Shown: piece by piece, positions 1 to 64,000 of the stretch | Numbering within the stretch: the first letter of the stretch is position 1 | Layout: every line of letters starts with the position of its first letter | Origin: an uncultured Lachnospiraceae bacterium | Lineage (GTDB): Bacteria; Bacillota; Clostridia; Lachnospirales; Lachnospiraceae | Direction: 5' to 3' | NCBI GenBank assembly: GCA_902794095.1 | Contig: CADBFZ010000001.1 | Location: forward strand, 62,001-126,000 | DNA length: 64,000 bases | Notes under the pieces: generated by a model | Told to the model about the DNA's origin: nothing | The model's input: only the letters and a program-made list of their open reading frames with translations | Databases searched by the model: none | Made by a program: the position numbers and the translations under genes

Positions 1-1
1 T

Positions 2-112
2 ATAAAAGGGTTGAAGTTCAGATACGGATATATATATGCCGGAATAGTTGTTCTTTTCGGCAACTGGATCATTAAGAATATACTTTTGTATATCGTTAAT
101 TATCGGTTTTAG
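2..112 (+). CDS. C-terminal end of a DUF2752-like membrane protein (partial)
   Basis: Only the last 36 residues are in the window; the start lies upstream. The frame is open from the first base and ends in TAG. The visible part has a basic and aromatic stretch (KFRYGYIY), then a hydrophobic helix (AGIVVLFGNWIIKNILLYIV). This resembles the C-terminus of the small DUF2752 membrane proteins of Lachnospiraceae, which end in a tyrosine-rich loop and a final helix with an N-W-x-x-K-N motif. The assignment is from memory of that pattern, not from a search. Its stop codon overlaps the end of the converging lipoprotein gene by four bases. Confidence 0.5.
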   Translation: MKGLKFRYGYIYAGIVVLFGNWIIKNILLYIVNYRF

Positions 113-633
113 GGTTCGGGATCCGTGAGGGTTCCGCTTTCACCGGATGTGACGTTTGCATCTTCAGAGGTTTCACCGTTGAGGAATGTCATGATTACCT
201 TGATCCTCTTAAATGCGCTGTCGTAGTATTCGGTAGCGTGGTCAAATTCCGTCTGCATCTGATCTGCGGTAAGAGTATTGTCGGTGTAAACCTTGGTGTA
301 TCCGGATACCGCGGTATTCATATAATCCGATGCTTCGTCGGCAAGATGCTCCAGATAATCGAATTCTGCCGGAAAATCCACATTGGCAAAGTCTGAAAAT
401 GCGGTATTGAGGGAATTTAAATCGGTCAAGAGCTCTGTGGTATAGTTAGCCGGATCTGAAGTGTTTACCGAGTTGATCTTGGTATCGATTTCGGCTATTG
501 TCTGACAGAACGTATCTACCGTAGTTCTGAACTGAGTCATTTCTTCTGAAGAATCAGGTTCTGAATTATGGGAACATGCAGCAAGGAGCGCTGCAGCGAG
601 TATTAATGATATTGCATTTATACGGATCTTCAT
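109..633 (-). CDS. Small secreted lipoprotein of unknown function
   Basis: The 174-residue protein has a basic N-terminus (MKIR), a hydrophobic stretch and the lipobox LLAAC, so it should be lipid-anchored outside the membrane. I chose the ATG at 633 because GGAG lies nine bases upstream and it puts the signal peptide at the very N-terminus; an ATG 15 bases earlier has no such site. The mature part is acidic, rich in Thr, Asp and Ser, and probably helical (about residues 30-150), ending in a low-complexity Gly/Ser/Thr tail. I recognise no family. It is the only minus-strand gene and converges with the upstream partial gene. Confidence 0.75.
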   Translation of the reverse strand: MKIRINAISLILAAALLAACSHNSEPDSSEEMTQFRTTVDTFCQTIAEIDTKINSVNTSDPANYTTELLTDLNSLNTAFSDFANVDFPAEFDYLEHLADEASDYMNTAVSGYTKVYTDNTLTADQMQTEFDHATEYYDSAFKRIKVIMTFLNGETSEDANVTSGESGTLTDPEP

Positions 634-689
634 AATATAATGCTCCATGTATTTTGATCCTAATCATCCTAACAATATTAGAATTAAGC

Positions 690-762
690 GTCAAGTAAGG
701 AGCGGAAATGAGACAGAGGGGCCGACCCCGTTTCACAAAAATATTTTTGATAATTACTTGAC
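690..762. repeat. Inverted-repeat element with REP-like G/C hairpin upstream of rpmF
   Basis: A perfect 9-base inverted repeat, GTCAAGTAA at 690-698 and TTACTTGAC at 754-762, encloses a GGGG-CCGA-CCCC hairpin (718-729) flanked by GAAA and TTTC. The core resembles the short REP/RAYT-type palindromes found between bacterial genes. The right arm supplies part of the -35 box of the rpmF promoter. I cannot count copies in the genome, so mobile origin is inference. Confidence 0.45.
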
Positions 763-786
763 ATAATAAGACCGACTATATATAAT
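758..786 (+). promoter_or_regulatory. Consensus sigma-A promoter of rpmF
   Basis: TTGACA, a 17-base spacer and TATAAT give a perfect housekeeping promoter. Transcription should start near 793, about 70 bases before the rpmF start codon. The strength fits a ribosomal protein gene. The -35 box overlaps the right arm of an inverted repeat. Confidence 0.85.
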
Positions 787-790
787 CTCT

Positions 791-809
791 AATTGTGTGT
801 CGCACAATT
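791..809. promoter_or_regulatory. Palindrome at the predicted rpmF transcription start
   Basis: AATTGTG, five bases, CACAATT form a perfect 7-base inverted repeat directly after the -10 box. It could be an operator or a 5'-leader hairpin. I do not recognise it as a known site such as the FapR box. Confidence 0.45.
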
Positions 810-863
810 GATGACGACATACCCTGAATTATAGAAAATTTAATGGATAAGGAGGTGTTTCAA

Positions 864-1043
864 ATGTCCATTTGTCCTAAGAATAAATCATCCAAAGGTC
901 ACAGAGACCAGAGAAGAGCTAACTGGAAGATGTCCGCACCCACTCTCGTAAAGTGCAGCAAGTGTGGAGCTCTTATGGTACCTCACAGAGTTTGCAAGAA
1001 CTGTGGTTCTTACAACAAGAAGCAGATCGTAGAGGCTGACTGA
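864..1043 (+). CDS. rpmF: 50S ribosomal protein L32
   Basis: The 59-residue product is a zinc-ribbon L32 of the large subunit. It begins MSICPKNKSSKGHRDQRR and carries two cysteine pairs (CSKCG and CKNCG) that would hold zinc. I chose the ATG at 864 because it follows GGAGGTG with good spacing and gives the usual L32 N-terminus; an ATG 21 bases upstream would add seven odd residues. The gene has its own strong promoter and is followed by a strong terminator, so it is largely uncoupled from plsX downstream. Confidence 0.97.
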   Translation: MSICPKNKSSKGHRDQRRANWKMSAPTLVKCSKCGALMVPHRVCKNCGSYNKKQIVEAD

Positions 1044-1070
1044 TAGTACCTGAATAGTTGTATTTTATCA

Positions 1071-1100
1071 ATAGAGCATGTTTGTCATGCTCTATTTTTG
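1071..1100 (+). terminator. Rho-independent terminator after rpmF
   Basis: A 10-base perfect stem (ATAGAGCATG/CATGCTCTAT) with loop TTTGT is followed by a run of T. It lies 28 bases after the rpmF stop codon. Confidence 0.9.
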
Positions 1101-1160
1101 TTGTCTCTAAAACTCTTACCCGAAATGGCAAAATACAAACGTTTTCTTATATATAATATG

Positions 1161-1189
1161 TTGATTTTTGAATCTTTGCCTTGTATATT
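1161..1189 (+). promoter_or_regulatory. Probable promoter of the plsX operon
   Basis: TTGATT, 17 bases and TATATT lie 30 bases before the plsX start, after the rpmF terminator. A second -10-like TATAAT at 1152-1157 lacks a good -35. I see no recognisable FapR operator. Confidence 0.5.
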
Positions 1190-1218
1190 AAACTATGTTG
1201 TTAGTATAAGGAGTTTAT

Positions 1219-2235
1219 ATGGCTGAACTGGTTAATATAGCGGTCGATGCTATGGGTGGGGACAATGCCCCTGCCGAGATCGTAAAAGGTGCTGTCGAAT
1301 CTCTCGATAAGGCTAAGAATCTTAAGGTTACTTTAGTCGGAAGAGAAGATGATGTTCGTGCTGAACTTTCCAAATATACATACGATCCCAATCGTATCGA
1401 TGTGATCCATGCATCAGAAGTCATCGAGATGGCTGAGCCTCCCGTAATGGCTGTCAGGAACAAGAGGGATTCGTCCCTTGTAAAGTGCATGTATCTTGTT
1501 AAGGAAGGCAAGTGTGATGCACTTGTAACCGCAGGTTCAACCGGAGCATTCCTTGTCGGCGGACAGATAATTGTCGGAAGGATCAAAGGAGTTGAAAGAC
1601 CACCTCTTGCTCCCTTTATCCCTACCGTTAACGGAAGATGTCTTCTTCTGGATTGCGGTGCCAATGTCGATGCCAGACCTTCACAGCTGGTTCAGTTTGC
1701 CAAGATCGGTTCTGCATATGTTAAGAAGGTTTGCGGAATTGATAATCCCAGAGTCGGTATTGTCAATATCGGAGCTGAGGAAGAGAAGGGTAATGCACTT
1801 GTTAAAGAGACTTTCCCTCTTCTCAAGGCAACACCCGAGATCAACTTTATCGGAAGCGTTGAAGCCAGGGATATCCCTTACGGCGGAGCCGATGTAGTTG
1901 TCTGCGAAGCATTTGTCGGTAATGTTATCCTTAAGATGTATGAAGGTGTCGGAACGGCTCTTCTTAAATCTATGAAGGAAGCATTCATGTCAAGCACGAG
2001 AAGTAAGATTGGAGCAGCTCTCGCAAAGCCCGCTCTTAAGAAAACTCTCAAGGCATATGATGTCAATCAGTACGGCGGAGCTCCCTTGCTCGGATGTAAC
2101 GGACTTCTCGTTAAGACACACGGATCGAGCAAAGCAGTTTCGATAACCAATTCGATTCTTCAGTGTAAGACATTTGCCGATAACAATATTAATGACGACA
2201 TTAAGGAAATGTTCAGTATTTCCACAGATATCTAA
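1219..2235 (+). CDS. plsX: Phosphate acyltransferase PlsX
   Basis: PlsX converts acyl-ACP to acyl-phosphate, the donor used by the PlsY acyltransferase at the membrane; a plsY gene lies at 27120 in this window. The 338-residue length is normal. The family start motif [10 protein letters not shown] is at residues 9-18, followed by the Rossmann-like segments GSTGA and GANVD. The start follows AAGGAG. The acyl carrier protein gene begins 11 bases downstream and rnc-smc-ftsY follow, a conserved Firmicutes order; fabD and fabG, present here in Bacillus, are absent. Confidence 0.97.
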
Positions 2236-2246
2236 GGAGGCCTTTA

Positions 2247-2486
2247 ATGGAATTCGAAAAATTAAAAACAATCATTGCTGAGGTTCTTAACGTTGATCCC
2301 GAGGAGATCACTCCTCAGTCAACTTTTACCGATGACCTCGGAGCAGATTCTCTTGATGTATATCAGATCATCATGGGTCTTGAGGATGCATTCGATATCA
2401 AGATCCCCGAAGAGAGTGCTGAGAAGATCTCTACCGTCGGTGAGGCAGTTGAGATGATCAAGGCTGCACTTTCAGGCAACGATTGA
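2247..2486 (+). CDS. acpP: Acyl carrier protein
   Basis: The 79-residue acidic four-helix protein carries growing fatty acids on 4'-phosphopantetheine. The attachment serine is S35 in the motif LGADSLD. A strong AAGGAGG site precedes the ATG. It is co-transcribed with plsX, whose substrate is acyl-ACP. The 139-base gap to rnc holds a structured element described separately. Confidence 0.97.
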
Positions 2487-2501
2487 TCGTTAGTATATTT
2501 T

Positions 2502-2614
2502 TCCCGAAGGGTATTAATTGATACGGTTAACTGGTGCATTCCGGCTCTTCATTTATGTGACTGCGGCCGGGATGCCTTGATTTTGTTAAAACCGCTCACC
2601 TTCGGGATTTTTTG
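2502..2614 (+). ncRNA. Structured leader or attenuator between acpP and rnc
   Basis: Three nested helices can form. An outer stem pairs TCCCGAAGG (2502-2510) with CCTTCGGGA (2599-2607). A middle stem pairs CGGTTAAC (2524-2531) with GTTAAAACCG (2585-2594), with a small bulge. An inner 10-base stem pairs GCATTCCGGC (2536-2545) with GCCGGGATGC (2566-2575), including one G-U pair. The outer 3' strand is followed by TTTTTT and then at once by the rnc ribosome site GGAG. It could be a terminator/attenuator, or a long duplex cut by RNase III for self-control. Folding is by eye and the function is inference. Confidence 0.55.
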
Positions 2615-2625
2615 GAGATAAGAAT

Positions 2626-3324
2626 ATGAACGGTACCGATGTAGGCGAATTGCAAAAGCTCATAGGGTACAGCTTCGAAAACGGCGATCTTTTGGTAAGA
2701 GCCCTGACTCATTCTTCTTATTGTAATGAACAGCTGATCAATAAGACGGGTGACTATGAAAGGCTTGAGTTTCTTGGAGATGCCGTTCTCGAAACCGTAA
2801 GCAGCGAGTTTTTGTTTCAGACTTATCCCGACAAAAAAGAAGGCGAATTATCCAAGATCAGAGCATCGATGGTATGCGAACCTTCCCTGGCATTTTGTGC
2901 AAGGGATCTTAAGCTCGGTTCTTTTATCAGACTCGGTAAGGGCGAGGAGAGAACCGGAGGAAGAGAAAGGGACAGCATTATTTCCGATGTAATGGAAGCC
3001 ATTGTCGGAGCAATTTTTCTTGACGGCGGTTTTGATAAAGCCAAAGAATTCATCCACAGATTTATTTTATCGGATCTCGAGAACAAACAACTCTTTTTTG
3101 ATTCCAAGAGCAACCTTCAGGAATACGTTGCAAGGAATATTAAGAAAGAGCTTGAATATATCACCGAAGAAGAGCTTGGCGAAGGAAATGAAAAGATCTT
3201 CCGTTCCAAGGTATTGATCGGAGGAGAATTTACAGCCGAAGGCAGCGGAAGAAGCAAGAAGGCTTCTCAGCAGGAAGCTGCATACAACGCTTTGCTCAAG
3301 ATCAGGAGTACAGATGTTTCTTAA
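2626..3324 (+). CDS. rnc: Ribonuclease III
   Basis: RNase III cuts double-stranded RNA in rRNA precursors and some mRNAs. The 232-residue protein has the nuclease domain (about 1-150) with signature ERLEFLGDAV; the metal ligands appear as E48, D52, D121 and E124. A double-stranded RNA binding domain follows at about 155-229. The start follows TTTGGAG. The stop overlaps the smc start by 11 bases, so the two are translationally coupled. The leader before it may allow feedback control. Confidence 0.97.
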   Translation: MNGTDVGELQKLIGYSFENGDLLVRALTHSSYCNEQLINKTGDYERLEFLGDAVLETVSSEFLFQTYPDKKEGELSKIRASMVCEPSLAFCARDLKLGSFIRLGKGEERTGGRERDSIISDVMEAIVGAIFLDGGFDKAKEFIHRFILSDLENKQLFFDSKSNLQEYVARNIKKELEYITEEELGEGNEKIFRSKVLIGGEFTAEGSGRSKKASQQEAAYNALLKIRSTDVS

Positions 3325-6300
3325 AAGTATAGAAATACAAGGATTTAAATCATTTGCGGTCAAAACCGTTCTTCTGTTTCATGAAGGCGTTACGGGTATC
3401 GTAGGACCCAATGGTTCCGGAAAAAGTAATATCGCCGATGCCGTCAGATGGGTTCTCGGTGAGCAGAGCGTTAAGCAGCTCCGAGGCGGATCCATGCAGG
3501 ACGTCATCTTTTCGGGTACCCAGACAAGAAAGCCTCTTTCTTACGCATATGTTGCGATCACACTCGACAACTCCGATCACGCACTGAATATTTCTTACGA
3601 AGAAGTAACGGTTGCAAGAAGACTTTACAGATCGGGTGAGAGTGAGTATCTCTTAAACGGTTCACCTTGCAGACTTAAGGATGTTAACGAGCTCTTCTTT
3701 GATACCGGTATCGGTAAAGAGGGTTATTCCATTATCGGACAGGGCCAGATCGATAAGATCCTTTCCGGTAAACCCGAAGAGAGAAGAGAACTCTTTGATG
3801 AAGCTGCAGGTATCGTTAAATTCAAGTATCGTAAATCCGCAGCTCTCAAAAAGCTTGATAACGAGCAGAACAATCTTGTCAGAGTAAATGATATTCTGGC
3901 TGAGCTTGAACGTCAGATCGGACCTTTGGAGAGACAGTCTGCCAAGGCTAAGGAGTGGCTCAAGTATAAAGAAGAATTAAAGACCATCGATGTAAACTCC
4001 TTCCTTCTTGAAAATGAAACTCTCAAGAAGGCTGTTACTGACCTTCAGGGTAGACTTGATGTGGCAAGCGCAGACCTTGATACCGCATCCGGTGAATACA
4101 ATAAGGTTAAGGAAGATTACAATTCCGTTCAGATGGAGATGGAAGATCTAGAGGAAGCAATCGAGAAGGCAAGAGAACTTGTCTCCGGTGCAGATTCCAA
4201 CAGACAAAAACTCGAAAGCTCCATCGAACTTCTTAAAGAGCAGATCAAATCCAGCAAGGACAATATCACTCATTTCAGTGAGAGAAAAGAAGCCCTTCTC
4301 GGTGAGATCGAGAAGTACAATGCCGAGAAAGATTCCATCCTTCAGGATTCCGAATCCGAAGAAGAGCAGGCTCAGAAGGTAGAGACCGAAGCTACCGCGA
4401 GAAAAGAAGCTCTCGATAAGGCACAGGAAGAGATCCAGGATCTCAATACCAGAATTGAAGAAACCGCAACCGGTATCATGGATGAGCTCAAGAAGCGTTC
4501 CGAGATTCAGGGACGTATCAGCCACTATACCGCGGTTATTCAGCAGATCGAACTCAGAAAAGCAGAACTTCAGAGCAAGCTCTTAAGAGCACGTTCCGAT
4601 GAGGAAGCAAGAGAAGATTCCATCAAGCAGTATGAAGAGGCATTTGAGAAAGTAAGTGCCGAGATAGCTGAGATGAATAAGAATGCAACCGAACTGGAAG
4701 CTAAGGTTGCAGAGCTCAGATCTTCACTTTCATCCAAGGATGAACAGCTCAGAAGTCTCCAGGAAGAATATCATAAGGAAAACTCCAGATATCAGGCTCT
4801 TGAAGATATTGCCGAGGCATATGAAGGCTACGGTAATTCCGTTAAGAAGATAATGGAGCAGAAGAAATCCGTTCCCGGCATTATCGGTGTTGTTGCGGAT
4901 ATCATCAAGGTTGATAAAAAGTACGAGACCGCTATCGAAATGGCTCTCGGCGGAAACATCCAGAACATCGTTACCAAGGATGAAGCAACCGCTAAGAAGA
5001 TGATAGGCTTCCTCAAAGAGGGCAGACTCGGAAGAGCTACATTTCTTCCTCTCGACAGCGTTAAGGATCCTCAGGAACTTAAGGCTAAGGATGCTCTCAA
5101 TGAAAAGGGAATGATCGGCCTTGCAAGCGATCTTGTTGAGACCGATGACGAATACAGAAATGTTATCAAGAGTCTTCTCGGAAGATTCATTGTTGCAGAT
5201 AACATGGACAATGCCACTAAGGCAGCCAGAAAGTTTAACTATACTCTCAGAGTAGTAACTCTCGAGGGAGAACTTCTTATGCCCGGCGGATCCATTACCG
5301 GTGGTGCATTTAAGAATAACAACAACTTCCTCGGAAAGAGCCGTGAGATCGGTGATCTGAAGAAGAAGGTTGCAAAGCTTTCTGCAGACATAGAAAAGCT
5401 CAAAGCAGAGATCGACGAGACCAGGGAAAACAGAAATATTTCCCGTGCCGAACTCGATAAGATGAAGCTTGATATCCAGAACAAGGTTATCGAGCAGAAT
5501 ACCGCAAGACTTACTCTTCAGGCAGAACGCGACAGATTTGATGAAGAGAGTGAGAATGCAGTAAACCTCAAGCAGGAGCAGCAGGACATCGAGAAGGAAA
5601 TGGTGGATGCAGCAAATGCACGTGATGAGGCTGCTGAAGTTCTTAAGAGCAGTGAATCCAATGAAAAGCGTCTTCGTGAAGAAGAAGCAGATCTCAATGA
5701 AATGCTCAGAGATAAGCAGGCAGTTGAATCTGAAGCTGCAGCCCGCGTAAATGAGTGGGAAGTTGAAGTCCAGAAGATGAAACAGGCTAAGGACTTCAAG
5801 CAGGCTAACCTGAACCGTGTTGAGGAATCCCTGGCAGGTGCAAATAACGAACTTGAAAGCCTGAACAATTCCATCGAGACAAACAACACTGCAATCTCAG
5901 AGAAGGAAGTTCAGATCGAAGAGATCAGAAAGACCATCGATGCTTCTTACGAGGAGCAGGAGAAGTCAGCAGATCTCCTCAAGAATTCACTTTCCAGAAA
6001 AGAAGCTCTTACCGAGAAGCAGAAAGGATTCTTTGAGAATACCGAAAAGCTTCAGGAGAAGATGTCTTCACTTGATAAAGAGGTCAACCGTCTTACCGCA
6101 CAGCGCGATAAGGCTAACGAGACCATGGAGATCCGTATCAATTACATGTGGCAGGAGTACGAGATTACCTTAAGCCAGGCCGCAGAGATGAGAGACGAAT
6201 CTCTTAACGATCTTACCGTACTTAAGCGTGATGCCGCTGAAGTAAGGGATAAGATCAAGAAGCTCGGCGATGTTAACGTCGGTGCTATTGAAGAGTATAA

Positions 6301-6874
6301 GAATGTTTCCGAGCGTTACGAGTCCATGAAGACTCAGCATGACGATCTCATTGAAGCTGCAGATACTCTCAAGAAGATTATTGAAGAACTTGATGAGAAT
6401 ATGAGAACTCAGTTCTCAGAGAAGTTCAAACTCATCAACGAAGAATATGACAAGGTATTCAAGGAACTTTTCGGAGGCGGATCCGGTTCGCTTTCACTTC
6501 AGGATGATGAAGATATTCTTGAATGCGGAATTAACATTTCGGCACAGCCCCCCGGAAAGAAGCTTCAGAACATGATGCAGCTCTCCGGTGGTGAGAAGGC
6601 ACTTTCTGCGATTGCACTTCTCTTTGCAATTCAGAACCTCAAGCCTTCACCCTTCTGTCTCCTGGACGAGATCGAAGCTGCGCTTGATGATAACAACGTC
6701 GGAAGATTCGCTAAGTATCTTCATAAACTTACCAAGAATACCCAGTTCATCTGTATCACTCACAGAAGAGGTACCATGGAACAGGTTGACAGACTCTACG
6801 GTATTACCATGCAGGAGAAAGGCGTATCTTCTCAGGTAGCGGTCAACATGATTGAGTCGGAATTGGATGATTAA
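3314..6874 (+). CDS. smc: Chromosome condensation ATPase SMC
   Basis: SMC forms the condensin core that compacts and separates the chromosome with ScpA and ScpB, which are not in this window. At 1186 residues it has the normal length. The N-terminal head has Walker A GPNGSGKS at 31-38. Two long coiled coils flank a hinge at about 515-640. The C-terminal head has the signature LSGGEKA and the Walker B block LLDEIEAALDD. The start lies inside the rnc 3' end. The last base of its TAA is the first base of the ftsY start. Confidence 0.98.
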   Translation: MFLKSIEIQGFKSFAVKTVLLFHEGVTGIVGPNGSGKSNIADAVRWVLGEQSVKQLRGGSMQDVIFSGTQTRKPLSYAYVAITLDNSDHALNISYEEVTVARRLYRSGESEYLLNGSPCRLKDVNELFFDTGIGKEGYSIIGQGQIDKILSGKPEERRELFDEAAGIVKFKYRKSAALKKLDNEQNNLVRVNDILAELERQIGPLERQSAKAKEWLKYKEELKTIDVNSFLLENETLKKAVTDLQGRLDVASADLDTASGEYNKVKEDYNSVQMEMEDLEEAIEKARELVSGADSNRQKLESSIELLKEQIKSSKDNITHFSERKEALLGEIEKYNAEKDSILQDSESEEEQAQKVETEATARKEALDKAQEEIQDLNTRIEETATGIMDELKKRSEIQGRISHYTAVIQQIELRKAELQSKLLRARSDEEAREDSIKQYEEAFEKVSAEIAEMNKNATELEAKVAELRSSLSSKDEQLRSLQEEYHKENSRYQALEDIAEAYEGYGNSVKKIMEQKKSVPGIIGVVADIIKVDKKYETAIEMALGGNIQNIVTKDEATAKKMIGFLKEGRLGRATFLPLDSVKDPQELKAKDALNEKGMIGLASDLVETDDEYRNVIKSLLGRFIVADNMDNATKAARKFNYTLRVVTLEGELLMPGGSITGGAFKNNNNFLGKSREIGDLKKKVAKLSADIEKLKAEIDETRENRNISRAELDKMKLDIQNKVIEQNTARLTLQAERDRFDEESENAVNLKQEQQDIEKEMVDAANARDEAAEVLKSSESNEKRLREEEADLNEMLRDKQAVESEAAARVNEWEVEVQKMKQAKDFKQANLNRVEESLAGANNELESLNNSIETNNTAISEKEVQIEEIRKTIDASYEEQEKSADLLKNSLSRKEALTEKQKGFFENTEKLQEKMSSLDKEVNRLTAQRDKANETMEIRINYMWQEYEITLSQAAEMRDESLNDLTVLKRDAAEVRDKIKKLGDVNVGAIEEYKNVSERYESMKTQHDDLIEAADTLKKIIEELDENMRTQFSEKFKLINEEYDKVFKELFGGGSGSLSLQDDEDILECGINISAQPPGKKLQNMMQLSGGEKALSAIALLFAIQNLKPSPFCLLDEIEAALDDNNVGRFAKYLHKLTKNTQFICITHRRGTMEQVDRLYGITMQEKGVSSQVAVNMIESELDD

Positions 6875-7950
6875 TGGCTCTTTTCGGCAGAAAAAAGAAC
6901 GAACAACAGGATAATGATTTCAGCGAAGCTCTTGCCAAACTCAGCAAGATTGCAGATGAAGCTGAAAAAGACCCCATTGCCAGAGAACTTCATGAAGAAG
7001 TACCCGTAGACGGCAGGGCTTATCAGGAAGACAAGGAAGCACTCTTTGACAGACTTAAGACCGGTATGACACGTACCAGGGAGAACTTCTCTGCAGGTCT
7101 TGCATCTATCTTTACGGCTTCCGAGATTGATGATGATTTCTATGATGAGCTTGAAGAGTTCCTTATAGGGGCTGATGTCGGTGCGGTTATCACTGAAGAC
7201 ATTCTCGATGAACTTCGTGATAAGGTTAAGGAAAAACATCTTAAGTCCAGAAGCGAATGCCGTTCACTTCTTATTGAATCCATCAGAACCCGTATGGAGA
7301 CTGAAGAGAACGCATACGATTTTGAACATAAGACTTCCGTAGTATTCGTAATCGGAGTCAACGGTGTCGGTAAGACCACAACTATCGGTAAGCTCTCTGC
7401 CAAGCTCAATGCCATGGGCAGAAAAGTTCTTGTTGCAGGTGCGGATACATTCAGAGCGGCGGCCGAGGATCAGCTTAAGGTATGGGCTGAAAGAAGCGGA
7501 GTTCAGATCGTTACCGGTAAAGACGGACAGGATCCCGCATCAGTTGTATATGATGCATGTTCCGCAGCAAGGGCTCGTAATACTGATGTCCTTATAATCG
7601 ATACCGCAGGAAGACTTCATAACAAGAAGAATCTGATGGATGAGCTTGCCAAGATGAACCGCGTAATCGATAAGGAATTCGAAGCGGCTCACAGAGAAAA
7701 CCTTCTTGTCCTTGATGCCACAACAGGGCAGAATGCACTTAACCAGGCAAGAGAATTTAATGAAGCAGCCAAGCTTTCCGGAATTATCCTTACCAAGATG
7801 GACGGAACGGCAAAGGGCGGAATTGCAATCGCCATTCAGGCACAGATGGGTATTCCCGTAAAATACATCGGTGTAGGCGAGAAGATAGAAGATTTACAGA
7901 AGTTTGATGCAGATTCGTTCGTAAGAGCGATATTTGATGCGGAGGAGTAA
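6874..7950 (+). CDS. ftsY: Signal recognition particle receptor FtsY
   Basis: FtsY is the membrane-associated GTPase that docks SRP-bound ribosomes at the translocon; its partner Ffh is encoded at 10220. The 358-residue protein has an acidic, charged N-terminal region, the helical N domain, then the G domain with P-loop GVNGVGKTT, DTAGRLH and TKMDGTAKGG. It overlaps smc by one base and is followed within two bases by the ilvA start, so it sits in one transcript with both neighbours. Confidence 0.97.
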   Translation: MALFGRKKNEQQDNDFSEALAKLSKIADEAEKDPIARELHEEVPVDGRAYQEDKEALFDRLKTGMTRTRENFSAGLASIFTASEIDDDFYDELEEFLIGADVGAVITEDILDELRDKVKEKHLKSRSECRSLLIESIRTRMETEENAYDFEHKTSVVFVIGVNGVGKTTTIGKLSAKLNAMGRKVLVAGADTFRAAAEDQLKVWAERSGVQIVTGKDGQDPASVVYDACSAARARNTDVLIIDTAGRLHNKKNLMDELAKMNRVIDKEFEAAHRENLLVLDATTGQNALNQAREFNEAAKLSGIILTKMDGTAKGGIAIAIQAQMGIPVKYIGVGEKIEDLQKFDADSFVRAIFDAEE

Positions 7951-7951
7951 T

Positions 7952-9175
7952 ATGGCAAAGGAAATGCTTACCTTGGATGCCTTTGAGGAAGCTTCCGAAA
8001 TAGTTTCGAAAGTTACAAGAGATACCAAGCTTATCTATTCCGAATATTTTTCTAATCAGACCGGTAATAAGGTTTACCTTAAGCCTGAGAATATGCAGGT
8101 TACCGGTGCTTATAAGATCAGAGGTTCTTACTATACGATAAGTACACTTACCGATGAGGAAAGATCCAAAGGTCTTATTACCGCATCAGCAGGAAACCAT
8201 GCCCAGGGCGTTGCATATGCCGCCAAGGCATATGGTGCAAAGGCTGTTATCGTAATGCCTACCACCACACCTCTCATCAAAGTTAACCGTACCAAGAGCT
8301 ACGGCGCTGAGGTTATTCTCTACGGTGACGTTTATGATGAGGCTTGTACCAAAGCTCTTGAACTGGCTCAGGAGAAGGGCTATACCTTCATCCATCCTTT
8401 TGACGATCTCAGAGTAGCGACAGGACAGGGCTCCATCGCTATGGAAATAGTAAGAGAACTTCCCCTTGTGGATTATATCCTTGTTCCCATCGGGGGAGGC
8501 GGACTTGCAACAGGTGTTTCAACACTTGCAAAGCTCCTTAATCCCAAGATCAAGGTTATCGGTGTTGAACCTGCAGGCGCTGCTTGTCTTAAGGCATCAT
8601 TTGATGCAGGCAAAGTTGTTACTCTGGACGGAGTAAATACCATTGCAGACGGTACTGCAGTAAAGACTCCCGGAAGTAATCTTTTCCCTTATCTGAAAGA
8701 AAACCTTGATGATATCATCACCGTTGAGGATTCCGAACTTGTTGTATGCTTCCTCGACATGGTTGAGAATCACAAGATGGTTGTTGAGAACTCAGGACTT
8801 CTTACCGTGGCCGCACTTAAGCACATGAAAGCTGAAGGCAAGAAAGTAGTATCTATTCTTTCCGGCGGTAACATGGATGTCATCACCATGAGTTCCGTTG
8901 TTCAGAACGGTCTTATCGCAAGAGACAGAATCTTTACCGTATCCGTACTCTTGCCCGACAAGCCCGGTATGCTTGCCAAGGTTTCCGCACTTCTTGCAGA
9001 GCAGGGCGGTAATGTAATTAAACTCGAGCATAACCAGTTTGTATCCATTAACAGAAATGCAGCTGTTGAACTTAGGATCACTCTTGAGGCATTCGGTACC
9101 GAACACAAGGCAGAAATTATCGCAGCTCTTGAAAAAGACGGATACAGACCTAAGGTTGTTAAGACCAATATCTGA
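7952..9175 (+). CDS. ilvA: Threonine ammonia-lyase with C-terminal ACT domain
   Basis: This PLP enzyme deaminates threonine to 2-oxobutanoate, the entry to isoleucine synthesis or threonine breakdown. The pyridoxal lysine is K55 in YKIRGS, and the glycine loop is PIGGGGLATG. An ACT-type regulatory domain occupies about residues 325-407. The ATG at 7952 follows GGAGGAG; a start 18 bases upstream would overlap ftsY. At 407 residues it is the short ACT type, and biosynthetic versus catabolic use cannot be decided here. Its place between ftsY and the ylxM-ffh operon is unusual. Confidence 0.92.
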   Translation: MAKEMLTLDAFEEASEIVSKVTRDTKLIYSEYFSNQTGNKVYLKPENMQVTGAYKIRGSYYTISTLTDEERSKGLITASAGNHAQGVAYAAKAYGAKAVIVMPTTTPLIKVNRTKSYGAEVILYGDVYDEACTKALELAQEKGYTFIHPFDDLRVATGQGSIAMEIVRELPLVDYILVPIGGGGLATGVSTLAKLLNPKIKVIGVEPAGAACLKASFDAGKVVTLDGVNTIADGTAVKTPGSNLFPYLKENLDDIITVEDSELVVCFLDMVENHKMVVENSGLLTVAALKHMKAEGKKVVSILSGGNMDVITMSSVVQNGLIARDRIFTVSVLLPDKPGMLAKVSALLAEQGGNVIKLEHNQFVSINRNAAVELRITLEAFGTEHKAEIIAALEKDGYRPKVVKTNI

Positions 9176-9196
9176 CGTACGAAAGTTGAGTTTTAT

Positions 9197-9790
9197 ATGA
9201 ACAAGCGCCTTAAATTTTTAGGTTTGGATGTTTTCTTTTCGATTGCGTTAGTGATCATAGCGGTTTTATGTTCGCTTATCCAATGTATCGGTCTTAAGCC
9301 GACTGCCGAGAGCCTGCTGCTTGATCCTATTTTTATCGATATGAAATACAACGGTTTTGCATATGCCGTCGGAATCCTTATATATGCAGGCTGTCTGGTA
9401 TATTATTTTCGGTGGTTCCTGAAGCTGAAATATTCCGATTACCCTTTGAGACGAGCAAGCGTTGTGATCATGCATTTTATGATCTCATTCGTATTTTGCT
9501 TCGCCATGGTTATAGCGCTGGTTTTTGCTTCCCTTTTGCTGATCGGATTAAATAAAAACCTTGTTCCCGAATTTCTTACCTTTATCACTGTTTTTGTCTG
9601 GCCCATAGCAACATTTCTTCTTATGAATGCCGGTTTGGTTCATTTCCTGGTAAGAACCAGAAAAGAAAAAGAAGAGCCTGAAGAGGATGATGCGCCTTCA
9701 AAGACCAAAAAGCCGGATAACAAGAAGAACAACAACGGTAAGAACAATAATAAGAACAACAATAAAAACGGAAAAACTAAGAAAAAATAA
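9197..9790 (+). CDS. Four-helix membrane protein with Lys/Asn-rich tail, function unknown
   Basis: I recognise no family. The 197-residue protein shows four likely membrane helices (about residues 10-30, 53-73, 88-115 and 124-150). It ends in a cytoplasmic tail: an acidic patch (EKEEPEEDD) followed by about 35 residues made almost only of Lys and Asn. The tail DNA is low-complexity AAC/AAT/AAA repeats that could vary in length by slippage. It lies 21 bases after ilvA without an obvious promoter and ends at a palindrome. Confidence 0.7.
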   Translation: MNKRLKFLGLDVFFSIALVIIAVLCSLIQCIGLKPTAESLLLDPIFIDMKYNGFAYAVGILIYAGCLVYYFRWFLKLKYSDYPLRRASVVIMHFMISFVFCFAMVIALVFASLLLIGLNKNLVPEFLTFITVFVWPIATFLLMNAGLVHFLVRTRKEKEEPEEDDAPSKTKKPDNKKNNNGKNNNKNNNKNGKTKKK

Positions 9791-9797
9791 AACTTTG

Positions 9798-9827
9798 CAA
9801 GTGTCAAGTAAAATTGCTTGACACTTG
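9798..9827 (+). terminator. Perfect 11-base palindrome: terminator and/or operator
   Basis: CAAGTGTCAAG, an eight-base loop and CTTGACACTTG are followed by a T-rich stretch, so it can end the upstream transcript. The right arm also contains the TTGACA -35 box of the next promoter, so it could equally be a repressor site. Confidence 0.65.
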
Positions 9828-9846
9828 TTTTGGTTTGTAATATTAT
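9818..9846 (+). promoter_or_regulatory. Strong promoter of the ylxM-ffh operon
   Basis: TTGACA, exactly 17 bases and TATTAT match the sigma-A consensus at 11 of 12 positions. It lies 36 bases before the ylxM start codon. The -35 box is embedded in the right arm of the preceding palindrome. Confidence 0.8.
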
Positions 9847-9881
9847 ACGTAAGGTGCGCAAAAAGCGTATGAAGGTGCATT

Positions 9882-10220
9882 ATGGACAAAATCCTTGAAC
9901 AATCACTTCTGTATGATTTTTACGGCGAGCTCCTTAGCGAGCACAGAAGAAAGATTTATGAAGCTTCGTTATTTGAAGATCTGTCTCTGGGAGAAATAGC
10001 GGAGACTGAGGGAATATCAAGACAGGCAGTTCATGACGCATTAAGACATTGCGATAAAGCACTGAATGAATACGAATCCAAACTTCATCTGGTGGAAAGG
10101 TTCCTCAAGATGAAGGGTGAGATCGAAGAAATCAAGAAGCTTTCCGTTTCGGAAGGCGATGATGCAGAGAAACTTAAGGAAATAAGCCGCATTGCGGATA
10201 CCATAATCGGAGAACTTTAA
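9882..10220 (+). CDS. ylxM: YlxM-family putative DNA-binding protein (UPF0122)
   Basis: The 112-residue protein is the small helix-turn-helix protein encoded before ffh in most Firmicutes and linked to the SRP pathway. The HTH resembles sigma-70 region 4: LSLGEIAETEGISRQAVHDA at about residues 32-51, followed by a charged helical C-terminus. The final A of its TAA is the first base of the ffh ATG, so the two are coupled. The role in SRP control is known only loosely for the family. Confidence 0.92.
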   Translation: MDKILEQSLLYDFYGELLSEHRRKIYEASLFEDLSLGEIAETEGISRQAVHDALRHCDKALNEYESKLHLVERFLKMKGEIEEIKKLSVSEGDDAEKLKEISRIADTIIGEL

Positions 10221-11599
10221 TGGCTTTTGAAGGACTCAGCGAAAAACTGCAAAATGCATTTAAGAATCTCCGCGGTAAAGGAAAACTTACCGAAGACGAC
10301 GTAAAAGAAGCTCTCAAAGAAGTCAAGATGGCTCTCCTTGAGGCCGATGTTAACTTCAAAGTCGTTAAGAGTTTTGTAAAGACCGTAGAAGAGAAATGCA
10401 TCGGATCAGAAGTATTAAACGGACTTAATCCCTCACAGACAGTCATCAAGATTGTTAATGATGAACTTACATCCCTTATGGGAAGCGAGACCACGGAAGT
10501 TGCTTTCCGCCCGGGTAAAGAGATCACCGTCATTATGATGGCAGGTCTTCAGGGTGCAGGTAAGACCACCGCATCCGCCAAGATGGCAGGTCAGTTCATC
10601 AAGAAGGGTAAGAAACCTTTGCTGGTAGCTTGTGACGTTTACAGACCCGCAGCTATCGAACAGCTCAAGGTTAACGGTGAGAAAGTCGGCGTAGAGGTTT
10701 TCGACATGGGAACCGATACTCCTCCTGCAGAGATTGCAACCAAAGCTTACGAAAAAGCTCAGAAGGAAAACTTCAATGTTGTAATCCTCGATACCGCAGG
10801 TCGACTTCACATAGATGAGGAGCTCATGAATGAGCTTAAAGAGATCAAAGCAAAGACCAATGTATTCCAGACAATACTTGTAGTCGATGCAATGACCGGT
10901 CAGAGTGCGGTAACCGTATCTCAGACGTTTGACGAACAGATCGGAATCGACGGCGTCATCTTATCCAAGCTTGACGGTGATACCAGAGGCGGTGCTGCGC
11001 TTTCAATCAAGGCTGTAACCGGTAAACCCATACTCTATGTGGGAATGGGTGAGAAGCTTACGGATCTTGAGCAGTTCTATCCCGACCGTATGGCATCCAG
11101 AATCCTCGGCATGGGTGATGTACTTACCCTTATCGAGAAGGCTCAGGCTTCGGTTACCACAACCGAAGAAGAAGGCCGCGGAATGATGAACCGCATGCAG
11201 AAGGGTAAGTTCGATTTTAACGATTACCTTGAGAGCATGAAACAGATGAAGAATATGGGAGGTCTTGCTTCAATCCTTTCCATGATGCCCGGACTCGGAA
11301 TGGGTTCAGCGGAACTTGAAGCTGCGATTGATGAAAGCAAGCTTAAGAGAACCGAGGCTATCATCTACTCGATGACACCCGAAGAAAGATCAAATCCAAA
11401 GATCCTTAATCCCAGAAGAAAATTCAGGATTGCAAAGGGAGCGGGACTTGATATCGCAGAGGTAAACAGATTCATCAAACAGTTCGAACAGAGCCAGAAG
11501 ATGATGAAGCAGATGTCCGGAATGGGCAAACGCGGAAAGGGAATGTTCCCCGGAATGGGTGGTTTCCCCGGCGGACGCAAAGGTTTTCCTTTTAAATAA
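10220..11599 (+). CDS. ffh: Signal recognition particle protein Ffh
   Basis: Ffh is the SRP GTPase that binds signal sequences and 4.5S/6S RNA. The 459-residue protein has the N domain, the G domain with P-loop GLQGAGKTT, DTAGRLH and SKLDGDTRGG, and a methionine-rich M domain ending in a Gly/Met/Lys tail (GKGMFPGMGGFPGG). Length and layout are typical. It pairs with FtsY, encoded 2.3 kb upstream. rpsP follows after 70 bases. Confidence 0.98.
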   Translation: MAFEGLSEKLQNAFKNLRGKGKLTEDDVKEALKEVKMALLEADVNFKVVKSFVKTVEEKCIGSEVLNGLNPSQTVIKIVNDELTSLMGSETTEVAFRPGKEITVIMMAGLQGAGKTTASAKMAGQFIKKGKKPLLVACDVYRPAAIEQLKVNGEKVGVEVFDMGTDTPPAEIATKAYEKAQKENFNVVILDTAGRLHIDEELMNELKEIKAKTNVFQTILVVDAMTGQSAVTVSQTFDEQIGIDGVILSKLDGDTRGGAALSIKAVTGKPILYVGMGEKLTDLEQFYPDRMASRILGMGDVLTLIEKAQASVTTTEEEGRGMMNRMQKGKFDFNDYLESMKQMKNMGGLASILSMMPGLGMGSAELEAAIDESKLKRTEAIIYSMTPEERSNPKILNPRRKFRIAKGAGLDIAEVNRFIKQFEQSQKMMKQMSGMGKRGKGMFPGMGGFPGGRKGFPFK

Positions 11600-11669
11600 T
11601 TTAGTTTGAATCCGGAATGATCCGTTTTCATATATAAACACGTTAATTAATTTTTGGAGGAATTTTAAA

Positions 11670-11915
11670 ATGGCAGTAAAGATCAGACTTAGAAGAATCG
11701 GAGAGAAGAAGGCTCCTTTTTATCGCATCATCGTTGCAGATTCAAGAAGCCCCAGAAACGGAAGATTTATCGATGAGATCGGAACCTATGATCCTTCCAA
11801 GGATCCCAGCGAGTTCCATATCGATGAAGAGGCAGCTAAGAAGTGGATTGCAAACGGCGCTCAGCCTACCGAAGTTGTCGGCAAGCTTTTCAAGGTAGCA
11901 GGCATCATTAAATAA
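11670..11915 (+). CDS. rpsP: 30S ribosomal protein S16
   Basis: The 81-residue basic protein begins [19 protein letters not shown], the highly conserved S16 N-terminus, and belongs to the small-subunit body. A strong GGAGG site precedes it. The position between ffh and khpA-rimM-trmD-rplS is the conserved bacterial order. Confidence 0.98.
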
Positions 11916-11942
11916 TCTTGCATTTTGATCTTAGGAGGCCTT

Positions 11943-12173
11943 ATGAAAGAACTCGTTGAAGTTATTGCAAAGGCTCTCGTAGAACATCCCGAAGAGGTTG
12001 TCGTAACAGAAACCAAGGAAGGCAATGATTATGTTGTCAAGCTCTGTGTAGCTTCATCCGACATGGGTAAAGTTATCGGTAAGCAGGGAAGGATAGCAAA
12101 GTCGATCCGTTCCGTAGTAAAAGCAGCGGCATCAAGGGAAAATGCAAGAGCCGATGTTGAAATAACCGACTAA
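11943..12173 (+). CDS. khpA: KH-domain RNA-binding protein KhpA (YlqC)
   Basis: The 76-residue single KH domain protein binds RNA and, in related Firmicutes, works with KhpB/Jag in control of cell elongation. The GxxG loop is GKQG in the motif KVIGKQGRIAKSIR. I chose the ATG at 11943 because it follows AGGAGG; a TTG 18 bases earlier gives an unlikely extension. A strong terminator-like hairpin begins eight bases after its stop. Confidence 0.93.
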   Translation: MKELVEVIAKALVEHPEEVVVTETKEGNDYVVKLCVASSDMGKVIGKQGRIAKSIRSVVKAAASRENARADVEITD

Positions 12174-12180
12174 AAATCGA

Positions 12181-12213
12181 ACGGACCGCCGCTTAAGGTG
12201 GTCCGTATTTTTA
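12181..12213 (+). terminator. Terminator-like hairpin inside the rpsP-trmD gene string
   Basis: ACGGACCGCC (12181-12190) pairs with GGTGGTCCGT (12197-12206), 10 base pairs with one G-U, around a six-base loop; ATTTTTT follows. This should end much of the transcript between khpA and rimM, and no convincing promoter for rimM is seen after it. Confidence 0.75.
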
Positions 12214-12226
12214 AATCAGTTTGCAT

Positions 12227-12736
12227 ATGAAAAAATATCTTAAAGCAGGAACAATTACACAGCCTTTTGGAATCAAGGGCGAAACCAAGGTATATCCTCA
12301 CACCGATGATCCCGCAATCTTTAAGAAGATTAAAAAGGTCTTCATGGAAAAGAACGGCACCTATGAGGAGTACGAGCTGGAGAGTGCCAGAATGGCTCTT
12401 CCTCTTGTTATCCTCAAACTTAAAGGTATTGATACTCCCGAGGATATTCGCGCCTACAGACAAAGGGATATCTATATTCTCAGGGAAGATGCATCACCTC
12501 TTGCCGAGGGCGAGTATTATTTTGCGGATATTATCGGAATGGAAGTAGAGGATGATACCGGGGTTAATCGCGGTAAGATCACCGATATTCTTCAGACCGG
12601 TGCAAATGATGTTTATGAGATTACCGCTGAAGACGGAACTTCCTTTTTGCTTCCTGCGATAAAGGATTGTATCATTAAGGTCGATACCGAAGAAAACAAA
12701 ATGCTTATTCATATCCTGGAGGGCTTACTGGATTGA
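12227..12736 (+). CDS. rimM: Ribosome maturation factor RimM
   Basis: RimM helps mature the 30S head and binds S19. The 169-residue protein has the N-terminal barrel with AGTITQPFGIKGETKV at about residues 6-21, and the C-terminal PRC-barrel part (GEYYFADIIGMEV). I use the ATG at 12227; a TTG six bases earlier is possible, and neither has a normal ribosome site nearby, so expression may be low or coupled. Its stop overlaps the TTG start of trmD by four bases. Confidence 0.92.
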   Translation: MKKYLKAGTITQPFGIKGETKVYPHTDDPAIFKKIKKVFMEKNGTYEEYELESARMALPLVILKLKGIDTPEDIRAYRQRDIYILREDASPLAEGEYYFADIIGMEVEDDTGVNRGKITDILQTGANDVYEITAEDGTSFLLPAIKDCIIKVDTEENKMLIHILEGLLD

Positions 12737-13938
12737 TCTTTAAAGTACTTACTCTTTTTCCCGAGATGATCTCGTCGGTAATGGAAACCGGCATTATCGG
12801 GAGAGCTGTTAAAAATGAAACCATATCATTCCAAACCGTTAATATCCGTGATTTTGCGGATAATAACAGAGCCCAGGTGGATGATTATCCTTACGGCGGC
12901 GGGGCAGGTCAGGTTATTCAGGCACAGCCCGTATTTGATGCTTTTAAGTCGGTCGTTCCCAATTCGGATGACGGCGTAAAGAGAAGAGTTATTTACCTCT
13001 CACCCCAGGGCAGAAAATTTGACCAGAGAATGGCCAAGGAATTTGCCGGTGATGAGGAACTTGTCTTCTTATGCGGTCACTACGAAGGCGTGGATGAGAG
13101 AGTTCTTGAAGAGATTGTTACCGATTTTGTCTCTGCAGGCGATTATATCCTTACGGGCGGTGAACTTCCCGCACTTATGGTTATGGACGCCGTATCAAGA
13201 CTTCTTCCGGGCGTTCTCGGAAACGATTCGTCCCCTGATATAGAATCTTTCTACAGGGACCTTCTTGAGTATCCTCAATATACCAGACCCGAAAACTGGC
13301 ACGATAAGGAAGTGCCAGCGGTTCTGTTAACGGGTAATCATAAGGATATCGAAGACTGGCGACTTGAAAAGTCCATCGAAAGGACTCAGAGAAACAGAGC
13401 AGACCTCTTTAGGATCTATACCGAAAAGACCGCCCTGGTCAATAAGATGAAGAAAGCCAAGATACAGAATATCCCTGCATCCGAAGCGCTTTCTTTTGAC
13501 GACACGGATATAATCTTTTCCGGTAATTCCTATTACCTGCTTTATGATAATGACGCCAAGACCTTTTATACAGGATGCTTTGAAAAAAAGAACCTTTTGA
13601 TCGACGGTTACGAGTCCAGAGTCGTAAATAACGAGATCAAAAAGCATGCAAAGCCCGGAGATAAATGCGTTCAGCTGAATCTTCCGGATATTATCACGGA
13701 TAAGGACTATAAGGACGGATATCTGCTCGTATTTACCGAGAGAAATCCGTTATCCACCCAGAGGGTCAAGGAATTCGGCGAATTCGGCCAGTATCTTAAA
13801 GAAAACGTCGCAAAAGCCCTTCTTTTGGGCAAAACCTATTATGTATTCGTAGAGGCCAAGGACAAGGAGCATGCCCAGATGGCCAAGGGAATGGGCTTTT
13901 ATATGTCCTATATCAAGATCAAGGTCTTCAGAAAATAG
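12733..13938 (+). CDS. trmD: tRNA (guanine-37-N1)-methyltransferase TrmD with extra C-terminal domain
   Basis: TrmD makes m1G37 in tRNAs, which prevents frameshifting. Residues 1-240 form a complete TrmD: knot motifs YLSPQGRKFDQ, CGHYEGVDERV and GDYILTGGELPA are all present. The protein runs on to 401 residues, about 160 more than a usual TrmD. The extension (IPASEALSF... to IKVFRK) has mixed alpha/beta character and I do not recognise it. The start is TTG, overlapping the rimM stop as TTGA, which implies coupled translation. No frameshift is visible. Confidence 0.93.
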   Translation: MIFKVLTLFPEMISSVMETGIIGRAVKNETISFQTVNIRDFADNNRAQVDDYPYGGGAGQVIQAQPVFDAFKSVVPNSDDGVKRRVIYLSPQGRKFDQRMAKEFAGDEELVFLCGHYEGVDERVLEEIVTDFVSAGDYILTGGELPALMVMDAVSRLLPGVLGNDSSPDIESFYRDLLEYPQYTRPENWHDKEVPAVLLTGNHKDIEDWRLEKSIERTQRNRADLFRIYTEKTALVNKMKKAKIQNIPASEALSFDDTDIIFSGNSYYLLYDNDAKTFYTGCFEKKNLLIDGYESRVVNNEIKKHAKPGDKCVQLNLPDIITDKDYKDGYLLVFTERNPLSTQRVKEFGEFGQYLKENVAKALLLGKTYYVFVEAKDKEHAQMAKGMGFYMSYIKIKVFRK

Positions 13939-13958
13939 TGTACTTTTGAAGAAAAAAC

Positions 13959-13987
13959 TTGCATTTTGCATTGCATTATGTTAAATT
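13959..13987 (+). promoter_or_regulatory. Probable promoter of rplS
   Basis: TTGCAT, 17 bases and TAAATT. The predicted start, near 13994, falls at the beginning of the L19 leader structure, which supports the call. Confidence 0.55.
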
Positions 13988-13990
13988 ACC

Positions 13991-14059
13991 AATGTTGCGT
14001 TAAAAAGGTGGTCCGCTGTTACCCATTAGAGGTATTAAGAACATCCTTTCGAAAAGGAG
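13991..14059 (+). promoter_or_regulatory. L19-type ribosomal protein leader
   Basis: The 5' leader of rplS has the pattern I recall for the Firmicutes L19 leader: TGTTGCG, TGGTCCGCTGTT, a small hairpin (TACC/GGTA) and AAGAACATC. ATGTT (13992-13996) pairs with AACAT (14040-14044) to close it. Next, CCTTT (14045-14049) can pair with AAAGG (14053-14057) and hide the ribosome site AAAGGAG. Feedback by L19 is known for the family but inferred here. Confidence 0.6.
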
Positions 14060-14065
14060 TAGAAT

Positions 14066-14413
14066 ATGTCAGACATTATTAAGGAAATTGAAAAAGAGCA
14101 GCTCAAGAGCGAAGTTCCCGAGTTTAACGTAGGTGATACCGTTAAGGTTCACAACCGTATCGTAGAGGGCGAGAAGTCCAGAATTCAGATCTTCGAGGGA
14201 ACCGTTATCAAGAGACAGAATGGTTCTAACCGTGAGACCTTTACCGTTCGTAAGATTTCAAACGGCGTAGGCGTAGAGAAGACCTGGCCCCTTCATTCTC
14301 CTAATGTTGAGAAGATTGAGATCGTTAGAAAAGGTAAGGTTAGAAGAGCTAAGCTTAACTACCTTAGAGACAGAGTCGGTAAGGCTGCTAAGGTTAAGGA
14401 AGCTGTTAAGTAA
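14066..14413 (+). CDS. rplS: 50S ribosomal protein L19
   Basis: The 115-residue protein sits at the 30S-50S interface. Typical segments are [26 protein letters not shown] and the C-terminal [11 protein letters not shown]. It has its own promoter and leader and is followed by a strong terminator, so it is a separate unit within the conserved trmD-rplS order. Confidence 0.98.
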
Positions 14414-14430
14414 TTTGATCTGTTTTTATG

Positions 14431-14462
14431 ATAACCGGTGCTTATGCACCGGTTATTTTTTG
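14431..14462 (+). terminator. Rho-independent terminator after rplS
   Basis: ATAACCGGTGC and GCACCGGTTAT form an 11-base perfect stem with loop TTAT and a T run. Confidence 0.92.
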
Positions 14463-14491
14463 TGGTCTAAAAGCCTTAAAAATGCTATAAT
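14463..14491 (+). promoter_or_regulatory. Extended -10 promoter for the lepB-rbgA-rnhB operon
   Basis: TGCTATAAT is an extended -10 element. The -35 at 17 bases (TGGTCT) is weak, as is common with extended -10 promoters. It follows the rplS terminator directly and precedes the first lepB start by 37 bases. Confidence 0.6.
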
Positions 14492-14527
14492 ATTTTAAGG
14501 TATGCGTATATATAGAACGGTATATAA

Positions 14528-15103
14528 ATGAAGCAGGACGGATATTATTTTTATAAGAAAAGAAAGAGATTTTCGGACGATCTTGTACACGAAGTGATTC
14601 ACTGGATCCTGGGAGTTTTTATCAGTGTTATTTTGGCGCTCGTTTTGGTCTATTTTCTGGGAGTGAGCTTCGTTGTATCCGGAGATTCCATGTCCCCCGG
14701 GCTGGTGGACGGACAAAAGGTCCTGGTAAACGGGCTTATTTATAAATTTACTCAGCCCAAGCCCGGTGATGTGGTCGTATTTCTCCCCAATGGAAACAGT
14801 AATCTGAATTATTACGTCAAAACGGTGGTTGCCGTACCCGGAGACCGTGTATATGTAGCTGATGGCAATCTGTACGTTAATGACGTTGTATCCGAAGTTG
14901 TAAAAGGCAGAATAGTCGATCCCGGAATTCTCGCCAATGAGATAACCATTGCTCAGGGAACGTATTTCGTTATGAGTGATGATGTATCGGATTCCGATGA
15001 CTCCAGAAATGCGAATATCGGCCCGGTTGAGAACAGATATATAGAAGGTAAGGTTTGGTTTGCATTTGCGAAGGATGACTCGAAAATGCACTTGGTAGAT
15101 TAA
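14528..15103 (+). CDS. lepB: Signal peptidase I (first copy)
   Basis: This membrane serine protease removes signal peptides outside the membrane. The 191-residue protein has one N-terminal anchor (about 25-47), catalytic S54 in SGDSMSP and catalytic K98 in YVKTVVAVPGD. The usual box LGDNRxxSxDSR is degenerate here (MSDDVSDSDDSR), so its specificity may differ from the second copy at 15958. The stop is immediately followed by the rbgA ATG. Confidence 0.9.
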   Translation: MKQDGYYFYKKRKRFSDDLVHEVIHWILGVFISVILALVLVYFLGVSFVVSGDSMSPGLVDGQKVLVNGLIYKFTQPKPGDVVVFLPNGNSNLNYYVKTVVAVPGDRVYVADGNLYVNDVVSEVVKGRIVDPGILANEITIAQGTYFVMSDDVSDSDDSRNANIGPVENRYIEGKVWFAFAKDDSKMHLVD

Positions 15104-15958
15104 ATGGCAGGTAATGATTACGGCTGGTATCCCGGCCACATGACAAAATCAATAAGAGCTATACGCGGAGAACTCGGTCTGGTAGATCTGTGCATCGAAG
15201 TGATCGATGCCAGGATTCCTCTTTCCAGCAGAAATCCCGATATTGACGAATTGGCCAAGGATAAGTTCAGGCTGATCATATTAAATAAGTCCGATCTGGC
15301 GGATGATAAGAAAAGTACTGCATGGGCTGAGTATTTCAAATCAATCGGAATTGAGACACTTCAGCTTTGCGCCAAAGAAAGAAAAGCTTCCGATCTTGTA
15401 AAAAAGGCTGCTTTAAACGTTTGTAAGGAAAAGATCGAAAGAGATAAAAAGCGCGGTATTTTAAACAGGCCCATAAGAGCCATGGTGTGCGGTATACCCA
15501 ATGTAGGTAAATCCACCCTTATCAATACGATAACGGGTAAATCCAAGGCACAGACGGGTAATAAGCCCGGTGTTACCAGGAGCAATCAGTGGGTTAAAAC
15601 AAACGCCGGAATAGACCTTCTTGATACTCCGGGACTTTTGTGGCCTAAATTTGAAGATAAGACCGTCGGTTTTAAGCTTGCAGCCATCGGCTCAGTTAAC
15701 GATCAGGTTATCAACACCGTGCAGCTTGCAGGTGAAGTCGTCCTTCTCATGAATGAACTTTACCCCGATCGTGTTATGGAAAAGTATGGAATAGACGATC
15801 TTACCAAGCCCGAAGAGGTATTTAAAGCTGCGGCTGCCAAGAACGGAATCCTGTTAAAGGGAGGCGAACCCGATATTCAAAGAGCAGCGGATCTTATACT
15901 TACAGACCTGAGGAGCGGAAAGCTCGGAAGGATCACATTAGAGGAGCCTTCTTTATAA
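15104..15958 (+). CDS. rbgA: Ribosome biogenesis GTPase RbgA (YlqF)
   Basis: RbgA acts late in 50S subunit assembly. The 284-residue GTPase has circularly permuted motifs: G4 (NKSD) near residue 67 comes before the P-loop GIPNVGKST and DTPG. A C-terminal RNA-binding helical region follows. Its place just after rplS and before rnhB is the Bacillus order; here it lies between two signal peptidase genes. It overlaps the next gene by one base. Confidence 0.96.
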   Translation: MAGNDYGWYPGHMTKSIRAIRGELGLVDLCIEVIDARIPLSSRNPDIDELAKDKFRLIILNKSDLADDKKSTAWAEYFKSIGIETLQLCAKERKASDLVKKAALNVCKEKIERDKKRGILNRPIRAMVCGIPNVGKSTLINTITGKSKAQTGNKPGVTRSNQWVKTNAGIDLLDTPGLLWPKFEDKTVGFKLAAIGSVNDQVINTVQLAGEVVLLMNELYPDRVMEKYGIDDLTKPEEVFKAAAAKNGILLKGGEPDIQRAADLILTDLRSGKLGRITLEEPSL

Positions 15959-16512
15959 TGGACAGAAAGAATAAAAATAAAGTACTTAAGGAATCGTTTA
16001 ACACTGCGGTCTATTTTCTGATCGTATTTGCACTTACCGCTTTTGTTCTAAAGTATGTCGGTCAAAGATCCGTTGTAGACGGTGATTCGATGTACGGAAC
16101 TCTCTATAACGGAGAGAGCGTATGGGTCAATAAATACAAATACAGATTCTCCGATCCCGAGAGATTCGATATTATCGTATTCCCTTACGAGTATCAGGCA
16201 GATACATATTTTATTAAGAGAATAATCGGACTTCCCGGTGAGACCGTTTATATCGATGAAGAAGGAAAGATCTATATAAATGGTGAAGTCCTTGAAGAAG
16301 ATTACGGTTATGAAGTTATCAGACCTGAAAACAGAGGTCTTGCTGCCGAGGAAATTGTGGTAGGTGAAAACGAATACTTTGTACTCGGCGACAATCGAAA
16401 CAATTCCATGGATTCCAGATATAACAATGTCGGTAACATATCCCGTGACAGGATAATCGGTAAAGCCGTATTCAGACTTTTCCCGCTTAAATCTTTCGGA
16501 GGTATTTACTGA
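15958..16512 (+). CDS. lepB: Signal peptidase I (second copy)
   Basis: The 184-residue protein has an N-terminal anchor (about 15-33), catalytic S44 in DGDSMYG, catalytic K87 in FIKRIIGLPGE and the intact box LGDNRNNSMDSR. This is the more canonical of the two copies 1.4 kb apart. It starts on the last base of the rbgA stop and its own stop overlaps the rnhB start. Confidence 0.95.
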   Translation: MDRKNKNKVLKESFNTAVYFLIVFALTAFVLKYVGQRSVVDGDSMYGTLYNGESVWVNKYKYRFSDPERFDIIVFPYEYQADTYFIKRIIGLPGETVYIDEEGKIYINGEVLEEDYGYEVIRPENRGLAAEEIVVGENEYFVLGDNRNNSMDSRYNNVGNISRDRIIGKAVFRLFPLKSFGGIY

Positions 16513-17267
16513 TGGAAAGTATCGGAGATATTAAAGCTAAGATTGCCGCTACTCCGGATGAGAATCTTCCCGAGATCATTTCAATTTATGCCGAAGATGA
16601 AAGAGGCGGAGTCATCAAGCTCGTAGACGGGGCACGCAAGAGATACGACAAACTCCTTGCGGAGAAAAAGCGTATATATGCGCTTGGGGAATTTGAAAGG
16701 CAATACCCTGATCTTGAGTTTATATGCGGCATCGATGAAGTAGGAAGAGGCCCCTTTGCCGGACCTGTTGTTGCGGGAGCGGTCATTTTACCTAAAGATT
16801 GCGAGATATTATATATAAACGATTCCAAGAAACTCTCCGAAAAAGTAAGAGACAGGCTTTATGACGAGATAAGTGAAAAGGCAGTATCTGCCGCAGTCGG
16901 AATAGTTGATGCCGAAAGGATCGATGAAATCAATATTCTGCAGGCTACATACGAGGCTATGAGACAGGCGATTTCAAAGCTTGCGCCTCAACCCCAGCTT
17001 CTCTTAAATGACGCCGTTACTATACCGGGAGTCGATATCAAGCAGGTTCCGATCATCAAGGGTGATGCCAAGAGCATTTCAATCGGTGCGGCAAGTATAT
17101 ATGCCAAGGTTACCAGAGACAGGATGATGAAGGAATATGACGCGATCTATCCCGAGTACGGATTTGTTGCAAATGTAGGATACGGAACCGCAGCCCATAT
17201 CGAAGCTCTTCAAAAATACGGTCCCTGTCCCATACACCGAAGAAGTTTTATACATAATTACGTTTAA
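16512..17267 (+). CDS. rnhB: Ribonuclease HII
   Basis: RNase HII cuts at ribonucleotides embedded in DNA and in RNA-DNA hybrids. The 251-residue protein has an N-terminal helical extension typical of Firmicutes (about 1-70), then the catalytic fold with CGIDEVGRGPFAGPVV, LLNDAVTIPG and KGDAKSISIGAASIYAKVTR. The Asp and Glu of DEVGRG are metal ligands. The gene context (rbgA-rnhB-ylqG-ylqH) is conserved. Confidence 0.96.
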   Translation: MESIGDIKAKIAATPDENLPEIISIYAEDERGGVIKLVDGARKRYDKLLAEKKRIYALGEFERQYPDLEFICGIDEVGRGPFAGPVVAGAVILPKDCEILYINDSKKLSEKVRDRLYDEISEKAVSAAVGIVDAERIDEINILQATYEAMRQAISKLAPQPQLLLNDAVTIPGVDIKQVPIIKGDAKSISIGAASIYAKVTRDRMMKEYDAIYPEYGFVANVGYGTAAHIEALQKYGPCPIHRRSFIHNYV

Positions 17268-17286
17268 TTCGTGACGGCTTAGGATT

Positions 17287-19158
17287 ATGACGGGAATCAG
17301 CGATATATTCTTAAACGGAATAAGACCTGTATCTGATCTTCCTTCTTCCAATGTATCGGGAGACGGTTTATCTTACCTGTCATCTCTTAAAAACGGCGAT
17401 AAGTTCACTGCGAAAGTAGTAGATGTATCCGGCTCCGATGTGACGCTTAAACTTCCAAGCGGAGGAACCGTTAACGCAAAGCTTTCGTCAGATATGAATA
17501 TATCCGAAGGCCAGACGATTTCTTTTGAAGTAAAAAACGGAGGATCCACTGTTTCTATCACACCTCTGCTTACAAATACTTCAGCGGATATCAGCGTTTT
17601 AAAAGCGTTAAACCAAGCCCGGCTTCCCGTTAACGAAGCATCCGTCGGCATGACCACAGAGATGATGAAAGCAGGGCTTTCCATAGACAGAGCATCACTT
17701 CTTGGTATGTACGAAAAGGTGATGAATAATCCTTCTGCAAATGTTTCGGACATTGTCGATCTGTCCAAGCTTGGTCTTCCCGTTAACGAAGAAAATTTGA
17801 GCAATATTGAGAGCTATAAGAACCTCTCATATCAGATTGATTCCGGCCTTCAGACTCTTGCCGAGAAAACAGATCAGGCCCTCCTTGATATGGTTAAAGG
17901 CGGTGATGTAACAAACGCCGCTAAGCTTATGAATTCAATCGTGGATGCATCTTTATCCTATCTGGAGGAAGGCGTATCAATTGAGGAATTCGTATCGGGA
18001 AATGTTAATCCCCTGGATTCTGAGCTTGGAGAAGAAGCTACTGTTGTAAATTCAGAAAATGCAGGTGAGGTTGCTCAGACGCCTGAAGAAGCTGAAGCTG
18101 TCGCATCAAAGGAAGGGACGCCTGCTGCCACATCTTCTGAATCCCGGGCGGCAGATAAGGCATCCGGTGACGCCGCATCAAGAGCGCTGGAACTTCTGAA
18201 GAATCTTAATTCGACAGAATCAACGGCTAAACCGGATACAGCATCAGGTAATACTGTTTCTCAGACTCAGGTGCCTATTGCCGAAACAAGTGCAAATGCC
18301 GGTTCTGTTTTAAATACGTCATCGGATAACCTGATTGAGAATTTTGATAAAGTCGTATCTTTATATAAAGAGATAAGTGGGGATTCTGAATATGTTCCTA
18401 ACGATATGAAGGATCTGTTTTCAAGGATATCCATGCTTACTCAGAAAGCCATAGCAGACGGAGATTCTCAGACTTTAAACAAGCTTGTTGATTCAGATCC
18501 TCTTAAGAAGCTTTCCCTTGGAACTCTTAAGGATATGTGGAGCATTTCTCCTTCGGAAGTTGCAGACAAAGAGAAGGTTGAGTCACTTTACAGAAGACTT
18601 TCTTCTCAGCTTAATATGTTAAAAGACGGACTTGTCTCTGCAAATGCCCAGAATACTCCGGCGTTTAATGCGACTAACAATATGAGTTCGAATATAGATT
18701 TCCTTCAGCAGATCAATCAGATGTATGCCTATATACAGCTTCCGATAAAACTGTCGGGAGGGGAATCCGCACACGGAGATCTCTATGTTTTTTCCAACAA
18801 GAAGAATATGAGCTCCGATGATTCCGTTGTTACAGCGTTCATGCATCTTGATATGGACAATCTTGGTCCCGTTGATGTGTACGTATCAATGGATGTAAAT
18901 GCTGGTGGTAAGGTATCCACCAATTTTACCGTAGCTGATGATGAAATCCTGGATTTTCTTAATGACAACATGCATCTGCTTACGGATAGACTTGCAAAGC
19001 GCGGCTACGATCTGCAGGCTTCCATGAATGTTAAAGGCGAAGAGGAAGACCCTGAAGAGAATGCGCTTGATAAGGGCGGTGTTAACCTGCTTTTGGTTCA
19101 TGCAGGCACTGCAGGTTCTTACAAGGGCTCCATGAGATCTTTTGATGTGAGGGCATAA
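17287..19158 (+). CDS. ylqG: YlqG-like protein, FliK-related
   Basis: The 623-residue protein occupies the position of Bacillus ylqG, between rnhB and ylqH. The N-terminal part (about 35-90) is a small beta-rich region. The middle (about 245-340) is Ala/Ser/Thr/Glu-rich and probably disordered. The C-terminal 130 residues (PIKLSGGESAHGDLYVFSNK through VSTNFTV) resemble the core domain of hook-length control protein FliK. FliK domains bind the FlhB C-domain, and an FlhB-C-like gene follows with a one-base overlap. Its actual role outside a flagellar operon is unknown. Confidence 0.8.
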   Translation: MTGISDIFLNGIRPVSDLPSSNVSGDGLSYLSSLKNGDKFTAKVVDVSGSDVTLKLPSGGTVNAKLSSDMNISEGQTISFEVKNGGSTVSITPLLTNTSADISVLKALNQARLPVNEASVGMTTEMMKAGLSIDRASLLGMYEKVMNNPSANVSDIVDLSKLGLPVNEENLSNIESYKNLSYQIDSGLQTLAEKTDQALLDMVKGGDVTNAAKLMNSIVDASLSYLEEGVSIEEFVSGNVNPLDSELGEEATVVNSENAGEVAQTPEEAEAVASKEGTPAATSSESRAADKASGDAASRALELLKNLNSTESTAKPDTASGNTVSQTQVPIAETSANAGSVLNTSSDNLIENFDKVVSLYKEISGDSEYVPNDMKDLFSRISMLTQKAIADGDSQTLNKLVDSDPLKKLSLGTLKDMWSISPSEVADKEKVESLYRRLSSQLNMLKDGLVSANAQNTPAFNATNNMSSNIDFLQQINQMYAYIQLPIKLSGGESAHGDLYVFSNKKNMSSDDSVVTAFMHLDMDNLGPVDVYVSMDVNAGGKVSTNFTVADDEILDFLNDNMHLLTDRLAKRGYDLQASMNVKGEEEDPEENALDKGGVNLLLVHAGTAGSYKGSMRSFDVRA

Positions 19159-19442
19159 TGGCGGAGGATAAGAATAAAAAAGTAAAGACTGCCGTAGCTC
19201 TCGAATACGATCCTTCCGATGATGCACCCAGAGTCATAGCTTCAGGAACGGGAATCCTTGCTGAGAAGATAATCGAGAAGGCTAAGGAAAGTAATGTCCC
19301 CATCCATGAGGATGATAAGCTGGCACAGACTCTTTCCAAACTCGAGATAGGTGAGATGATCCCGCCGGAACTGTATGAGGTCGTTGCAGAGATTCTGATA
19401 TTCGTTGATTCTATGGATAAGATCAAGAATAAGCTTAAATGA
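19158..19442 (+). CDS. ylqH: FlhB C-domain-like protein (YlqH family)
   Basis: The 94-residue soluble protein matches the cytoplasmic, post-cleavage domain of FlhB/YscU export switch proteins: AVALEYDPSDDAPRVIASG, then a helix and IPIHEDDKLAQTL. The self-cleavage NPTH motif and the membrane part are absent, as in Bacillus YlqH. With the FliK-like upstream gene it makes a matched pair lacking the rest of a type III export system here. The next gene starts within its stop codon. Confidence 0.88.
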   Translation: MAEDKNKKVKTAVALEYDPSDDAPRVIASGTGILAEKIIEKAKESNVPIHEDDKLAQTLSKLEIGEMIPPELYEVVAEILIFVDSMDKIKNKLK

Positions 19443-19801
19443 TGAATAACAGAAAGACCGGTTCCTATCATGAAACCGTGGCAATTGAATATCTTACCCG
19501 CAAAGGTTATAAGATAATAGACAGAAACGTTTTAAACAAATGCGGTGAAATAGATATAATATGTTTGTCGGATAAAAATGAACTTGTCTTTGCGGAAGTG
19601 AAATTCCGAAGTTCCGATAAAGCCGGGGATCCCCTTGAAGCAGTTGATGCGAGAAAGATTCGTAAGATATGCAAAGCGTCTGCGGCATACATTAATTACC
19701 ACCGTGAATATTCCGATTATCAGGTCAGATATGATGTTATCGGGGTATATGAGAATAACGAAATTAAGCACATTGAAAATGCGTTTTATTATGAGGTTTG
19801 A
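19439..19801 (+). CDS. yraN: YraN/UPF0102 family endonuclease-like protein
   Basis: The 120-residue protein has the PD-(D/E)xK-like core of the YraN family: GEIDIICLSDKNELVFAEVK, with D, E and K as putative metal and catalytic residues. The cellular role is not established. The start is one of two tandem ATGs overlapping the ylqH stop. The response regulator gene follows three bases later, so transcription probably runs through. Confidence 0.9.
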   Translation: MMNNRKTGSYHETVAIEYLTRKGYKIIDRNVLNKCGEIDIICLSDKNELVFAEVKFRSSDKAGDPLEAVDARKIRKICKASAAYINYHREYSDYQVRYDVIGVYENNEIKHIENAFYYEV

Positions 19802-19803
19802 TC

Positions 19804-20499
19804 ATGGCTAATATACTCGTTTGTGATGATGACAAAGATATAGTTTCCGCAATAGAAATATATCTGCTCGAAGATTCCCATGTCATCTATAAGGCATATG
19901 ACGGATACCAGGCTCTCGATATTCTCGAAAAAGAGGACATTCAGCTTGTTATCTTAGATATTATGATGCCTGAAATGAGCGGTATCGAGGTTGCCGGCAA
20001 GATCAGGGAGAAGAGCGAAGTTCCCATTATTTTCCTGTCTGCTAAATCCGAAGAGTCCGATAAAGTCGACGGACTTAATGCCGGCGGAGACGACTATGTA
20101 ACCAAACCTTTCTCACCCGCAGAGCTTACCGCAAGAGTCAGATCTAACTTAAGACGTTATACTCAGTTCGGTAATAATAATGATAACAACAACAATCACG
20201 TATACTCTGCCGGAGCTCTTTGCATCAATGATGAAAGTAAGAGCGTAACCGTGGACGGTGAGCCTGTTAAGCTTACACCCATTGAATATAATATCCTGTT
20301 CCTTCTTCTTAAGAATAAGGGTACTGTTTTTTCAACGGATAAGATATTTCAGTCCATTTGGAATGAGACTCCCATCGCTACGGACAATACCGTTGCGGTT
20401 CATATAAGACATATCAGAGAGAAGATTGAGATTAATCCCGGACAGCCCAAGTTCTTAAAAGTTGTATGGGGCGTAGGTTATAAGATAGAAGATATCTGA
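19804..20499 (+). CDS. OmpR-family response regulator
   Basis: The 231-residue regulator has a receiver domain (about 1-118) with acidic pair D8/D9, phospho-acceptor D52 in LDIMMPEMSG and K101. A short Asn-rich linker (GNNNDNNNNH, about 123-132) leads to a C-terminal winged helix (about 135-228, LTPIEYNILFLLLKNKG). The ATG at 19804 is preferred over a TTG six bases before it. The sensor kinase starts two bases after its stop, so the pair forms one two-component system. Its targets cannot be told from the window. Confidence 0.95.
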   Translation: MANILVCDDDKDIVSAIEIYLLEDSHVIYKAYDGYQALDILEKEDIQLVILDIMMPEMSGIEVAGKIREKSEVPIIFLSAKSEESDKVDGLNAGGDDYVTKPFSPAELTARVRSNLRRYTQFGNNNDNNNNHVYSAGALCINDESKSVTVDGEPVKLTPIEYNILFLLLKNKGTVFSTDKIFQSIWNETPIATDNTVAVHIRHIREKIEINPGQPKFLKVVWGVGYKIEDI

Positions 20500-20501
20500 T
20501 A

Positions 20502-23198
20502 ATGAACAGAGTACTTGTTAGAAAAATCTTATTACATATAAGCGTTCATCTGTGCGCTTTTATGGCCTTTATATTGGCTGCCGATATTTTGTTCGGAAGC
20601 TATGTTTCTGTTGATTATATCGGGGATTCCGAGAAGTATATCCTCGATCCGTTCCCTATGTCCGAAGATGAACTCGATAAAATCGTTACTGATATCTTCG
20701 CACATCAGGCAAGCGATATCATGAGATATACCGCAGCCTGTAGGATCTTAAGAGTTTCAAACGGTATCGAAGTTAACAGAATGGTGGATATTTCCGACTA
20801 TTATACCGGGGCTTCCAAAATTAAGATCAGATATTCCGTATCTGACCTGATCAATTTCGGAAGGCGCGGTGTTTCTTATGTTGAGAAAAACTACAGTATT
20901 ACAGACTTCGTATATCATTACGGAGATCCTATAAATGTTCAGAATTTCGATCTGGATGAATACGGTAATCTGTATTTTAAGGGATTTGAAAGCGTTAATA
21001 AAAACCGTGGTTCCGATTCCTATACTCCCGAAGGCGATGACCTTATCGTCGGAGACGGAGATAAGAAGATTCTTGATGCAATGTCCGAACTTGAACCTGC
21101 GGATATTATGCATCTTATTGTGGAGTACTGCATCAGACATTATCCCGAAGATGTAAGCATGACCGTTTGGGATGACGGTATGGTTTATGTTACCGTTAAA
21201 GAACCCAATATGGAAGGTGATTCAGGCAAAGAACTTGAAGACGAAGAACTTATCAGAAACTGGGATTCTTACTTTATTGCAATCGATGAACTTAAAGCTG
21301 CGGCTACTTTGTTTTCATCCTGTTACGACATTTATCGTGAAGGCCAGACCATCTATGATTCGGACAAGATGAATCTTTCCTATCATATCAGAACTACCGA
21401 TTCTCTCGGTATTTCCCATGTATATACCAATGATCTTGACTCCAAGAAATTCGACGATACGGAGCTTACCGATATCTATTCGGGACATAAGCATTATCTG
21501 ATCTGTTATTACGACGATCTTGAATATTCCACGCTCTCCGATATCAATGAGTCCGTTATTACGGATGTCATTAAAGCCTTCCCCACCGTATATCCGGATC
21601 AGACCTGTGTATGGATGTGTCTTGATGATAATTTCTCTCAGGCAGAGGATATCTACTATAATGTCAGCTTTAAATATAATGACGTAAAACAGCTTTCGAG
21701 ACTCTATGCACTTTTGATAACAGTCTTTGCACTTTTATGGCTTCTTTCTTTCTCATACTTGGTATTTATCACCGGCGTTGTGGAAAGGGACGGAAAAGAA
21801 GAGTATATCCTGCTTCCTCAGGATAAAGTCTGGATCGAACTTTTGATCCTTCTCACATATGCATTCTTTGTTCTCTTCAGGTATTACACCAATTACCTGG
21901 GAGGATTGCTTGATAATAACTTCTCGGAGTTTTCATCCATAAGCGATAAACTTCTTAAGGATTCCGGAATATCTTCCTATGTTGTGTTCGGACTGTTCGG
22001 ATTGTCCGTCAGCATGGCGCTTTCTTTTGTAATCTTCTCCATCGTACGAAGAATCAGAGCCGGCGTTTTGTACGAGTATTCTTTTACCAGGAAGATAAGA
22101 CAGCTCTTTGAGTGGTTTGCGCTTTCGCTTTCCGGTGGAACCGGTGCTGCGGCTACCGTGCTTCTTCCTTATGTGCTTTTCCTGGGGTCAAACTTCGGTG
22201 GAATATTCCTTATTCTTCACCTTATTAAATCCAAGGTTATTGTATCTGCAATTCTTGTCGGAGGATTGCTGTTATTCCTGGATGTGTCCGTGGGTATAAC
22301 CATGTTCCTGATTACAGCTGAGAAAAAACAGCTTCTTGATGGTATTGCAAGGATCAGGGGCGGCGAGACGGATTATAAGATCAATGTTAAAAACCTCAGA
22401 GCAGAGAACAGAAATCTTGCGGAGAGCATTAATAATATCGGTGAAGGTATCAAACAGGCGGTTGAAGATTCCATCGTTGAGGAGCACCTTAGAACCGAGC
22501 TTATTACCAATGTTTCCCACGACCTTAAAACTCCTCTTACTTCTATAATCAATTATTCCGATCTTCTTAAGAGAGAGAATCTTACCGAGGAGCAGAAAAA
22601 AGAGTACCTTAAGGTCATTACCGATAAATCCATTAAGTTAAAGAAGCTTCTTGAAGACCTTCTTGAGGCATCCAAACTTTCATCCGGCAAGATCGAGATA
22701 ATCAAGGCAAGAACCAACCTGACAGAGCTCATAAACCAGGCTCTCGGCGAGTATGAGGGAAGGTTTAAGGAAAAGAACCTTGATGTTGTTACCAATGTCT
22801 TTCCCAGAGTCCTTGTTTTTGCCGATGCGGCATGTATGTGGAGAGTTCTGGATAATCTCTTCGAGAATATCTGTAAATATGCCATGAGTGGAACCAGAGT
22901 TTACTTCGAACTCATAGCATTCAACGGTGAAGTTGAGATCAAGGTTAAGAACGTTTCCAGGGCAAAACCTGAATTTCAGGGTTATGAGCTTACGGAAAGA
23001 TTCATAAGAGGAGACCAGAGCAGGTCCGGTGAAGGTTCGGGACTTGGTCTTTTCATAGCAAAGAGCCTTATTGAGGCTCATAACGGTAAATTTGAGGTTG
23101 TTGTAGACGGAGACCAGTTTACAACCATCATTACCATGAAGGAACTTGGCTCCGACAACACCGATTGGGACTACATTTACGGGGACGATTTGTCGTAA
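20502..23198 (+). CDS. Sensor histidine kinase with large extracellular domain and polytopic membrane region
   Basis: The 898-residue kinase partners the regulator upstream. It has a first membrane helix (about 11-31), a large outside region of about 370 residues, then six or so helices between 402 and 604. A HAMP-like linker (605-660), the HisKA domain with H673 in NVSHDLKTPLTS and an ATPase domain (RVLDNLFENICKYA and GEGSGLGLFIAKSL) follow. All catalytic motifs are intact. The outside region matches no sensor domain I know; its signal is unknown. The start has little ribosome site and may rely on coupling. Confidence 0.93.
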   Translation: MNRVLVRKILLHISVHLCAFMAFILAADILFGSYVSVDYIGDSEKYILDPFPMSEDELDKIVTDIFAHQASDIMRYTAACRILRVSNGIEVNRMVDISDYYTGASKIKIRYSVSDLINFGRRGVSYVEKNYSITDFVYHYGDPINVQNFDLDEYGNLYFKGFESVNKNRGSDSYTPEGDDLIVGDGDKKILDAMSELEPADIMHLIVEYCIRHYPEDVSMTVWDDGMVYVTVKEPNMEGDSGKELEDEELIRNWDSYFIAIDELKAAATLFSSCYDIYREGQTIYDSDKMNLSYHIRTTDSLGISHVYTNDLDSKKFDDTELTDIYSGHKHYLICYYDDLEYSTLSDINESVITDVIKAFPTVYPDQTCVWMCLDDNFSQAEDIYYNVSFKYNDVKQLSRLYALLITVFALLWLLSFSYLVFITGVVERDGKEEYILLPQDKVWIELLILLTYAFFVLFRYYTNYLGGLLDNNFSEFSSISDKLLKDSGISSYVVFGLFGLSVSMALSFVIFSIVRRIRAGVLYEYSFTRKIRQLFEWFALSLSGGTGAAATVLLPYVLFLGSNFGGIFLILHLIKSKVIVSAILVGGLLLFLDVSVGITMFLITAEKKQLLDGIARIRGGETDYKINVKNLRAENRNLAESINNIGEGIKQAVEDSIVEEHLRTELITNVSHDLKTPLTSIINYSDLLKRENLTEEQKKEYLKVITDKSIKLKKLLEDLLEASKLSSGKIEIIKARTNLTELINQALGEYEGRFKEKNLDVVTNVFPRVLVFADAACMWRVLDNLFENICKYAMSGTRVYFELIAFNGEVEIKVKNVSRAKPEFQGYELTERFIRGDQSRSGEGSGLGLFIAKSLIEAHNGKFEVVVDGDQFTTIITMKELGSDNTDWDYIYGDDLS

Positions 23199-23218
23199 AA
23201 GGGTTGCGGTGTTATAAT
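23190..23218 (+). promoter_or_regulatory. Probable promoter of prs
   Basis: TTGTCG, 17 bases and TATAAT. The -35 lies in the last codons of the kinase gene. The -10 is 39 bases before the prs start. Confidence 0.6.
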
Positions 23219-23256
23219 AAAGCGCTTTAATAAATAAACAGGACAGGAAATGATTT

Positions 23257-24447
23257 ATGCCTAATATTGTTGAACTCGAAAATTCAATGCCCGTTGGTAA
23301 GCTTAAGCTTATCGTTCATCCTTCTTTCGGAAGCAAGGGAGACAAGATCAATGATTATCTTGCTCTTTTCCGTAAGGACATTCATAACGACCTTGTTAAG
23401 AACGATCCCGCATTTCAGGGATATCAGATGGATGACTACAGGCTTTCTTTTGAGATTCCCAGATTCGGAAGCGGAGAAGCTAAATGTAAGCTCAACGAAT
23501 CCACCAGAGGAATGGATGTTTATATCCTCGTAGACGTATGTAACCATTCGATCACATACAATATGAACGGATATGAGAATCATATGTCACCCGATGATAT
23601 CTATCAGGATCTTAAGAGAATCATCGCATCCATCGACGGAAAGGCATCCAGAATCAATGTAATCATGCCTTTCATGTATGAGGGAAGACAGCATAGAAGA
23701 ACCGGAAGAGAATCCATGGACTGTGCTTACATGCTCAAAGAGCTTCACGACATGGGTATGTATAACTTCATTACCTTCGATGCACACGATCCTCGAGTAT
23801 CCAATTCAATCCCTCTTAACGGATTTGATAACTTCATGCCTCCTTATCAGTTCATTAAGGCACTCCTTTGCAATGAGGATGACCTTATCGTAGATGAGGA
23901 CCATATGGTGGTAATTTCACCTGATGAGGGTGCTCTCGACAGAGCGATTTATTTTGCAAACGTTCTCGGCCTTAACACCGGTACTTTTTATAAGAGAAGG
24001 GACTATACCAAGATCGTAAACGGCAAGAACCCCATCGTTGCTCATGAGTTCCTTGGCGACAATATCGACAGCAAGGATGTAGTCATCATCGATGACATGA
24101 TCTCATCCGGCGGAAGTATGGTCGATACAGCAAGACAGCTTAAGGAGATGAACGCAAGACGCGTATTCATCTGTACCACATTCGGTCTCTTTACCGAGGG
24201 CCTTAAGATGTTCGATGATGCATATGAGAAGGGATACTTTGACAGGGTAATTACCACAAACCTTACTTATCTGCCTCCCGAAATCTACGACAAGCCTTAT
24301 TTCATTGAGGCTGATATGTGTAAGTTCATTGCATCCATCATTGATTTCATGAATCATGATTCTTCAATGTCCAATGTTATGGATAACACCCAGAAGATGC
24401 ATGCGGTTCTTGAGAACTACAATGCACGCAGAAATATTGAACTTTAA
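23257..24447 (+). CDS. prs: Ribose-phosphate pyrophosphokinase (PRPP synthetase)
   Basis: The enzyme makes PRPP from ribose 5-phosphate and ATP for purine, pyrimidine, His and Trp synthesis. The 396-residue protein is longer than the usual 310-320 but has the key parts: MPFMYEGRQHRRTGRE, FDAHDP and the PRPP loop VVIIDDMISSGGSMVDTA. This long form occurs in Lachnospiraceae and relatives. It has its own promoter and is followed after 17 bases by the radical SAM gene. Confidence 0.94.
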   Translation: MPNIVELENSMPVGKLKLIVHPSFGSKGDKINDYLALFRKDIHNDLVKNDPAFQGYQMDDYRLSFEIPRFGSGEAKCKLNESTRGMDVYILVDVCNHSITYNMNGYENHMSPDDIYQDLKRIIASIDGKASRINVIMPFMYEGRQHRRTGRESMDCAYMLKELHDMGMYNFITFDAHDPRVSNSIPLNGFDNFMPPYQFIKALLCNEDDLIVDEDHMVVISPDEGALDRAIYFANVLGLNTGTFYKRRDYTKIVNGKNPIVAHEFLGDNIDSKDVVIIDDMISSGGSMVDTARQLKEMNARRVFICTTFGLFTEGLKMFDDAYEKGYFDRVITTNLTYLPPEIYDKPYFIEADMCKFIASIIDFMNHDSSMSNVMDNTQKMHAVLENYNARRNIEL

Positions 24448-24464
24448 GTGTTAGGAGACTCCTT

Positions 24465-25793
24465 TTGAATAAGGGTCATATTGTAAAAAGCGTAAATAAA
24501 GGTTCTATTGCGGACTCGCTGGGCATATTGCCCGGCGATGTTGTAATTAAGATAGACGATAATGAGATTGAAGATATCTTCGATTATCAGTTTTTTACCC
24601 TCACAGATTATCTCGTTCTGACCGTTTTGAGAGGCGGGGAAGAGTGGGAATATGAGATTGAAAAGGGTGATAACGAAGATCTCGGCCTTGTCTTTGAAAA
24701 CGGAATGATGGGAGACTACAGAAGATGCAGTAATAATTGTATTTTCTGCTTTATAGATCAGATGCCTCCCGGAATGAGAGATACTCTCTATTTCAAAGAT
24801 GACGATTCCAGACTTTCTTTCCTTCAGGGTAATTACATAACTCTTACGAATCTGTCGCAGAAAGATCTCGACAGGATCATTCGCTATAATCTGTCACCCG
24901 TTAATGTCTCCATACATACCATGAATCCCGAGCTCAGATGCAAGATGCTCGGTAACAGGTTTGCGGGTACTTCACTCAAAAAACTCGATATTTTGGCAGA
25001 AGCCGGGATTGAAATGAATGGCCAGGTTGTCTGTTGTAAAGGCATTAATGACGGCAAAGAGCTGGAATTTACGATTTCCGAGCTGATGAAGTATATTCCT
25101 GCTTTTAAATCCCTTTCCGTTGTTCCCGTAGGCCTTTCCAAATACCGCGATGGACTTTATCCTCTTGAGCCTTTCGAAAAAGAAGACTCTGCGGAAGTTA
25201 TCGATATTATCGAGAAGTATCAGAAGATCTGTATGGAGAAGTTCGGTATCCATTTCGTTCACGCAAGCGACGAATGGTATCTGGTTGCGGAAAGGGAACT
25301 TCCCGAGGCCGAGCGCTATGACGGATATCTTCAACTTGATAACGGCGTAGGCATGATGCGTTCTTTTATGGACGAGATTGACGAACAGATCGAAAAGAGG
25401 CGTAAAGACGGATCCTTTGTAAAATATGCAAAGGAAAGACATTTTTCCATGGTCACCGGAAAACTCGCATATCCGGTTATCAAATCTTCGGCTGAAAGGG
25501 TTATGGCCGAAATGCCCGGGCTTCAAATTGATGTAATATGTATTCGTAACGACTTTTTCGGTGAGAGGATCACCGTTTCCGGACTTATAACGGGGCAGGA
25601 TATTATCGCTCAGTTAAAGGGCAAAGATTTGGGATCGGAGCTTAAATTACCCGAGAGCGTTGTGAGGGCAGGAACCGACGTTTTTCTCGATGATTACACG
25701 GTTTCACAGGTCTCGGATGCTTTACAAGTACGCGTAGTTACGATAAAATCTAATGGTTACGACTATGTCGATTCATTGATCGGAATGGTATAA
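24465..25793 (+). CDS. PDZ and radical-SAM DUF512 family protein
   Basis: The 442-residue protein has an N-terminal PDZ-like region (about 1-65), a radical SAM cluster C88-x3-C92-x2-C95 in RCSNNCIFCFIDQMPPGMR, and the C-terminal DUF512 region. The family is common in Clostridia next to the GTPase gene der, as here (two bases apart), but its reaction is unknown. The start is TTG after AGGAG. A link to ribosome or tRNA biology is suggested only by the neighbour. Confidence 0.9.
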   Translation: MNKGHIVKSVNKGSIADSLGILPGDVVIKIDDNEIEDIFDYQFFTLTDYLVLTVLRGGEEWEYEIEKGDNEDLGLVFENGMMGDYRRCSNNCIFCFIDQMPPGMRDTLYFKDDDSRLSFLQGNYITLTNLSQKDLDRIIRYNLSPVNVSIHTMNPELRCKMLGNRFAGTSLKKLDILAEAGIEMNGQVVCCKGINDGKELEFTISELMKYIPAFKSLSVVPVGLSKYRDGLYPLEPFEKEDSAEVIDIIEKYQKICMEKFGIHFVHASDEWYLVAERELPEAERYDGYLQLDNGVGMMRSFMDEIDEQIEKRRKDGSFVKYAKERHFSMVTGKLAYPVIKSSAERVMAEMPGLQIDVICIRNDFFGERITVSGLITGQDIIAQLKGKDLGSELKLPESVVRAGTDVFLDDYTVSQVSDALQVRVVTIKSNGYDYVDSLIGMV

Positions 25794-25795
25794 AT

Positions 25796-27118
25796 ATGAG
25801 CAGACCTATAGTGGCCGTTGTAGGACGTCCCAATGTGGGTAAATCCACACTTTTTAATGCTCTTGCCGGTGAGAGGATATCAATTGTCAAAGATACTCCC
25901 GGAATCACAAGAGACAGGATTTACGCGGATGTCTCATGGCTGAACTACAACTTTATATTGATTGATACCGGCGGAATCGAACCCGAATCCAAGGACCTTA
26001 TCCTTTCTTCCATGAGGGAGCAGGCTCAGATTGCGATTGACACCGCTGATGTTATTGTATTTGTATGTGATGTTAAAACCGGACTTCAGGATGCTGATGC
26101 GGGTGTTGCCGCTATGCTCAGAAAATCCAAGAAGCCCGTTGTTTTGTGTGTAAACAAGGTTGATTCTTTTGAGAAGCAGCAGGCTGATGTTTTCGAGTTC
26201 TATAATCTCGGAATTGGCGAGCCCTTCCCTGTATCCGCTGTGGGAATGCTGGGATTCGGTGAACTTCTCGATAAGGTAGTCAGTTATTTCCCCGAAGACA
26301 CCGCAGCACCCGAAGAGGAGGATATCCCCAAGGTTGCTGTTATCGGAAAACCCAATACGGGGAAATCATCCCTTATCAACAAGCTTCTGGGTGAAAACAG
26401 ACTTATAGTATCCGATATCGCAGGTACTACCAGAGATGCGGTTGATACCAGGGTTAAATTCGGTGAAAAAGAATACATCTTCATCGATACCGCAGGTCTT
26501 AGAAGGAAGAACAAGATCAAGGACGAACTTGAACACTTCATGATTGTCAGAACTGTCGGTGCTGTTGAAAGAGCTGATATCGCAGTCCTTGTAATAGATG
26601 CCAAAGAAGGTGTAACCGAGCAGGATGCCAAGATTGCAGGTATCGCTCACGACAGAGGTAAGGCGGTAGTAATCGCCGTTAATAAATGGGATGCAGTAGA
26701 AAAAGACGATAAGACCATTTATAAGTTTACCGAAAATGTAAGAAACATTCTCTCATTCATGCCCTATGCCGAGATAGTTTTCATCTCAGCCCTTACGGGC
26801 CAGAGACTCAATAAGTTGTTTGAGACCATTGATATCGTAAGAGAAAGCCAGGACAGAAGAGTCGGAACAGGTGCTCTTAACGAGATACTTGCCGAAGCGG
26901 TTGCAATGCAGCAGCCTCCCAACGATAAGGGAAGATTCCTTAAGCTTTACTACATTACACAGGTTGCAAACAGACCGCCTACGTTCGTTATTTTCGTTAA
27001 CGATAAAGAACTTGCCCATTTTTCATATATCAGATATATCGAAAATCAGGTAAGAGAAACGTTCGGATTCAAAGGCACACCTCTGAAGTTTATAGTCAGA
27101 GAGAGAAATGGGGAGTAA
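25796..27118 (+). CDS. der: Ribosome assembly GTPase Der (EngA)
   Basis: Der is a tandem GTPase needed for 50S assembly. The 440-residue protein has the first G domain (P-loop GRPNVGKST, DTGG), the second (GKPNTGKSS, DTAG, NKWD) and a C-terminal KH-like domain ending in KFIVRERNGE. All motifs are intact. It is followed almost directly by plsY, the usual clostridial order der-plsY-gpsA. Confidence 0.97.
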   Translation: MSRPIVAVVGRPNVGKSTLFNALAGERISIVKDTPGITRDRIYADVSWLNYNFILIDTGGIEPESKDLILSSMREQAQIAIDTADVIVFVCDVKTGLQDADAGVAAMLRKSKKPVVLCVNKVDSFEKQQADVFEFYNLGIGEPFPVSAVGMLGFGELLDKVVSYFPEDTAAPEEEDIPKVAVIGKPNTGKSSLINKLLGENRLIVSDIAGTTRDAVDTRVKFGEKEYIFIDTAGLRRKNKIKDELEHFMIVRTVGAVERADIAVLVIDAKEGVTEQDAKIAGIAHDRGKAVVIAVNKWDAVEKDDKTIYKFTENVRNILSFMPYAEIVFISALTGQRLNKLFETIDIVRESQDRRVGTGALNEILAEAVAMQQPPNDKGRFLKLYYITQVANRPPTFVIFVNDKELAHFSYIRYIENQVRETFGFKGTPLKFIVRERNGE

Positions 27119-27119
27119 T

Positions 27120-27803
27120 ATGGCCAGGTTATGGTGTTTTTTGATTGGATATGCATTCGGTCTTATCCAGACTGCATTTATAGTCGGTAAGCACAAGGGC
27201 ATTGATATCAGAAATTACGGAAGCGGTAATGCCGGAACTACTAATGCATTACGTGTACTCGGTAAGAAATACGGACTTATCGTTTTTGCCGGAGATATGC
27301 TTAAGGCAATGGCTACATCTCTCATTATCAGATTTACATTCGGTCAGATGTATCCCGATATGAAGTATCTTCTTTTACTCTGGGGCGGTGCCGGATGCGT
27401 TCTTTCCCATGATTTTCCTTTTTACATGCACTTTAAGGGCGGTAAAGGAATTGCGGCAACCGGCGGAACAATACTTTGCTATCACTTTTCGTTCTTTTTT
27501 ACCGGACTTGCGTATTTCTTCGTTCCCTTTTTCTTAACACACTATGTAAGCCTGGGATCCCTTATCCTGTATGCGGGTTTTGTAATTCAGCTTATCGTAT
27601 CCGGTCAGTTCCATCCCTTCGGAATATTTGCTGAGATTCCTCAGGCTTATCTGAACGAAATGTATATCATAGCAATCTGTCTAATGGCACTTGCTTATTG
27701 GCAGCACAAAGCCAACATCTTAAGACTTATCAAAGGTGAGGAGAGAAAGACCTATCTTGGTAAAAAGAGTTCGGAAAATCTTTCTGTAACCGAAAACAAG
27801 TAA
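27120..27803 (+). CDS. plsY: Glycerol-3-phosphate acyltransferase PlsY
   Basis: PlsY moves the acyl group from acyl-phosphate (made by PlsX, 1219-2235) to glycerol 3-phosphate in the membrane. The 227-residue protein has several membrane helices and the family motifs GSGNAGTTNALRVLG and GGKGIAATGG. I chose the ATG at 27120 after GGGGAG; an ATG 12 bases earlier lies inside that site. It is next to gpsA, which supplies glycerol 3-phosphate. Confidence 0.96.
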   Translation: MARLWCFLIGYAFGLIQTAFIVGKHKGIDIRNYGSGNAGTTNALRVLGKKYGLIVFAGDMLKAMATSLIIRFTFGQMYPDMKYLLLLWGGAGCVLSHDFPFYMHFKGGKGIAATGGTILCYHFSFFFTGLAYFFVPFFLTHYVSLGSLILYAGFVIQLIVSGQFHPFGIFAEIPQAYLNEMYIIAICLMALAYWQHKANILRLIKGEERKTYLGKKSSENLSVTENK

Positions 27804-27825
27804 AAATTTCTGTGAGGTATTTGAT

Positions 27826-28830
27826 ATGGCAAAGATTTCTGTTCTTGGCGGTGGTACTTGGGCAATCGGACTTACTATTCAGCTTGCTACTGCAGGTCAT
27901 GACGTAACGGTTTGGTCCGCACTTGAATCCGAGATTGAGATGCTTTCATCCACGCATGCACATGTAAATCTCCCCGGAGCTACCATCCCCGAATCGGTCA
28001 AATACACTCTCGATGATAAAGAAGCCGTTACGGATAAAGATATCCTTGTAATGGCAGTCGCAAGTTCTTTCACCAGAAAAACAGCTAAGAGAATAGCTCC
28101 TTTGGTTAAGCAGGGTCAGATAATCGTTGACGTAGCCAAGGGAATTGAAGAAGGAACTCTCAAGACTCTTTCGGAACAGATAGAGGATGAGATTCCGGGA
28201 GCAAAAGTAGTAGCATTGTCGGGACCTACTCATGCAGAGGAAGTCAGCAGATTTATGCCCACCACCATTGTTGCTTCATCACCGGATAAGGAAATTGCAA
28301 AGTACATTCAGGACATCTTCATGACGGACACCCTGAGAGTTTATACCAGCTCCGATATTAAAGGAGTTGAGCTTGGAGGATCTCTTAAAAATGTCGTTGC
28401 TTTGGCCGCAGGTATCGCTGACGGACTCGGCTACGGAGATAATGCAAAGGCAGCAATCATTACCAGAGGTATTGCCGAGATTTCAAGACTCGGAGTAAAG
28501 ATGGGATGCAGACCCGAAACCTTCAGCGGACTTACAGGCATGGGCGACTTAATAGTAACCTGTGCCAGCATGCATTCCAGAAACAGAAGATGCGGTATTT
28601 TACTCGGTCAGGGCAAGAGCCTTGAGGAAGCTCAGAAAGAAGTCGGAATGGTAGTTGAGGGAATTTACTCAGCCAAGGCTGCCATCGAACTCGGTAAGAA
28701 ATACGAAGTGTCACTTCCCATCATTGAACAGGTTAATCTGATTTTATTCGAAGGAAAAGATGCAGGTACGGCCGTTAAGGAATTAATGCTTAGGGAAAAG
28801 AAGGATGAAGTATCCGATACTCAGTGGTGA
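27826..28830 (+). CDS. gpsA: NAD(P)-dependent glycerol-3-phosphate dehydrogenase
   Basis: GpsA reduces dihydroxyacetone phosphate to glycerol 3-phosphate, the PlsY substrate. The 334-residue protein has the Rossmann loop GGGTWAIGL at 8-16 (an Ala follows the Trp where Gly is usual), catalytic Lys in GSLKNVVALAAG, and the C-terminal helical domain with GLTGMGDLIVTC. The end overlaps the next gene by 26 bases, so the signalling cluster downstream may be read from this operon. Confidence 0.96.
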   Translation: MAKISVLGGGTWAIGLTIQLATAGHDVTVWSALESEIEMLSSTHAHVNLPGATIPESVKYTLDDKEAVTDKDILVMAVASSFTRKTAKRIAPLVKQGQIIVDVAKGIEEGTLKTLSEQIEDEIPGAKVVALSGPTHAEEVSRFMPTTIVASSPDKEIAKYIQDIFMTDTLRVYTSSDIKGVELGGSLKNVVALAAGIADGLGYGDNAKAAIITRGIAEISRLGVKMGCRPETFSGLTGMGDLIVTCASMHSRNRRCGILLGQGKSLEEAQKEVGMVVEGIYSAKAAIELGKKYEVSLPIIEQVNLILFEGKDAGTAVKELMLREKKDEVSDTQW

Positions 28831-30274
28831 TTATTCCGTATACATCATAATACTGTCGGTCTTTTTACTGATTGCGGTTAACTTATTGATCGCGTCATGC
28901 TACATCTTTGTCAAATACAAGAATAAATATATGGCTGCTCTGACCAAATCACGCGAGGAAGTCGGAATAGCCGTAGAAAATAAAAATCTGGTTTTATCCA
29001 ATGTTTCCCGTCTTATCAGAAATCAGATGATCCGTGTTGTGGGAATGAATGAACTTATTTTCCGCGAAAGTACGGATAATGTTACCAGAGAAAGAACTTC
29101 TGAGATCAGAAGTTCCGTTGATGATATCCTTGCCCTCATGCAGGGGGTACAGGATTATTCTCTTCTTGAAAGAAATCTTTTTGATATGGTCACGGAGGAA
29201 TTCGATCTTGCTTCACTTATTATCGATTCCGTAACCTCAACAGCACCTCTTTTCAGGTCCAATGACCTTGTTCTTGATCTGTCAGTTGATAAAGATCTTC
29301 CCAGGAAAATTACAGGAGACACATATAAACTCAGAAGAAGCATTATCTATCTGCTTTCTTTTGCATGCAAGAAAAACAAAGATGGATCACTTAAGCTTGC
29401 GGTTTATCTTGATGATTCGTCCGAGGGAAGATGCGATATAACTTTTAAACTTCATGCCACAAGTCTTGATATAAATTTTGAGAACATAGAATATCTTCTT
29501 ACACATGAAGAAGCCGCTAACGATATGATCTTTTCCCACAGCGAGCTTGATCTTCTTGATCTTTATCTAACTCAGAAATATTTGAGTATCATCGGTTCTG
29601 TACTTGAGATAAGAAATCCCGAAAATGATGCATATGATATTACGTTCAGCATTAATTCGAAAATAATAGATGATACTGTTATCGGAGATATCAGAAATGC
29701 TTACAGAGCCCGTAATGTTCGTCGTACCGATACGAGTATGAAGTTTATAGCTCAGGATGCAAGGATTTTGTTTATTGATGAGAAGGAGACTTCGATTGCT
29801 TATGTCGGAGAACTTCTTCAAAATACCGGCATCTTCATGGATCATGCAAGTGATGCTACAGAAGCTGCGACCAAACTGGCCAAGAATGATTATGATCTTC
29901 TCATGTTACATGATTCCATAAAGGGAGATGACGGAAAATATCTCATCGATAAAATAAAGGGCGGTGAATTCGGAATGGCCAATTCAAGAATCCCGAGTAT
30001 TGCCGTCACTTCGGATATCAGAACTTCTCTATCCGAAACACAAAGCCATATGAAATTTGATACATATATTCTTAATCCCATCGATCCTGAAGAACTGGAG
30101 AAGATCCTGATAGAATATATGCCTTCTTCAAAGATGGAAATTATAGCCGATTACGGATTGTTCCCGGGTATCCGAAGTGCTGAGGATATTAGGAAATATG
30201 CTGAAGGATATGAAGATCTCTACGAAAATGCAGTAAAGATATATAAAAGATCCAAAGCATACAAAGAAAAGTAA
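28805..30274 (+). CDS. Degenerate membrane histidine kinase/receiver (pseudokinase)
   Basis: The 489-residue protein has one N-terminal helix (about 12-36), a HisKA-like region, an ATPase-like region and a receiver-like domain, all without their key residues. The phospho-His site reads NVSRLIRN, with R69 where NxSHEIRT is usual. The N-box Asn is replaced by F186 in YLLSFACKK, and no clear G1/G2 boxes remain. In the receiver, the acidic pair is D325/E326 but the phospho-acceptor is H369 (YDLLMLHDS) and the Lys is N424. The fold is probably kept and catalysis lost. The next gene encodes a hybrid protein lacking an ATPase domain. Confidence 0.8.
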   Translation: MKYPILSGDYSVYIIILSVFLLIAVNLLIASCYIFVKYKNKYMAALTKSREEVGIAVENKNLVLSNVSRLIRNQMIRVVGMNELIFRESTDNVTRERTSEIRSSVDDILALMQGVQDYSLLERNLFDMVTEEFDLASLIIDSVTSTAPLFRSNDLVLDLSVDKDLPRKITGDTYKLRRSIIYLLSFACKKNKDGSLKLAVYLDDSSEGRCDITFKLHATSLDINFENIEYLLTHEEAANDMIFSHSELDLLDLYLTQKYLSIIGSVLEIRNPENDAYDITFSINSKIIDDTVIGDIRNAYRARNVRRTDTSMKFIAQDARILFIDEKETSIAYVGELLQNTGIFMDHASDATEAATKLAKNDYDLLMLHDSIKGDDGKYLIDKIKGGEFGMANSRIPSIAVTSDIRTSLSETQSHMKFDTYILNPIDPEELEKILIEYMPSSKMEIIADYGLFPGIRSAEDIRKYAEGYEDLYENAVKIYKRSKAYKEK

Positions 30275-30300
30275 CTGTTAATTCTAAGCGGAGGATGTGA

Positions 30301-32916
30301 ATGCTTCTTCAGCTTGATTACAATATATATTTCGAACTGGCGACACTACCTGTTGATCTGATAGTGCTTTTCTTTGTGCTGGGCAATTACAAGAACGAAG
30401 AGGAGGCAAATTTCAGGTTTAAGATCTTTGCATCTTTTGTTACCGTAGGATGCGTTCTTGATATTGTCACTGCAATCATCTGCAGTATGGAACCCATTCC
30501 CAACTGGTTCAGGATGTTCTTCTATACTTATGTCAATTTCTTGTCCGTATGTGCGGGTATGGCTTATTACCTCTATATGTGCGCCTTTTCAAAATTTACT
30601 CAGCGAAAAGGATTGCTCATACTCAGCTATATCGTAAATTCGATTTATTTAATTCTTCTGTTCATTAATATCTTTACGGGAATTGCATACTCCTATGATG
30701 AAGCGGGAGATGCAGTTCATGGACCGCTTTTTGTTATCGTAGTATATATGGTTCCCTTGTTCTATGTAATTATGGGTACCTTTGTTGTCTTTTGGCAGAA
30801 GAAGAAATTTACAAAGGTTCAGAGAATATTTATAACTGCAGGACTCCTTGAGATTCTTGCTATTTTCCTGTTTCAGTCCGGTAGAAACGAAAGCACTCTG
30901 ATGATCTATTACATCGGTTCCGTTGGTATGCTTATTCTGTTTCTTACCCTTGAAACTCCGGATCACCTAAGGCTTTTGAAAACCGTTGATGAACTTGAGG
31001 AAGCCAGAACAGGTGAAAAGAATGCGCTGGATAAGATCAAAGCATCCGATGAGACAAACAGCAGACTTTTGGTTCATCTGTCCCATGAGATGAAAACTCC
31101 CGTAAATGCCATTCTCGGATACAGCGAAGCCATTATGAAGTCCGACGTATCCGATGATGTAAAAGAAAATGCAACCAATGTATTTAAGGGAGCTAAGAGG
31201 CTTAATCAGTTTATGGATGAACTTACCGATTATGCCTCGGATCGAAATCGTCTCTCCGATACCATGATGCCCTATTATGCGGAATACGATAAGACCGGAA
31301 GAGAGCTTTACGGGGAACTCAGACCGTCAGATATTAAAGCTGTTGCCAAAAGCTTACACGAAAACAGAAGGTATAATTTCAGACGTGACTCGGCTCAGTA
31401 CAAGATACTTTGCGTGGATGATAATGAACTGAATATCGATCTTCTGGTAAGAATAGTTAAGTCATTCGGATTTGCGGTGGATTCTGCCGTTAACGGTAAG
31501 GATGCCATTGAACTGGTCAAAAAGAATTCATACGATCTTATATTCATGGATCATATGATGCCTATCATAGACGGTGTTGAAGCCATGCATATTATGAGGG
31601 ATGAAGGGTTATGCGACCTTACTCCCATTATTGTGGTTACGGCAAATGCCGTCAGAGGGGAAAAAGAGAAGTATTTGAAAGAGGGATTTGATTCGTATAT
31701 CCCGAAGCCTTTTTCCAACGGTTCTATTTTACGAGTAATCGGTAAATTCCTTCCTATCGCTACCATGGATACGCTGGTTAAGGTAAATGATAAAGCGGGT
31801 ATTTCCAGATTTATGCTCGCTTCCACTTTTTCAAGACCTCTTGTATGCCCTTTGGCCAGATTTTTGATTTCGGGCACAGATTCTGATAATATAAACAGAA
31901 TTGCAAGACTTTTTTCCACTACCATGGGAAAAGTCGATATTGTATATGACGGTGACGAATGTATCAGTCATATTTCTGAGAATGAGTATGATATCATATT
32001 CGTTGAAGACGGTATGAGTGATTCATCCGGCAGGCTTCTTAAGACCTATATCTGGAACTATGTTAATGTTCCGAGTATTCTCATAACCGATATCTCTAAG
32101 GCTCATGATCCTTCCGTTATTTATGAGAGTTACACGGATTATGTGGATCTGAATGTCGGACCTGAGACAATTGATGCAATCCTTTTACTGTATCTTCCCA
32201 AGAGCAAAGTAGGAGTTATAGGCTCCGAACAGGCTATGAATGAAGATACAGCAGAAAAAGGTGCGGTCGAAAACATCGTTACCGTATCCGATTCGGTCAA
32301 TATGTCAGCACCTGTTGAAGAAGAGGTTCAGATTCCCGAAGAGATACGTAATATACCGGGTCTTGATGTAGAACTCGGTATTGAAAATTGCGGATCCGAA
32401 GAAGGACTTCTCAGGGCTTTGGATATTTTTGCGGGAAATGCCAATATCAAAGCTGATGAGATAGAAGATTTTTACAGGTCAGACAGTATTGAAGATTACA
32501 CCATACGTGTTCATGCCCTTAAGAGTTCTGCAAGGATTATAGGAGCTGTGAATCTGTCCGAAAAAGCAAGGCTTCTTGAAGAATCGGGTAAGAATAAGGA
32601 CAGAGAATATATAACCGCACACACATTTGAGACTGTAGAAGAGTTCAGAAATCTCGGAAATATCTTAAAGGCTGCTTTTGAAGATAAGAATGATGATGCA
32701 AAAGAAATCATTTCTCCGGAGAAACTTAAGGATGCCTACAGTACTATATATGAACTTGCGTTAATGATGGATTACGACAGTTTGGAGCTGATATTTGAAT
32801 CGCTTAAATCGTATTCTTTTGAAGAGAAAGACCGTAACAAACTCGCTGCGATTAAGGCCGCCATGGATGAACTGAACTGGGAAGGCGTACTTGCGGCTGT
32901 TAAGGAGTCATTATGA
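30301..32916 (+). CDS. 7TM hybrid phosphorelay protein without an ATPase domain (HisKA-REC-REC-HPt)
   Basis: The 871-residue protein has about seven N-terminal helices (to residue 216), then HisKA with H262 in HLSHEMKTPVNAILG. Only about 55 residues separate HisKA from the next domain, so no ATPase domain fits. Receiver 1 (about 366-485) is intact: D373/D374, D417, T447, K469. Receiver 2 (about 512-632) is degenerate, with Glu E569 at the phospho-acceptor. An HPt domain follows with H738 in HALKSSAR, then about 70 helical residues. RBS GGAGG is strong. It cannot phosphorylate itself unless a partner supplies the ATPase. Confidence 0.85.
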   Translation: MLLQLDYNIYFELATLPVDLIVLFFVLGNYKNEEEANFRFKIFASFVTVGCVLDIVTAIICSMEPIPNWFRMFFYTYVNFLSVCAGMAYYLYMCAFSKFTQRKGLLILSYIVNSIYLILLFINIFTGIAYSYDEAGDAVHGPLFVIVVYMVPLFYVIMGTFVVFWQKKKFTKVQRIFITAGLLEILAIFLFQSGRNESTLMIYYIGSVGMLILFLTLETPDHLRLLKTVDELEEARTGEKNALDKIKASDETNSRLLVHLSHEMKTPVNAILGYSEAIMKSDVSDDVKENATNVFKGAKRLNQFMDELTDYASDRNRLSDTMMPYYAEYDKTGRELYGELRPSDIKAVAKSLHENRRYNFRRDSAQYKILCVDDNELNIDLLVRIVKSFGFAVDSAVNGKDAIELVKKNSYDLIFMDHMMPIIDGVEAMHIMRDEGLCDLTPIIVVTANAVRGEKEKYLKEGFDSYIPKPFSNGSILRVIGKFLPIATMDTLVKVNDKAGISRFMLASTFSRPLVCPLARFLISGTDSDNINRIARLFSTTMGKVDIVYDGDECISHISENEYDIIFVEDGMSDSSGRLLKTYIWNYVNVPSILITDISKAHDPSVIYESYTDYVDLNVGPETIDAILLLYLPKSKVGVIGSEQAMNEDTAEKGAVENIVTVSDSVNMSAPVEEEVQIPEEIRNIPGLDVELGIENCGSEEGLLRALDIFAGNANIKADEIEDFYRSDSIEDYTIRVHALKSSARIIGAVNLSEKARLLEESGKNKDREYITAHTFETVEEFRNLGNILKAAFEDKNDDAKEIISPEKLKDAYSTIYELALMMDYDSLELIFESLKSYSFEEKDRNKLAAIKAAMDELNWEGVLAAVKESL

Positions 32917-33674
32917 CGGATTCCGTTCTGATAATAAGTAAAGTTGATAGTTTTATGGTCAATGCGATCAAGGTTAAACTTGAATCGTCGGGATTTGTGT
33001 GTGCTTTTGTATCCACCGATTCGCCCAATATCAACAAAAGCATTGACGATAAGAGAGTCATCGTTTTGTACGTGGATGATTCCATATTTGAAAAGCCTGA
33101 TCTCTTAATATATCTGAAGGATAAATGTAACGATGATGACAAGAAGCTTATACTCATCGGTTCGCCTTCAGAGTTTACGGGAATATCGAATTACATATCC
33201 GATAATTTCCTGGCAGGAAAGCTTGAAAGACCCTTTGATATCAATGAACTTATTACCATACTCATCGGACTTCAATCAACGACCGTAAATGATGATGATA
33301 AAAAGAGCATTCTTATCGTAGATGATGATGCGACCTATTTAAGAACTGTACGTGATTGGCTCAAAGACACTTATAAAGTTTATATGGCCAATTCCGGAAT
33401 CCAGGCACTAACCTGGCTTGCCAAAAACCATGCCGATCTGATCCTGCTGGATTATATGATGCCTGTTACAACGGGCAAGGAAATTCTCGAGATGCTTAGG
33501 AGCGAGGATTTTTCCAAGGATATTCCTGTAATATTCCTCACCGGCAAATCCGATATGGAAACGGTCAAATCGGTTATGCATCTTAAACCTGAAGGATATC
33601 TTCTGAAATCAATCAATATGGCTGTGCTCAGAAGTGAACTTGAAAAATTTTTTAACGGAGAAAATCTGACATGA
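32913..33674 (+). CDS. Tandem receiver protein, second domain intact
   Basis: The 253-residue cytoplasmic protein has two receiver folds and no output domain. The first (about 3-120) lacks the acidic pair and the Lys and has a DD near 55-56. The second (about 132-250) is complete: D137/D138, D180 in LLDYMMP, T210 and K232. The HPt of the preceding gene is an obvious candidate phosphodonor. The gene overlaps both neighbours by four bases. The acting partner may be the AAA+/VWA pair downstream; this is inference. Confidence 0.88.
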   Translation: MTDSVLIISKVDSFMVNAIKVKLESSGFVCAFVSTDSPNINKSIDDKRVIVLYVDDSIFEKPDLLIYLKDKCNDDDKKLILIGSPSEFTGISNYISDNFLAGKLERPFDINELITILIGLQSTTVNDDDKKSILIVDDDATYLRTVRDWLKDTYKVYMANSGIQALTWLAKNHADLILLDYMMPVTTGKEILEMLRSEDFSKDIPVIFLTGKSDMETVKSVMHLKPEGYLLKSINMAVLRSELEKFFNGENLT

Positions 33675-34480
33675 ACAAATTCGACGGAACAAAAGGATAT
33701 GTAGCAAGTCCCGAACTTATGGACTCGGTTAATATTGCAATAGCTCTTCAGAAGCCCCTTCTTGTAAAAGGAGAACCCGGCACCGGTAAGACCATGCTTG
33801 CACAGTCCGTTGCCGATGCGCTCGGAAAGAAGCTTATCATCTGGAATATCAAGTCCACCACAAAAGCTCAGGACGGTCTTTATATGTACGATACCATTCA
33901 GAGACTTTATGACGGACAGTTCGGCGAAGGCGGAGTTGATGATATTGCTCATTACATTAAGCTCGGAAAGCTGGGTGAAGCTTTTGAGTCCGATGAGCAG
34001 GTTGTACTTCTTATAGACGAGATCGATAAAGCAGATCTTGAGTTCCCCAACGACCTTCTCTGGGAGCTTGATCAGATGGAGTTTTATATTAACGAGACTA
34101 AGAGAACCGTTAAAGCTAAGACAAGACCCATCGTAATCATCACTTCAAATGCAGAGAAGGAACTTCCCGATGCGTTCTTAAGAAGATGTATTTTCCACTA
34201 TATCGAGTTCCCCGGAAGAGAACTCATGAGTGAGATAGTTAAGGTTCATTTCCCTGATGTTGAGGAGAATCTTCTTAACGAGGCAATGGATGTGTTCTAT
34301 CAGATTCGTGATATAAGAGACATTCGTAAGAAGCCTTCAACATCCGAGCTCATTGACTGGATCAATGCACTTCAGATCGGGGGAATTCCTTACGGTCAGA
34401 TTAAGGCTAAGCTTCCTTTCATCGGAGTTGTGGTTAAGAAAGATGAGGATATGGATCTGGCCACTCACCAGAACTTTTAA
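33671..34480 (+). CDS. MoxR-family AAA+ ATPase
   Basis: The 269-residue ATPase has Walker A GEPGTGKT at 34-41, Walker B LLIDEID at about 113-119, sensor-1 TSN at 158-160 and arginines at 171-172. MoxR ATPases act with VWA proteins as chaperones or remodelling machines, and a VWA gene follows. The start overlaps the receiver gene by four bases, which couples it to the signalling genes. The client is unknown. Confidence 0.94.
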   Translation: MNKFDGTKGYVASPELMDSVNIAIALQKPLLVKGEPGTGKTMLAQSVADALGKKLIIWNIKSTTKAQDGLYMYDTIQRLYDGQFGEGGVDDIAHYIKLGKLGEAFESDEQVVLLIDEIDKADLEFPNDLLWELDQMEFYINETKRTVKAKTRPIVIITSNAEKELPDAFLRRCIFHYIEFPGRELMSEIVKVHFPDVEENLLNEAMDVFYQIRDIRDIRKKPSTSELIDWINALQIGGIPYGQIKAKLPFIGVVVKKDEDMDLATHQNF

Positions 34481-34511
34481 AACTTTTAAGCATCTTTACT
34501 TTTTATAAATT

Positions 34512-35720
34512 ATGTTTTTGAATTTCTTTGAAAGTTTAAGAAAGCATGGGATCAATGTCACGTTAGGGGAGTGGCTTGATCTTATGAATGCCCTGGACAG
34601 CGGACTGATAGGCGGTTCGCTTTCTAGGTTCTATTATGGTGCAAGGATGATCCTTGTTAAGAGCGAGACCGATTTCGATAAGTATGACGAAGCATTTGAT
34701 GAGTGCTTTAAGGCAGCTCAGTCAGATCCCGAGATCGGTGCCGAAATGCTCAGATGGCTTGATAAATCCGATATGATGCAGCTTGCTGAGATGGAAGCCA
34801 AAGACCACCTTAACAAGATGGAAGGCGAAGGCATCATAATCGACAAAGAAGATGTTGAGCAGAAGTTTAAGCAGCGTCTTAAAGACCAGGATTCCGAACA
34901 TAACGGCGGATCCTTCTGGATCGGAACCATGGGTAAGACTTCCTTTGGTAATACCGGAGGTAATATCGGTGGTGTAAGAGTAGGCGGAATGACAGGTTAC
35001 CAGTCCGCATTTGCGGTCATGGGTGCAAGAAAGTACCGCGACTTCAGAGACGACAGAGTCATGACAAACCGTCAGTTCCAACTGGCTTTCAGAAGACTCA
35101 GGCAGTTCTCATCAAGACTTGATACTACGGAAAGAGAACTTGATATCGATAAGACTGTCGATGAAACCTGTAATCAGGGAGGCGTTCTTAAGATAGAGAT
35201 GAGAAAGCCCAGGAAAAACTCCGTCAAGCTCCTTCTTTTGATGGATTCGGGAGGAACAATGATTCCTTATTCATCTCTTTTGAACGAGTTGTTCCAGTCC
35301 GTTAACAAAAGTAATCACTACAAGGAAGTAAAATGTTATTATTTCCATAATTGCATTTATTCCCATGTATATAAGACTCCGGAATGCGAAAACGGAGACT
35401 GGGTTGAAACAAATTGGCTTTTCCGTAACACGGATAAGGATTATAAGGTTATAATAGTCGGTGATGCCGCCATGGCACCTGAAGAATTCTATTCCGATAC
35501 GGGTAACTACCGCGGCCCCAATGACGGATACAGCGGGGAAGAGTGGCTTAAATCCCTTAAACGCCACTATAAGAAGGTTGTGTGGCTCAATCCCAAGATG
35601 GCACCCGGAAATGCGCCTTGGAGAGAGATTGAGACCGTTCTTAAGCAGATGTTTCCTATGTATAAGCTTACTGTAAGCGGTCTTGATAAGGCTATGAGCA
35701 AACTTATGGAAACCAGATAA
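34512..35720 (+). CDS. VWA-domain protein of the CoxE type
   Basis: The 402-residue protein has an N-terminal helical region, a Gly-rich middle (about 131-160) and a C-terminal VWA domain. The metal site is D245-S-G-G-T in LLLMDSGGTM, with D318 in IIVGDAAMAP. CoxE-like proteins pair with MoxR ATPases, as here. No Shine-Dalgarno sequence is visible before the ATG and the 31-base gap carries a repeated CTTTTAA, so its translation may be weak or start elsewhere. Confidence 0.9.
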   Translation: MFLNFFESLRKHGINVTLGEWLDLMNALDSGLIGGSLSRFYYGARMILVKSETDFDKYDEAFDECFKAAQSDPEIGAEMLRWLDKSDMMQLAEMEAKDHLNKMEGEGIIIDKEDVEQKFKQRLKDQDSEHNGGSFWIGTMGKTSFGNTGGNIGGVRVGGMTGYQSAFAVMGARKYRDFRDDRVMTNRQFQLAFRRLRQFSSRLDTTERELDIDKTVDETCNQGGVLKIEMRKPRKNSVKLLLLMDSGGTMIPYSSLLNELFQSVNKSNHYKEVKCYYFHNCIYSHVYKTPECENGDWVETNWLFRNTDKDYKVIIVGDAAMAPEEFYSDTGNYRGPNDGYSGEEWLKSLKRHYKKVVWLNPKMAPGNAPWREIETVLKQMFPMYKLTVSGLDKAMSKLMETR

Positions 35721-35737
35721 AAATATTAATCTGACTG

Positions 35738-35766
35738 ATGAGAATCCGTTCGGATTTTAGTATAAT
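35738..35766 (+). promoter_or_regulatory. Possible promoter of tyrS
   Basis: A perfect TATAAT is preceded at 17 bases by ATGAGA, a weak -35. A small hairpin (AATCC-GTTC-GGATT) followed by TTT sits in the spacer and may be a weak terminator for the VWA gene. I see no T-box leader. Confidence 0.4.
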
Positions 35767-35799
35767 AAGTTATATTTTGATAAAAGGAGATTTTTTGAA

Positions 35800-37023
35800 A
35801 TGGGTATTTATGAAGAGCTGCAGGCGAGAGGCCTTATTGCTCAGACTACTGACGAAAACGAGATCAGAGATCTTATTAATAATGGTAAAGCAACCTTCTA
35901 TATAGGCTTTGACTGCACTGCAGATTCACTTACCGCAGGACACTTTATGGCTCTTACTCTTATGAAGAGACTTCAGATGGCCGGAAACAAGCCCATCGCT
36001 CTTATCGGAGGCGGAACCACCATGATTGGCGATCCTTCCGGAAGAACCGATATGAGAAAGATGCTTACCAGAGAAGATATCGATCACAATGCCGAGTGCT
36101 TTAAGAAGCAGATGGAGAAGTTCATCGATTTCGGTGAAGGCAAGGCAATGATGGTTAATAACGCCGACTGGCTTATGAACCTTAACTACATTGATCTACT
36201 TCGTGAGGTTGGCGCTTGCTTTTCTGTAAACAACATGCTTAGAGCAGAGTGCTACAAGCAGCGTATGGAAAAGGGACTTTCTTTCCTTGAGTTTAACTAC
36301 ATGATAATGCAGTCTTACGACTTCTATTACATGTTCCAGAAGTACAATTGTAATCTTGAGTTCGGCGGTGACGATCAGTGGAGCAACATGCTTGGCGGAA
36401 CCGAGCTCATCAGACGTAAACTCGGCAAGGACGCACATGCCATGACCATTACCCTTCTTACCGATTCCAACGGTAAAAAGATGGGTAAGACCGCAGGTAA
36501 TGCCGTATGGCTTGATCCCAACAAGACTTCTCCTTTCGATTTCTATCAGTACTGGAGAAATGTCGGTGATGCCGATGTAATGAAGTGCATCAAGATGCTC
36601 ACATTCCTTCCCATCGAACAGATTCAGGAGATGGAGAAGTGGGATGATTCCAGAATCAACGAAGCAAAGAAGATCCTTGCTCATGAACTTACCGAGCTTG
36701 TACACGGTAAGGAAGAGGCTGATAAGGCAGAAGCAGGTTCCGCAGCACTCTTCGGAGGCGGTGATCTTTCAAATGCTGATATCCCTACCGTTAAGATCGA
36801 GGAAGCTGATTACAGAGACGGTAAGATCGATATTCTCGGAATCCTCGTTAAAGCAGGTCTTTGCCCCACCAGAAACGAAGCTCGTCGTGCTGTTGAGCAG
36901 GGCGGCGTAACCGTTGACGATGAGAAGGTTACTGACATTAAGACTCTCTACAGTGCTGAAGATCTTAAGGACGGAAAACTTGTAAGACGCGGTAAAAAAG
37001 CATACAAAAAGGTGACTTCATGA
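35800..37023 (+). CDS. tyrS: Tyrosyl-tRNA synthetase
   Basis: TyrS charges tRNA-Tyr. The 407-residue class I enzyme has the HIGH-like motif TAGHFM at about residue 45, the KMSKS-like loop KKMGKTAG and a C-terminal S4 RNA-binding domain (about 345-405). Length is normal for the TyrS type of Firmicutes. It overlaps the phosphorylase gene by four bases. Confidence 0.97.
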   Translation: MGIYEELQARGLIAQTTDENEIRDLINNGKATFYIGFDCTADSLTAGHFMALTLMKRLQMAGNKPIALIGGGTTMIGDPSGRTDMRKMLTREDIDHNAECFKKQMEKFIDFGEGKAMMVNNADWLMNLNYIDLLREVGACFSVNNMLRAECYKQRMEKGLSFLEFNYMIMQSYDFYYMFQKYNCNLEFGGDDQWSNMLGGTELIRRKLGKDAHAMTITLLTDSNGKKMGKTAGNAVWLDPNKTSPFDFYQYWRNVGDADVMKCIKMLTFLPIEQIQEMEKWDDSRINEAKKILAHELTELVHGKEEADKAEAGSAALFGGGDLSNADIPTVKIEEADYRDGKIDILGILVKAGLCPTRNEARRAVEQGGVTVDDEKVTDIKTLYSAEDLKDGKLVRRGKKAYKKVTS

Positions 37024-37841
37024 GTAAAGAATACGAAAAGCTCCAAAAGGCCGTAGAAGCTGTACGTAAGATAACCGATTTTGTACCCGACATTGCTTTG
37101 GTTCTCGGTTCGGGTCTCGGCGGTTATGCAGACTCCATTAAACCTGTTTGTGAAATTCCCTATTCGGATCTTCCCGGATTCCCTGTATCAACCGTGCAGG
37201 GTCATTCCGGCAAGTTTATCTTCGGATATGACGGAGATAAGAAGATCGTATGTATGAAGGGCAGAGTTCATATGTATGAAGGCTATGAACCTTCGGATGT
37301 TGTTATGCCCATCAGGCTCATGGGACTTCTCGGAGCTAAGATTCTTTTCCTCACCAATGCCGCAGGCGGCATAAATGAGACCTTCCATCCCGGATGTCTC
37401 ATGCTTATTGAAGACCAGATTTCATTCCTTGTGAGAAATCCTCTTATCGGACCCAATATCGAAGAACTCGGTACCAGGTTCCCCGATATGACCAGGATTT
37501 ACGATCAGGATCTTTGTAAGATAATCACAGATAAGGCGGCTGAGCAAAACAGTGAACTCTTTAAGGGTGTATATGTACAGCTCAGCGGACCTTCTTATGA
37601 ATCACCCTCTGATGTTAAGGCTCTGAGGCTACTTGGCGGAAGTGCTGTTGGAATGAGCACAGCTATCGAGGCAATTGCTGCCAGACATATGGGTATGAGA
37701 GTCTGCGGAATTTCTTGTATCAGTAACATGGCTGCGGGAATTACCGGTGAAGAGCTTAATCATGAAGAGGTACAGAAAGCGGCGAATTCCGTTGCGGAGA
37801 GATTTGTAGCTCTTGTAAGAGGCTCCATTGCCGCATTCTGA
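37020..37841 (+). CDS. Purine-nucleoside phosphorylase
   Basis: The 273-residue trimeric-type enzyme splits guanosine and inosine with phosphate to free bases. Motifs are LGSGLGGYAD, VQGHSGKF, TNAAGGIN and VGMSTAIEAIAARHMG. It starts a salvage set with cytidine deaminase, an amidohydrolase and a purine permease. Trimeric PNPs are called punA or deoD in different genomes, so I give no symbol. Confidence 0.95.
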   Translation: MSKEYEKLQKAVEAVRKITDFVPDIALVLGSGLGGYADSIKPVCEIPYSDLPGFPVSTVQGHSGKFIFGYDGDKKIVCMKGRVHMYEGYEPSDVVMPIRLMGLLGAKILFLTNAAGGINETFHPGCLMLIEDQISFLVRNPLIGPNIEELGTRFPDMTRIYDQDLCKIITDKAAEQNSELFKGVYVQLSGPSYESPSDVKALRLLGGSAVGMSTAIEAIAARHMGMRVCGISCISNMAAGITGEELNHEEVQKAANSVAERFVALVRGSIAAF

Positions 37842-37851
37842 GGTGACAGGT

Positions 37852-38274
37852 ATGGATGAAGAATTAATCCAGACACTTATAATCAATGCTTTTGAAGCCA
37901 GAACCAAAAGCTATTGCAGATATTCGGGATATGCCGTAGGTGCAGCACTTCTTACCTCTGACGGAGAAATCTACAGAGGATGCAATGTAGAGAATTCATC
38001 ATACGGAGCAACAATCTGTGCCGAAAGATGTGCAGCTCTTAAAGCAGTCAGTGAAGGCAGTAACGAATTTAAAGCTATTGCCATAGTCGGTGGCATGAGA
38101 GATGCCAAGGAACTTAAGGACTATGCATATCCCTGTGGCGTTTGCAGACAGTTTTTGTCAGAGTTCGGATCATCCGATATGACTGTAATAGTTGCCAGAA
38201 GCATTGACGATAAGAAGATCTTTACACTTGGGGAACTTCTTCCCGAAAGTTTTTCTGCTGATTCCATAAAGTGA
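37852..38274 (+). CDS. cdd: Cytidine deaminase
   Basis: The enzyme turns cytidine and deoxycytidine into uridines. The 140-residue protein has the zinc and catalytic motifs CAERCAA and PCGVCRQFL; the Glu of CAE is the proton shuttle. I chose the ATG at 37852 after AGGTGACAGG; a TTG inside the preceding gene would add eight odd residues. It is ten bases after the phosphorylase stop. Confidence 0.95.
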   Translation: MDEELIQTLIINAFEARTKSYCRYSGYAVGAALLTSDGEIYRGCNVENSSYGATICAERCAALKAVSEGSNEFKAIAIVGGMRDAKELKDYAYPCGVCRQFLSEFGSSDMTVIVARSIDDKKIFTLGELLPESFSADSIK

Positions 38275-38281
38275 GATTATT

Positions 38282-39580
38282 ATGAACATTCGACTGTATA
38301 ATGCCGTAATTTTGGATCTTGACGGAAGCGCTTCACTTAAGAAGGGTGAAGTAGTTATTTCCGACGGCATTATTTCGAATGTTATTTACTATGAAAATGA
38401 TGAACTGTCCCATCAGAATGCAGGAATTGTCTTTGACAGATCGATAGATTGTGAAGGTAATCTTCTGATGAGGGGCTTTAATAATGCCCATACTCATTCC
38501 GCTATGACATTTTTAAGATCCCTTGCTGACGATAAGCCCACTCCCAATTGGCTGAAAGAGGATATTTTTCCAAACGAAGCCAAACTTACGGATGAGGATA
38601 TAGCCGATTTCCAAAGCCTTGCAATAATGGAATATGTATCCGGAGGAACCGTCTCCGTAATGGATATGTATCTTCGTCCATATGTAACTGCGGAAGTTTT
38701 TTCGCAGGCCGGTATGAGGTGTGCGATCGTATCGGGACTTAATGATTTTACTTTTTCCATAAAAGAGCTGGAAGAGGCATACAAGGTTCTTAATTCCTAT
38801 GATCCTCTGATCACTTTTAAAGCAGGTATCCATGCGGAATATACCTGTTCAAAGGAACTTCTTGAAGAATTGTCCGGTGTTATCAAAGCTCTGGATTGTC
38901 CGTTTTATTGTCATTTGTCCGAGACGAAGTCAGAAGTGGAAGAGTGCTTGGGAAGATACGGTAAGACGCCTCTTATGTATCTTGATTCTCTCGGCCTTTT
39001 TGATAAAGGCGGAGGAATATACCACGGAGTTTGGCTGACCGACGAAGAGATAGGTCTTATGGCTGATAAGAACATCTGTGCAGTCATCAATTCCGGATCT
39101 AATTGTAAGCTTGCAAGCGGAATTGCTCCTCTTAAAAAACTTTATGATAAAAAAGTTCCGCTTGCCATGGGTACGGACGGACCGGCCAGCAATAATTCTC
39201 TGAATATGTTCAAAGAGATGTATCTTACAAGCGTTCTTTGCAAATTGCGTGAAGAAGACGCATCATGTCTTGATGCATCCCTGATCCTTGATATGGCTGT
39301 TAAGGGTTCCGCAGCATGTATGGGACTGGAGGATTCCGGTCTTGTTAAAGAGGGAAATCCTGCCGATCTTGTTCTTTTGGACCTTAACAAACCTAATATG
39401 CAGCCTGTAAATAATATTGTTAAAAATATTGTTTATTCAGGAAGCTCATCTAATGTTATAATGACTGTTGTCGCGGGGAGAGTTCTCTTTTATAAGGGTG
39501 AATATGATCTTGGTTTCGATCCCGAGGAAATAATCTACAGATGCGGGACCAGAACAAGGCGTATCATTAATGGGGTTTGA
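38282..39580 (+). CDS. Amidohydrolase: SAH/MTA deaminase-like
   Basis: The 432-residue metal-dependent hydrolase of the ATZ/TRZ type has NNAHTHSAMT for the metal site, a later HLSETKSE and MGTDGPASNNS. The family includes methylthioadenosine/S-adenosylhomocysteine deaminase, guanine deaminase and others. The neighbouring purine genes favour an adenosine-like or guanine substrate, but this cannot be settled from sequence. Confidence 0.85.
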   Translation: MNIRLYNAVILDLDGSASLKKGEVVISDGIISNVIYYENDELSHQNAGIVFDRSIDCEGNLLMRGFNNAHTHSAMTFLRSLADDKPTPNWLKEDIFPNEAKLTDEDIADFQSLAIMEYVSGGTVSVMDMYLRPYVTAEVFSQAGMRCAIVSGLNDFTFSIKELEEAYKVLNSYDPLITFKAGIHAEYTCSKELLEELSGVIKALDCPFYCHLSETKSEVEECLGRYGKTPLMYLDSLGLFDKGGGIYHGVWLTDEEIGLMADKNICAVINSGSNCKLASGIAPLKKLYDKKVPLAMGTDGPASNNSLNMFKEMYLTSVLCKLREEDASCLDASLILDMAVKGSAACMGLEDSGLVKEGNPADLVLLDLNKPNMQPVNNIVKNIVYSGSSSNVIMTVVAGRVLFYKGEYDLGFDPEEIIYRCGTRTRRIINGV

Positions 39581-39660
39581 GAATTGTCGGTTGTTAAACC
39601 GATGATAATAAACCGGTGAAAACCGGAAAATTTCACTCTCATAGAGAGGAAGGAGATCAT

Positions 39661-41022
39661 ATGTTAGAAAAAACTTTTAAACTGAAGGAGAATGGTACTG
39701 ACGTCAAGACAGAAGTAATTGCCGGTATCACAACCTTCATGGCGATGGCTTATATCCTGGCTGTCAATCCAAACATCCTTGGTGCTTCGGGTATGAATCC
39801 TCAGGCTATTCTCATCGCTACCGCACTTTCCGCATTTATCGGAACCATGTGCATGGCTTTAATGGCCAATTATCCTTTTGCCCTTGCTCCCGGACTCGGA
39901 CTTAATGCTTATTTTGCATACACCGTTTGCGGTTCCATGGGCTATTCTTGGCAGTTTGCTCTTTTTGCAGTATTTATCGAGGGACTTATTTTCATTGTTC
40001 TCTCTGTAACTCCCGTAAGAGAAGCAATTTTCAATGCCATTCCTCTTCAGCTTAAAAAGGGTGTTTCTGTAGGTATCGGACTTTTCGTTGCTTTCATCGG
40101 ACTTCAGAATGGTAAAGTTGTTGTAGACGGTGCAACTCTTGTTACCATAGTTCCTTTTAAGAACGAGATTCACACAACCGGTATCTGGGCACTTCTTACC
40201 ATTATCGGTGTTCTTATTATTGCTATCCTTTATGTTAAGAAGGTTAAGGGAGCAATCCTTATCGGTATCTTTGCAACATGGATTCTCGGAATCCTCTGCG
40301 AGCTTGCCGGAATCTATACTCCCAATGCAGATCTCGGATTCTACTCAACTATTCCTTCAAGCTTTGCTGATTTCAGCTTTGCTTCCATCGGAGAGACTTT
40401 CGGTGCCTGCTTCTCATCTGCGGCATTCGAAACTTTCAATGCTCTTGACTTCGTTGTTATCATGTTTGCTTTCCTTTTCGTTGACGTTTTCGATACTCTC
40501 GGAACCCTCATCGGATGTGCTGATAAGGCAGACATGCTTGATAAAGATGGAAAGCTTCCCAGAATTCGTCCCGCACTTCTTGCTGACGCTATCGCAACCA
40601 GCGCAGGTGCAGTTCTCGGAACTTCAACCACCACCACTTTCGTAGAGAGCTCTTCAGGTGTATCCGCAGGCGGACGTACCGGTCTTGCATCAGTTGTAAC
40701 CGGACTTCTTTTCCTCGTTTCCCTGATTCTTTCCCCTCTCTTCATTTCAATCCCCGGATTTGCAACCGCTCCCGCGCTTGTATTCGTTGGATTCCTTATG
40801 ATGAGTGCAATCACCGGTATTGATCTCAAGGATCCTACCGAAGCAATCCCTGCTTTCCTTGCACTTCTCGTAATGCCTCTTGTTTACAGTATCTCTGACG
40901 GTATCTGCATCGGAGTTATCTCTTACGTTGTTATTAATCTTTGCACCGGCAACGCTAAGAAGATTAAGCCCCTTATGTACGTACTTGCCATTCTGTTCAT
41001 TCTCAAGTACGCATTCCTTTAA
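39661..41022 (+). CDS. AzgA/PbuG-type purine permease (NCS2 family)
   Basis: The 453-residue protein has 12 or more membrane helices and the hallmark segment TFMAMAYILAVNPNILGASG, typical of the AzgA-like branch that takes up adenine, guanine or hypoxanthine. I chose the ATG at 39661 after AAGGAG; a GTG 45 bases earlier lies in a region of small hairpins. The 80-base gap before it has hairpins (CCGGT-GAAA-ACCGG; CTCTC-ATA-GAGAG) but no purine riboswitch core. A terminator follows. Confidence 0.94.
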   Translation: MLEKTFKLKENGTDVKTEVIAGITTFMAMAYILAVNPNILGASGMNPQAILIATALSAFIGTMCMALMANYPFALAPGLGLNAYFAYTVCGSMGYSWQFALFAVFIEGLIFIVLSVTPVREAIFNAIPLQLKKGVSVGIGLFVAFIGLQNGKVVVDGATLVTIVPFKNEIHTTGIWALLTIIGVLIIAILYVKKVKGAILIGIFATWILGILCELAGIYTPNADLGFYSTIPSSFADFSFASIGETFGACFSSAAFETFNALDFVVIMFAFLFVDVFDTLGTLIGCADKADMLDKDGKLPRIRPALLADAIATSAGAVLGTSTTTTFVESSSGVSAGGRTGLASVVTGLLFLVSLILSPLFISIPGFATAPALVFVGFLMMSAITGIDLKDPTEAIPAFLALLVMPLVYSISDGICIGVISYVVINLCTGNAKKIKPLMYVLAILFILKYAFL

Positions 41023-41030
41023 TTCTTATG

Positions 41031-41065
41031 CCCTGCAGAGAGTTTTCTTTCTGCAGGGCTTTTTT
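41031..41065 (+). terminator. Rho-independent terminator after the purine permease
   Basis: CCCTGCAGA and TCTGCAGGG form a nine-base stem with a ten-base loop and a CTTTTTT tail. The next gene begins seven bases later. Confidence 0.9.
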
Positions 41066-41071
41066 GGTTAA

Positions 41072-42754
41072 ATGTACGGAATAATATTTGTTTTAATAAT
41101 CTTAATACTTCTGATCATTACAGGTATCAGAACGTCCAAAGAGGAATCTGCAAGGATTGCCTCTTTTATTCGTGATTCCTTCGGAAAACCTTCACGCAGA
41201 AAACTTACCGAGGCAAGACGCGATTCCCTTAAGAGAAATCTTGAAATGTTCCTTGAGGGTAAAAAAGAAGGAGAGTACATCGATGATCTGACCTGGTCCG
41301 ATACGGGAATGGAAGATATATTCCTTCAGATGGACAATTGTCTCAGTTCTGCAGGTGAAGAATACCTCTACAGACAGCTTCACGATCTATCCCTTACAGC
41401 TGAGGATATTGCACGTACTGACAAGATTATCAGCGAATTCGGAGAAGACGAGAATCTCAGATTAACTCTCGGAACTTCTCTTAACGAACTGGGATTTGTC
41501 AAAGACAGATCATTACCCGAATACCTTGAAAAGATCCTTTCAACGGATCATATACTCAATCCCTTTTTCCATATTTTTGCGGATATTTTATATATCCTTG
41601 CCATTGTTTTGGTTTTTATTAAACCTGTTGTCGGTGCGTTTTTTATCTTCGCAATCATGATTTTTCAGGTTTCGTCCTATTTTTCATTTAAGAGAAAAGC
41701 GGACGAATGCCTTTGCGGTTTTTCCATGATCATGGGCCTTGCCTCCATGGGCAAGCTTCTCCCATCGGGCATAGATACCGAAACCGGCAAACTTATCAAT
41801 GAGCTTTCGGATGAGCTTAAGAAGATAAGGCTTAAGACGACATTTTCGGCACTTGTGATCAATTCCGGCTCCAATGCAACGGGCGGAATCTTCTCAATGC
41901 TTTTCACATATATAAATCTGTTATTCCATTTCGACCTTATTGCTGCGGAATTTCTTCTTAGAAAGATTGCATCATCCAAGGAAACCGTGCTCAGAGCTTA
42001 TGACATGACCGGCTACCTTGATATGTGTCTTACGGTTTCGTCTTACAGGGCATTTCTTGATACTAAAGGCGGATTTTGCCGACCTGTATTTACCGATGAG
42101 TCAGGTATTTCCGTCAAAGAAGGCTTTAATCCCCTCCTTGATGCACCTGTAGCTAATGACGTAGATAATAAAGGCGGAATTCTTATTACCGGATCCAATG
42201 CCAGCGGTAAATCCACATATATGAGGATGATCGCCGTTAATGCCATTTTGGCTCAGACCGTATCAACCTGTCCTTCCAAGGAGTATAAGGCCTCCCTTTC
42301 CGCTATTTTTTCATCTATTGCGGTAAATGACTCCATCTTAAAGGGTGAGAGCTACTTTATGGCCGAAATTCGAAGTCTTAAGAGGATAGTTGATGCTTCA
42401 GAGGCCTCACAAAGGCCCGTTATTTGCTTTATTGATGAGATTTTTAAGGGAACCAACACCGCAGAGAGAATAGCAGCGGCAAATGCTGTTCTCCATTACC
42501 TCAGAGACAGGGGAGTTCTTGTATTCGCAGCAACCCATGACCATGAACTTACGACTCTGGCTGCGGATTACTATGAAAATGTTCATTTTTCCGAGAAAAT
42601 AGAGGGCGATGACGTTCTCTTTACCTATAAACTTGAATCCGGACCTTCCGTAAGCACTAATGCCATAGCACTTTTGAGGAAAAACGGCTTCCCCGAGGAG
42701 GTCATTTTAAAGAGCGAAAAATTGTGTGCTTCCCTTGACTCTAAAGGCGTTTAA
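41072..42754 (+). CDS. Membrane-anchored MutS-like ATPase
   Basis: The 560-residue protein has only the MutS lever/ATPase part: Walker A GSNASGKSTYMR (about 375-386), Walker B ICFIDEIFKGTNTAER and FAATHDHEL. It lacks the mismatch-binding domain. An N-terminal helix (about 2-19) and two helices near 160-200 should hold it in the membrane. It is distinct from the true mutS at 49967. Related proteins occur in many Clostridia with no known job. No promoter is visible between the terminator and its start, so transcription may come from read-through. Confidence 0.85.
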   Translation: MYGIIFVLIILILLIITGIRTSKEESARIASFIRDSFGKPSRRKLTEARRDSLKRNLEMFLEGKKEGEYIDDLTWSDTGMEDIFLQMDNCLSSAGEEYLYRQLHDLSLTAEDIARTDKIISEFGEDENLRLTLGTSLNELGFVKDRSLPEYLEKILSTDHILNPFFHIFADILYILAIVLVFIKPVVGAFFIFAIMIFQVSSYFSFKRKADECLCGFSMIMGLASMGKLLPSGIDTETGKLINELSDELKKIRLKTTFSALVINSGSNATGGIFSMLFTYINLLFHFDLIAAEFLLRKIASSKETVLRAYDMTGYLDMCLTVSSYRAFLDTKGGFCRPVFTDESGISVKEGFNPLLDAPVANDVDNKGGILITGSNASGKSTYMRMIAVNAILAQTVSTCPSKEYKASLSAIFSSIAVNDSILKGESYFMAEIRSLKRIVDASEASQRPVICFIDEIFKGTNTAERIAAANAVLHYLRDRGVLVFAATHDHELTTLAADYYENVHFSEKIEGDDVLFTYKLESGPSVSTNAIALLRKNGFPEEVILKSEKLCASLDSKGV

Positions 42755-42835
42755 AATGTATACTAAATAGTGTGTTTTAGAGGGATTTAGCTTAAATTTC
42801 CTGTACAATATGTAGTCAGCCCACGGAGGTTTGCT

Positions 42836-43012
42836 ATGGATAATCTTATTGTGTTTTCTAACTCATTTTTGTCATATCTGCTTCTCATGATCATAATCGT
42901 TGCGGTAGCAGCATTAGGCTTTACCGTAGGCAGGATCCTCAGGAACAGAAAAGACTCAAAATCGGTTCAGGAAGTTTCACCTGCGGAAGCTGCATCCGGA
43001 TCCGATAATTGA
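42836..43012 (+). CDS. 58-residue single-pass membrane protein
   Basis: ATG after CGGAGG opens a frame of 58 codons. Residues 10-32 are strongly hydrophobic (SFLSYLLLMIIIVAVAALGF), then basic RILRNRKD, then an acidic Ser/Ala tail. The positive-inside rule places the tail in the cytoplasm. Similar tiny proteins are common in Lachnospiraceae and sometimes carry misleading names; function unknown. A terminator follows directly. Confidence 0.75.
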   Translation: MDNLIVFSNSFLSYLLLMIIIVAVAALGFTVGRILRNRKDSKSVQEVSPAEAASGSDN

Positions 43013-43025
43013 TCAAAAAGTTTTA

Positions 43026-43059
43026 AAAGGATACGGCATGTTCGTATCCTTTATTTTTT
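43026..43059 (+). terminator. Rho-independent terminator after the small membrane protein
   Basis: AAAGGATACG and CGTATCCTTT pair over ten bases with a seven-base loop, followed by ATTTTTT. Confidence 0.9.
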
Positions 43060-43083
43060 CGCAAGGTCTTAATCGTTTAATTC

Positions 43084-44052
43084 ATGAATACATATAACAA
43101 CAAGACAAGGATCTTATTGATCCTTGATCTTTTGAAAAATAAAACAGACGACGAGCACGCACTTAAAGCATCGGATCTTCTTGAGATGATTCAAAACGAA
43201 GGACTTAAGTGTGACAGGAAGACTTTGTATGATGATATAAAGTCTTTGAATGATGCGGGTTTTGATATTCTTCATGAACAGGGCGGTGGATATAAACTCG
43301 TATCAAGGGATTTTGAAGATGCAGAGCTAAAACTTCTTGCGGATGCCGTTTATTCTTCAAAGTTTATTTCAACGGTCAAGACCAAAACTCTTGCAGAGAA
43401 GCTTAAATCCCTGACAAGCACTTACATGGCATCCACCATGATAAGAAATATATATTCATCTGATTCAAAGACTCCTAATGAGGATGTACTCTATAACGTT
43501 GATACCCTGTCAAGAGCTATTCAGAATGATAAACAGGTGCAGTTTGAATATCTTGTCTGGGGTCCCGATAAAAAGCTTGTAACCAAGGGAGAGAAGAAAA
43601 GGATTCTTAGTCCCTGGTCACTTATCTGGCAGGATCAGAATTACTACCTTCTTGCATTTGATTCCGCAGCGGGGAAGATGAAACATTTCCGCGTAGATAA
43701 GATGAGACGAATCCTTGAACTTGATGAAGGACGTCAGGGAGCGGAAGAGTATAAAAAGATCGATATATCCTCATACATTGAAGAAACCTTTTCGATGTAC
43801 GGTGGAAAACAGGAGACTGTAATCCTGGATTTTCCCGAGGAACTTATCGGTATTGCATATGACAGATTCGGAACCGAAGTTACTCAGAGAAAGGGTGACA
43901 AGGGAAGGATCATAGTAAGAACAAAATGCTATGTTTCAAACCAGTTCTACGGTTGGCTCACCGGACTTGGCCCTGATGTTAAACTGGCAGGTCCCGATAC
44001 GGCGGTTGCCGCTTACAAAGATTATCTGAAAAACCTTTTGAATAATATGTGA
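43084..44052 (+). CDS. WYL-domain transcriptional regulator
   Basis: The 322-residue protein has an N-terminal winged HTH (about 8-65, DRKTLYDDIKSLNDAGFDI) and a WYL domain (about 140-230) that usually senses a ligand. Such regulators often control DNA-damage or defence genes. It overlaps nrdD by four bases (counting its GTG at 44049) and is in one operon with it, so it may control the reductase or itself; no operator was recognised. Confidence 0.9.
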   Translation: MNTYNNKTRILLILDLLKNKTDDEHALKASDLLEMIQNEGLKCDRKTLYDDIKSLNDAGFDILHEQGGGYKLVSRDFEDAELKLLADAVYSSKFISTVKTKTLAEKLKSLTSTYMASTMIRNIYSSDSKTPNEDVLYNVDTLSRAIQNDKQVQFEYLVWGPDKKLVTKGEKKRILSPWSLIWQDQNYYLLAFDSAAGKMKHFRVDKMRRILELDEGRQGAEEYKKIDISSYIEETFSMYGGKQETVILDFPEELIGIAYDRFGTEVTQRKGDKGRIIVRTKCYVSNQFYGWLTGLGPDVKLAGPDTAVAAYKDYLKNLLNNM

Positions 44053-44066
44053 CCGGAGGAATAAAG

Positions 44067-46232
44067 GTGGCAGACAAAATCGATTACGGACAGATCTATA
44101 AACCTTCGTCTGATGTATTTGTCATTAAAAAGGACGGATCAAAAGAGCCTTTTAATGTGCAGAAGGTAATTAATGCAGTAGGAAAGAGTGCATACAGAGC
44201 TCTTACCGAATTTTCCGATGAGGAAAACAGGCAGATCTGCGAGCTTATTATTTCCAAAGTCGATTCCCTTCCCGAAAAAGAAATCCCCATTCCCAAGATG
44301 CACAACATCGTTGAGGAAGTTCTCGAGAAGGTTAAACCCATTGTTGCCAAGAGCTACAGGGATTATCGTAACTACAAGCAGGACTTTGTCAGAATGCTTG
44401 ATGATGTTTACAAGAAGTCCCAGTCAATCATGTATATCGGAGACAAGGAAAATTCCAACACCGATTCGGCACTTGTTTCCACCAAGAGAAGTCTTATTTT
44501 CAACCAGCTGAATAAAGAGCTCTATCAGAAGTTCTTCCTTACGACAGAGGAGATTCAGGCTTGTCGTGACGGATATATCTATATTCATGACATGTCATCA
44601 AGACGTGATACCATGAACTGCTGTCTCTTTGATATCGCCTCGGTTCTAAAGGGCGGTTTCGAAATGGGCAACATCTGGTACAACGAACCCAAGAGTCTTG
44701 ATACCGCTTTTGATGTAATGGGAGATATTGTTCTGTCTGCAGCATCTCAGCAGTACGGCGGATTTACCATTCCTTCGGTGGAATATACTCTCGAGCCTTA
44801 TGCAAAGCTTTCATACGAGAAGGCTAAGAAGAAATATATGGAACTGGGTGTTCCCGAAGAGAAAGCTGCTGAGGCTGCTCTTAAGGGTGTTGAGAGAGAG
44901 TTTGAACAGGGCTTTCAGGGATGGGAATATAAATTCAATACCGTTGCATCAAGCCGCGGCGATTATCCCTTCATAACCGTAACCGCAGGAACCGGAACTT
45001 CCGATTTCCAGAAGATGGCTACGAGAGCACTTCTTAAGGTGCACATGGAAGGCCAGGGCAAGAAAGGCAGAAAGAAGCCCGTTCTTTTCCCTAAGATCGT
45101 ATTCCTCTATGACGAGAAACTTCACGGAGAAGGCGGAGAGCTTGAAGACATTTTTGACCTTGCGGTTAAATGTTCTTCCAAGACCATGTATCCCGACTAC
45201 CTCTCACTTACGGGTGAAGGATACGTACCTTCAATTTATAAAAAGTACGGCAAGATCATTTCACCCATGGGCTGCAGAGCTTTCCTTTCACCTTGGTATG
45301 AAAGAGGCGGCATAGAACCTGCTGATGATAAAGATGAGCCCGTATATATCGGACGATTCAATATCGGCGTAGTCTCACTTCATCTTCCCATGATCCTTGC
45401 CAGGGCAAGAAAAGAAAACAGGGACTTCTATGAGATTCTTGATTACTACCTTGAGCTTATAAGAAATCTTCACTTAAGGACTTATTCGTACCTTGGTGAG
45501 ATGAAGGCTTCCACCAATCCTCTTGCGTATTGTATGGGTGGATTCAGAGGCGGAAATCTTGAACTGTCCGATAAGATCAAGCCCCTTCTTGATTCCGCAA
45601 CGGCATCATTCGGAATTACTGCATTAAACGAGCTTCAGCAGCTTTACAATCACAAGTCTCTTGTAGAAGATGCGGAGTTTTCTCTTGAAGTCATGAGACA
45701 CATCAATGAGAAGATCGCTCAGTTTAAAAAAGAAGACCATAAGCTTTATGCGATTTACGGTACTCCTGCAGAGAATCTTTGCGGACTTCAGGTTAAGCAG
45801 TTCAGAAATAAGTTCGGTATAGTTGAAGGTGTATCCGACAGGGAATATGTATCCAACTCATTCCATTGTCACGTAACGGAGGATATTTCTCCCATCGAAA
45901 AACAGGACTATGAGAAGAGATTCTGGGATCTGTTTAACGGCGGTAAGATTCAGTATGTTAAGTATCCCGTTGACTACAATCTGGTAGCCATTAAGACTCT
46001 TATCAGAAGAGCCATGAAGATGGGATTCTATGAAGGAGTTAATCTGTCGCTTTCATATTGTGATGATTGCGGACACGAAGAACTATCCATGGATGTCTGT
46101 CCGGTATGCGGAAGCAGAAACCTTACCAAGATTGACCGCATGAACGGATACCTGTCCTATTCAAGGACTCATGGCGACACAAGACTTAATGACGCCAAAA
46201 TGATCGAAATTTCCGAAAGAAGATCGATGTAA
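44067..46232 (+). CDS. nrdD: Anaerobic ribonucleoside-triphosphate reductase
   Basis: Class III reductase makes dNTPs without oxygen using a glycyl radical. The 721-residue protein has an N-terminal ATP-cone (about 12-105), the barrel, four Zn-binding cysteines near the C-terminus (CDDCG and CPVCG), and the radical glycine at about residue 694 in RMNGYLSY. I chose the GTG at 44067 because GGAGG lies upstream; the open frame extends six codons further. It overlaps nrdG by one base, the usual pairing. Confidence 0.96.
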   Translation: MADKIDYGQIYKPSSDVFVIKKDGSKEPFNVQKVINAVGKSAYRALTEFSDEENRQICELIISKVDSLPEKEIPIPKMHNIVEEVLEKVKPIVAKSYRDYRNYKQDFVRMLDDVYKKSQSIMYIGDKENSNTDSALVSTKRSLIFNQLNKELYQKFFLTTEEIQACRDGYIYIHDMSSRRDTMNCCLFDIASVLKGGFEMGNIWYNEPKSLDTAFDVMGDIVLSAASQQYGGFTIPSVEYTLEPYAKLSYEKAKKKYMELGVPEEKAAEAALKGVEREFEQGFQGWEYKFNTVASSRGDYPFITVTAGTGTSDFQKMATRALLKVHMEGQGKKGRKKPVLFPKIVFLYDEKLHGEGGELEDIFDLAVKCSSKTMYPDYLSLTGEGYVPSIYKKYGKIISPMGCRAFLSPWYERGGIEPADDKDEPVYIGRFNIGVVSLHLPMILARARKENRDFYEILDYYLELIRNLHLRTYSYLGEMKASTNPLAYCMGGFRGGNLELSDKIKPLLDSATASFGITALNELQQLYNHKSLVEDAEFSLEVMRHINEKIAQFKKEDHKLYAIYGTPAENLCGLQVKQFRNKFGIVEGVSDREYVSNSFHCHVTEDISPIEKQDYEKRFWDLFNGGKIQYVKYPVDYNLVAIKTLIRRAMKMGFYEGVNLSLSYCDDCGHEELSMDVCPVCGSRNLTKIDRMNGYLSYSRTHGDTRLNDAKMIEISERRSM

Positions 46233-46792
46233 TGAGATATCACGATATTACAAAAGATGACATGAAAAACGGAGACGGACTCCGCATTGTTCTGTGGGTG
46301 TCCGGATGTTCACATATGTGCAGTCAGTGTCAGAATCCTCAGACGTGGGATCCGGACGGCGGTATTTATTTCGATGATAATGCACGTAAGGAACTCTTTG
46401 ATCTTCTTGGCCGTGACTACATTTCCGGACTTACATTAAGCGGAGGAGATCCTCTTTATCCCGGAAACAGAGACGAGATTGCTTCACTTCTTAAGACCTT
46501 TAAAGATAAGTTCCCTAAAAAGGATGTATGGCTTTATACGGGATACACCTGGGAAGAAATCAAATCACTCCCTCTTATGAAGTATGTGGATGTAGTCGTC
46601 GACGGAAAATATGACAAGAATCTTCGTGATGTAACACTCCTCTGGAAGGGAAGTTCTAATCAGAGAGTTATTGATGTTAAGGAGTCACTTGCTACCGGTG
46701 AGGTGAAGATTCATTGTCCGGATCATTATTCGGTGCTCGATCCTAATAGTGTATATGGTAGTTCTAAATCCGGAGTCCCTTGTATGTACTAA
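46232..46792 (+). CDS. nrdG: Anaerobic ribonucleotide reductase activating protein
   Basis: NrdG is the radical SAM enzyme that installs the glycyl radical on NrdD. The 186-residue protein has the cluster motif CSHMCSQC (C-x3-C-x2-C) at about residues 26-33 and the SAM-binding segment LSGGDPLYP. It starts on the last base of the nrdD stop. Confidence 0.97.
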   Translation: MRYHDITKDDMKNGDGLRIVLWVSGCSHMCSQCQNPQTWDPDGGIYFDDNARKELFDLLGRDYISGLTLSGGDPLYPGNRDEIASLLKTFKDKFPKKDVWLYTGYTWEEIKSLPLMKYVDVVVDGKYDKNLRDVTLLWKGSSNQRVIDVKESLATGEVKIHCPDHYSVLDPNSVYGSSKSGVPCMY

Positions 46793-46802
46793 ATATCGTC
46801 AC

Positions 46803-46995
46803 GGGCACGCATGAGTTTGTCTGATTTTTCGCTCATGCACCGTACTCACTAAATTCGCGTTCGTTCCGCAAATCGGATTGCTTCTGCGGAACTCGCTACG
46901 CTCAAACAGTCCTCGAAGCAATCCAGCGTAACTCCGCTCATTAAGTGAGTCGGTAAATGTCGCAAAAAACTCAGACAAGAAACTCATGCATACCC
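46803..46995. repeat. Nested palindromic intergenic repeat (MITE-like)
   Basis: Imperfect terminal inverted repeats of 22-25 bases (46803-46824 and 46971-46995, core GCATGAGTTT) enclose further nested arms: ACCGTACTCACT/AGTGAGTCGGT (46839-46850 and 46944-46954) and GGATTGCTTC/GAAGCAATCC (46875-46884 and 46915-46924). The whole unit folds on itself. Codon-like frames here encode Arg/Ser/Phe-rich nonsense and are not genes. Similar elements are dispersed in Lachnospiraceae genomes; copy number here cannot be counted. Confidence 0.75.
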
Positions 46996-47015
46996 TGAGA
47001 TTTAAGGAGAACACA

Positions 47016-47522
47016 ATGACTAGAGTAGGAAGATTTGAAAAAGTAAGTTTTGATCAGTTCAAGGCCGGAATGGAAGACTTCGGACTTGATGATAATACCC
47101 TTAAAGAGAAGTATGACCGCATACAGCTTCCCCAGAGAGCTACTACCGGAAGCGCAGGTTACGATATTAGAACCACAGTGGATATTAACCTTGAGCCCGG
47201 TCAGACCATCAAGATCCCTACCGGCATCAGAGTTACCATGCTTGAAGACTGGATGCTTGCCGTATTCCCCAGAAGCGGCCTCGGATTCAAATTCAGACTT
47301 CAGCTTAACAATACCGTCGGAATCATCGACAGCGATTACTATTTCTCTGATAACGAGGGACATATCTTCGTAAAGCTTACCAACGATTCAAATGAAGGCA
47401 AGACAGTAGCTCTTAAAGAAGGCGATGCTTTTGCACAGGGAATCTTCCTTCCTTACGGAATTACTGAAGATGATAACGTAACCGCATCCAGAAACGGCGG
47501 CTTCGGAAGTACCGGAAAATAA
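47016..47522 (+). CDS. dut: dUTP diphosphatase
   Basis: dUTPase removes dUTP and supplies dUMP for thymidylate. The 168-residue protein has all five family motifs: ATTGSAGYDI, PRSGLG, VGIIDSDY, EGDAFAQGIF and the C-terminal RNGGFGSTGK. I chose the ATG at 47016 after AAGGAG; an in-frame ATG 30 bases earlier lies in the palindromic repeat. It fits the dNTP theme of nrdDG. Confidence 0.95.
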   Translation: MTRVGRFEKVSFDQFKAGMEDFGLDDNTLKEKYDRIQLPQRATTGSAGYDIRTTVDINLEPGQTIKIPTGIRVTMLEDWMLAVFPRSGLGFKFRLQLNNTVGIIDSDYYFSDNEGHIFVKLTNDSNEGKTVALKEGDAFAQGIFLPYGITEDDNVTASRNGGFGSTGK

Positions 47523-47530
47523 AGAAAAAG

Positions 47531-47568
47531 CACTTATGTAGAATCAAATACTATATGTAGTGTTTTTT
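47531..47568 (+). terminator. Probable terminator after dut
   Basis: CACT/AGTG and ATGTAG/CTATAT form a stem with a small internal loop and a nine-base apical loop, followed by TTTTTT. Confidence 0.6.
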
Positions 47569-47581
47569 AATAATATTTTAA

Positions 47582-47611
47582 TTGTTTTTCCATACCTGTT
47601 TGATGTATTAT
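47582..47611 (+). promoter_or_regulatory. Probable promoter of degV
   Basis: TTGTTT, 18 bases and TATTAT lie 54 bases before the degV start. A six-base palindrome (GTAAGT-CAAA-ACTTAC, 47622-47637) falls in the predicted 5' leader. Confidence 0.5.
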
Positions 47612-47664
47612 ATCTCTCGGTGTAAGTCAAAACTTACTAATGTATTTTTTTCCGGAGGTATAAT

Positions 47665-48531
47665 ATGTTCAAGATCTTCACTGATAACGGCTCTGATATT
47701 CCCGAGGATTATGCTGCGGAGCATGGTATTGAAACCATTAATCTTGCAACTATAATTGACGGAGTGGTTTATAATCAGGGTGTTGAGCTCACCAAAGAGG
47801 AGTTCTATAAGAGACTGGCTGAAGGTGCTAAGCCTTCAACATCTCAGGTTACTCCCGAACAGGCTAAGCAGTTTTTTGAAGAGAGAATCGATCAGGCCGA
47901 TGAGTTCCTTTATATCGGACTTTCCTCCGGTCTTTCAGGAACTGTTCAGAGCGTACAGCTTGCTGCTAATCAGGTTATGGAAAAGCATCCCGGAAAGAGG
48001 ATTGAAGTTGTTGATTCCCTTACCGGATCACTTGGTGAGATGCTTCTTGTGACCAAGGCTGTTGATATGAGAGCCGCAGGTAAGAGCTTTGATGAAGTTG
48101 TAGCTTTCTGTAAAGAGAATGCAATTCATGCAAGCCTTGCAATCACTGTTGATAATCTCATGGATCTTTGGAGAGGCGGAAGAGTCAGCAAGACAAGTGC
48201 AGTTATCGGTACCGTTGCTTCAATTAAGCCTTTTATTACCGTTAACGATAACGGTTCACTTGATGCAGGCGGTAAGATCAGAGGCAGAAAGAAGAGCCTT
48301 GATCATATCGTTGATTATATGGAAGAGCATATGGGAAATTGCCGTGATATGAACGATACAATCATGATCGGTCACGGAAACTGTCCCGAGGATGCCGAAT
48401 ACCTTAAAAATTTAATTGAGGAGCGTTTAGGCTTTAAGAAATTTATGGTTAACAGTATGGGACCCATGATCGGAACTCATACAGGACCTACTATTTGTCT
48501 GGCCGGATATTTTGGTGAAACACGCTCCTGA
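47665..48531 (+). CDS. DegV family fatty-acid-binding protein
   Basis: DegV proteins bind fatty acids and, as FakB, present them to the FakA kinase; no fakA is in the window. The 288-residue protein has the DegV start FTDNGSDIPEDYA, the PSTSQVTP loop and SSGLSGTVQS. GGAGG precedes the ATG. The miaB gene starts ten bases after its stop. Confidence 0.93.
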   Translation: MFKIFTDNGSDIPEDYAAEHGIETINLATIIDGVVYNQGVELTKEEFYKRLAEGAKPSTSQVTPEQAKQFFEERIDQADEFLYIGLSSGLSGTVQSVQLAANQVMEKHPGKRIEVVDSLTGSLGEMLLVTKAVDMRAAGKSFDEVVAFCKENAIHASLAITVDNLMDLWRGGRVSKTSAVIGTVASIKPFITVNDNGSLDAGGKIRGRKKSLDHIVDYMEEHMGNCRDMNDTIMIGHGNCPEDAEYLKNLIEERLGFKKFMVNSMGPMIGTHTGPTICLAGYFGETRS

Positions 48532-48541
48532 TGGAGTGTTA

Positions 48542-49954
48542 ATGAAACAGTCAGACATTTTGGCAACAGAAAAACAACTTGGCTTTATTAAAGATTCTTC
48601 AGAAGCTTTAAAGAAAGCCGAGGAAAATAAAGGACGTAAACTCACTGCATCCGTAGTTACCTTCGGATGTCAGATGAATGCACGTGATTCCGAAAAATTA
48701 GCCGGTATCCTTGTATCTGCGGGATTTGAACTTCTCGAAGATACCGAGGATGCCGACTTTGTTTTGTATAATACCTGTACCGTAAGGGATAATGCCAATC
48801 AGAAACTCTACGGTCATCTCGGAGAAGTTCATTCGAGAAAGAAGAAAAATCCTTCCATGATGGTCGGCATCTGCGGATGTGTTCCCCAGGAACCTTCTGC
48901 ATTCGAACTTCTCAAAAAGTCGTATTCTTTTGTAGATCTAATATTCGGAACACATAATCTCTATGCTTTTCCGGAGTATCTCAACAGACTCTTATCCGGA
49001 GAAAGACATATCTATGAGATCATGGATCACTCGGATAATATAGTCGAAGACCTTCCCGTACTTAGAAAATATCCTTTTAAATCCGGCGTTAATATAATGT
49101 TCGGATGTAATAATTTCTGCACCTACTGTATCGTACCTCACGTTAGAGGAAGAGAAAGAAGCAGGGAGAGTGCTGATATTCTTGCCGAGATCAAAAAGCT
49201 TGCAGATTCCGGCGTTAAAGAAGTTATGCTTCTTGGCCAGAACGTTAACTCATACGGAAACGGTCTTACAGATGAGATTTCTTTTCCGGAACTTCTTAAG
49301 AGAACCTGCGACATTCCCGGAATTGAAAGAGTCAGATTCATGACTTCCCATCCCAAGGATCTGTCTGATGAACTCATTAAGACTATAAAAGAAAACGAAA
49401 AGATCTGCAGACATCTTCACCTTCCTCTTCAGAGCGGTTCTACAAAGGTTCTGAAAGAGATGAACAGAAGATATACCAAGGAACAGTATATTGACCTTGC
49501 TCTTAAGATCCGCAGTGAAATCCCTGATCTTGCAATGACTACAGATATCATGGTCGGATTCCCCGGAGAAACCGCAGCGGATGTGGATGATACCATTGAT
49601 GTTATCAATAAAGTCAAATACGACAATGCATTTACTTTTATATATTCCAAGAGAATGGGAACACCTGCCGCGGTCAGAGAGGACCAGGTTCCCGAAGCTC
49701 TTGTAAAAGAAAACTTTGACAGAGTTTTAAAGGTTGTTCAGGATACAGCTAAGGAGCAGAGTCTCAGATGGCAGGGACAGGTTCTTGATGCAATGGTTGA
49801 AGAAGAAAACACATCCATGAACGGATTTGTTACCGGCAGACTTTCCAATAATATGATTGTTCATTTCGAAGGCTGCAAGGATCTGATCGGAAGTATTGTT
49901 CCTGTCAGACTTGATGAATGCAGAGGCTTTTATTATATGGGAAGCAGGGCTTAA
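48542..49954 (+). CDS. miaB: tRNA-2-methylthio-N6-dimethylallyladenosine synthase MiaB
   Basis: MiaB adds the methylthio group to i6A37 made by MiaA (54594). The 470-residue radical SAM enzyme has the N-terminal cluster domain (FGCQMNARDSE, NTCTVRDNA, GICGCVPQ), the radical SAM motif CNNFCTYC and a C-terminal TRAM domain. I chose the ATG at 48542 after GGAG; the frame extends ten codons upstream into degV without a good site. miaB-mutS-mutL-miaA is a conserved clostridial order. Confidence 0.96.
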   Translation: MKQSDILATEKQLGFIKDSSEALKKAEENKGRKLTASVVTFGCQMNARDSEKLAGILVSAGFELLEDTEDADFVLYNTCTVRDNANQKLYGHLGEVHSRKKKNPSMMVGICGCVPQEPSAFELLKKSYSFVDLIFGTHNLYAFPEYLNRLLSGERHIYEIMDHSDNIVEDLPVLRKYPFKSGVNIMFGCNNFCTYCIVPHVRGRERSRESADILAEIKKLADSGVKEVMLLGQNVNSYGNGLTDEISFPELLKRTCDIPGIERVRFMTSHPKDLSDELIKTIKENEKICRHLHLPLQSGSTKVLKEMNRRYTKEQYIDLALKIRSEIPDLAMTTDIMVGFPGETAADVDDTIDVINKVKYDNAFTFIYSKRMGTPAAVREDQVPEALVKENFDRVLKVVQDTAKEQSLRWQGQVLDAMVEEENTSMNGFVTGRLSNNMIVHFEGCKDLIGSIVPVRLDECRGFYYMGSRA

Positions 49955-49966
49955 AGGAGCTTTACG

Positions 49967-52633
49967 ATGCCTGATATAAATGATGTTTCACCTATGATGC
50001 AAAACTATCTGGAGACTAAGAAAGAGTATCCGGATTCAATACTTTTCTACAGGATAGGCGATTTCTATGAGATGTTCTTTGACGATGCCGTTCAGGTATC
50101 AAGAGAACTTGAACTCGTTTTAACCGGTAAATCCTGTGGCATGGAAGAAAGAGCGCCCATGTGCGGCGTTCCTTTTCATGCGGCAGATACTTATATCTCA
50201 AGGCTTGTTTCCAAGGGATATAAGGTAGCTGTTTGCGAACAGGTTGAAGATCCCAAGCTTGCCAAGGGACTTGTTAAACGTGAAGTAATCAAAGTCGTTA
50301 CTCCCGGAACCAACATCAATTCCCTTACTCTTGATTCAGGTAAGAACAATTACCTGATGTGCATCTGTTATCAGGACAACGGTATCGGTATCAGTGTTGT
50401 AGATGTATCAACAGGTGAGTTCCTTGTATCAGAGCTTTCTTCTGTAAATCAGATAAATGATTATCTCGGCAGATTCGATCCTTCCGAGATTATATGCAAT
50501 AATGCATTTTCTGTTCAGAGTGACCTTCTTAATTCTATCAAGGAACGCTACAGCATTCCCGTAACCGTTCTTGATAATGCGGTATTTGAAGAAAAGACCG
50601 CAACGGGAGAAGTGCTCAGACAGTTTAAGGTTAAGAGCCTGATTGGTCTGGGACTTGATTCCATGATTCCCGGAGTGCTTGCTGCGGGTGCATCTCTTAT
50701 TTATCTCCATGATACCCAGAAAACAGATCTCAGCAACCTTTCTGAGATTCATCCTTACATCGCAGATAAGTTCATGATGCTTGATTCTTCATCCAGAAGA
50801 AATCTTGAACTTACGGAGACTATTAGGGATAAGCAGAAGAAGGGTTCACTTCTCGGAGTTCTTGATCGTACTAAGACTGCCATGGGTGGAAGACTTCTCA
50901 GAACCTTCTTAGAGCAGCCTCTTATCGATGAATCAGAGATCATAAAAAGGCAGGATGCAATTTCTGCTTTTAATTCCAATACTATTGCCAGGGATGAATT
51001 AAGAGAATATCTTACTCCCGTTTATGATCTTGAAAGACTTCTTGCAAGAGTAAGTTTCGGAACGGCAACTCCTCCGGATCTGCTTTCACTTGCATCATCT
51101 CTTCAGATGCTTCCTCATATCAAAACAGTACTTGAGGATATTCATTCCGAAGAAATCGACGGTATCAAAGAAAGATTTGATGTTCTTGCCGATATTGAAT
51201 CTCTTATTACCAATTCCATCAAAGAAGAACCGGAGACAACCATCAGAGACGGAAATATTATTAAAGACGGTTTCAATGAAGAGGTCGACAGATTAAGATC
51301 TGCCAAGACCGAGGGTAAGGGATGGCTTGCTCAGCTTGAAGAAGCAGAAAAAGAAAGAACAGGTATCAAGGGACTTAAGATCAAGTTCCATAAGTCCTTC
51401 GGATATTTCTTTGAAGTAACCAATTCCTATCTTGATAAAGTTCCCGATGACTTCATCAGAAGACAGACTCTTACTACATGTGAAAGATTTACTTCCGTTA
51501 AGTTAAAAGAGCTTGAAGACTCCGTTCTTAATGCTGAAGAAAAGATCAGAAATCTCGAGTACGATCTATATTGCCGGATCAGAAATACTGTCGGTGCAGA
51601 GAGCGAGAGAATACTTAAGACCGCGAAGTGTATTGCTTTCCTTGACGTATATACAGACCTTGCCTATATCGCTGAAGTTAACAGATATGTTAAGCCCCAT
51701 ATAAACAGCAAGGGTATCATCAATATCAAAGAGGGAAGACATCCCGTTGTCGAGAAGATGCTGGGCGGAGAACTCTTTGTATCAAATGATACTTATCTTG
51801 ATAACTCATCCAATCTTGTAAGTGTTATTACCGGTCCCAACATGGCAGGTAAATCAACTTATATGAGACAGACTGCTCTTATTGTCTTAATGTCTCAGAT
51901 TGGTTCCTATGTTCCTGCAACAAGTGCGGACCTTTGCGTAGTGGATAGGATATTTACCAGAGTCGGTGCATCCGATGACCTTGCTTCCGGTCAGTCCACA
52001 TTTATGATCGAGATGAATGAAGTTTCCAATATCCTCAGGAATGCTACTTCAAAGAGCCTTCTTATTCTCGATGAGATTGGAAGAGGAACTTCTACATTCG
52101 ACGGTCTTGCAATTGCGTGGGCTGTTATTGAGCATATAAGCAATAAGAGAATACTGGGTGCCAAGACTTTGTTTGCAACTCATTATCATGAACTTACCGA
52201 ACTTGAAGGTAAGATCGATAATGTACATAACTACTGCATAGCCGTTAAAGAATCCGGAGATGATATTGTTTTCCTCAGAAAGATCATCAAAGGCGGTGCA
52301 GACAGAAGCTACGGTATCCAGGTTGCTAAACTTGCAGGTGTTCCCGACATAGTAATAGACAGAGCCAAGGAAATAGCATCATCCCTTGCTCTTCAGGATA
52401 TATCAACCATAGTTGAATCAATAGCCGCAGGAGAACAGTCATCCGGTAAGGTTAAGAAAGTTACCAAGCCCGATGAAGTAGACAGCGGACAACTTTCATT
52501 CTTTGATCTTGTATCCGATGAAGATCTGTTAAAAGAAATCGAGGATATTGATATTCAAAACTTGACTCCTCTTGATGCTCTTAATACTCTTCACAGATTA
52601 CAGAACAAGATCAAGAACAGGTACAAAGTATGA
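49967..52633 (+). CDS. mutS: DNA mismatch repair protein MutS
   Basis: MutS finds mismatches after replication. The 888-residue protein has the mismatch-binding domain with FYRIGDFYEMFFDDA near residues 25-39 (the Phe-x-Glu motif is FYEMF), connector and lever domains, and the ATPase with Walker A GPNMAGKSTYMR and Walker B LLILDEIGRGTSTFDG. It overlaps mutL by four bases. All parts look intact. Confidence 0.98.
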   Translation: MPDINDVSPMMQNYLETKKEYPDSILFYRIGDFYEMFFDDAVQVSRELELVLTGKSCGMEERAPMCGVPFHAADTYISRLVSKGYKVAVCEQVEDPKLAKGLVKREVIKVVTPGTNINSLTLDSGKNNYLMCICYQDNGIGISVVDVSTGEFLVSELSSVNQINDYLGRFDPSEIICNNAFSVQSDLLNSIKERYSIPVTVLDNAVFEEKTATGEVLRQFKVKSLIGLGLDSMIPGVLAAGASLIYLHDTQKTDLSNLSEIHPYIADKFMMLDSSSRRNLELTETIRDKQKKGSLLGVLDRTKTAMGGRLLRTFLEQPLIDESEIIKRQDAISAFNSNTIARDELREYLTPVYDLERLLARVSFGTATPPDLLSLASSLQMLPHIKTVLEDIHSEEIDGIKERFDVLADIESLITNSIKEEPETTIRDGNIIKDGFNEEVDRLRSAKTEGKGWLAQLEEAEKERTGIKGLKIKFHKSFGYFFEVTNSYLDKVPDDFIRRQTLTTCERFTSVKLKELEDSVLNAEEKIRNLEYDLYCRIRNTVGAESERILKTAKCIAFLDVYTDLAYIAEVNRYVKPHINSKGIINIKEGRHPVVEKMLGGELFVSNDTYLDNSSNLVSVITGPNMAGKSTYMRQTALIVLMSQIGSYVPATSADLCVVDRIFTRVGASDDLASGQSTFMIEMNEVSNILRNATSKSLLILDEIGRGTSTFDGLAIAWAVIEHISNKRILGAKTLFATHYHELTELEGKIDNVHNYCIAVKESGDDIVFLRKIIKGGADRSYGIQVAKLAGVPDIVIDRAKEIASSLALQDISTIVESIAAGEQSSGKVKKVTKPDEVDSGQLSFFDLVSDEDLLKEIEDIDIQNLTPLDALNTLHRLQNKIKNRYKV

Positions 52634-54594
52634 TCAAAGTTTTAAGTAAAGAAACAATTGACAGAATCTCTGCAGGAGAAGTTGTAGAGCGCCCTTCGAA
52701 TGTTGTTAAAGAGCTTGTTGAAAATGCAATCGATTCAGGTGCTACGGCTATCACTGTTGAGATCAAAGCAGGCGGCCTTGATCTTATAAGAGTAACAGAT
52801 AACGGATCAGGTATTGAACCTGATCAAATGAAGACCGCATTCTTAAGACATGCAACCAGTAAGATAGAAGAAGCATCGGACCTTGACTCCATCACAACAC
52901 TTGGATTCAGAGGCGAGGCTTTGGCAAGTATATGTGCGGTATCAGAAACTGAAATGATATCCGCACTTCCCGGATCACTTACAGGAAACAGACTCATCAT
53001 CCGCGGGGGTGATGAGATTTCTTTTGAAGAGATAGGTGCTCCATCCGGAACAACAGTCATCGTCAGAAATCTTTTCTACAACACACCTGCAAGAAAGAAG
53101 TTCCTTAAGACCAATTCTACTGAAGGTTCTTATGTTGCTGAACTTATGGAAAAGATCGCTCTGTCCCATCCTGAGATTTCATTCCAGTATTCAATGGATA
53201 ACCGTTCCAGATTCCATACATCCGGAAACGGAGATCTTATGGAAGTAATCTTTAGAGTATTCGGAAGAGAGACTGCGGGAAGTCTTGTGCCCATAAGTGC
53301 GGAAAATGACAGATTTAAAGTCTCCGGATTCTTGGGAAAGCCTGAGATAATCAGATCCAACCGTAACATGGAAATCTATTTCCTAAACGGCAGATATGTT
53401 AAAAATAACTTTATCTCAACTGCTTTGGAAGAAGGATACAGGGAATACCTTATGCTTCATAAGTTCCCTGTTGTGTTTTTAAACTTTACTATCGATCCTT
53501 CAAAAGTTGATGTAAATGTACATCCGGCAAAGCTTGATGTAAGAATTTCCGACCAACAGATGTTCTTTGCTTTTGTTTCATCATCCATTCATGATGTTAT
53601 GACAAAGGCTGAGATGATCCCCGAGAACATTCTTACAAGCGATGCGGATAAGAAGGCTGCATCCAAAGAAAGTGCAGCTGAGGTTGCATCAGGTAAAAAT
53701 CCTGAACCCTTTGAACTTAAGCGAACCGGTTTATCGGGTGTGGAAAGTGCCGTTAAAGCATTTTCTCAGACCGTATCCAAGCCTTCCGTCACGACCTTTA
53801 ATTATGATTTTGAATCCGAAGTATCAAAGGCAGAAAATGTTTCAGAGGATTCATTCTTCGAAGATGATCGCAAAGATGTAAAACCTGTCCCTGTTCCTGA
53901 AACAGAAACTGAGGCGGCCGCTGTAGAAAAATCCGATGCGGAAGTCTTCCTTGAGAATACTTCATTTAAACAGTCACAGCTTTTTGAAGACCATCTTCTG
54001 GACCGTGATAAGAGAGCATCATATAAGATTATCGGTCAGGTATTTGACACATATTGGATCGTACAATACGAGCAGCAGATGTTCATTATCGATCAGCATG
54101 CAGCTCACGAGAAAGTAAATTACGAGAGATTCGTTAAAAGAATTCACGCCGGAGAGCATCCCACACAGATGCTTATGCCTCCCATAATCGTTACTCTTAC
54201 AGGAGCCGAGGAAGCAGTTCTTAATGACAATATCGAAAGCTTTAGAAATATCGGTTTTGAGATTGAGAACTTTGGTGGTAATGAATATGCATTAAGAGGC
54301 GTTCCTACCGATCTGTTCAGACATTCAGAGAAGGAGTTGTTCCTTGCTATCCTGGATGAACTTGCAGAAAATCCCGGACTTGGAAGCTTTAAGACAATAG
54401 ATGAGAAGATTGCCGGTATGGCTTGTAAAGCATCCGTAAAGGGCGGAGACCGCATCGGAATCGAGCAGGCTCAGAAACTTATTGATGAACTTCTGACTCT
54501 TGATAATCCCTATAACTGCCCTCACGGAAGACCTACCATCATCTCCATTACAAAGAATGAAATGGAAAAGAAATTCCAGAGAATAGTTAACTGA
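52630..54594 (+). CDS. mutL: DNA mismatch repair protein MutL
   Basis: MutL links MutS to strand removal. The 654-residue protein has the GHKL ATPase domain (DRISAGEVVERPSNVVKELVENAIDSGA, in part; GFRGEAL), a disordered acidic linker (about 340-455), and a C-terminal dimer/endonuclease domain with DQHAAHEKVNYE and CPHGRP. These motifs mark a nicking MutL, as expected without MutH. It overlaps miaA by one base. Confidence 0.97.
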   Translation: MIKVLSKETIDRISAGEVVERPSNVVKELVENAIDSGATAITVEIKAGGLDLIRVTDNGSGIEPDQMKTAFLRHATSKIEEASDLDSITTLGFRGEALASICAVSETEMISALPGSLTGNRLIIRGGDEISFEEIGAPSGTTVIVRNLFYNTPARKKFLKTNSTEGSYVAELMEKIALSHPEISFQYSMDNRSRFHTSGNGDLMEVIFRVFGRETAGSLVPISAENDRFKVSGFLGKPEIIRSNRNMEIYFLNGRYVKNNFISTALEEGYREYLMLHKFPVVFLNFTIDPSKVDVNVHPAKLDVRISDQQMFFAFVSSSIHDVMTKAEMIPENILTSDADKKAASKESAAEVASGKNPEPFELKRTGLSGVESAVKAFSQTVSKPSVTTFNYDFESEVSKAENVSEDSFFEDDRKDVKPVPVPETETEAAAVEKSDAEVFLENTSFKQSQLFEDHLLDRDKRASYKIIGQVFDTYWIVQYEQQMFIIDQHAAHEKVNYERFVKRIHAGEHPTQMLMPPIIVTLTGAEEAVLNDNIESFRNIGFEIENFGGNEYALRGVPTDLFRHSEKELFLAILDELAENPGLGSFKTIDEKIAGMACKASVKGGDRIGIEQAQKLIDELLTLDNPYNCPHGRPTIISITKNEMEKKFQRIVN

Positions 54595-55544
54595 TGAACA
54601 ATAAACCACCCCTTATAATTTTATCCGGACCTACCGCAACAGGTAAAACAGACCTGTCTGTTTTATTTGCAAAGCAGCATGATCTGGAAATAATCTCTGC
54701 GGATTCCGCACAGGTTTATAAGGGAATGGATATCGGCAGCGCCAAGATCACTGAGGAAGAAAAGCAAGGTGTCCCCCATCATCTCATAGATGTGTGCGAG
54801 ATTGATGAAGACTATTCCGCTTTCCTTTTTAAAGAAATGGCTGATAATGCAATTGCGGATATCTATAAAAGAGGGAAGGTTCCTCTTGTGGTTGGCGGTA
54901 CCGGATTTTATATTCAGGCACTCCTTAAAGACGTTGAGTTTGATGATGAGGGTCCTGATGATGAATACAGAGCTGAGCTTCAAAAGCTTGCAGATGAAAA
55001 GGGTGCTTCGCACCTTCATGATCTGTTAAAAGAAATCGACCCTGAAAGTGCTGAGAAGATTCCGGCAGGTAATGTTAAAAGAGTGATCAGAGCACTTGAA
55101 TATCATCATCTTACATGCAAGAAGATTTCCGAGCATAATTCAGAGGAAAGCGTTAAAGAACCGAATTTCAATGCTGCATATTTCGTTCTTATCGATGACA
55201 GGGATGTTATGTATGAACGTATTGAGAAAAGAGTCGATAAGATGATCGAAGCAGGACTTGAGAAGGAAGTAAGAACCCTGCTGGAAAAAGGGGCAGACCC
55301 TACTTCTGTTGCTATGCAGGCAATCGGTTATAAAGAAATGATCCCTTACATTAAGGGTGACTATTCACTTGATGAAGCCATATATCAGATTAAGCTTCGT
55401 ACAAGGCATTTTGCCAAAAGACAGATAACATGGTATAAAAGAGAACCTGATGTCATATATATAAATCGTAAGGATTTTGATCAGGACAGCAAGAAAATGT
55501 CGGAGTTTATGTACGAAGAGTGCATGAAGAGAGGAATTTTATGA
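54594..55544 (+). CDS. miaA: tRNA dimethylallyltransferase MiaA
   Basis: MiaA adds the isopentenyl group to A37 of tRNAs reading U-starting codons, the substrate for MiaB. The 316-residue protein has the P-loop GPTATGKTDLS at about 10-20, the SADSAQVYKGMDIGSAK segment and VGGTGFYIQALL. The stop overlaps the next start as ATGA. Confidence 0.96.
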   Translation: MNNKPPLIILSGPTATGKTDLSVLFAKQHDLEIISADSAQVYKGMDIGSAKITEEEKQGVPHHLIDVCEIDEDYSAFLFKEMADNAIADIYKRGKVPLVVGGTGFYIQALLKDVEFDDEGPDDEYRAELQKLADEKGASHLHDLLKEIDPESAEKIPAGNVKRVIRALEYHHLTCKKISEHNSEESVKEPNFNAAYFVLIDDRDVMYERIEKRVDKMIEAGLEKEVRTLLEKGADPTSVAMQAIGYKEMIPYIKGDYSLDEAIYQIKLRTRHFAKRQITWYKREPDVIYINRKDFDQDSKKMSEFMYEECMKRGIL

Positions 55545-56827
55545 ACAGCATTACAAGACAGATTTATAAAGAACTTGGAATAAACGATAAGGTTATCGAT
55601 GTATCAGAAGAAGTACTTGCTTCTCTTAAAGACAGATTCGATAAGATAGATGAAAATGCCGATTACTGCACATTAAGGGTTTTGAAAGCTTTCCAGAAAA
55701 ACAATGTTAATGAAAGTTGCCTTATGGGTACCACAGGATACGGATATAACGATTTGGGTAGAGACACGCTGGAGAAAGTGTATGCGGATTATTTTCATAC
55801 CGAGGATTGTCTTGTAAGGCCCCAGATTACATGCGGAACTCATGCATTGGCACTTGCTCTTATGAGTAATTTAAGACCCGGTGATGAACTTATGAGTGCC
55901 GTAGGAAAGCCCTACGATACTCTTGAGGAAGTTATCGGTATCAGACCTTCCGTAGGATCTTTGGCTGAATACGGAATTACCTATGCACAGGCAGATCTCA
56001 ATGATGACGGAACTCCCAATCTCGAGAATATCAAAAATGCTATTAACGAAAGGACCAAACTGGTTACCATTCAAAGATCTAAGGGTTATCAGACAAGACC
56101 CTCCCTTTCTGTTGCAACCATTGGGGAGATCATAAAGACAGTAAAGAGCGTTCGCTCCGATATTATCTGCATGGTGGATAACTGCTACGGTGAATTTGTT
56201 GAGCCCATAGAGCCCACCGATGTGGGTGCCGATATGGTTGTGGGATCACTTATTAAGAATCCCGGTGGCGGCCTTGCACAAGTTGGCGGATACATAGCAG
56301 GTACAAAAGAATGCATTGAAAAAGCTTCTTACAGACTTACTGCACCCGGACTCGGAAGAGAAGTAGGCCCTTCTCTCGAAGCTCTTCCCAGAATGTATCA
56401 GGGATTCTTTATGGGACCTACAGTAGCCGCTTCTGCATTAAAAAGTGCAATTTTTGCAGCCAATCTCTTTGAAAAGTACGGATTTGAAAGTTTCCCCGCA
56501 GGAAACGAAGAAAGACACGATATTATCCAGGCAATTACTTTCGGCAAGCCTGAGGGACTTATTGCATTCTGCGAAGGAATTCAGGCAGCGGCTCCTGTTG
56601 ATTCTTCATTTGCTCCCGAGCCTTGGGATATGCCCGGATATGACTCCAAGGTTATTATGGCAGCCGGAGCTTTTATATCCGGTTCTTCCATTGAACTTTC
56701 CGCAGACGGTCCTTTAAGAGATCCTTACACTGCTTATTTCCAGGGCGGTCTTACCTGGTCACACGGTAAATTCGGCATAATTAAGGCATTCCAAACTCTG
56801 GTAGATAAAGGCCTGATTTTGTGTTAA
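55541..56827 (+). CDS. YnbB-like PLP-dependent enzyme (methionine gamma-lyase family)
   Basis: The 428-residue protein belongs to the group annotated as methionine gamma-lyase-like or aluminium resistance protein. It has a PLP fold with MVDNCYGEFVE and the pyridoxal lysine in SLIKNPGGGLA. The true substrate is not established for the family. I chose the ATG at 55541 after GAGAGG, overlapping the miaA stop by four bases. Its place after miaA is common in Clostridia. Confidence 0.9.
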   Translation: MNSITRQIYKELGINDKVIDVSEEVLASLKDRFDKIDENADYCTLRVLKAFQKNNVNESCLMGTTGYGYNDLGRDTLEKVYADYFHTEDCLVRPQITCGTHALALALMSNLRPGDELMSAVGKPYDTLEEVIGIRPSVGSLAEYGITYAQADLNDDGTPNLENIKNAINERTKLVTIQRSKGYQTRPSLSVATIGEIIKTVKSVRSDIICMVDNCYGEFVEPIEPTDVGADMVVGSLIKNPGGGLAQVGGYIAGTKECIEKASYRLTAPGLGREVGPSLEALPRMYQGFFMGPTVAASALKSAIFAANLFEKYGFESFPAGNEERHDIIQAITFGKPEGLIAFCEGIQAAAPVDSSFAPEPWDMPGYDSKVIMAAGAFISGSSIELSADGPLRDPYTAYFQGGLTWSHGKFGIIKAFQTLVDKGLILC

Positions 56828-56830
56828 AAT
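56802..56830 (+). promoter_or_regulatory. Possible promoter of the DUF4321-radC-mre operon
   Basis: TAGATA, 17 bases and TAAAAT lie across the end of the preceding gene. The predicted start is at the edge of an imperfect 12-base palindrome (56839-56863). Moderate to weak. Confidence 0.35.
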
Positions 56831-56838
56831 ATCAAAGA

Positions 56839-56863
56839 TTGCGGATAAGTGACTTATTTGCAA
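56839..56863. promoter_or_regulatory. Imperfect palindrome before DUF4321
   Basis: TTGCGGATAAGT and ACTTATTTGCAA pair over 12 positions with two G-U pairs in RNA. A T-rich stretch follows, so it may be a terminator for the ynbB-like gene or an operator. Confidence 0.4.
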
Positions 56864-56890
56864 CCAATTGTTATTTTTGGAGACATATAA

Positions 56891-57133
56891 ATGCGATATA
56901 AGGGATGGGTTTTATTTTTTCTGGTAATTATCGGTTTTATTCTCGGTAATCTTATCGGAGCACATAGCAGTATCGAGTTTTTGTCCTATGGCGGACAATT
57001 CGGTCTTACTTCTCCGCTTGAACTTAATCTCGGTTTTATGATCCTTACTTTCGGTCTTACATTTAACATCACCATTGCCGGAATTATCGGAATGGTACTT
57101 GCATTTGTTGCTTACAAGTTTATGAAGATCTGA
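56891..57133 (+). CDS. DUF4321 family small membrane protein
   Basis: The 80-residue protein has two membrane helices (about 5-25 and 50-77) and begins MRYKGWVLFF, with GFILGNLIG. This fits the DUF4321 family, usually encoded just before radC and the mre genes in Clostridia. Function unknown. TTGGAG precedes the start. Confidence 0.8.
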   Translation: MRYKGWVLFFLVIIGFILGNLIGAHSSIEFLSYGGQFGLTSPLELNLGFMILTFGLTFNITIAGIIGMVLAFVAYKFMKI

Positions 57134-57166
57134 TATGCGTTGTCCCGGAGAAGGGGAAAGGCGCAT

Positions 57167-57856
57167 ATGAGTAATAAAACAGAATTCAGTAATGAGAAAC
57201 CGTACGAAAGATTTGTTACTTTAGGAGCGGAGAGCCTGACGGATGCAGAGCTCTTGGCTATTATCCTAAGAACCGGAACCCAAGGGTGCGATGCAGTTGA
57301 GTTATCCAGGAAGGTACTGGAACTCGGTAAATATCCGAGAACGGGTTTTCTGGGAATCTATGATACTGATATCGAAACCCTTGAGAAGATATCCGGTATC
57401 GGTAAGGTAAAAGCGATTAAGCTTAAGGCACTTGCGGAGGTATCCAGAAGGATGCATGAAGCAAGGCTGTCAGAAGGCTTAAATGTTAAAAATGCTTCAT
57501 CCGTTGCTGAGTATTATATGGAGCGGATGAGACATAATAAATGCGAGAAGGTGATTCTTCTAAGCATTGATTCAAAGGGTAAGATCCTTAGGGAATCGGA
57601 GATTTCAAAAGGCAGTGTCAATAAATCCCTGGTTTCCGTAAGATCCATAATGATGGAAGCTTTGAATGCGGAGGCGGTCAATCTGATCCTTATGCATAAT
57701 CATCCCAGCGGTGATCCGACTCCCTCAAGAGATGATAACGAGCTTACATCAAAGCTTTCCGAAAGCTGCAAGCTCATGGAAATACCTCTTTTGGATCATA
57801 TAATAATCGGTGATAACCTGTATTACAGTTATAACGAATCAGGAGTTTTACGGTAA
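57167..57856 (+). CDS. radC: RadC family JAB-type protein
   Basis: The 229-residue protein has a helix-hairpin-helix region (ISGIGKVKAIKL, about 75-90) and a JAB metalloprotease-like domain with HNHPSGDPTPSRDD. Despite the name a DNA repair role is not established. I chose the ATG at 57167 with a GGGGAAAGG site; the upstream TTG adds nine basic residues. It sits before mreB as in many Firmicutes. Confidence 0.93.
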   Translation: MSNKTEFSNEKPYERFVTLGAESLTDAELLAIILRTGTQGCDAVELSRKVLELGKYPRTGFLGIYDTDIETLEKISGIGKVKAIKLKALAEVSRRMHEARLSEGLNVKNASSVAEYYMERMRHNKCEKVILLSIDSKGKILRESEISKGSVNKSLVSVRSIMMEALNAEAVNLILMHNHPSGDPTPSRDDNELTSKLSESCKLMEIPLLDHIIIGDNLYYSYNESGVLR

Positions 57857-57870
57857 AGAAAGGAAATATT

Positions 57871-58881
57871 ATGCCGGCTAATGCTTACGGTATCGACCTT
57901 GGTACCAATCACATCAAGATTTTTAACAACAACGACAATACGATCACTATTCAGAAGAATATGATCGCTATCAAGGACGAGAGTGAATTCTTTGCATACG
58001 GTGATTCCGCATATGAAATGCATGAGAAAGCACCCGCAAATATTCAGATTTCATATCCCTTAAGCTGCGGCGTTATTTCCGACCTTCACAATGTCGAGCT
58101 TCTTGTTAAGTACATCATCAGCGATCTTCAGGGAGGAAGCCCCAAGAATGCAGATTTCCTTATCGCTGTTCCTTACGATATCACCGATGTAGAGAAGAGA
58201 GCGTTCTATGACCTTCTTAAGGAAGCCGGAATCAAGGCTCACAAGATCTACGTTACCCAGATGGCTATCGCAGACGGTGTTGGAATGGGTATCGATGTTA
58301 AGAACTCTGTAGGTGTTCTCGTAGTTAATGTAGGATTTGAGACCACCGAGATCTCGGTTCTTTCACTTGGCGGAATCGTATTGTCCAAGCTTATTAAAGA
58401 GGGCGGACTTAAATTTGATGATTCCATCAGAGCCGCTGTCAGAAATGAATTCGGTCTTATGATCGGAGGAAAGACTGCAGAGGAAGTTAAGAAGAACCTC
58501 AAGGACCTTGAGAAGAACAACAAGGGAGCAACCGTATACGGAAGAGATATCGTAACCGGACTTCCCGTTCAGAGAGAGATTCCTACCAAACTTATCGTAG
58601 ATTCACTTGAAAGTGACTTTAAGACCATTATCGATAACATTAAGTTCATTCTCGAGAGAACTCCCCCCGAACTTTCCGCCGATATCTTCAGAAACGGTAT
58701 TTATCTTACGGGCGGAGCAAGCCAGGTATCCCATCTGGTAGAGAGAATCGCAGACGGAACAGGCCTTAAGGTTAATGTTACGGATGAGCCTCTTACATCC
58801 ACAGCATATGGTCTTGGAAAAATAATTCAGGATCCGGAATTTTCCGGTCTGGCACAGAGTGCCGAGGGCATGGGTAAATGA
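57871..58881 (+). CDS. mreB: Rod-shape determining protein MreB
   Basis: MreB is the actin-like filament that guides cell-wall elongation. The 336-residue protein has the phosphate-1 motif YGIDLGTNHIKIF near the N-terminus, later GVLVVNVGFETTEIS and YLTGGASQV. It starts the mreB-mreC-mreD-PBP2 unit, with mreC overlapping by four bases. Confidence 0.93.
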   Translation: MPANAYGIDLGTNHIKIFNNNDNTITIQKNMIAIKDESEFFAYGDSAYEMHEKAPANIQISYPLSCGVISDLHNVELLVKYIISDLQGGSPKNADFLIAVPYDITDVEKRAFYDLLKEAGIKAHKIYVTQMAIADGVGMGIDVKNSVGVLVVNVGFETTEISVLSLGGIVLSKLIKEGGLKFDDSIRAAVRNEFGLMIGGKTAEEVKKNLKDLEKNNKGATVYGRDIVTGLPVQREIPTKLIVDSLESDFKTIIDNIKFILERTPPELSADIFRNGIYLTGGASQVSHLVERIADGTGLKVNVTDEPLTSTAYGLGKIIQDPEFSGLAQSAEGMGK

Positions 58882-59747
58882 GTCCTGTTGTAAAACCAAA
58901 GGGGGAGAGATTTACACTGCCAAGTAAATATCTCCTCCTTATTTTAACTTGTATATGTATTCTTTTAATGGTGCTGACCTACGGAACCAACATCTTCGAT
59001 GTCCCTGTTAATTCCGCTGTCGGCAGCGTTATTGTGCCTTTTGAGAAAGGTGTATCCAGAGCGGGAGAATGGCTCAGAAACAGAAAAGATGAGCTTACAT
59101 CAGTCAGAAGTCTTCTTGAAGAAAACCAGAGACTCAGAGAACAGATTGATGCCCTGACCGAAGAAAACATCATTCTTACTCAGGAGAGATATGAACTCAC
59201 CGATATGCAGGCTCTTCTGGGATTATCGGAAGTTTATTATTCATATGAAAAGGTCGGTGCCAGGGTTATCTTCAAGGATGCAGGCAACTGGTACAGTTCA
59301 TTTATCATCGATAAGGGTACTGACGACGGCCTTGCACTTGATATGAATGTTATCGCGGGCGGTGGACTTGTAGGCCGTATCACTAAGATCGGTCCCAACT
59401 GGGCAAGAGTTACATCCATTATTTCAGACGGGGTTAATGTAAGCGGTCAGGTTGCATCTTCGGATCTTACGCTTATGGTTACCGGAGATCTTAAACTGAT
59501 CGACAGAGGACTTGTAAGCTTCTCCTTATTGTCCGATCCCGATGGACTTGTTGTTAAAGGCGATAAGGTTGTTACCAGTAATATCAGTGATAAATATTTG
59601 CCCGGACTTTTGATCGGTTATATCGATACTGTCCAGAACGATGCAAATAACCTGACTAAATCGGGAACTATTTCTGTAGCTACGGATTTTGATCACCTTT
59701 CGGTTGTTCTGGTGATCACTGATTTAAAAGATTACGATTACGAATGA
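58878..59747 (+). CDS. mreC: Rod-shape determining protein MreC
   Basis: MreC is a bitopic scaffold joining MreB to the wall enzymes. The 289-residue protein has a membrane helix (about 14-34), a coiled coil (about 68-110) and the beta-barrel periplasmic part (RVIFKDAGNWYSSFIIDKG). The start overlaps the mreB stop and the end overlaps mreD by four bases. Confidence 0.96.
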   Translation: MSPVVKPKGERFTLPSKYLLLILTCICILLMVLTYGTNIFDVPVNSAVGSVIVPFEKGVSRAGEWLRNRKDELTSVRSLLEENQRLREQIDALTEENIILTQERYELTDMQALLGLSEVYYSYEKVGARVIFKDAGNWYSSFIIDKGTDDGLALDMNVIAGGGLVGRITKIGPNWARVTSIISDGVNVSGQVASSDLTLMVTGDLKLIDRGLVSFSLLSDPDGLVVKGDKVVTSNISDKYLPGLLIGYIDTVQNDANNLTKSGTISVATDFDHLSVVLVITDLKDYDYE

Positions 59748-60268
59748 TTCAGCGAATTCTCATCGCAATTTCAATACCTTTCTTTTTCCTGCTTCAAACC
59801 GGTGTTTTCACATACCTGAAGCTTGGTAACTGTATCCCTAATCTGATGGTTCTGATAGCGTGTATCTACGGATTTTTTTATGGTGAAAAGTTCGGATGCG
59901 TTGTCGGTTTCTTTTGCGGACTCCTGATAGATATTTTCTTTGGAAATATGCTGGGGATGAATGCGCTTATCATCATGTTTATCGGTTACATAAACGGAGG
60001 ATTCAGCGATCTGTTTTACGCTGAGGATATCAGACTTCCAATGATCCTTCTGACTCTCAGCGATGCTACTTACGGATTGATGATCTATATCTTTACATTC
60101 CTCATGAGAGGAAAGTTGTCAATTGGATATTATCTTACGGGAGTAATTCTCCCTGAGATTTTCTATACGATACTTGTTTCACTTGTAATTTATCCCATCC
60201 TTCTGGGTATCGATACGTTTTTCAGGAATCTGAGAATCAAGAAGGAAAGAGAAAAACAGGATGTTTGA
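59744..60268 (+). CDS. mreD: Rod-shape determining protein MreD
   Basis: The 174-residue integral membrane protein has five or six helices and the typical start IPFFFLLQTGVFTYLKLGN. MreD works with MreC and PBP2 in the elongasome. It overlaps PBP2 by eight bases. Confidence 0.93.
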   Translation: MIQRILIAISIPFFFLLQTGVFTYLKLGNCIPNLMVLIACIYGFFYGEKFGCVVGFFCGLLIDIFFGNMLGMNALIIMFIGYINGGFSDLFYAEDIRLPMILLTLSDATYGLMIYIFTFLMRGKLSIGYYLTGVILPEIFYTILVSLVIYPILLGIDTFFRNLRIKKEREKQDV

Positions 60269-63128
60269 CGGACTTCGTGAGAGAATAATAAATATCTTTA
60301 CCAGCAGGGTTACGATCATTTATTTGATCATGATCGGACTTTGCTTTGTTTTGTTGTACAGATGTTTCTCTCTTCAGATAATAAACGGTCAGGAGTACCT
60401 GGATAATTTCATTCTGGAGCAGGAGAAGGTCAGGGATATCATGCCCACAAGGGGCAATATCTATGATCGTAACGGCAACCTTCTTGCATATAACGAACTT
60501 GCTTATTCCATCAATATTGAGGATACTTTTGAAACTTCTTCAACCAAGGATAAGAAGCTTAATGAGCTTGTTTATACTCTCATTAAACTCATCGAGAAAA
60601 ACGGAGACACCATCGATTCTGATTTCAAGATTGGTCTCAATGAAGACGGTGACTTTGAATATACCGTAACAGGTTCAGCTCTTAGCAGATTCCTGGCAGA
60701 CGTTTACGATCATGCGGATCCCAAGGATCTGACCGATGATGAGAAGATTTCTACTCCTTTACAGGTAATGATCTATCTCAGCAGAAAATCCGGTAAAGGA
60801 TTCCATTTTGCTGTGGGTGATTATCTTGATCCCGAAGATACAAAATCAGAATTTGTCGAGGGTAAAGGCTATACGAATATAGAGTGGCTAGAGATTGTAG
60901 AAATCCGTTATGCCATGAGTCTTACCTCTTATCGTAAATATATCGGAACAACTATCTCCACCGATGTTAAACCTGAGACCGTTGCTCTTATCATGGAAAA
61001 TTCCGATATCTTACCGGGTGTTTCAATTCAGGAAGCTACGGTTAGAAGATATGTAAACTCTGTATATTTTGCGCATATTCTCGGCTATACCGGAAGAATC
61101 TCCGCAGAAGAGATTGAACTTCTCAACCAGAGAATGATCGATGAAGGTGCAACAGAAGGATCTTATACCTCTGAGGATGTTGTAGGAAAGAGCGGTATCG
61201 AAAGCTATCTTGAAACAACTCTTCAGGGAACAAAGGGTTATGAAAAGGTTATGGTAGATAATACCGGTAAGGTATTGTCCGTCCTTGAGCATAAGGATGC
61301 CGTCAGAGGACAGGATGTTTATTTGTCCATTGATATGGATCTTACCATGGAACTTTATGACATAACCGAGCGTAAGATCGCATATATCCTTCTCCAGAAG
61401 CTTCAGAACGCCAACTACGCTGTAAGAACCACCGATTCCGTTAAAACAATACCTATCGCGGATGTTTATTATGCAGTCTTTAGAAATAACGTTCTTGATA
61501 TTTCTCATTTTTCTGCTGAAGATGCGATGCCGACTGAGCAGGATATTTACGAGAAATTCCTGGCTTATAAGGAAACAGCATATTCTACTCTTGAAATCGG
61601 TATGAGAACTACCAGAACACCTTATGAGAAGCTTTCTGATGAATATAAGATCTATCAATATTACATTGTTAAGCTCCTTATGAATAACAATGTCTTTATG
61701 ACATCCGAGATAGATACCGAAGATCCTATATATAAAGCATGGGATAACGGCGGAGACGTATCCCTTGGAGAGTTGCTGGATCACGCCATTTCCATGGGCT
61801 GGGTTGATATTTCCAAACTTGATCTTGAGTCCAAATATGCAAGTTCTTCCGAAATCTTCGATGCTCTTATCGTTAAGATATTTAAACTCTGTGACTCTGA
61901 TGATGAATATCAGACCAGATTTTATAAGTATATGATCTTAAACGGTAAGATCAGCGGATATCAGGTATGCAAGCTTCTTATCGAGCAGGAAGCAATCAAT
62001 GTTCCCGAGTCAGAGATCAACCGTCTCAATGCAGGAGCAATCAGTGCTTATAATTTCATGGTAAACAGGATTTCCAATCTTGATATTACCCCTGCACAGC
62101 TTGCTCTTGAGCCTTGTAACGGTTCCGTTGTAATGACCAATCCAAATAACGGTCAGGTAATTGCTCTTGTTTCATATCCCGGATATGATAACAACCTTCT
62201 TGCAAATTCCGTAGATACCGATTATTGGAACAGACTCCTTAACGACGATTCATCGCCTCTTTTGAACTTTGCCACCCAGTATAAAGCGGCTCCCGGATCC
62301 ACATTTAAGATTGTATCCGCTACGGCAGGTTTCGGTGAAGGGGTTATCAGCACATCGACTCTGATCAATTGTAACGGTATATTCACAGACATTGAACCGC
62401 CTTCAAAGTGTACGGCAGTTCATGGTAATGAAACCGTAAGAACCGCCATAAGAGATTCATGTAACCTATATTTCTTCAACGTAGGTTACAGACTTGCTAC
62501 ACAAAACGGATATTACGACGATGCTGCAGGTTTGGAATACCTGTATAAATATGCCGATATGTATGGTCTTACTCAAAGGTCCGGAGTGGAGATAACGGAG
62601 TATGAACCCGATGTATCCGATAAGGACTCGGTTCGATCTTATATAGGACAGGGTACTAACGCATATACGACAACGCAGCTTGCCAGATATGTATCAAGTA
62701 TTGCAAACGGCGGAACAACCTATGATCTGACACTTCTTGATCATATAGAAGACTCATACGGCAGAACCGTTTGGGAACATGAACCTGTTATTTACAACAC
62801 CGTTACCCTTGAAGATTATCAATGGAATGCAATCATTAACGGTATGATCGACGGTGTTAACAATAAGCCGTATTTCTCTGATATTCCCGTTGTTGTAGCG
62901 GGTAAAACAGGTACGGCTCAGCAGTCCAGATCTAAACCCGACCACGCTCTTTATATTGCATTTGCACCTGCAATCGGAGAACCGGAAGTGGCTCTTTGCT
63001 GCAGAATTCCTTTCGGATTTTATTCTGATTATGCCGCTCAGCTGGCTCACGAATGCCTGCAGGCTTACTATCATGTAGAACCCGAAGTCGATCAGTCAGC
63101 TTATGCTACGGACGAAAGAAGAGACTAA
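60261..63128 (+). CDS. mrdA: Penicillin-binding protein 2 (elongation transpeptidase), large form
   Basis: This class B PBP crosslinks wall peptidoglycan during elongation. It has one N-terminal helix (about 18-38), a pedestal domain starting PTRGNIYDRNG, and a transpeptidase domain with S680-T-F-K683, S733-C-N735 and K882-T-G. At 955 residues it is about 250 longer than a typical PBP2; a large insertion of about 220 residues (roughly 370-620) precedes the catalytic core. The position after mreBCD fits PBP2 and not the sporulation or division paralogues. Confidence 0.93.
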   Translation: MFDGLRERIINIFTSRVTIIYLIMIGLCFVLLYRCFSLQIINGQEYLDNFILEQEKVRDIMPTRGNIYDRNGNLLAYNELAYSINIEDTFETSSTKDKKLNELVYTLIKLIEKNGDTIDSDFKIGLNEDGDFEYTVTGSALSRFLADVYDHADPKDLTDDEKISTPLQVMIYLSRKSGKGFHFAVGDYLDPEDTKSEFVEGKGYTNIEWLEIVEIRYAMSLTSYRKYIGTTISTDVKPETVALIMENSDILPGVSIQEATVRRYVNSVYFAHILGYTGRISAEEIELLNQRMIDEGATEGSYTSEDVVGKSGIESYLETTLQGTKGYEKVMVDNTGKVLSVLEHKDAVRGQDVYLSIDMDLTMELYDITERKIAYILLQKLQNANYAVRTTDSVKTIPIADVYYAVFRNNVLDISHFSAEDAMPTEQDIYEKFLAYKETAYSTLEIGMRTTRTPYEKLSDEYKIYQYYIVKLLMNNNVFMTSEIDTEDPIYKAWDNGGDVSLGELLDHAISMGWVDISKLDLESKYASSSEIFDALIVKIFKLCDSDDEYQTRFYKYMILNGKISGYQVCKLLIEQEAINVPESEINRLNAGAISAYNFMVNRISNLDITPAQLALEPCNGSVVMTNPNNGQVIALVSYPGYDNNLLANSVDTDYWNRLLNDDSSPLLNFATQYKAAPGSTFKIVSATAGFGEGVISTSTLINCNGIFTDIEPPSKCTAVHGNETVRTAIRDSCNLYFFNVGYRLATQNGYYDDAAGLEYLYKYADMYGLTQRSGVEITEYEPDVSDKDSVRSYIGQGTNAYTTTQLARYVSSIANGGTTYDLTLLDHIEDSYGRTVWEHEPVIYNTVTLEDYQWNAIINGMIDGVNNKPYFSDIPVVVAGKTGTAQQSRSKPDHALYIAFAPAIGEPEVALCCRIPFGFYSDYAAQLAHECLQAYYHVEPEVDQSAYATDERRD

Positions 63129-63144
63129 ATTTACGGAGGATTAT

Positions 63145-63831
63145 ATGAGTCAGGGAGTGACTTTAAAAAGCTATAACGGTGCAATTAAGCTCATTCTTGA
63201 TCCCGAGATGAATTTCAACGAACTTCTCGGCCTTGTCAGGGATAAGTTTTATTCTTCCAAAGCTTTCCTTGGTTCTTCATCCATAATCCTTGATATTGAG
63301 GGCAGAAAACTATCCGATTTTGAAGAATCCCTTATTGTGGATGCCATCAATGCAAGCTGTGATGTCGATGTTGCCTGTATCGTAGGCAAGAATGAGAACG
63401 ATCAGGAGCACATCAGGAAAGTGGGAGAGATCTTAAACGATAAGATCAATTCGCTTGATAAATGTATTATTTTACAGTCCTCTGTAATGAATAAGCAGGT
63501 CATTGATGTAGAAGACAGCGTACTTGTACTCGGGGACGTAAATCCCGGAAGTCAGATCAAGAGCTGCGGAAATATCATCGTTCTCGGCGGACTATACGGT
63601 TCTGCATATGCAGGATCTGCCGGAGATGAAACTGCTTTTGTGTGCGCTATTGAGATGGAGCCCGAGAGCCTGATAATAGGGGATAAGAAGTATACACCCG
63701 ACAGCAAACCTATCTGGTCTGCCATGCTTAAACCCGCTCCCAAGGTTGCCAGAGTATGTGACGGAGAACTTACCATAGGGCCTTTAAACAGGGTCGTAAT
63801 GGAGAAGATTTATGAGTCTAAGAAATTATAG
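63145..63831 (+). CDS. minC: Septum site-determining protein MinC
   Basis: MinC blocks FtsZ at wrong sites. The 228-residue protein has the N-terminal FtsZ-binding domain and the C-terminal beta-helix (VLVLGDVNPGSQIKSCGNIIV, in part; LGGLYGSAYAG). I chose the ATG at 63145 after GGAGG; an upstream start would overlap PBP2. minD is not in the window. Its end overlaps the next gene by 20 bases. Confidence 0.94.
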   Translation: MSQGVTLKSYNGAIKLILDPEMNFNELLGLVRDKFYSSKAFLGSSSIILDIEGRKLSDFEESLIVDAINASCDVDVACIVGKNENDQEHIRKVGEILNDKINSLDKCIILQSSVMNKQVIDVEDSVLVLGDVNPGSQIKSCGNIIVLGGLYGSAYAGSAGDETAFVCAIEMEPESLIIGDKKYTPDSKPIWSAMLKPAPKVARVCDGELTIGPLNRVVMEKIYESKKL

Positions 63832-64000
63832 GATTCGAGATTATGATTTCAAGATAATATTGTTTGCCGTTCTTTTATCCGTTATCGGAGTTTTTGCCAT
63901 CTCATCAGCAATGGGAGAGACGACTGCGGGTGCCGAGAACGTCAAAAAACAGATCGGAGGTATCATCTTCGGGTCTGTACTTATGATAATCACTTCCCTT
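63812..64000 (+). CDS. RodA/FtsW family glycosyltransferase (5' part only)
   Basis: The first 63 codons are present and the frame is open to the end of the window. The start follows GGAGAAG and overlaps minC by 20 bases. The visible sequence (RIRDYDFKIILFAVLLSVIGVFAISSA) is the first helix of a SEDS protein. RodA is most likely because of the PBP2 gene; FtsW or SpoVE cannot be excluded. Confidence 0.8.
   Translation, partial: MSLRNYRIRDYDFKIILFAVLLSVIGVFAISSAMGETTAGAENVKKQIGGIIFGSVLMIITSL

Follow-up and report, generated by a model that had tools for sequence, protein, structure and literature searches.

The window, a stretch of 64,000 nucleotides from an uncultured Lachnospiraceae bacterium, carries five + strand genes at 28805-35720 (ORF call), here termed PK, HYB, TREC, MOXR and VWA (Table 1). 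Their spacings of +26, -4, -4 and +31 bases agree with the first-pass annotation, which had described five same-strand genes with gaps or overlaps of at most 31 bases, including 4-base overlaps. The end of gpsA (28830) and PK share 26 bases, so the co-directional run starts further upstream, with der-plsY-gpsA. Profile matches for HisKA, REC, HPt (below its cut-off), AAA_5 and VWA_CoxE confirmed the domain content claimed earlier, the lost residues of PK and HYB were found as described, and the claim that the cluster encodes no DNA-binding domain held in a domain profile search of the five proteins of the window.

Table 1. Features of the five-gene locus and its flanks, in window positions
Feature	Position	Strand	Basis
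gpsA, housekeeping gene upstream; marks the insertion point	27826..28830	+	
PK, pseudo-histidine kinase, 489 aa	28805..30274	+	profile search, alignment, hhalign, Foldseek
HYB, hybrid without CA/ATPase domain, 871 aa	30301..32916	+	profile search, alignment
HYB DHp domain with HExKTP motif	31057..31239	+	motif in 15/15 orthologues
HYB HPt domain with HALKSS motif	32422..32625	+	motif in 15/15 orthologues
TREC, tandem receiver, 253 aa	32913..33674	+	profile search, alignment, hhalign
MOXR, MoxR-type single-module AAA+ ATPase, 269 aa	33671..34480	+	AAA_5 match
VWA, CoxE-like VWA protein, 402 aa	34512..35720	+	VWA_CoxE match; structure model weak
tyrS, housekeeping gene downstream in the neighbourhood	35800..37023	+	

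In domain profile searches PK matched REC with 32.3 bits and HisKA with just 12.4 bits (cut-off 26.9), and gave no HATPase match at E <= 1. Comparison by hhalign supported the fold (98.8% to HisKA and 98.1% to HATPase), and a PK model with a mean pLDDT of 58 matched the structures of ShkA, RetS, GacS and DivL in Foldseek. The DHp His is replaced by Arg (R69 in the window) and the N-box Asn by Phe (F186) in 14/14 orthologues, and their alignment leaves the G1 and G2 ATP motifs unrecognisable. The phospho-Asp of the receiver is His369 in the window species, a loss found in only part of the clade. Judged by these residues, PK is a pseudokinase, with a histidine kinase fold but neither phospho-His nor ATP motifs. 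The structure matches liken it to RetS/GacS and DivL/CckA; its one TM segment and the lack of a recognised sensor domain set it apart from RetS and DivL. RetS retains its His, and hence the loss of the phospho-His in PK fits DivL better. In passages of a review, GacS is described as the target of RetS, and CckA as that of DivL, which is catalytically inactive (PMC12189002). Unlike GacS or CckA, HYB has no ATPase domain itself, which means that neither PK nor HYB can be the kinase.

HYB is ordered as seven hydrophobic segments, DHp (H262), receiver 1 (D417), a weak pseudo-receiver 2 (E569) and HPt (H738). The segment count comes from hydropathy thresholds, not from a dedicated TM predictor, and is seven at the relaxed threshold and six at the stricter one. 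Profile scores were 37.8 bits for HisKA, 100.7 bits for REC and 20.6 bits for HPt, the last below the Pfam cut-off of 24.6. The same search gave no HATPase match, and about 55 residues separate DHp from receiver 1 in the window. H262 lies in SHEMKTP, conserved as HE[MI]KTP in 15/15 orthologues, and D417 (receiver Asp) and H738 (HPt His) are likewise kept in all 15. The Asp of the second receiver is Glu569 in the window; HMM matches to this receiver are weak (9-19 bits, none in some orthologues, in a tally that counts some genes twice), and its assignment rests also on the alignment. Compared with an HPt-hybrid histidine kinase (HisKA-HATPase-REC-HPt), HYB shares the phospho-His DHp, the receiver Asp and the HPt His, but has no HATPase_c catalytic domain.

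TREC has one clear receiver at residues 133-243, and its degenerate N-terminal half is receiver-like by profile comparison only (hhalign probability 87). It keeps D137-D139, D180 and K232, with the transfer residues conserved in 14/14 orthologues, and has no output domain. Proteins of this family, for which we coined the label TREC, have about 250 aa, a degenerate and an intact receiver and no output domain, and lie directly after an HPt hybrid, as is found here. Of 49 copies outside the clade, 28 directly follow an intact HisKA-HATPase-REC-HPt hybrid. We found no published name for this cassette of HPt hybrid and stand-alone tandem receiver, which also occurs in loci L127, L128 and L130. The HYB-TREC pair of the window resembles it in the placing of TREC after HYB at -4 bases and in intact REC and HPt motifs, and differs in the missing ATPase domain and extra weak pseudo-receiver of HYB, in the pseudokinase gene ahead of HYB and in having moxR as the next gene. 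In 14/49 copies outside the clade, a gene of 787-804 aa follows within 60 bases, and HD_5 was found in the one such gene tested; thus TREC can adjoin an effector gene. Another hybrid-TREC pair (L130) sits immediately ahead of uvrB, overlapping it by 4 bases in genome G001; in G002 the gap is 48 bases, and uvrB was recognised there from its length and start alone. At uvrB one would not expect the relay to control its neighbour.

MOXR matched AAA_5 with 48.2 bits and carries Walker A at 34-41 and Walker B at 113-119. VWA scored 27.7 bits against VWA_CoxE (cut-off 26.4) and has a helical N-terminal region. Its MIDAS-like D245-S-G-G-T249 and D318 are invariant in 27/27 aligned sequences; this departs from the canonical DxSxS in that both aspartates are kept while Gly and Thr stand in place of the two Ser. 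By its sequence features, a Walker A/B AAA+ protein beside a VWA_CoxE protein, MOXR/VWA is a CoxD/CoxE-like pair. The likeness to CoxD-CoxE and NorQ-NorD extends to the single-module AAA+ and the helical N-terminal region; the differences are DSGGT in place of DxSxS and the adjoining relay. Passages of Kaur et al. (PMC7159879) derive MoxR-vWA conflict systems from CoxD-CoxE, and report among vWA-associated effectors only sporadic receivers and no histidine kinase domains. MOXR and VWA stood in the same locus in 77/80 loci, which overlap the genus genomes (e.g. L004 and G001:C2) and were not summed with them. Names from NCBIfam did not apply: MadB/MadC (NF047784/NF047783) scored 121.3 against a cut-off of 475 and 21.7 against 600 bits, SAV_2336 was also far below its cut-off, and a literature search found no papers on MadB, MadC and VWA together. 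No third conserved chaperone partner was found; the neighbours tested in other genera vary (aldehyde dehydrogenase, GDPD, ScpAB, glycosidases, MTHFR, a secretion ATPase and proteins of unknown kind). Against PDB sequences VWA gave nothing as a single sequence and one chance match as a profile; the structure models are weak (mean pLDDT 58 and 53), that of VWA too weak for a fold search.

In the genus of the window, made up of gut and rumen Lachnospiraceae, the relay without its own kinase is found in one branch. PK-HYB-TREC-MOXR stand in this order in 14/31 genus genomes, and all 14 TREC orthologues (>=70% identity) adjoin MOXR. Locus L004 (Lachnospiraceae bacterium P6A3) carries all five genes. 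The TREC-MOXR spacing is -14 to +9 bases in these genomes and G004, as measured from longest-ORF starts, which may be wrong in single genomes. Another 14/31 carry MoxR-VWA without PK, HYB and TREC (13 outside the clade, and G028 within it), and of 23 loci from other genera, 22 were usable and all 22 lack the relay genes. The same order elsewhere in Lachnospiraceae, which the first-pass annotation had asked for, is found within the genus and in none of these 22 loci. The neighbourhood of the pair is der-plsY-gpsA...tyrS. MoxR-VWA is the older pair, into whose neighbourhood one clade has inserted the three signalling genes, between gpsA and moxR. The module is real, kept by descent within that clade and tightly spaced, and recurs more often than chance would allow; the idea of one five-gene unit has to be given up. 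Two clade members do without some or all of the signalling genes, G028 carrying none of the three and G024 only HYB, which shows the relay to be dispensable. The short hybrid of G024 is not ancestral: it joins PK-like first codons to the first TM of HYB and is nested in the clade, and its HYB-only state is a deletion. The species tree includes 12/14 carriers, all except G030 and G023. Of 130 loci, 123 gave a usable VWA ORF, with L182 among the seven dropped. In L178, from another genus, a candidate receiver-domain gene lies two genes downstream of VWA. At the genome level TREC and VWA are only weakly associated: with TREC counts as lower bounds, at least 7/150 genomes contain the two (Fisher p 0.01, or 0.06 once the genus of the window is left out).

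G004, outside the clade in the species tree, has the order gpsA-(MTHFR, other strand)-1410 aa Reg_prop/HisKA/HATPase/REC/HPt hybrid-TREC-MOXR-VWA; the interval from VWA to tyrS holds additional hybrid kinases and another TREC. In the TREC tree its MOXR-adjacent copy branches off first within a group of 26 (100/100), which holds all 14 HD-followed TRECs and no clade TREC; the clade TRECs form their own group (100/100). By this tree, the G004 hybrid-TREC is of a lineage other than the clade's. Never finding signalling genes and pair linked elsewhere would have spoken for accidental adjacency; a linkage was found, inside the genus only. The placing of a different lineage before the same pair favours control of MoxR-VWA by TREC, although the G004 relay could have replaced an earlier one rather than being a fresh gain.

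Taken from the observed gene order, conservation, residue states, selection and second relay lineage at the pair, our model suggests that a relay without its own kinase switches the MoxR-VWA chaperone directly, not genes. A membrane HPt-hybrid and TREC cassette, of a kind common in the genus, was inserted between gpsA and moxR-vwa in the clade ancestor. There the kinase engine is absent, with HYB lacking an ATPase domain and PK a pseudokinase, and the phosphotransfer chain (DHp-His, REC-Asp and HPt-His of HYB, Asp180 of TREC) is intact and maintained. In the likeliest mechanism, phosphate would be supplied by a different hybrid kinase in the cell, or would exit via HYB acting as a phosphatase. 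PK may bind the HYB DHp, as RetS or DivL do with their partners, and set the direction. The HPt would then load or unload TREC, whose docking on VWA or the MoxR ring would turn the co-translated chaperone pair up or down without transcription. CpdR-ClpXP is a case of a receiver protein working with an AAA+ machine. A precedent in which the receiver protein acts on the machine is RssB-ClpXP (PMC7226468). Both serve a protease, whereas MoxR-VWA is of chaperone type and TREC is a bare tandem receiver. Among the full-text literature matches listed, no pointer to direct phosphorelay control of a MoxR-class AAA+ chaperone appeared. If true, the model would provide such a case and a handle on the role of the Lachnospiraceae pair, and related genomes with the full relay, HYB only, none or a different relay offer a natural comparison at one locus. 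We regard this explanation, including direct control, as plausible, at a little below an even chance; that a kinase-less relay acts through its receiver and that such coupling, seen as hybrid-TREC before moxR, arose at least twice in the genus is put forward more tentatively. The control of the AAA+ pair proposed in the first-pass annotation is favoured by G004 but stays a proposal, and the hybrid-TREC pair ahead of uvrB speaks against it.

It is also quite possible that the cassette came to lie in a housekeeping operon and is simply co-transcribed with moxR-vwa, with the target of TREC elsewhere, e.g. in HD-domain proteins such as those after TREC paralogues. The many relay-free pairs inside and outside the genus and the cassette overlapping uvrB are in accordance with this. 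Moreover, the gpsA-moxR gap carries other genes elsewhere, including Hsp70 (L051), GH2 (L079), EAL (L067) and proteins without a Pfam match, and in L023 an OmpR-type two-component system lies between MOXR and VWA. However, two hybrid-TREC pairs of different lineages lie directly before moxR, with TREC adjoining both times, and among the matches listed no unlinked close copy of clade TREC or HYB was found in their 14 and 15 carrier genomes, nor a second TREC copy at >=70% identity. The reverse direction, in which MoxR-VWA assembles or remodels a membrane PK-HYB complex and the relay is client, not controller, is unlikely. Remodelling of membrane enzyme complexes by MoxR-VWA pairs such as NorQ/NorD is described in passages of PMC9976466, and PK and HYB may resemble parts of one membrane complex. 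However, many genomes that lack HYB or PK nevertheless conserve the pair, and the gene that touches moxR encodes a soluble receiver, not a membrane protein.

Purifying selection acts on all genes of the module. In nine genome pairs dN/dS, calculated from the same longest-ORF starts, was 0.07-0.17 for PK, 0.06-0.10 for HYB, 0.014-0.07 for TREC and 0.003-0.017 for MOXR, with PK the fastest-evolving of the five genes in most pairs. That the signalling genes are the decaying remains of what was once a kinase, as the losses in PK and HYB, the speed of PK and the gene losses in G024 and G028 might suggest, is therefore very improbable and largely refuted by dN/dS of at most 0.17 for all three, with reading frames intact in 14/14 PK and 15/15 HYB and no change in the transfer residues of either HYB or TREC. 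Hence the earlier term "broken phosphorelay" is apt for the kinase function, which is absent, but not for the conserved transfer residues or for PK, which is kept by selection. Hybrids that retain phosphotransfer residues after loss of the ATPase domain were found in two lineages.

The five same-strand genes and close spacings described by the first-pass annotation were recovered on re-measurement (28805-35720, + strand). By ORFs and Pfam, der, plsY and gpsA precede them, the 3′ end of gpsA being overlapped by 26 bases by PK, and tyrS comes next after VWA.

Signalling and MoxR-VWA genes of the window
Gene	Coordinates	Strand	Content
PK		+	One TM, DHp-like, CA-like, REC
HYB		+	Seven hydrophobic segments, DHp, REC, weak second REC, HPt
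TREC (our label for a stand-alone tandem receiver)		+	Degenerate REC-like half, then REC
MOXR		+	AAA_5
VWA	34512-35720	+	VWA_CoxE
DHp, phospho-His domain; CA, catalytic ATP-binding (HATPase) domain; REC, receiver; HPt, His phosphotransfer domain.

The window comes from a Lachnospiraceae draft genome of 80% completeness, and the best match of VWA is in strain P6A3 (98%). MOXR scores below the cut-off for AAA_3; three further MoxR (AAA_3) genes lie on contigs C2, C3 and C11 of this genome. By eye, a response regulator (233 aa) and a membrane histidine kinase (898 aa) were called at 19798-23198, upstream of the housekeeping run.

The MoxR-VWA pair is older than the relay insertion. Of the 31 genus genomes, 29 carry a VWA relative; across the family, at E ≤ 1e-60, relatives occur in 25 of 150 genomes, representing 24 of 149 genera. 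The recurring order in the best 80 of at least 180 loci is der-plsY-gpsA-(often MTHFR, opposite strand)-MOXR-VWA-tyrS, with MTHFR assigned by Pfam in loci L120 and L178. Thirteen of the 31 genus genomes, all outside the relay-carrying clade, have the pair after gpsA with no signalling gene from gpsA to VWA. At residues 245-249 of VWA the MIDAS reads DSGGT, not DxSxS, a sequence shared by all 27 aligned relatives.

The proposed joining of signalling genes to this pair recurs within the genus and, among the loci compared, was seen only there. PK-HYB-TREC-MOXR is present in 14 of 31 genus genomes, and neither this order nor a HYB or TREC beside the pair was found in other genera, where 22 of 23 loci were usable; in L178, a receiver-domain gene lies two genes behind VWA. 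Among the 14 carriers, VWA is complete and on the same contig in 11, cut by the contig end in G027, on another contig in G030 and not found in G023. The other 17 genomes comprise the 13 with the pair alone, G024 with HYB only, G028 with the pair directly after gpsA, G004 with a different relay, and G012, in which no VWA was found. In G024, a 623 aa HYB (L104 6411-8282, minus strand) opens with PK-like first codons, so the starts of PK and HYB were joined by a deletion that took out PK; this genome also lacks pseudo-receiver 2 and TREC. In a gpsA, MOXR and VWA tree, 12 carriers (G030 and G023 were left out) group with G024 and G028 (100/100), and the position of G028 is unresolved, so that loss and primary absence of its relay are both possible. 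Across 150 family genomes, in which TREC counts are lower bounds, TREC and VWA occur together in seven (p = 0.01, and 0.06 without the window's genus), and outside the genus none of the TREC matches listed is near VWA.

PK had been called a pseudokinase and HYB a hybrid without an ATPase domain, and both calls hold. Phospho-His and ATP motifs of PK are gone in all 14 orthologues: phospho-His is Arg and the N-box Asn is Phe in each, and G1/G2 motifs are unrecognisable. In hhalign, the region matches canonical DHp and HATPase profiles (98.8 and 98.1%), and a model predicted by AlphaFold from six sequences (mean pLDDT 58) resembles ShkA, RetS, GacS and DivL. Loss of the PK receiver Asp is not common to the whole clade; the position holds His/Asn in five of the 14 (the window's subclade), Asp in six, Glu in one and Arg in two. 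HYB has no room for CA, and 15/15 orthologues retain each of HExKTP, REC1 Asp and HPt His; the REC2 Asp is Glu in 14/14, and the G024 protein has no REC2. HYB is thus a transfer chain retained with the kinase engine gone. All five genes, and gpsA, are under purifying selection, none behaving like a pseudogene, with dN/dS, rough because dS exceeds 1 in many cells, of 0.07-0.17 for PK, 0.06-0.10 for HYB, 0.014-0.07 for TREC, 0.003-0.017 for MOXR and 0.015-0.05 for gpsA over nine genome pairs, and 0.005-0.04 for VWA over eight.

Among the ORFs examined, REC and HPt accompany CA in 36 rows of a table in which some genes appear twice, and stand without it in HYBs of the clade, in a protein of 346 aa (L136) and in a 770 aa hybrid of another genus (L155 4454-6766; G031). 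The last retains the DHp His, REC and HPt, and with a TREC 1 base downstream forms a second ATPase-less hybrid-TREC pair. Aligned with L128, an intact hybrid (961 aa) encoded elsewhere in the window's own genome, it lacks the end of DHp through CA. Since the clade's HYBs and this protein, the latter from one draft genome, both lack CA, the engine appears to have been lost beside a TREC at least twice.

TREC belongs to a family of paralogues. Matches to it (E below 1e-45) occur in 27 of 31 genus genomes, many with several copies at about 35-47% identity. Outside the clade, 28 of 49 copies have an intact HisKA-HATPase-REC-HPt hybrid directly upstream, and 14 have a 787-804 aa gene no more than 60 bases downstream; the one checked by Pfam encodes an HD_5 protein, with homologues in G002, G004 and G012. 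In G004 (L199 6103-12781, contig C100) a hybrid kinase directly precedes the HD protein without an intervening TREC, unlike the hybrid-TREC-HD order of G012.

According to the reading that we tentatively prefer, the relay directly controls MoxR-VWA through TREC. A positional explanation, in which a hybrid-TREC cassette merely inserted before housekeeping genes, is a serious if somewhat less probable alternative. It is favoured by a different cassette directly before uvrB (L130, G001; TREC/uvrB 4-base overlap near 6977-6980); in L131 (G002; 7266), a gene that matches uvrB in length and start only lies 48 bases after TREC. However, relays of two lineages adjoin one MoxR-VWA pair. The G004 relay consists of a hybrid of 1410 aa (Reg_prop-HisKA-HATPase-REC-HPt) followed, with a 4-base overlap, by TREC, and MOXR comes next (gap 9); the interval from VWA to tyrS holds two additional hybrids, a Na:Ala symporter and another TREC. 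In the TREC tree (63 rows), all 14 clade TRECs form one group (100/100), and the G004 MOXR-adjacent TREC is the first branch of a 26-member group (100/100) containing all 14 HD-followed TRECs; these separate groups indicate two hybrid-TREC lineages before the same moxR, possibly through replacement of one pair by the other. Within another MoxR-VWA pair (L023 6804-9909) are an OmpR-type regulator and a histidine kinase, unrelated to the hybrid-TREC cases. The G004 and L023 arrangements favour a functional link of signalling to MoxR-VWA. The G004 locus (L120; C73:50000-69000) has hybrid kinases and TRECs on both sides of the pair and the symporter within the run; in one of the hybrids, REC and HPt are separated by a DegV domain.

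Direct control through TREC would build on a co-directional, tightly spaced module with intact transfer residues and no kinase encoded. Phosphate would arrive in trans, or HYB may work as a phosphatase; PK may gate HYB, and TREC might dock onto MOXR or VWA. RetS and DivL are described as acting on partner kinases (PMC12189002), RssB as a receiver-based ClpXP adaptor (PMC7226468), and MoxR-VWA pairs as remodelling client complexes, with the VWA finger modelled inside the MoxR pore (PMC9976466). For vWA-associated effectors, Kaur et al. 2020 (PMC7159879) note sporadic receivers and no histidine kinases. Among the papers listed on MoxR with response regulators, phosphorelays, VWA/AAA+ or Lachnospiraceae, judged mostly by title and abstract, none describes a relay acting on MoxR-VWA. 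In two loci of other Lachnospiraceae, the gene directly upstream of MOXR encodes an AAA+ protein with AAA_lid_6 (L076 6855-9080) or Hsp70 (L051 6577-8298), possibly a chaperone context.
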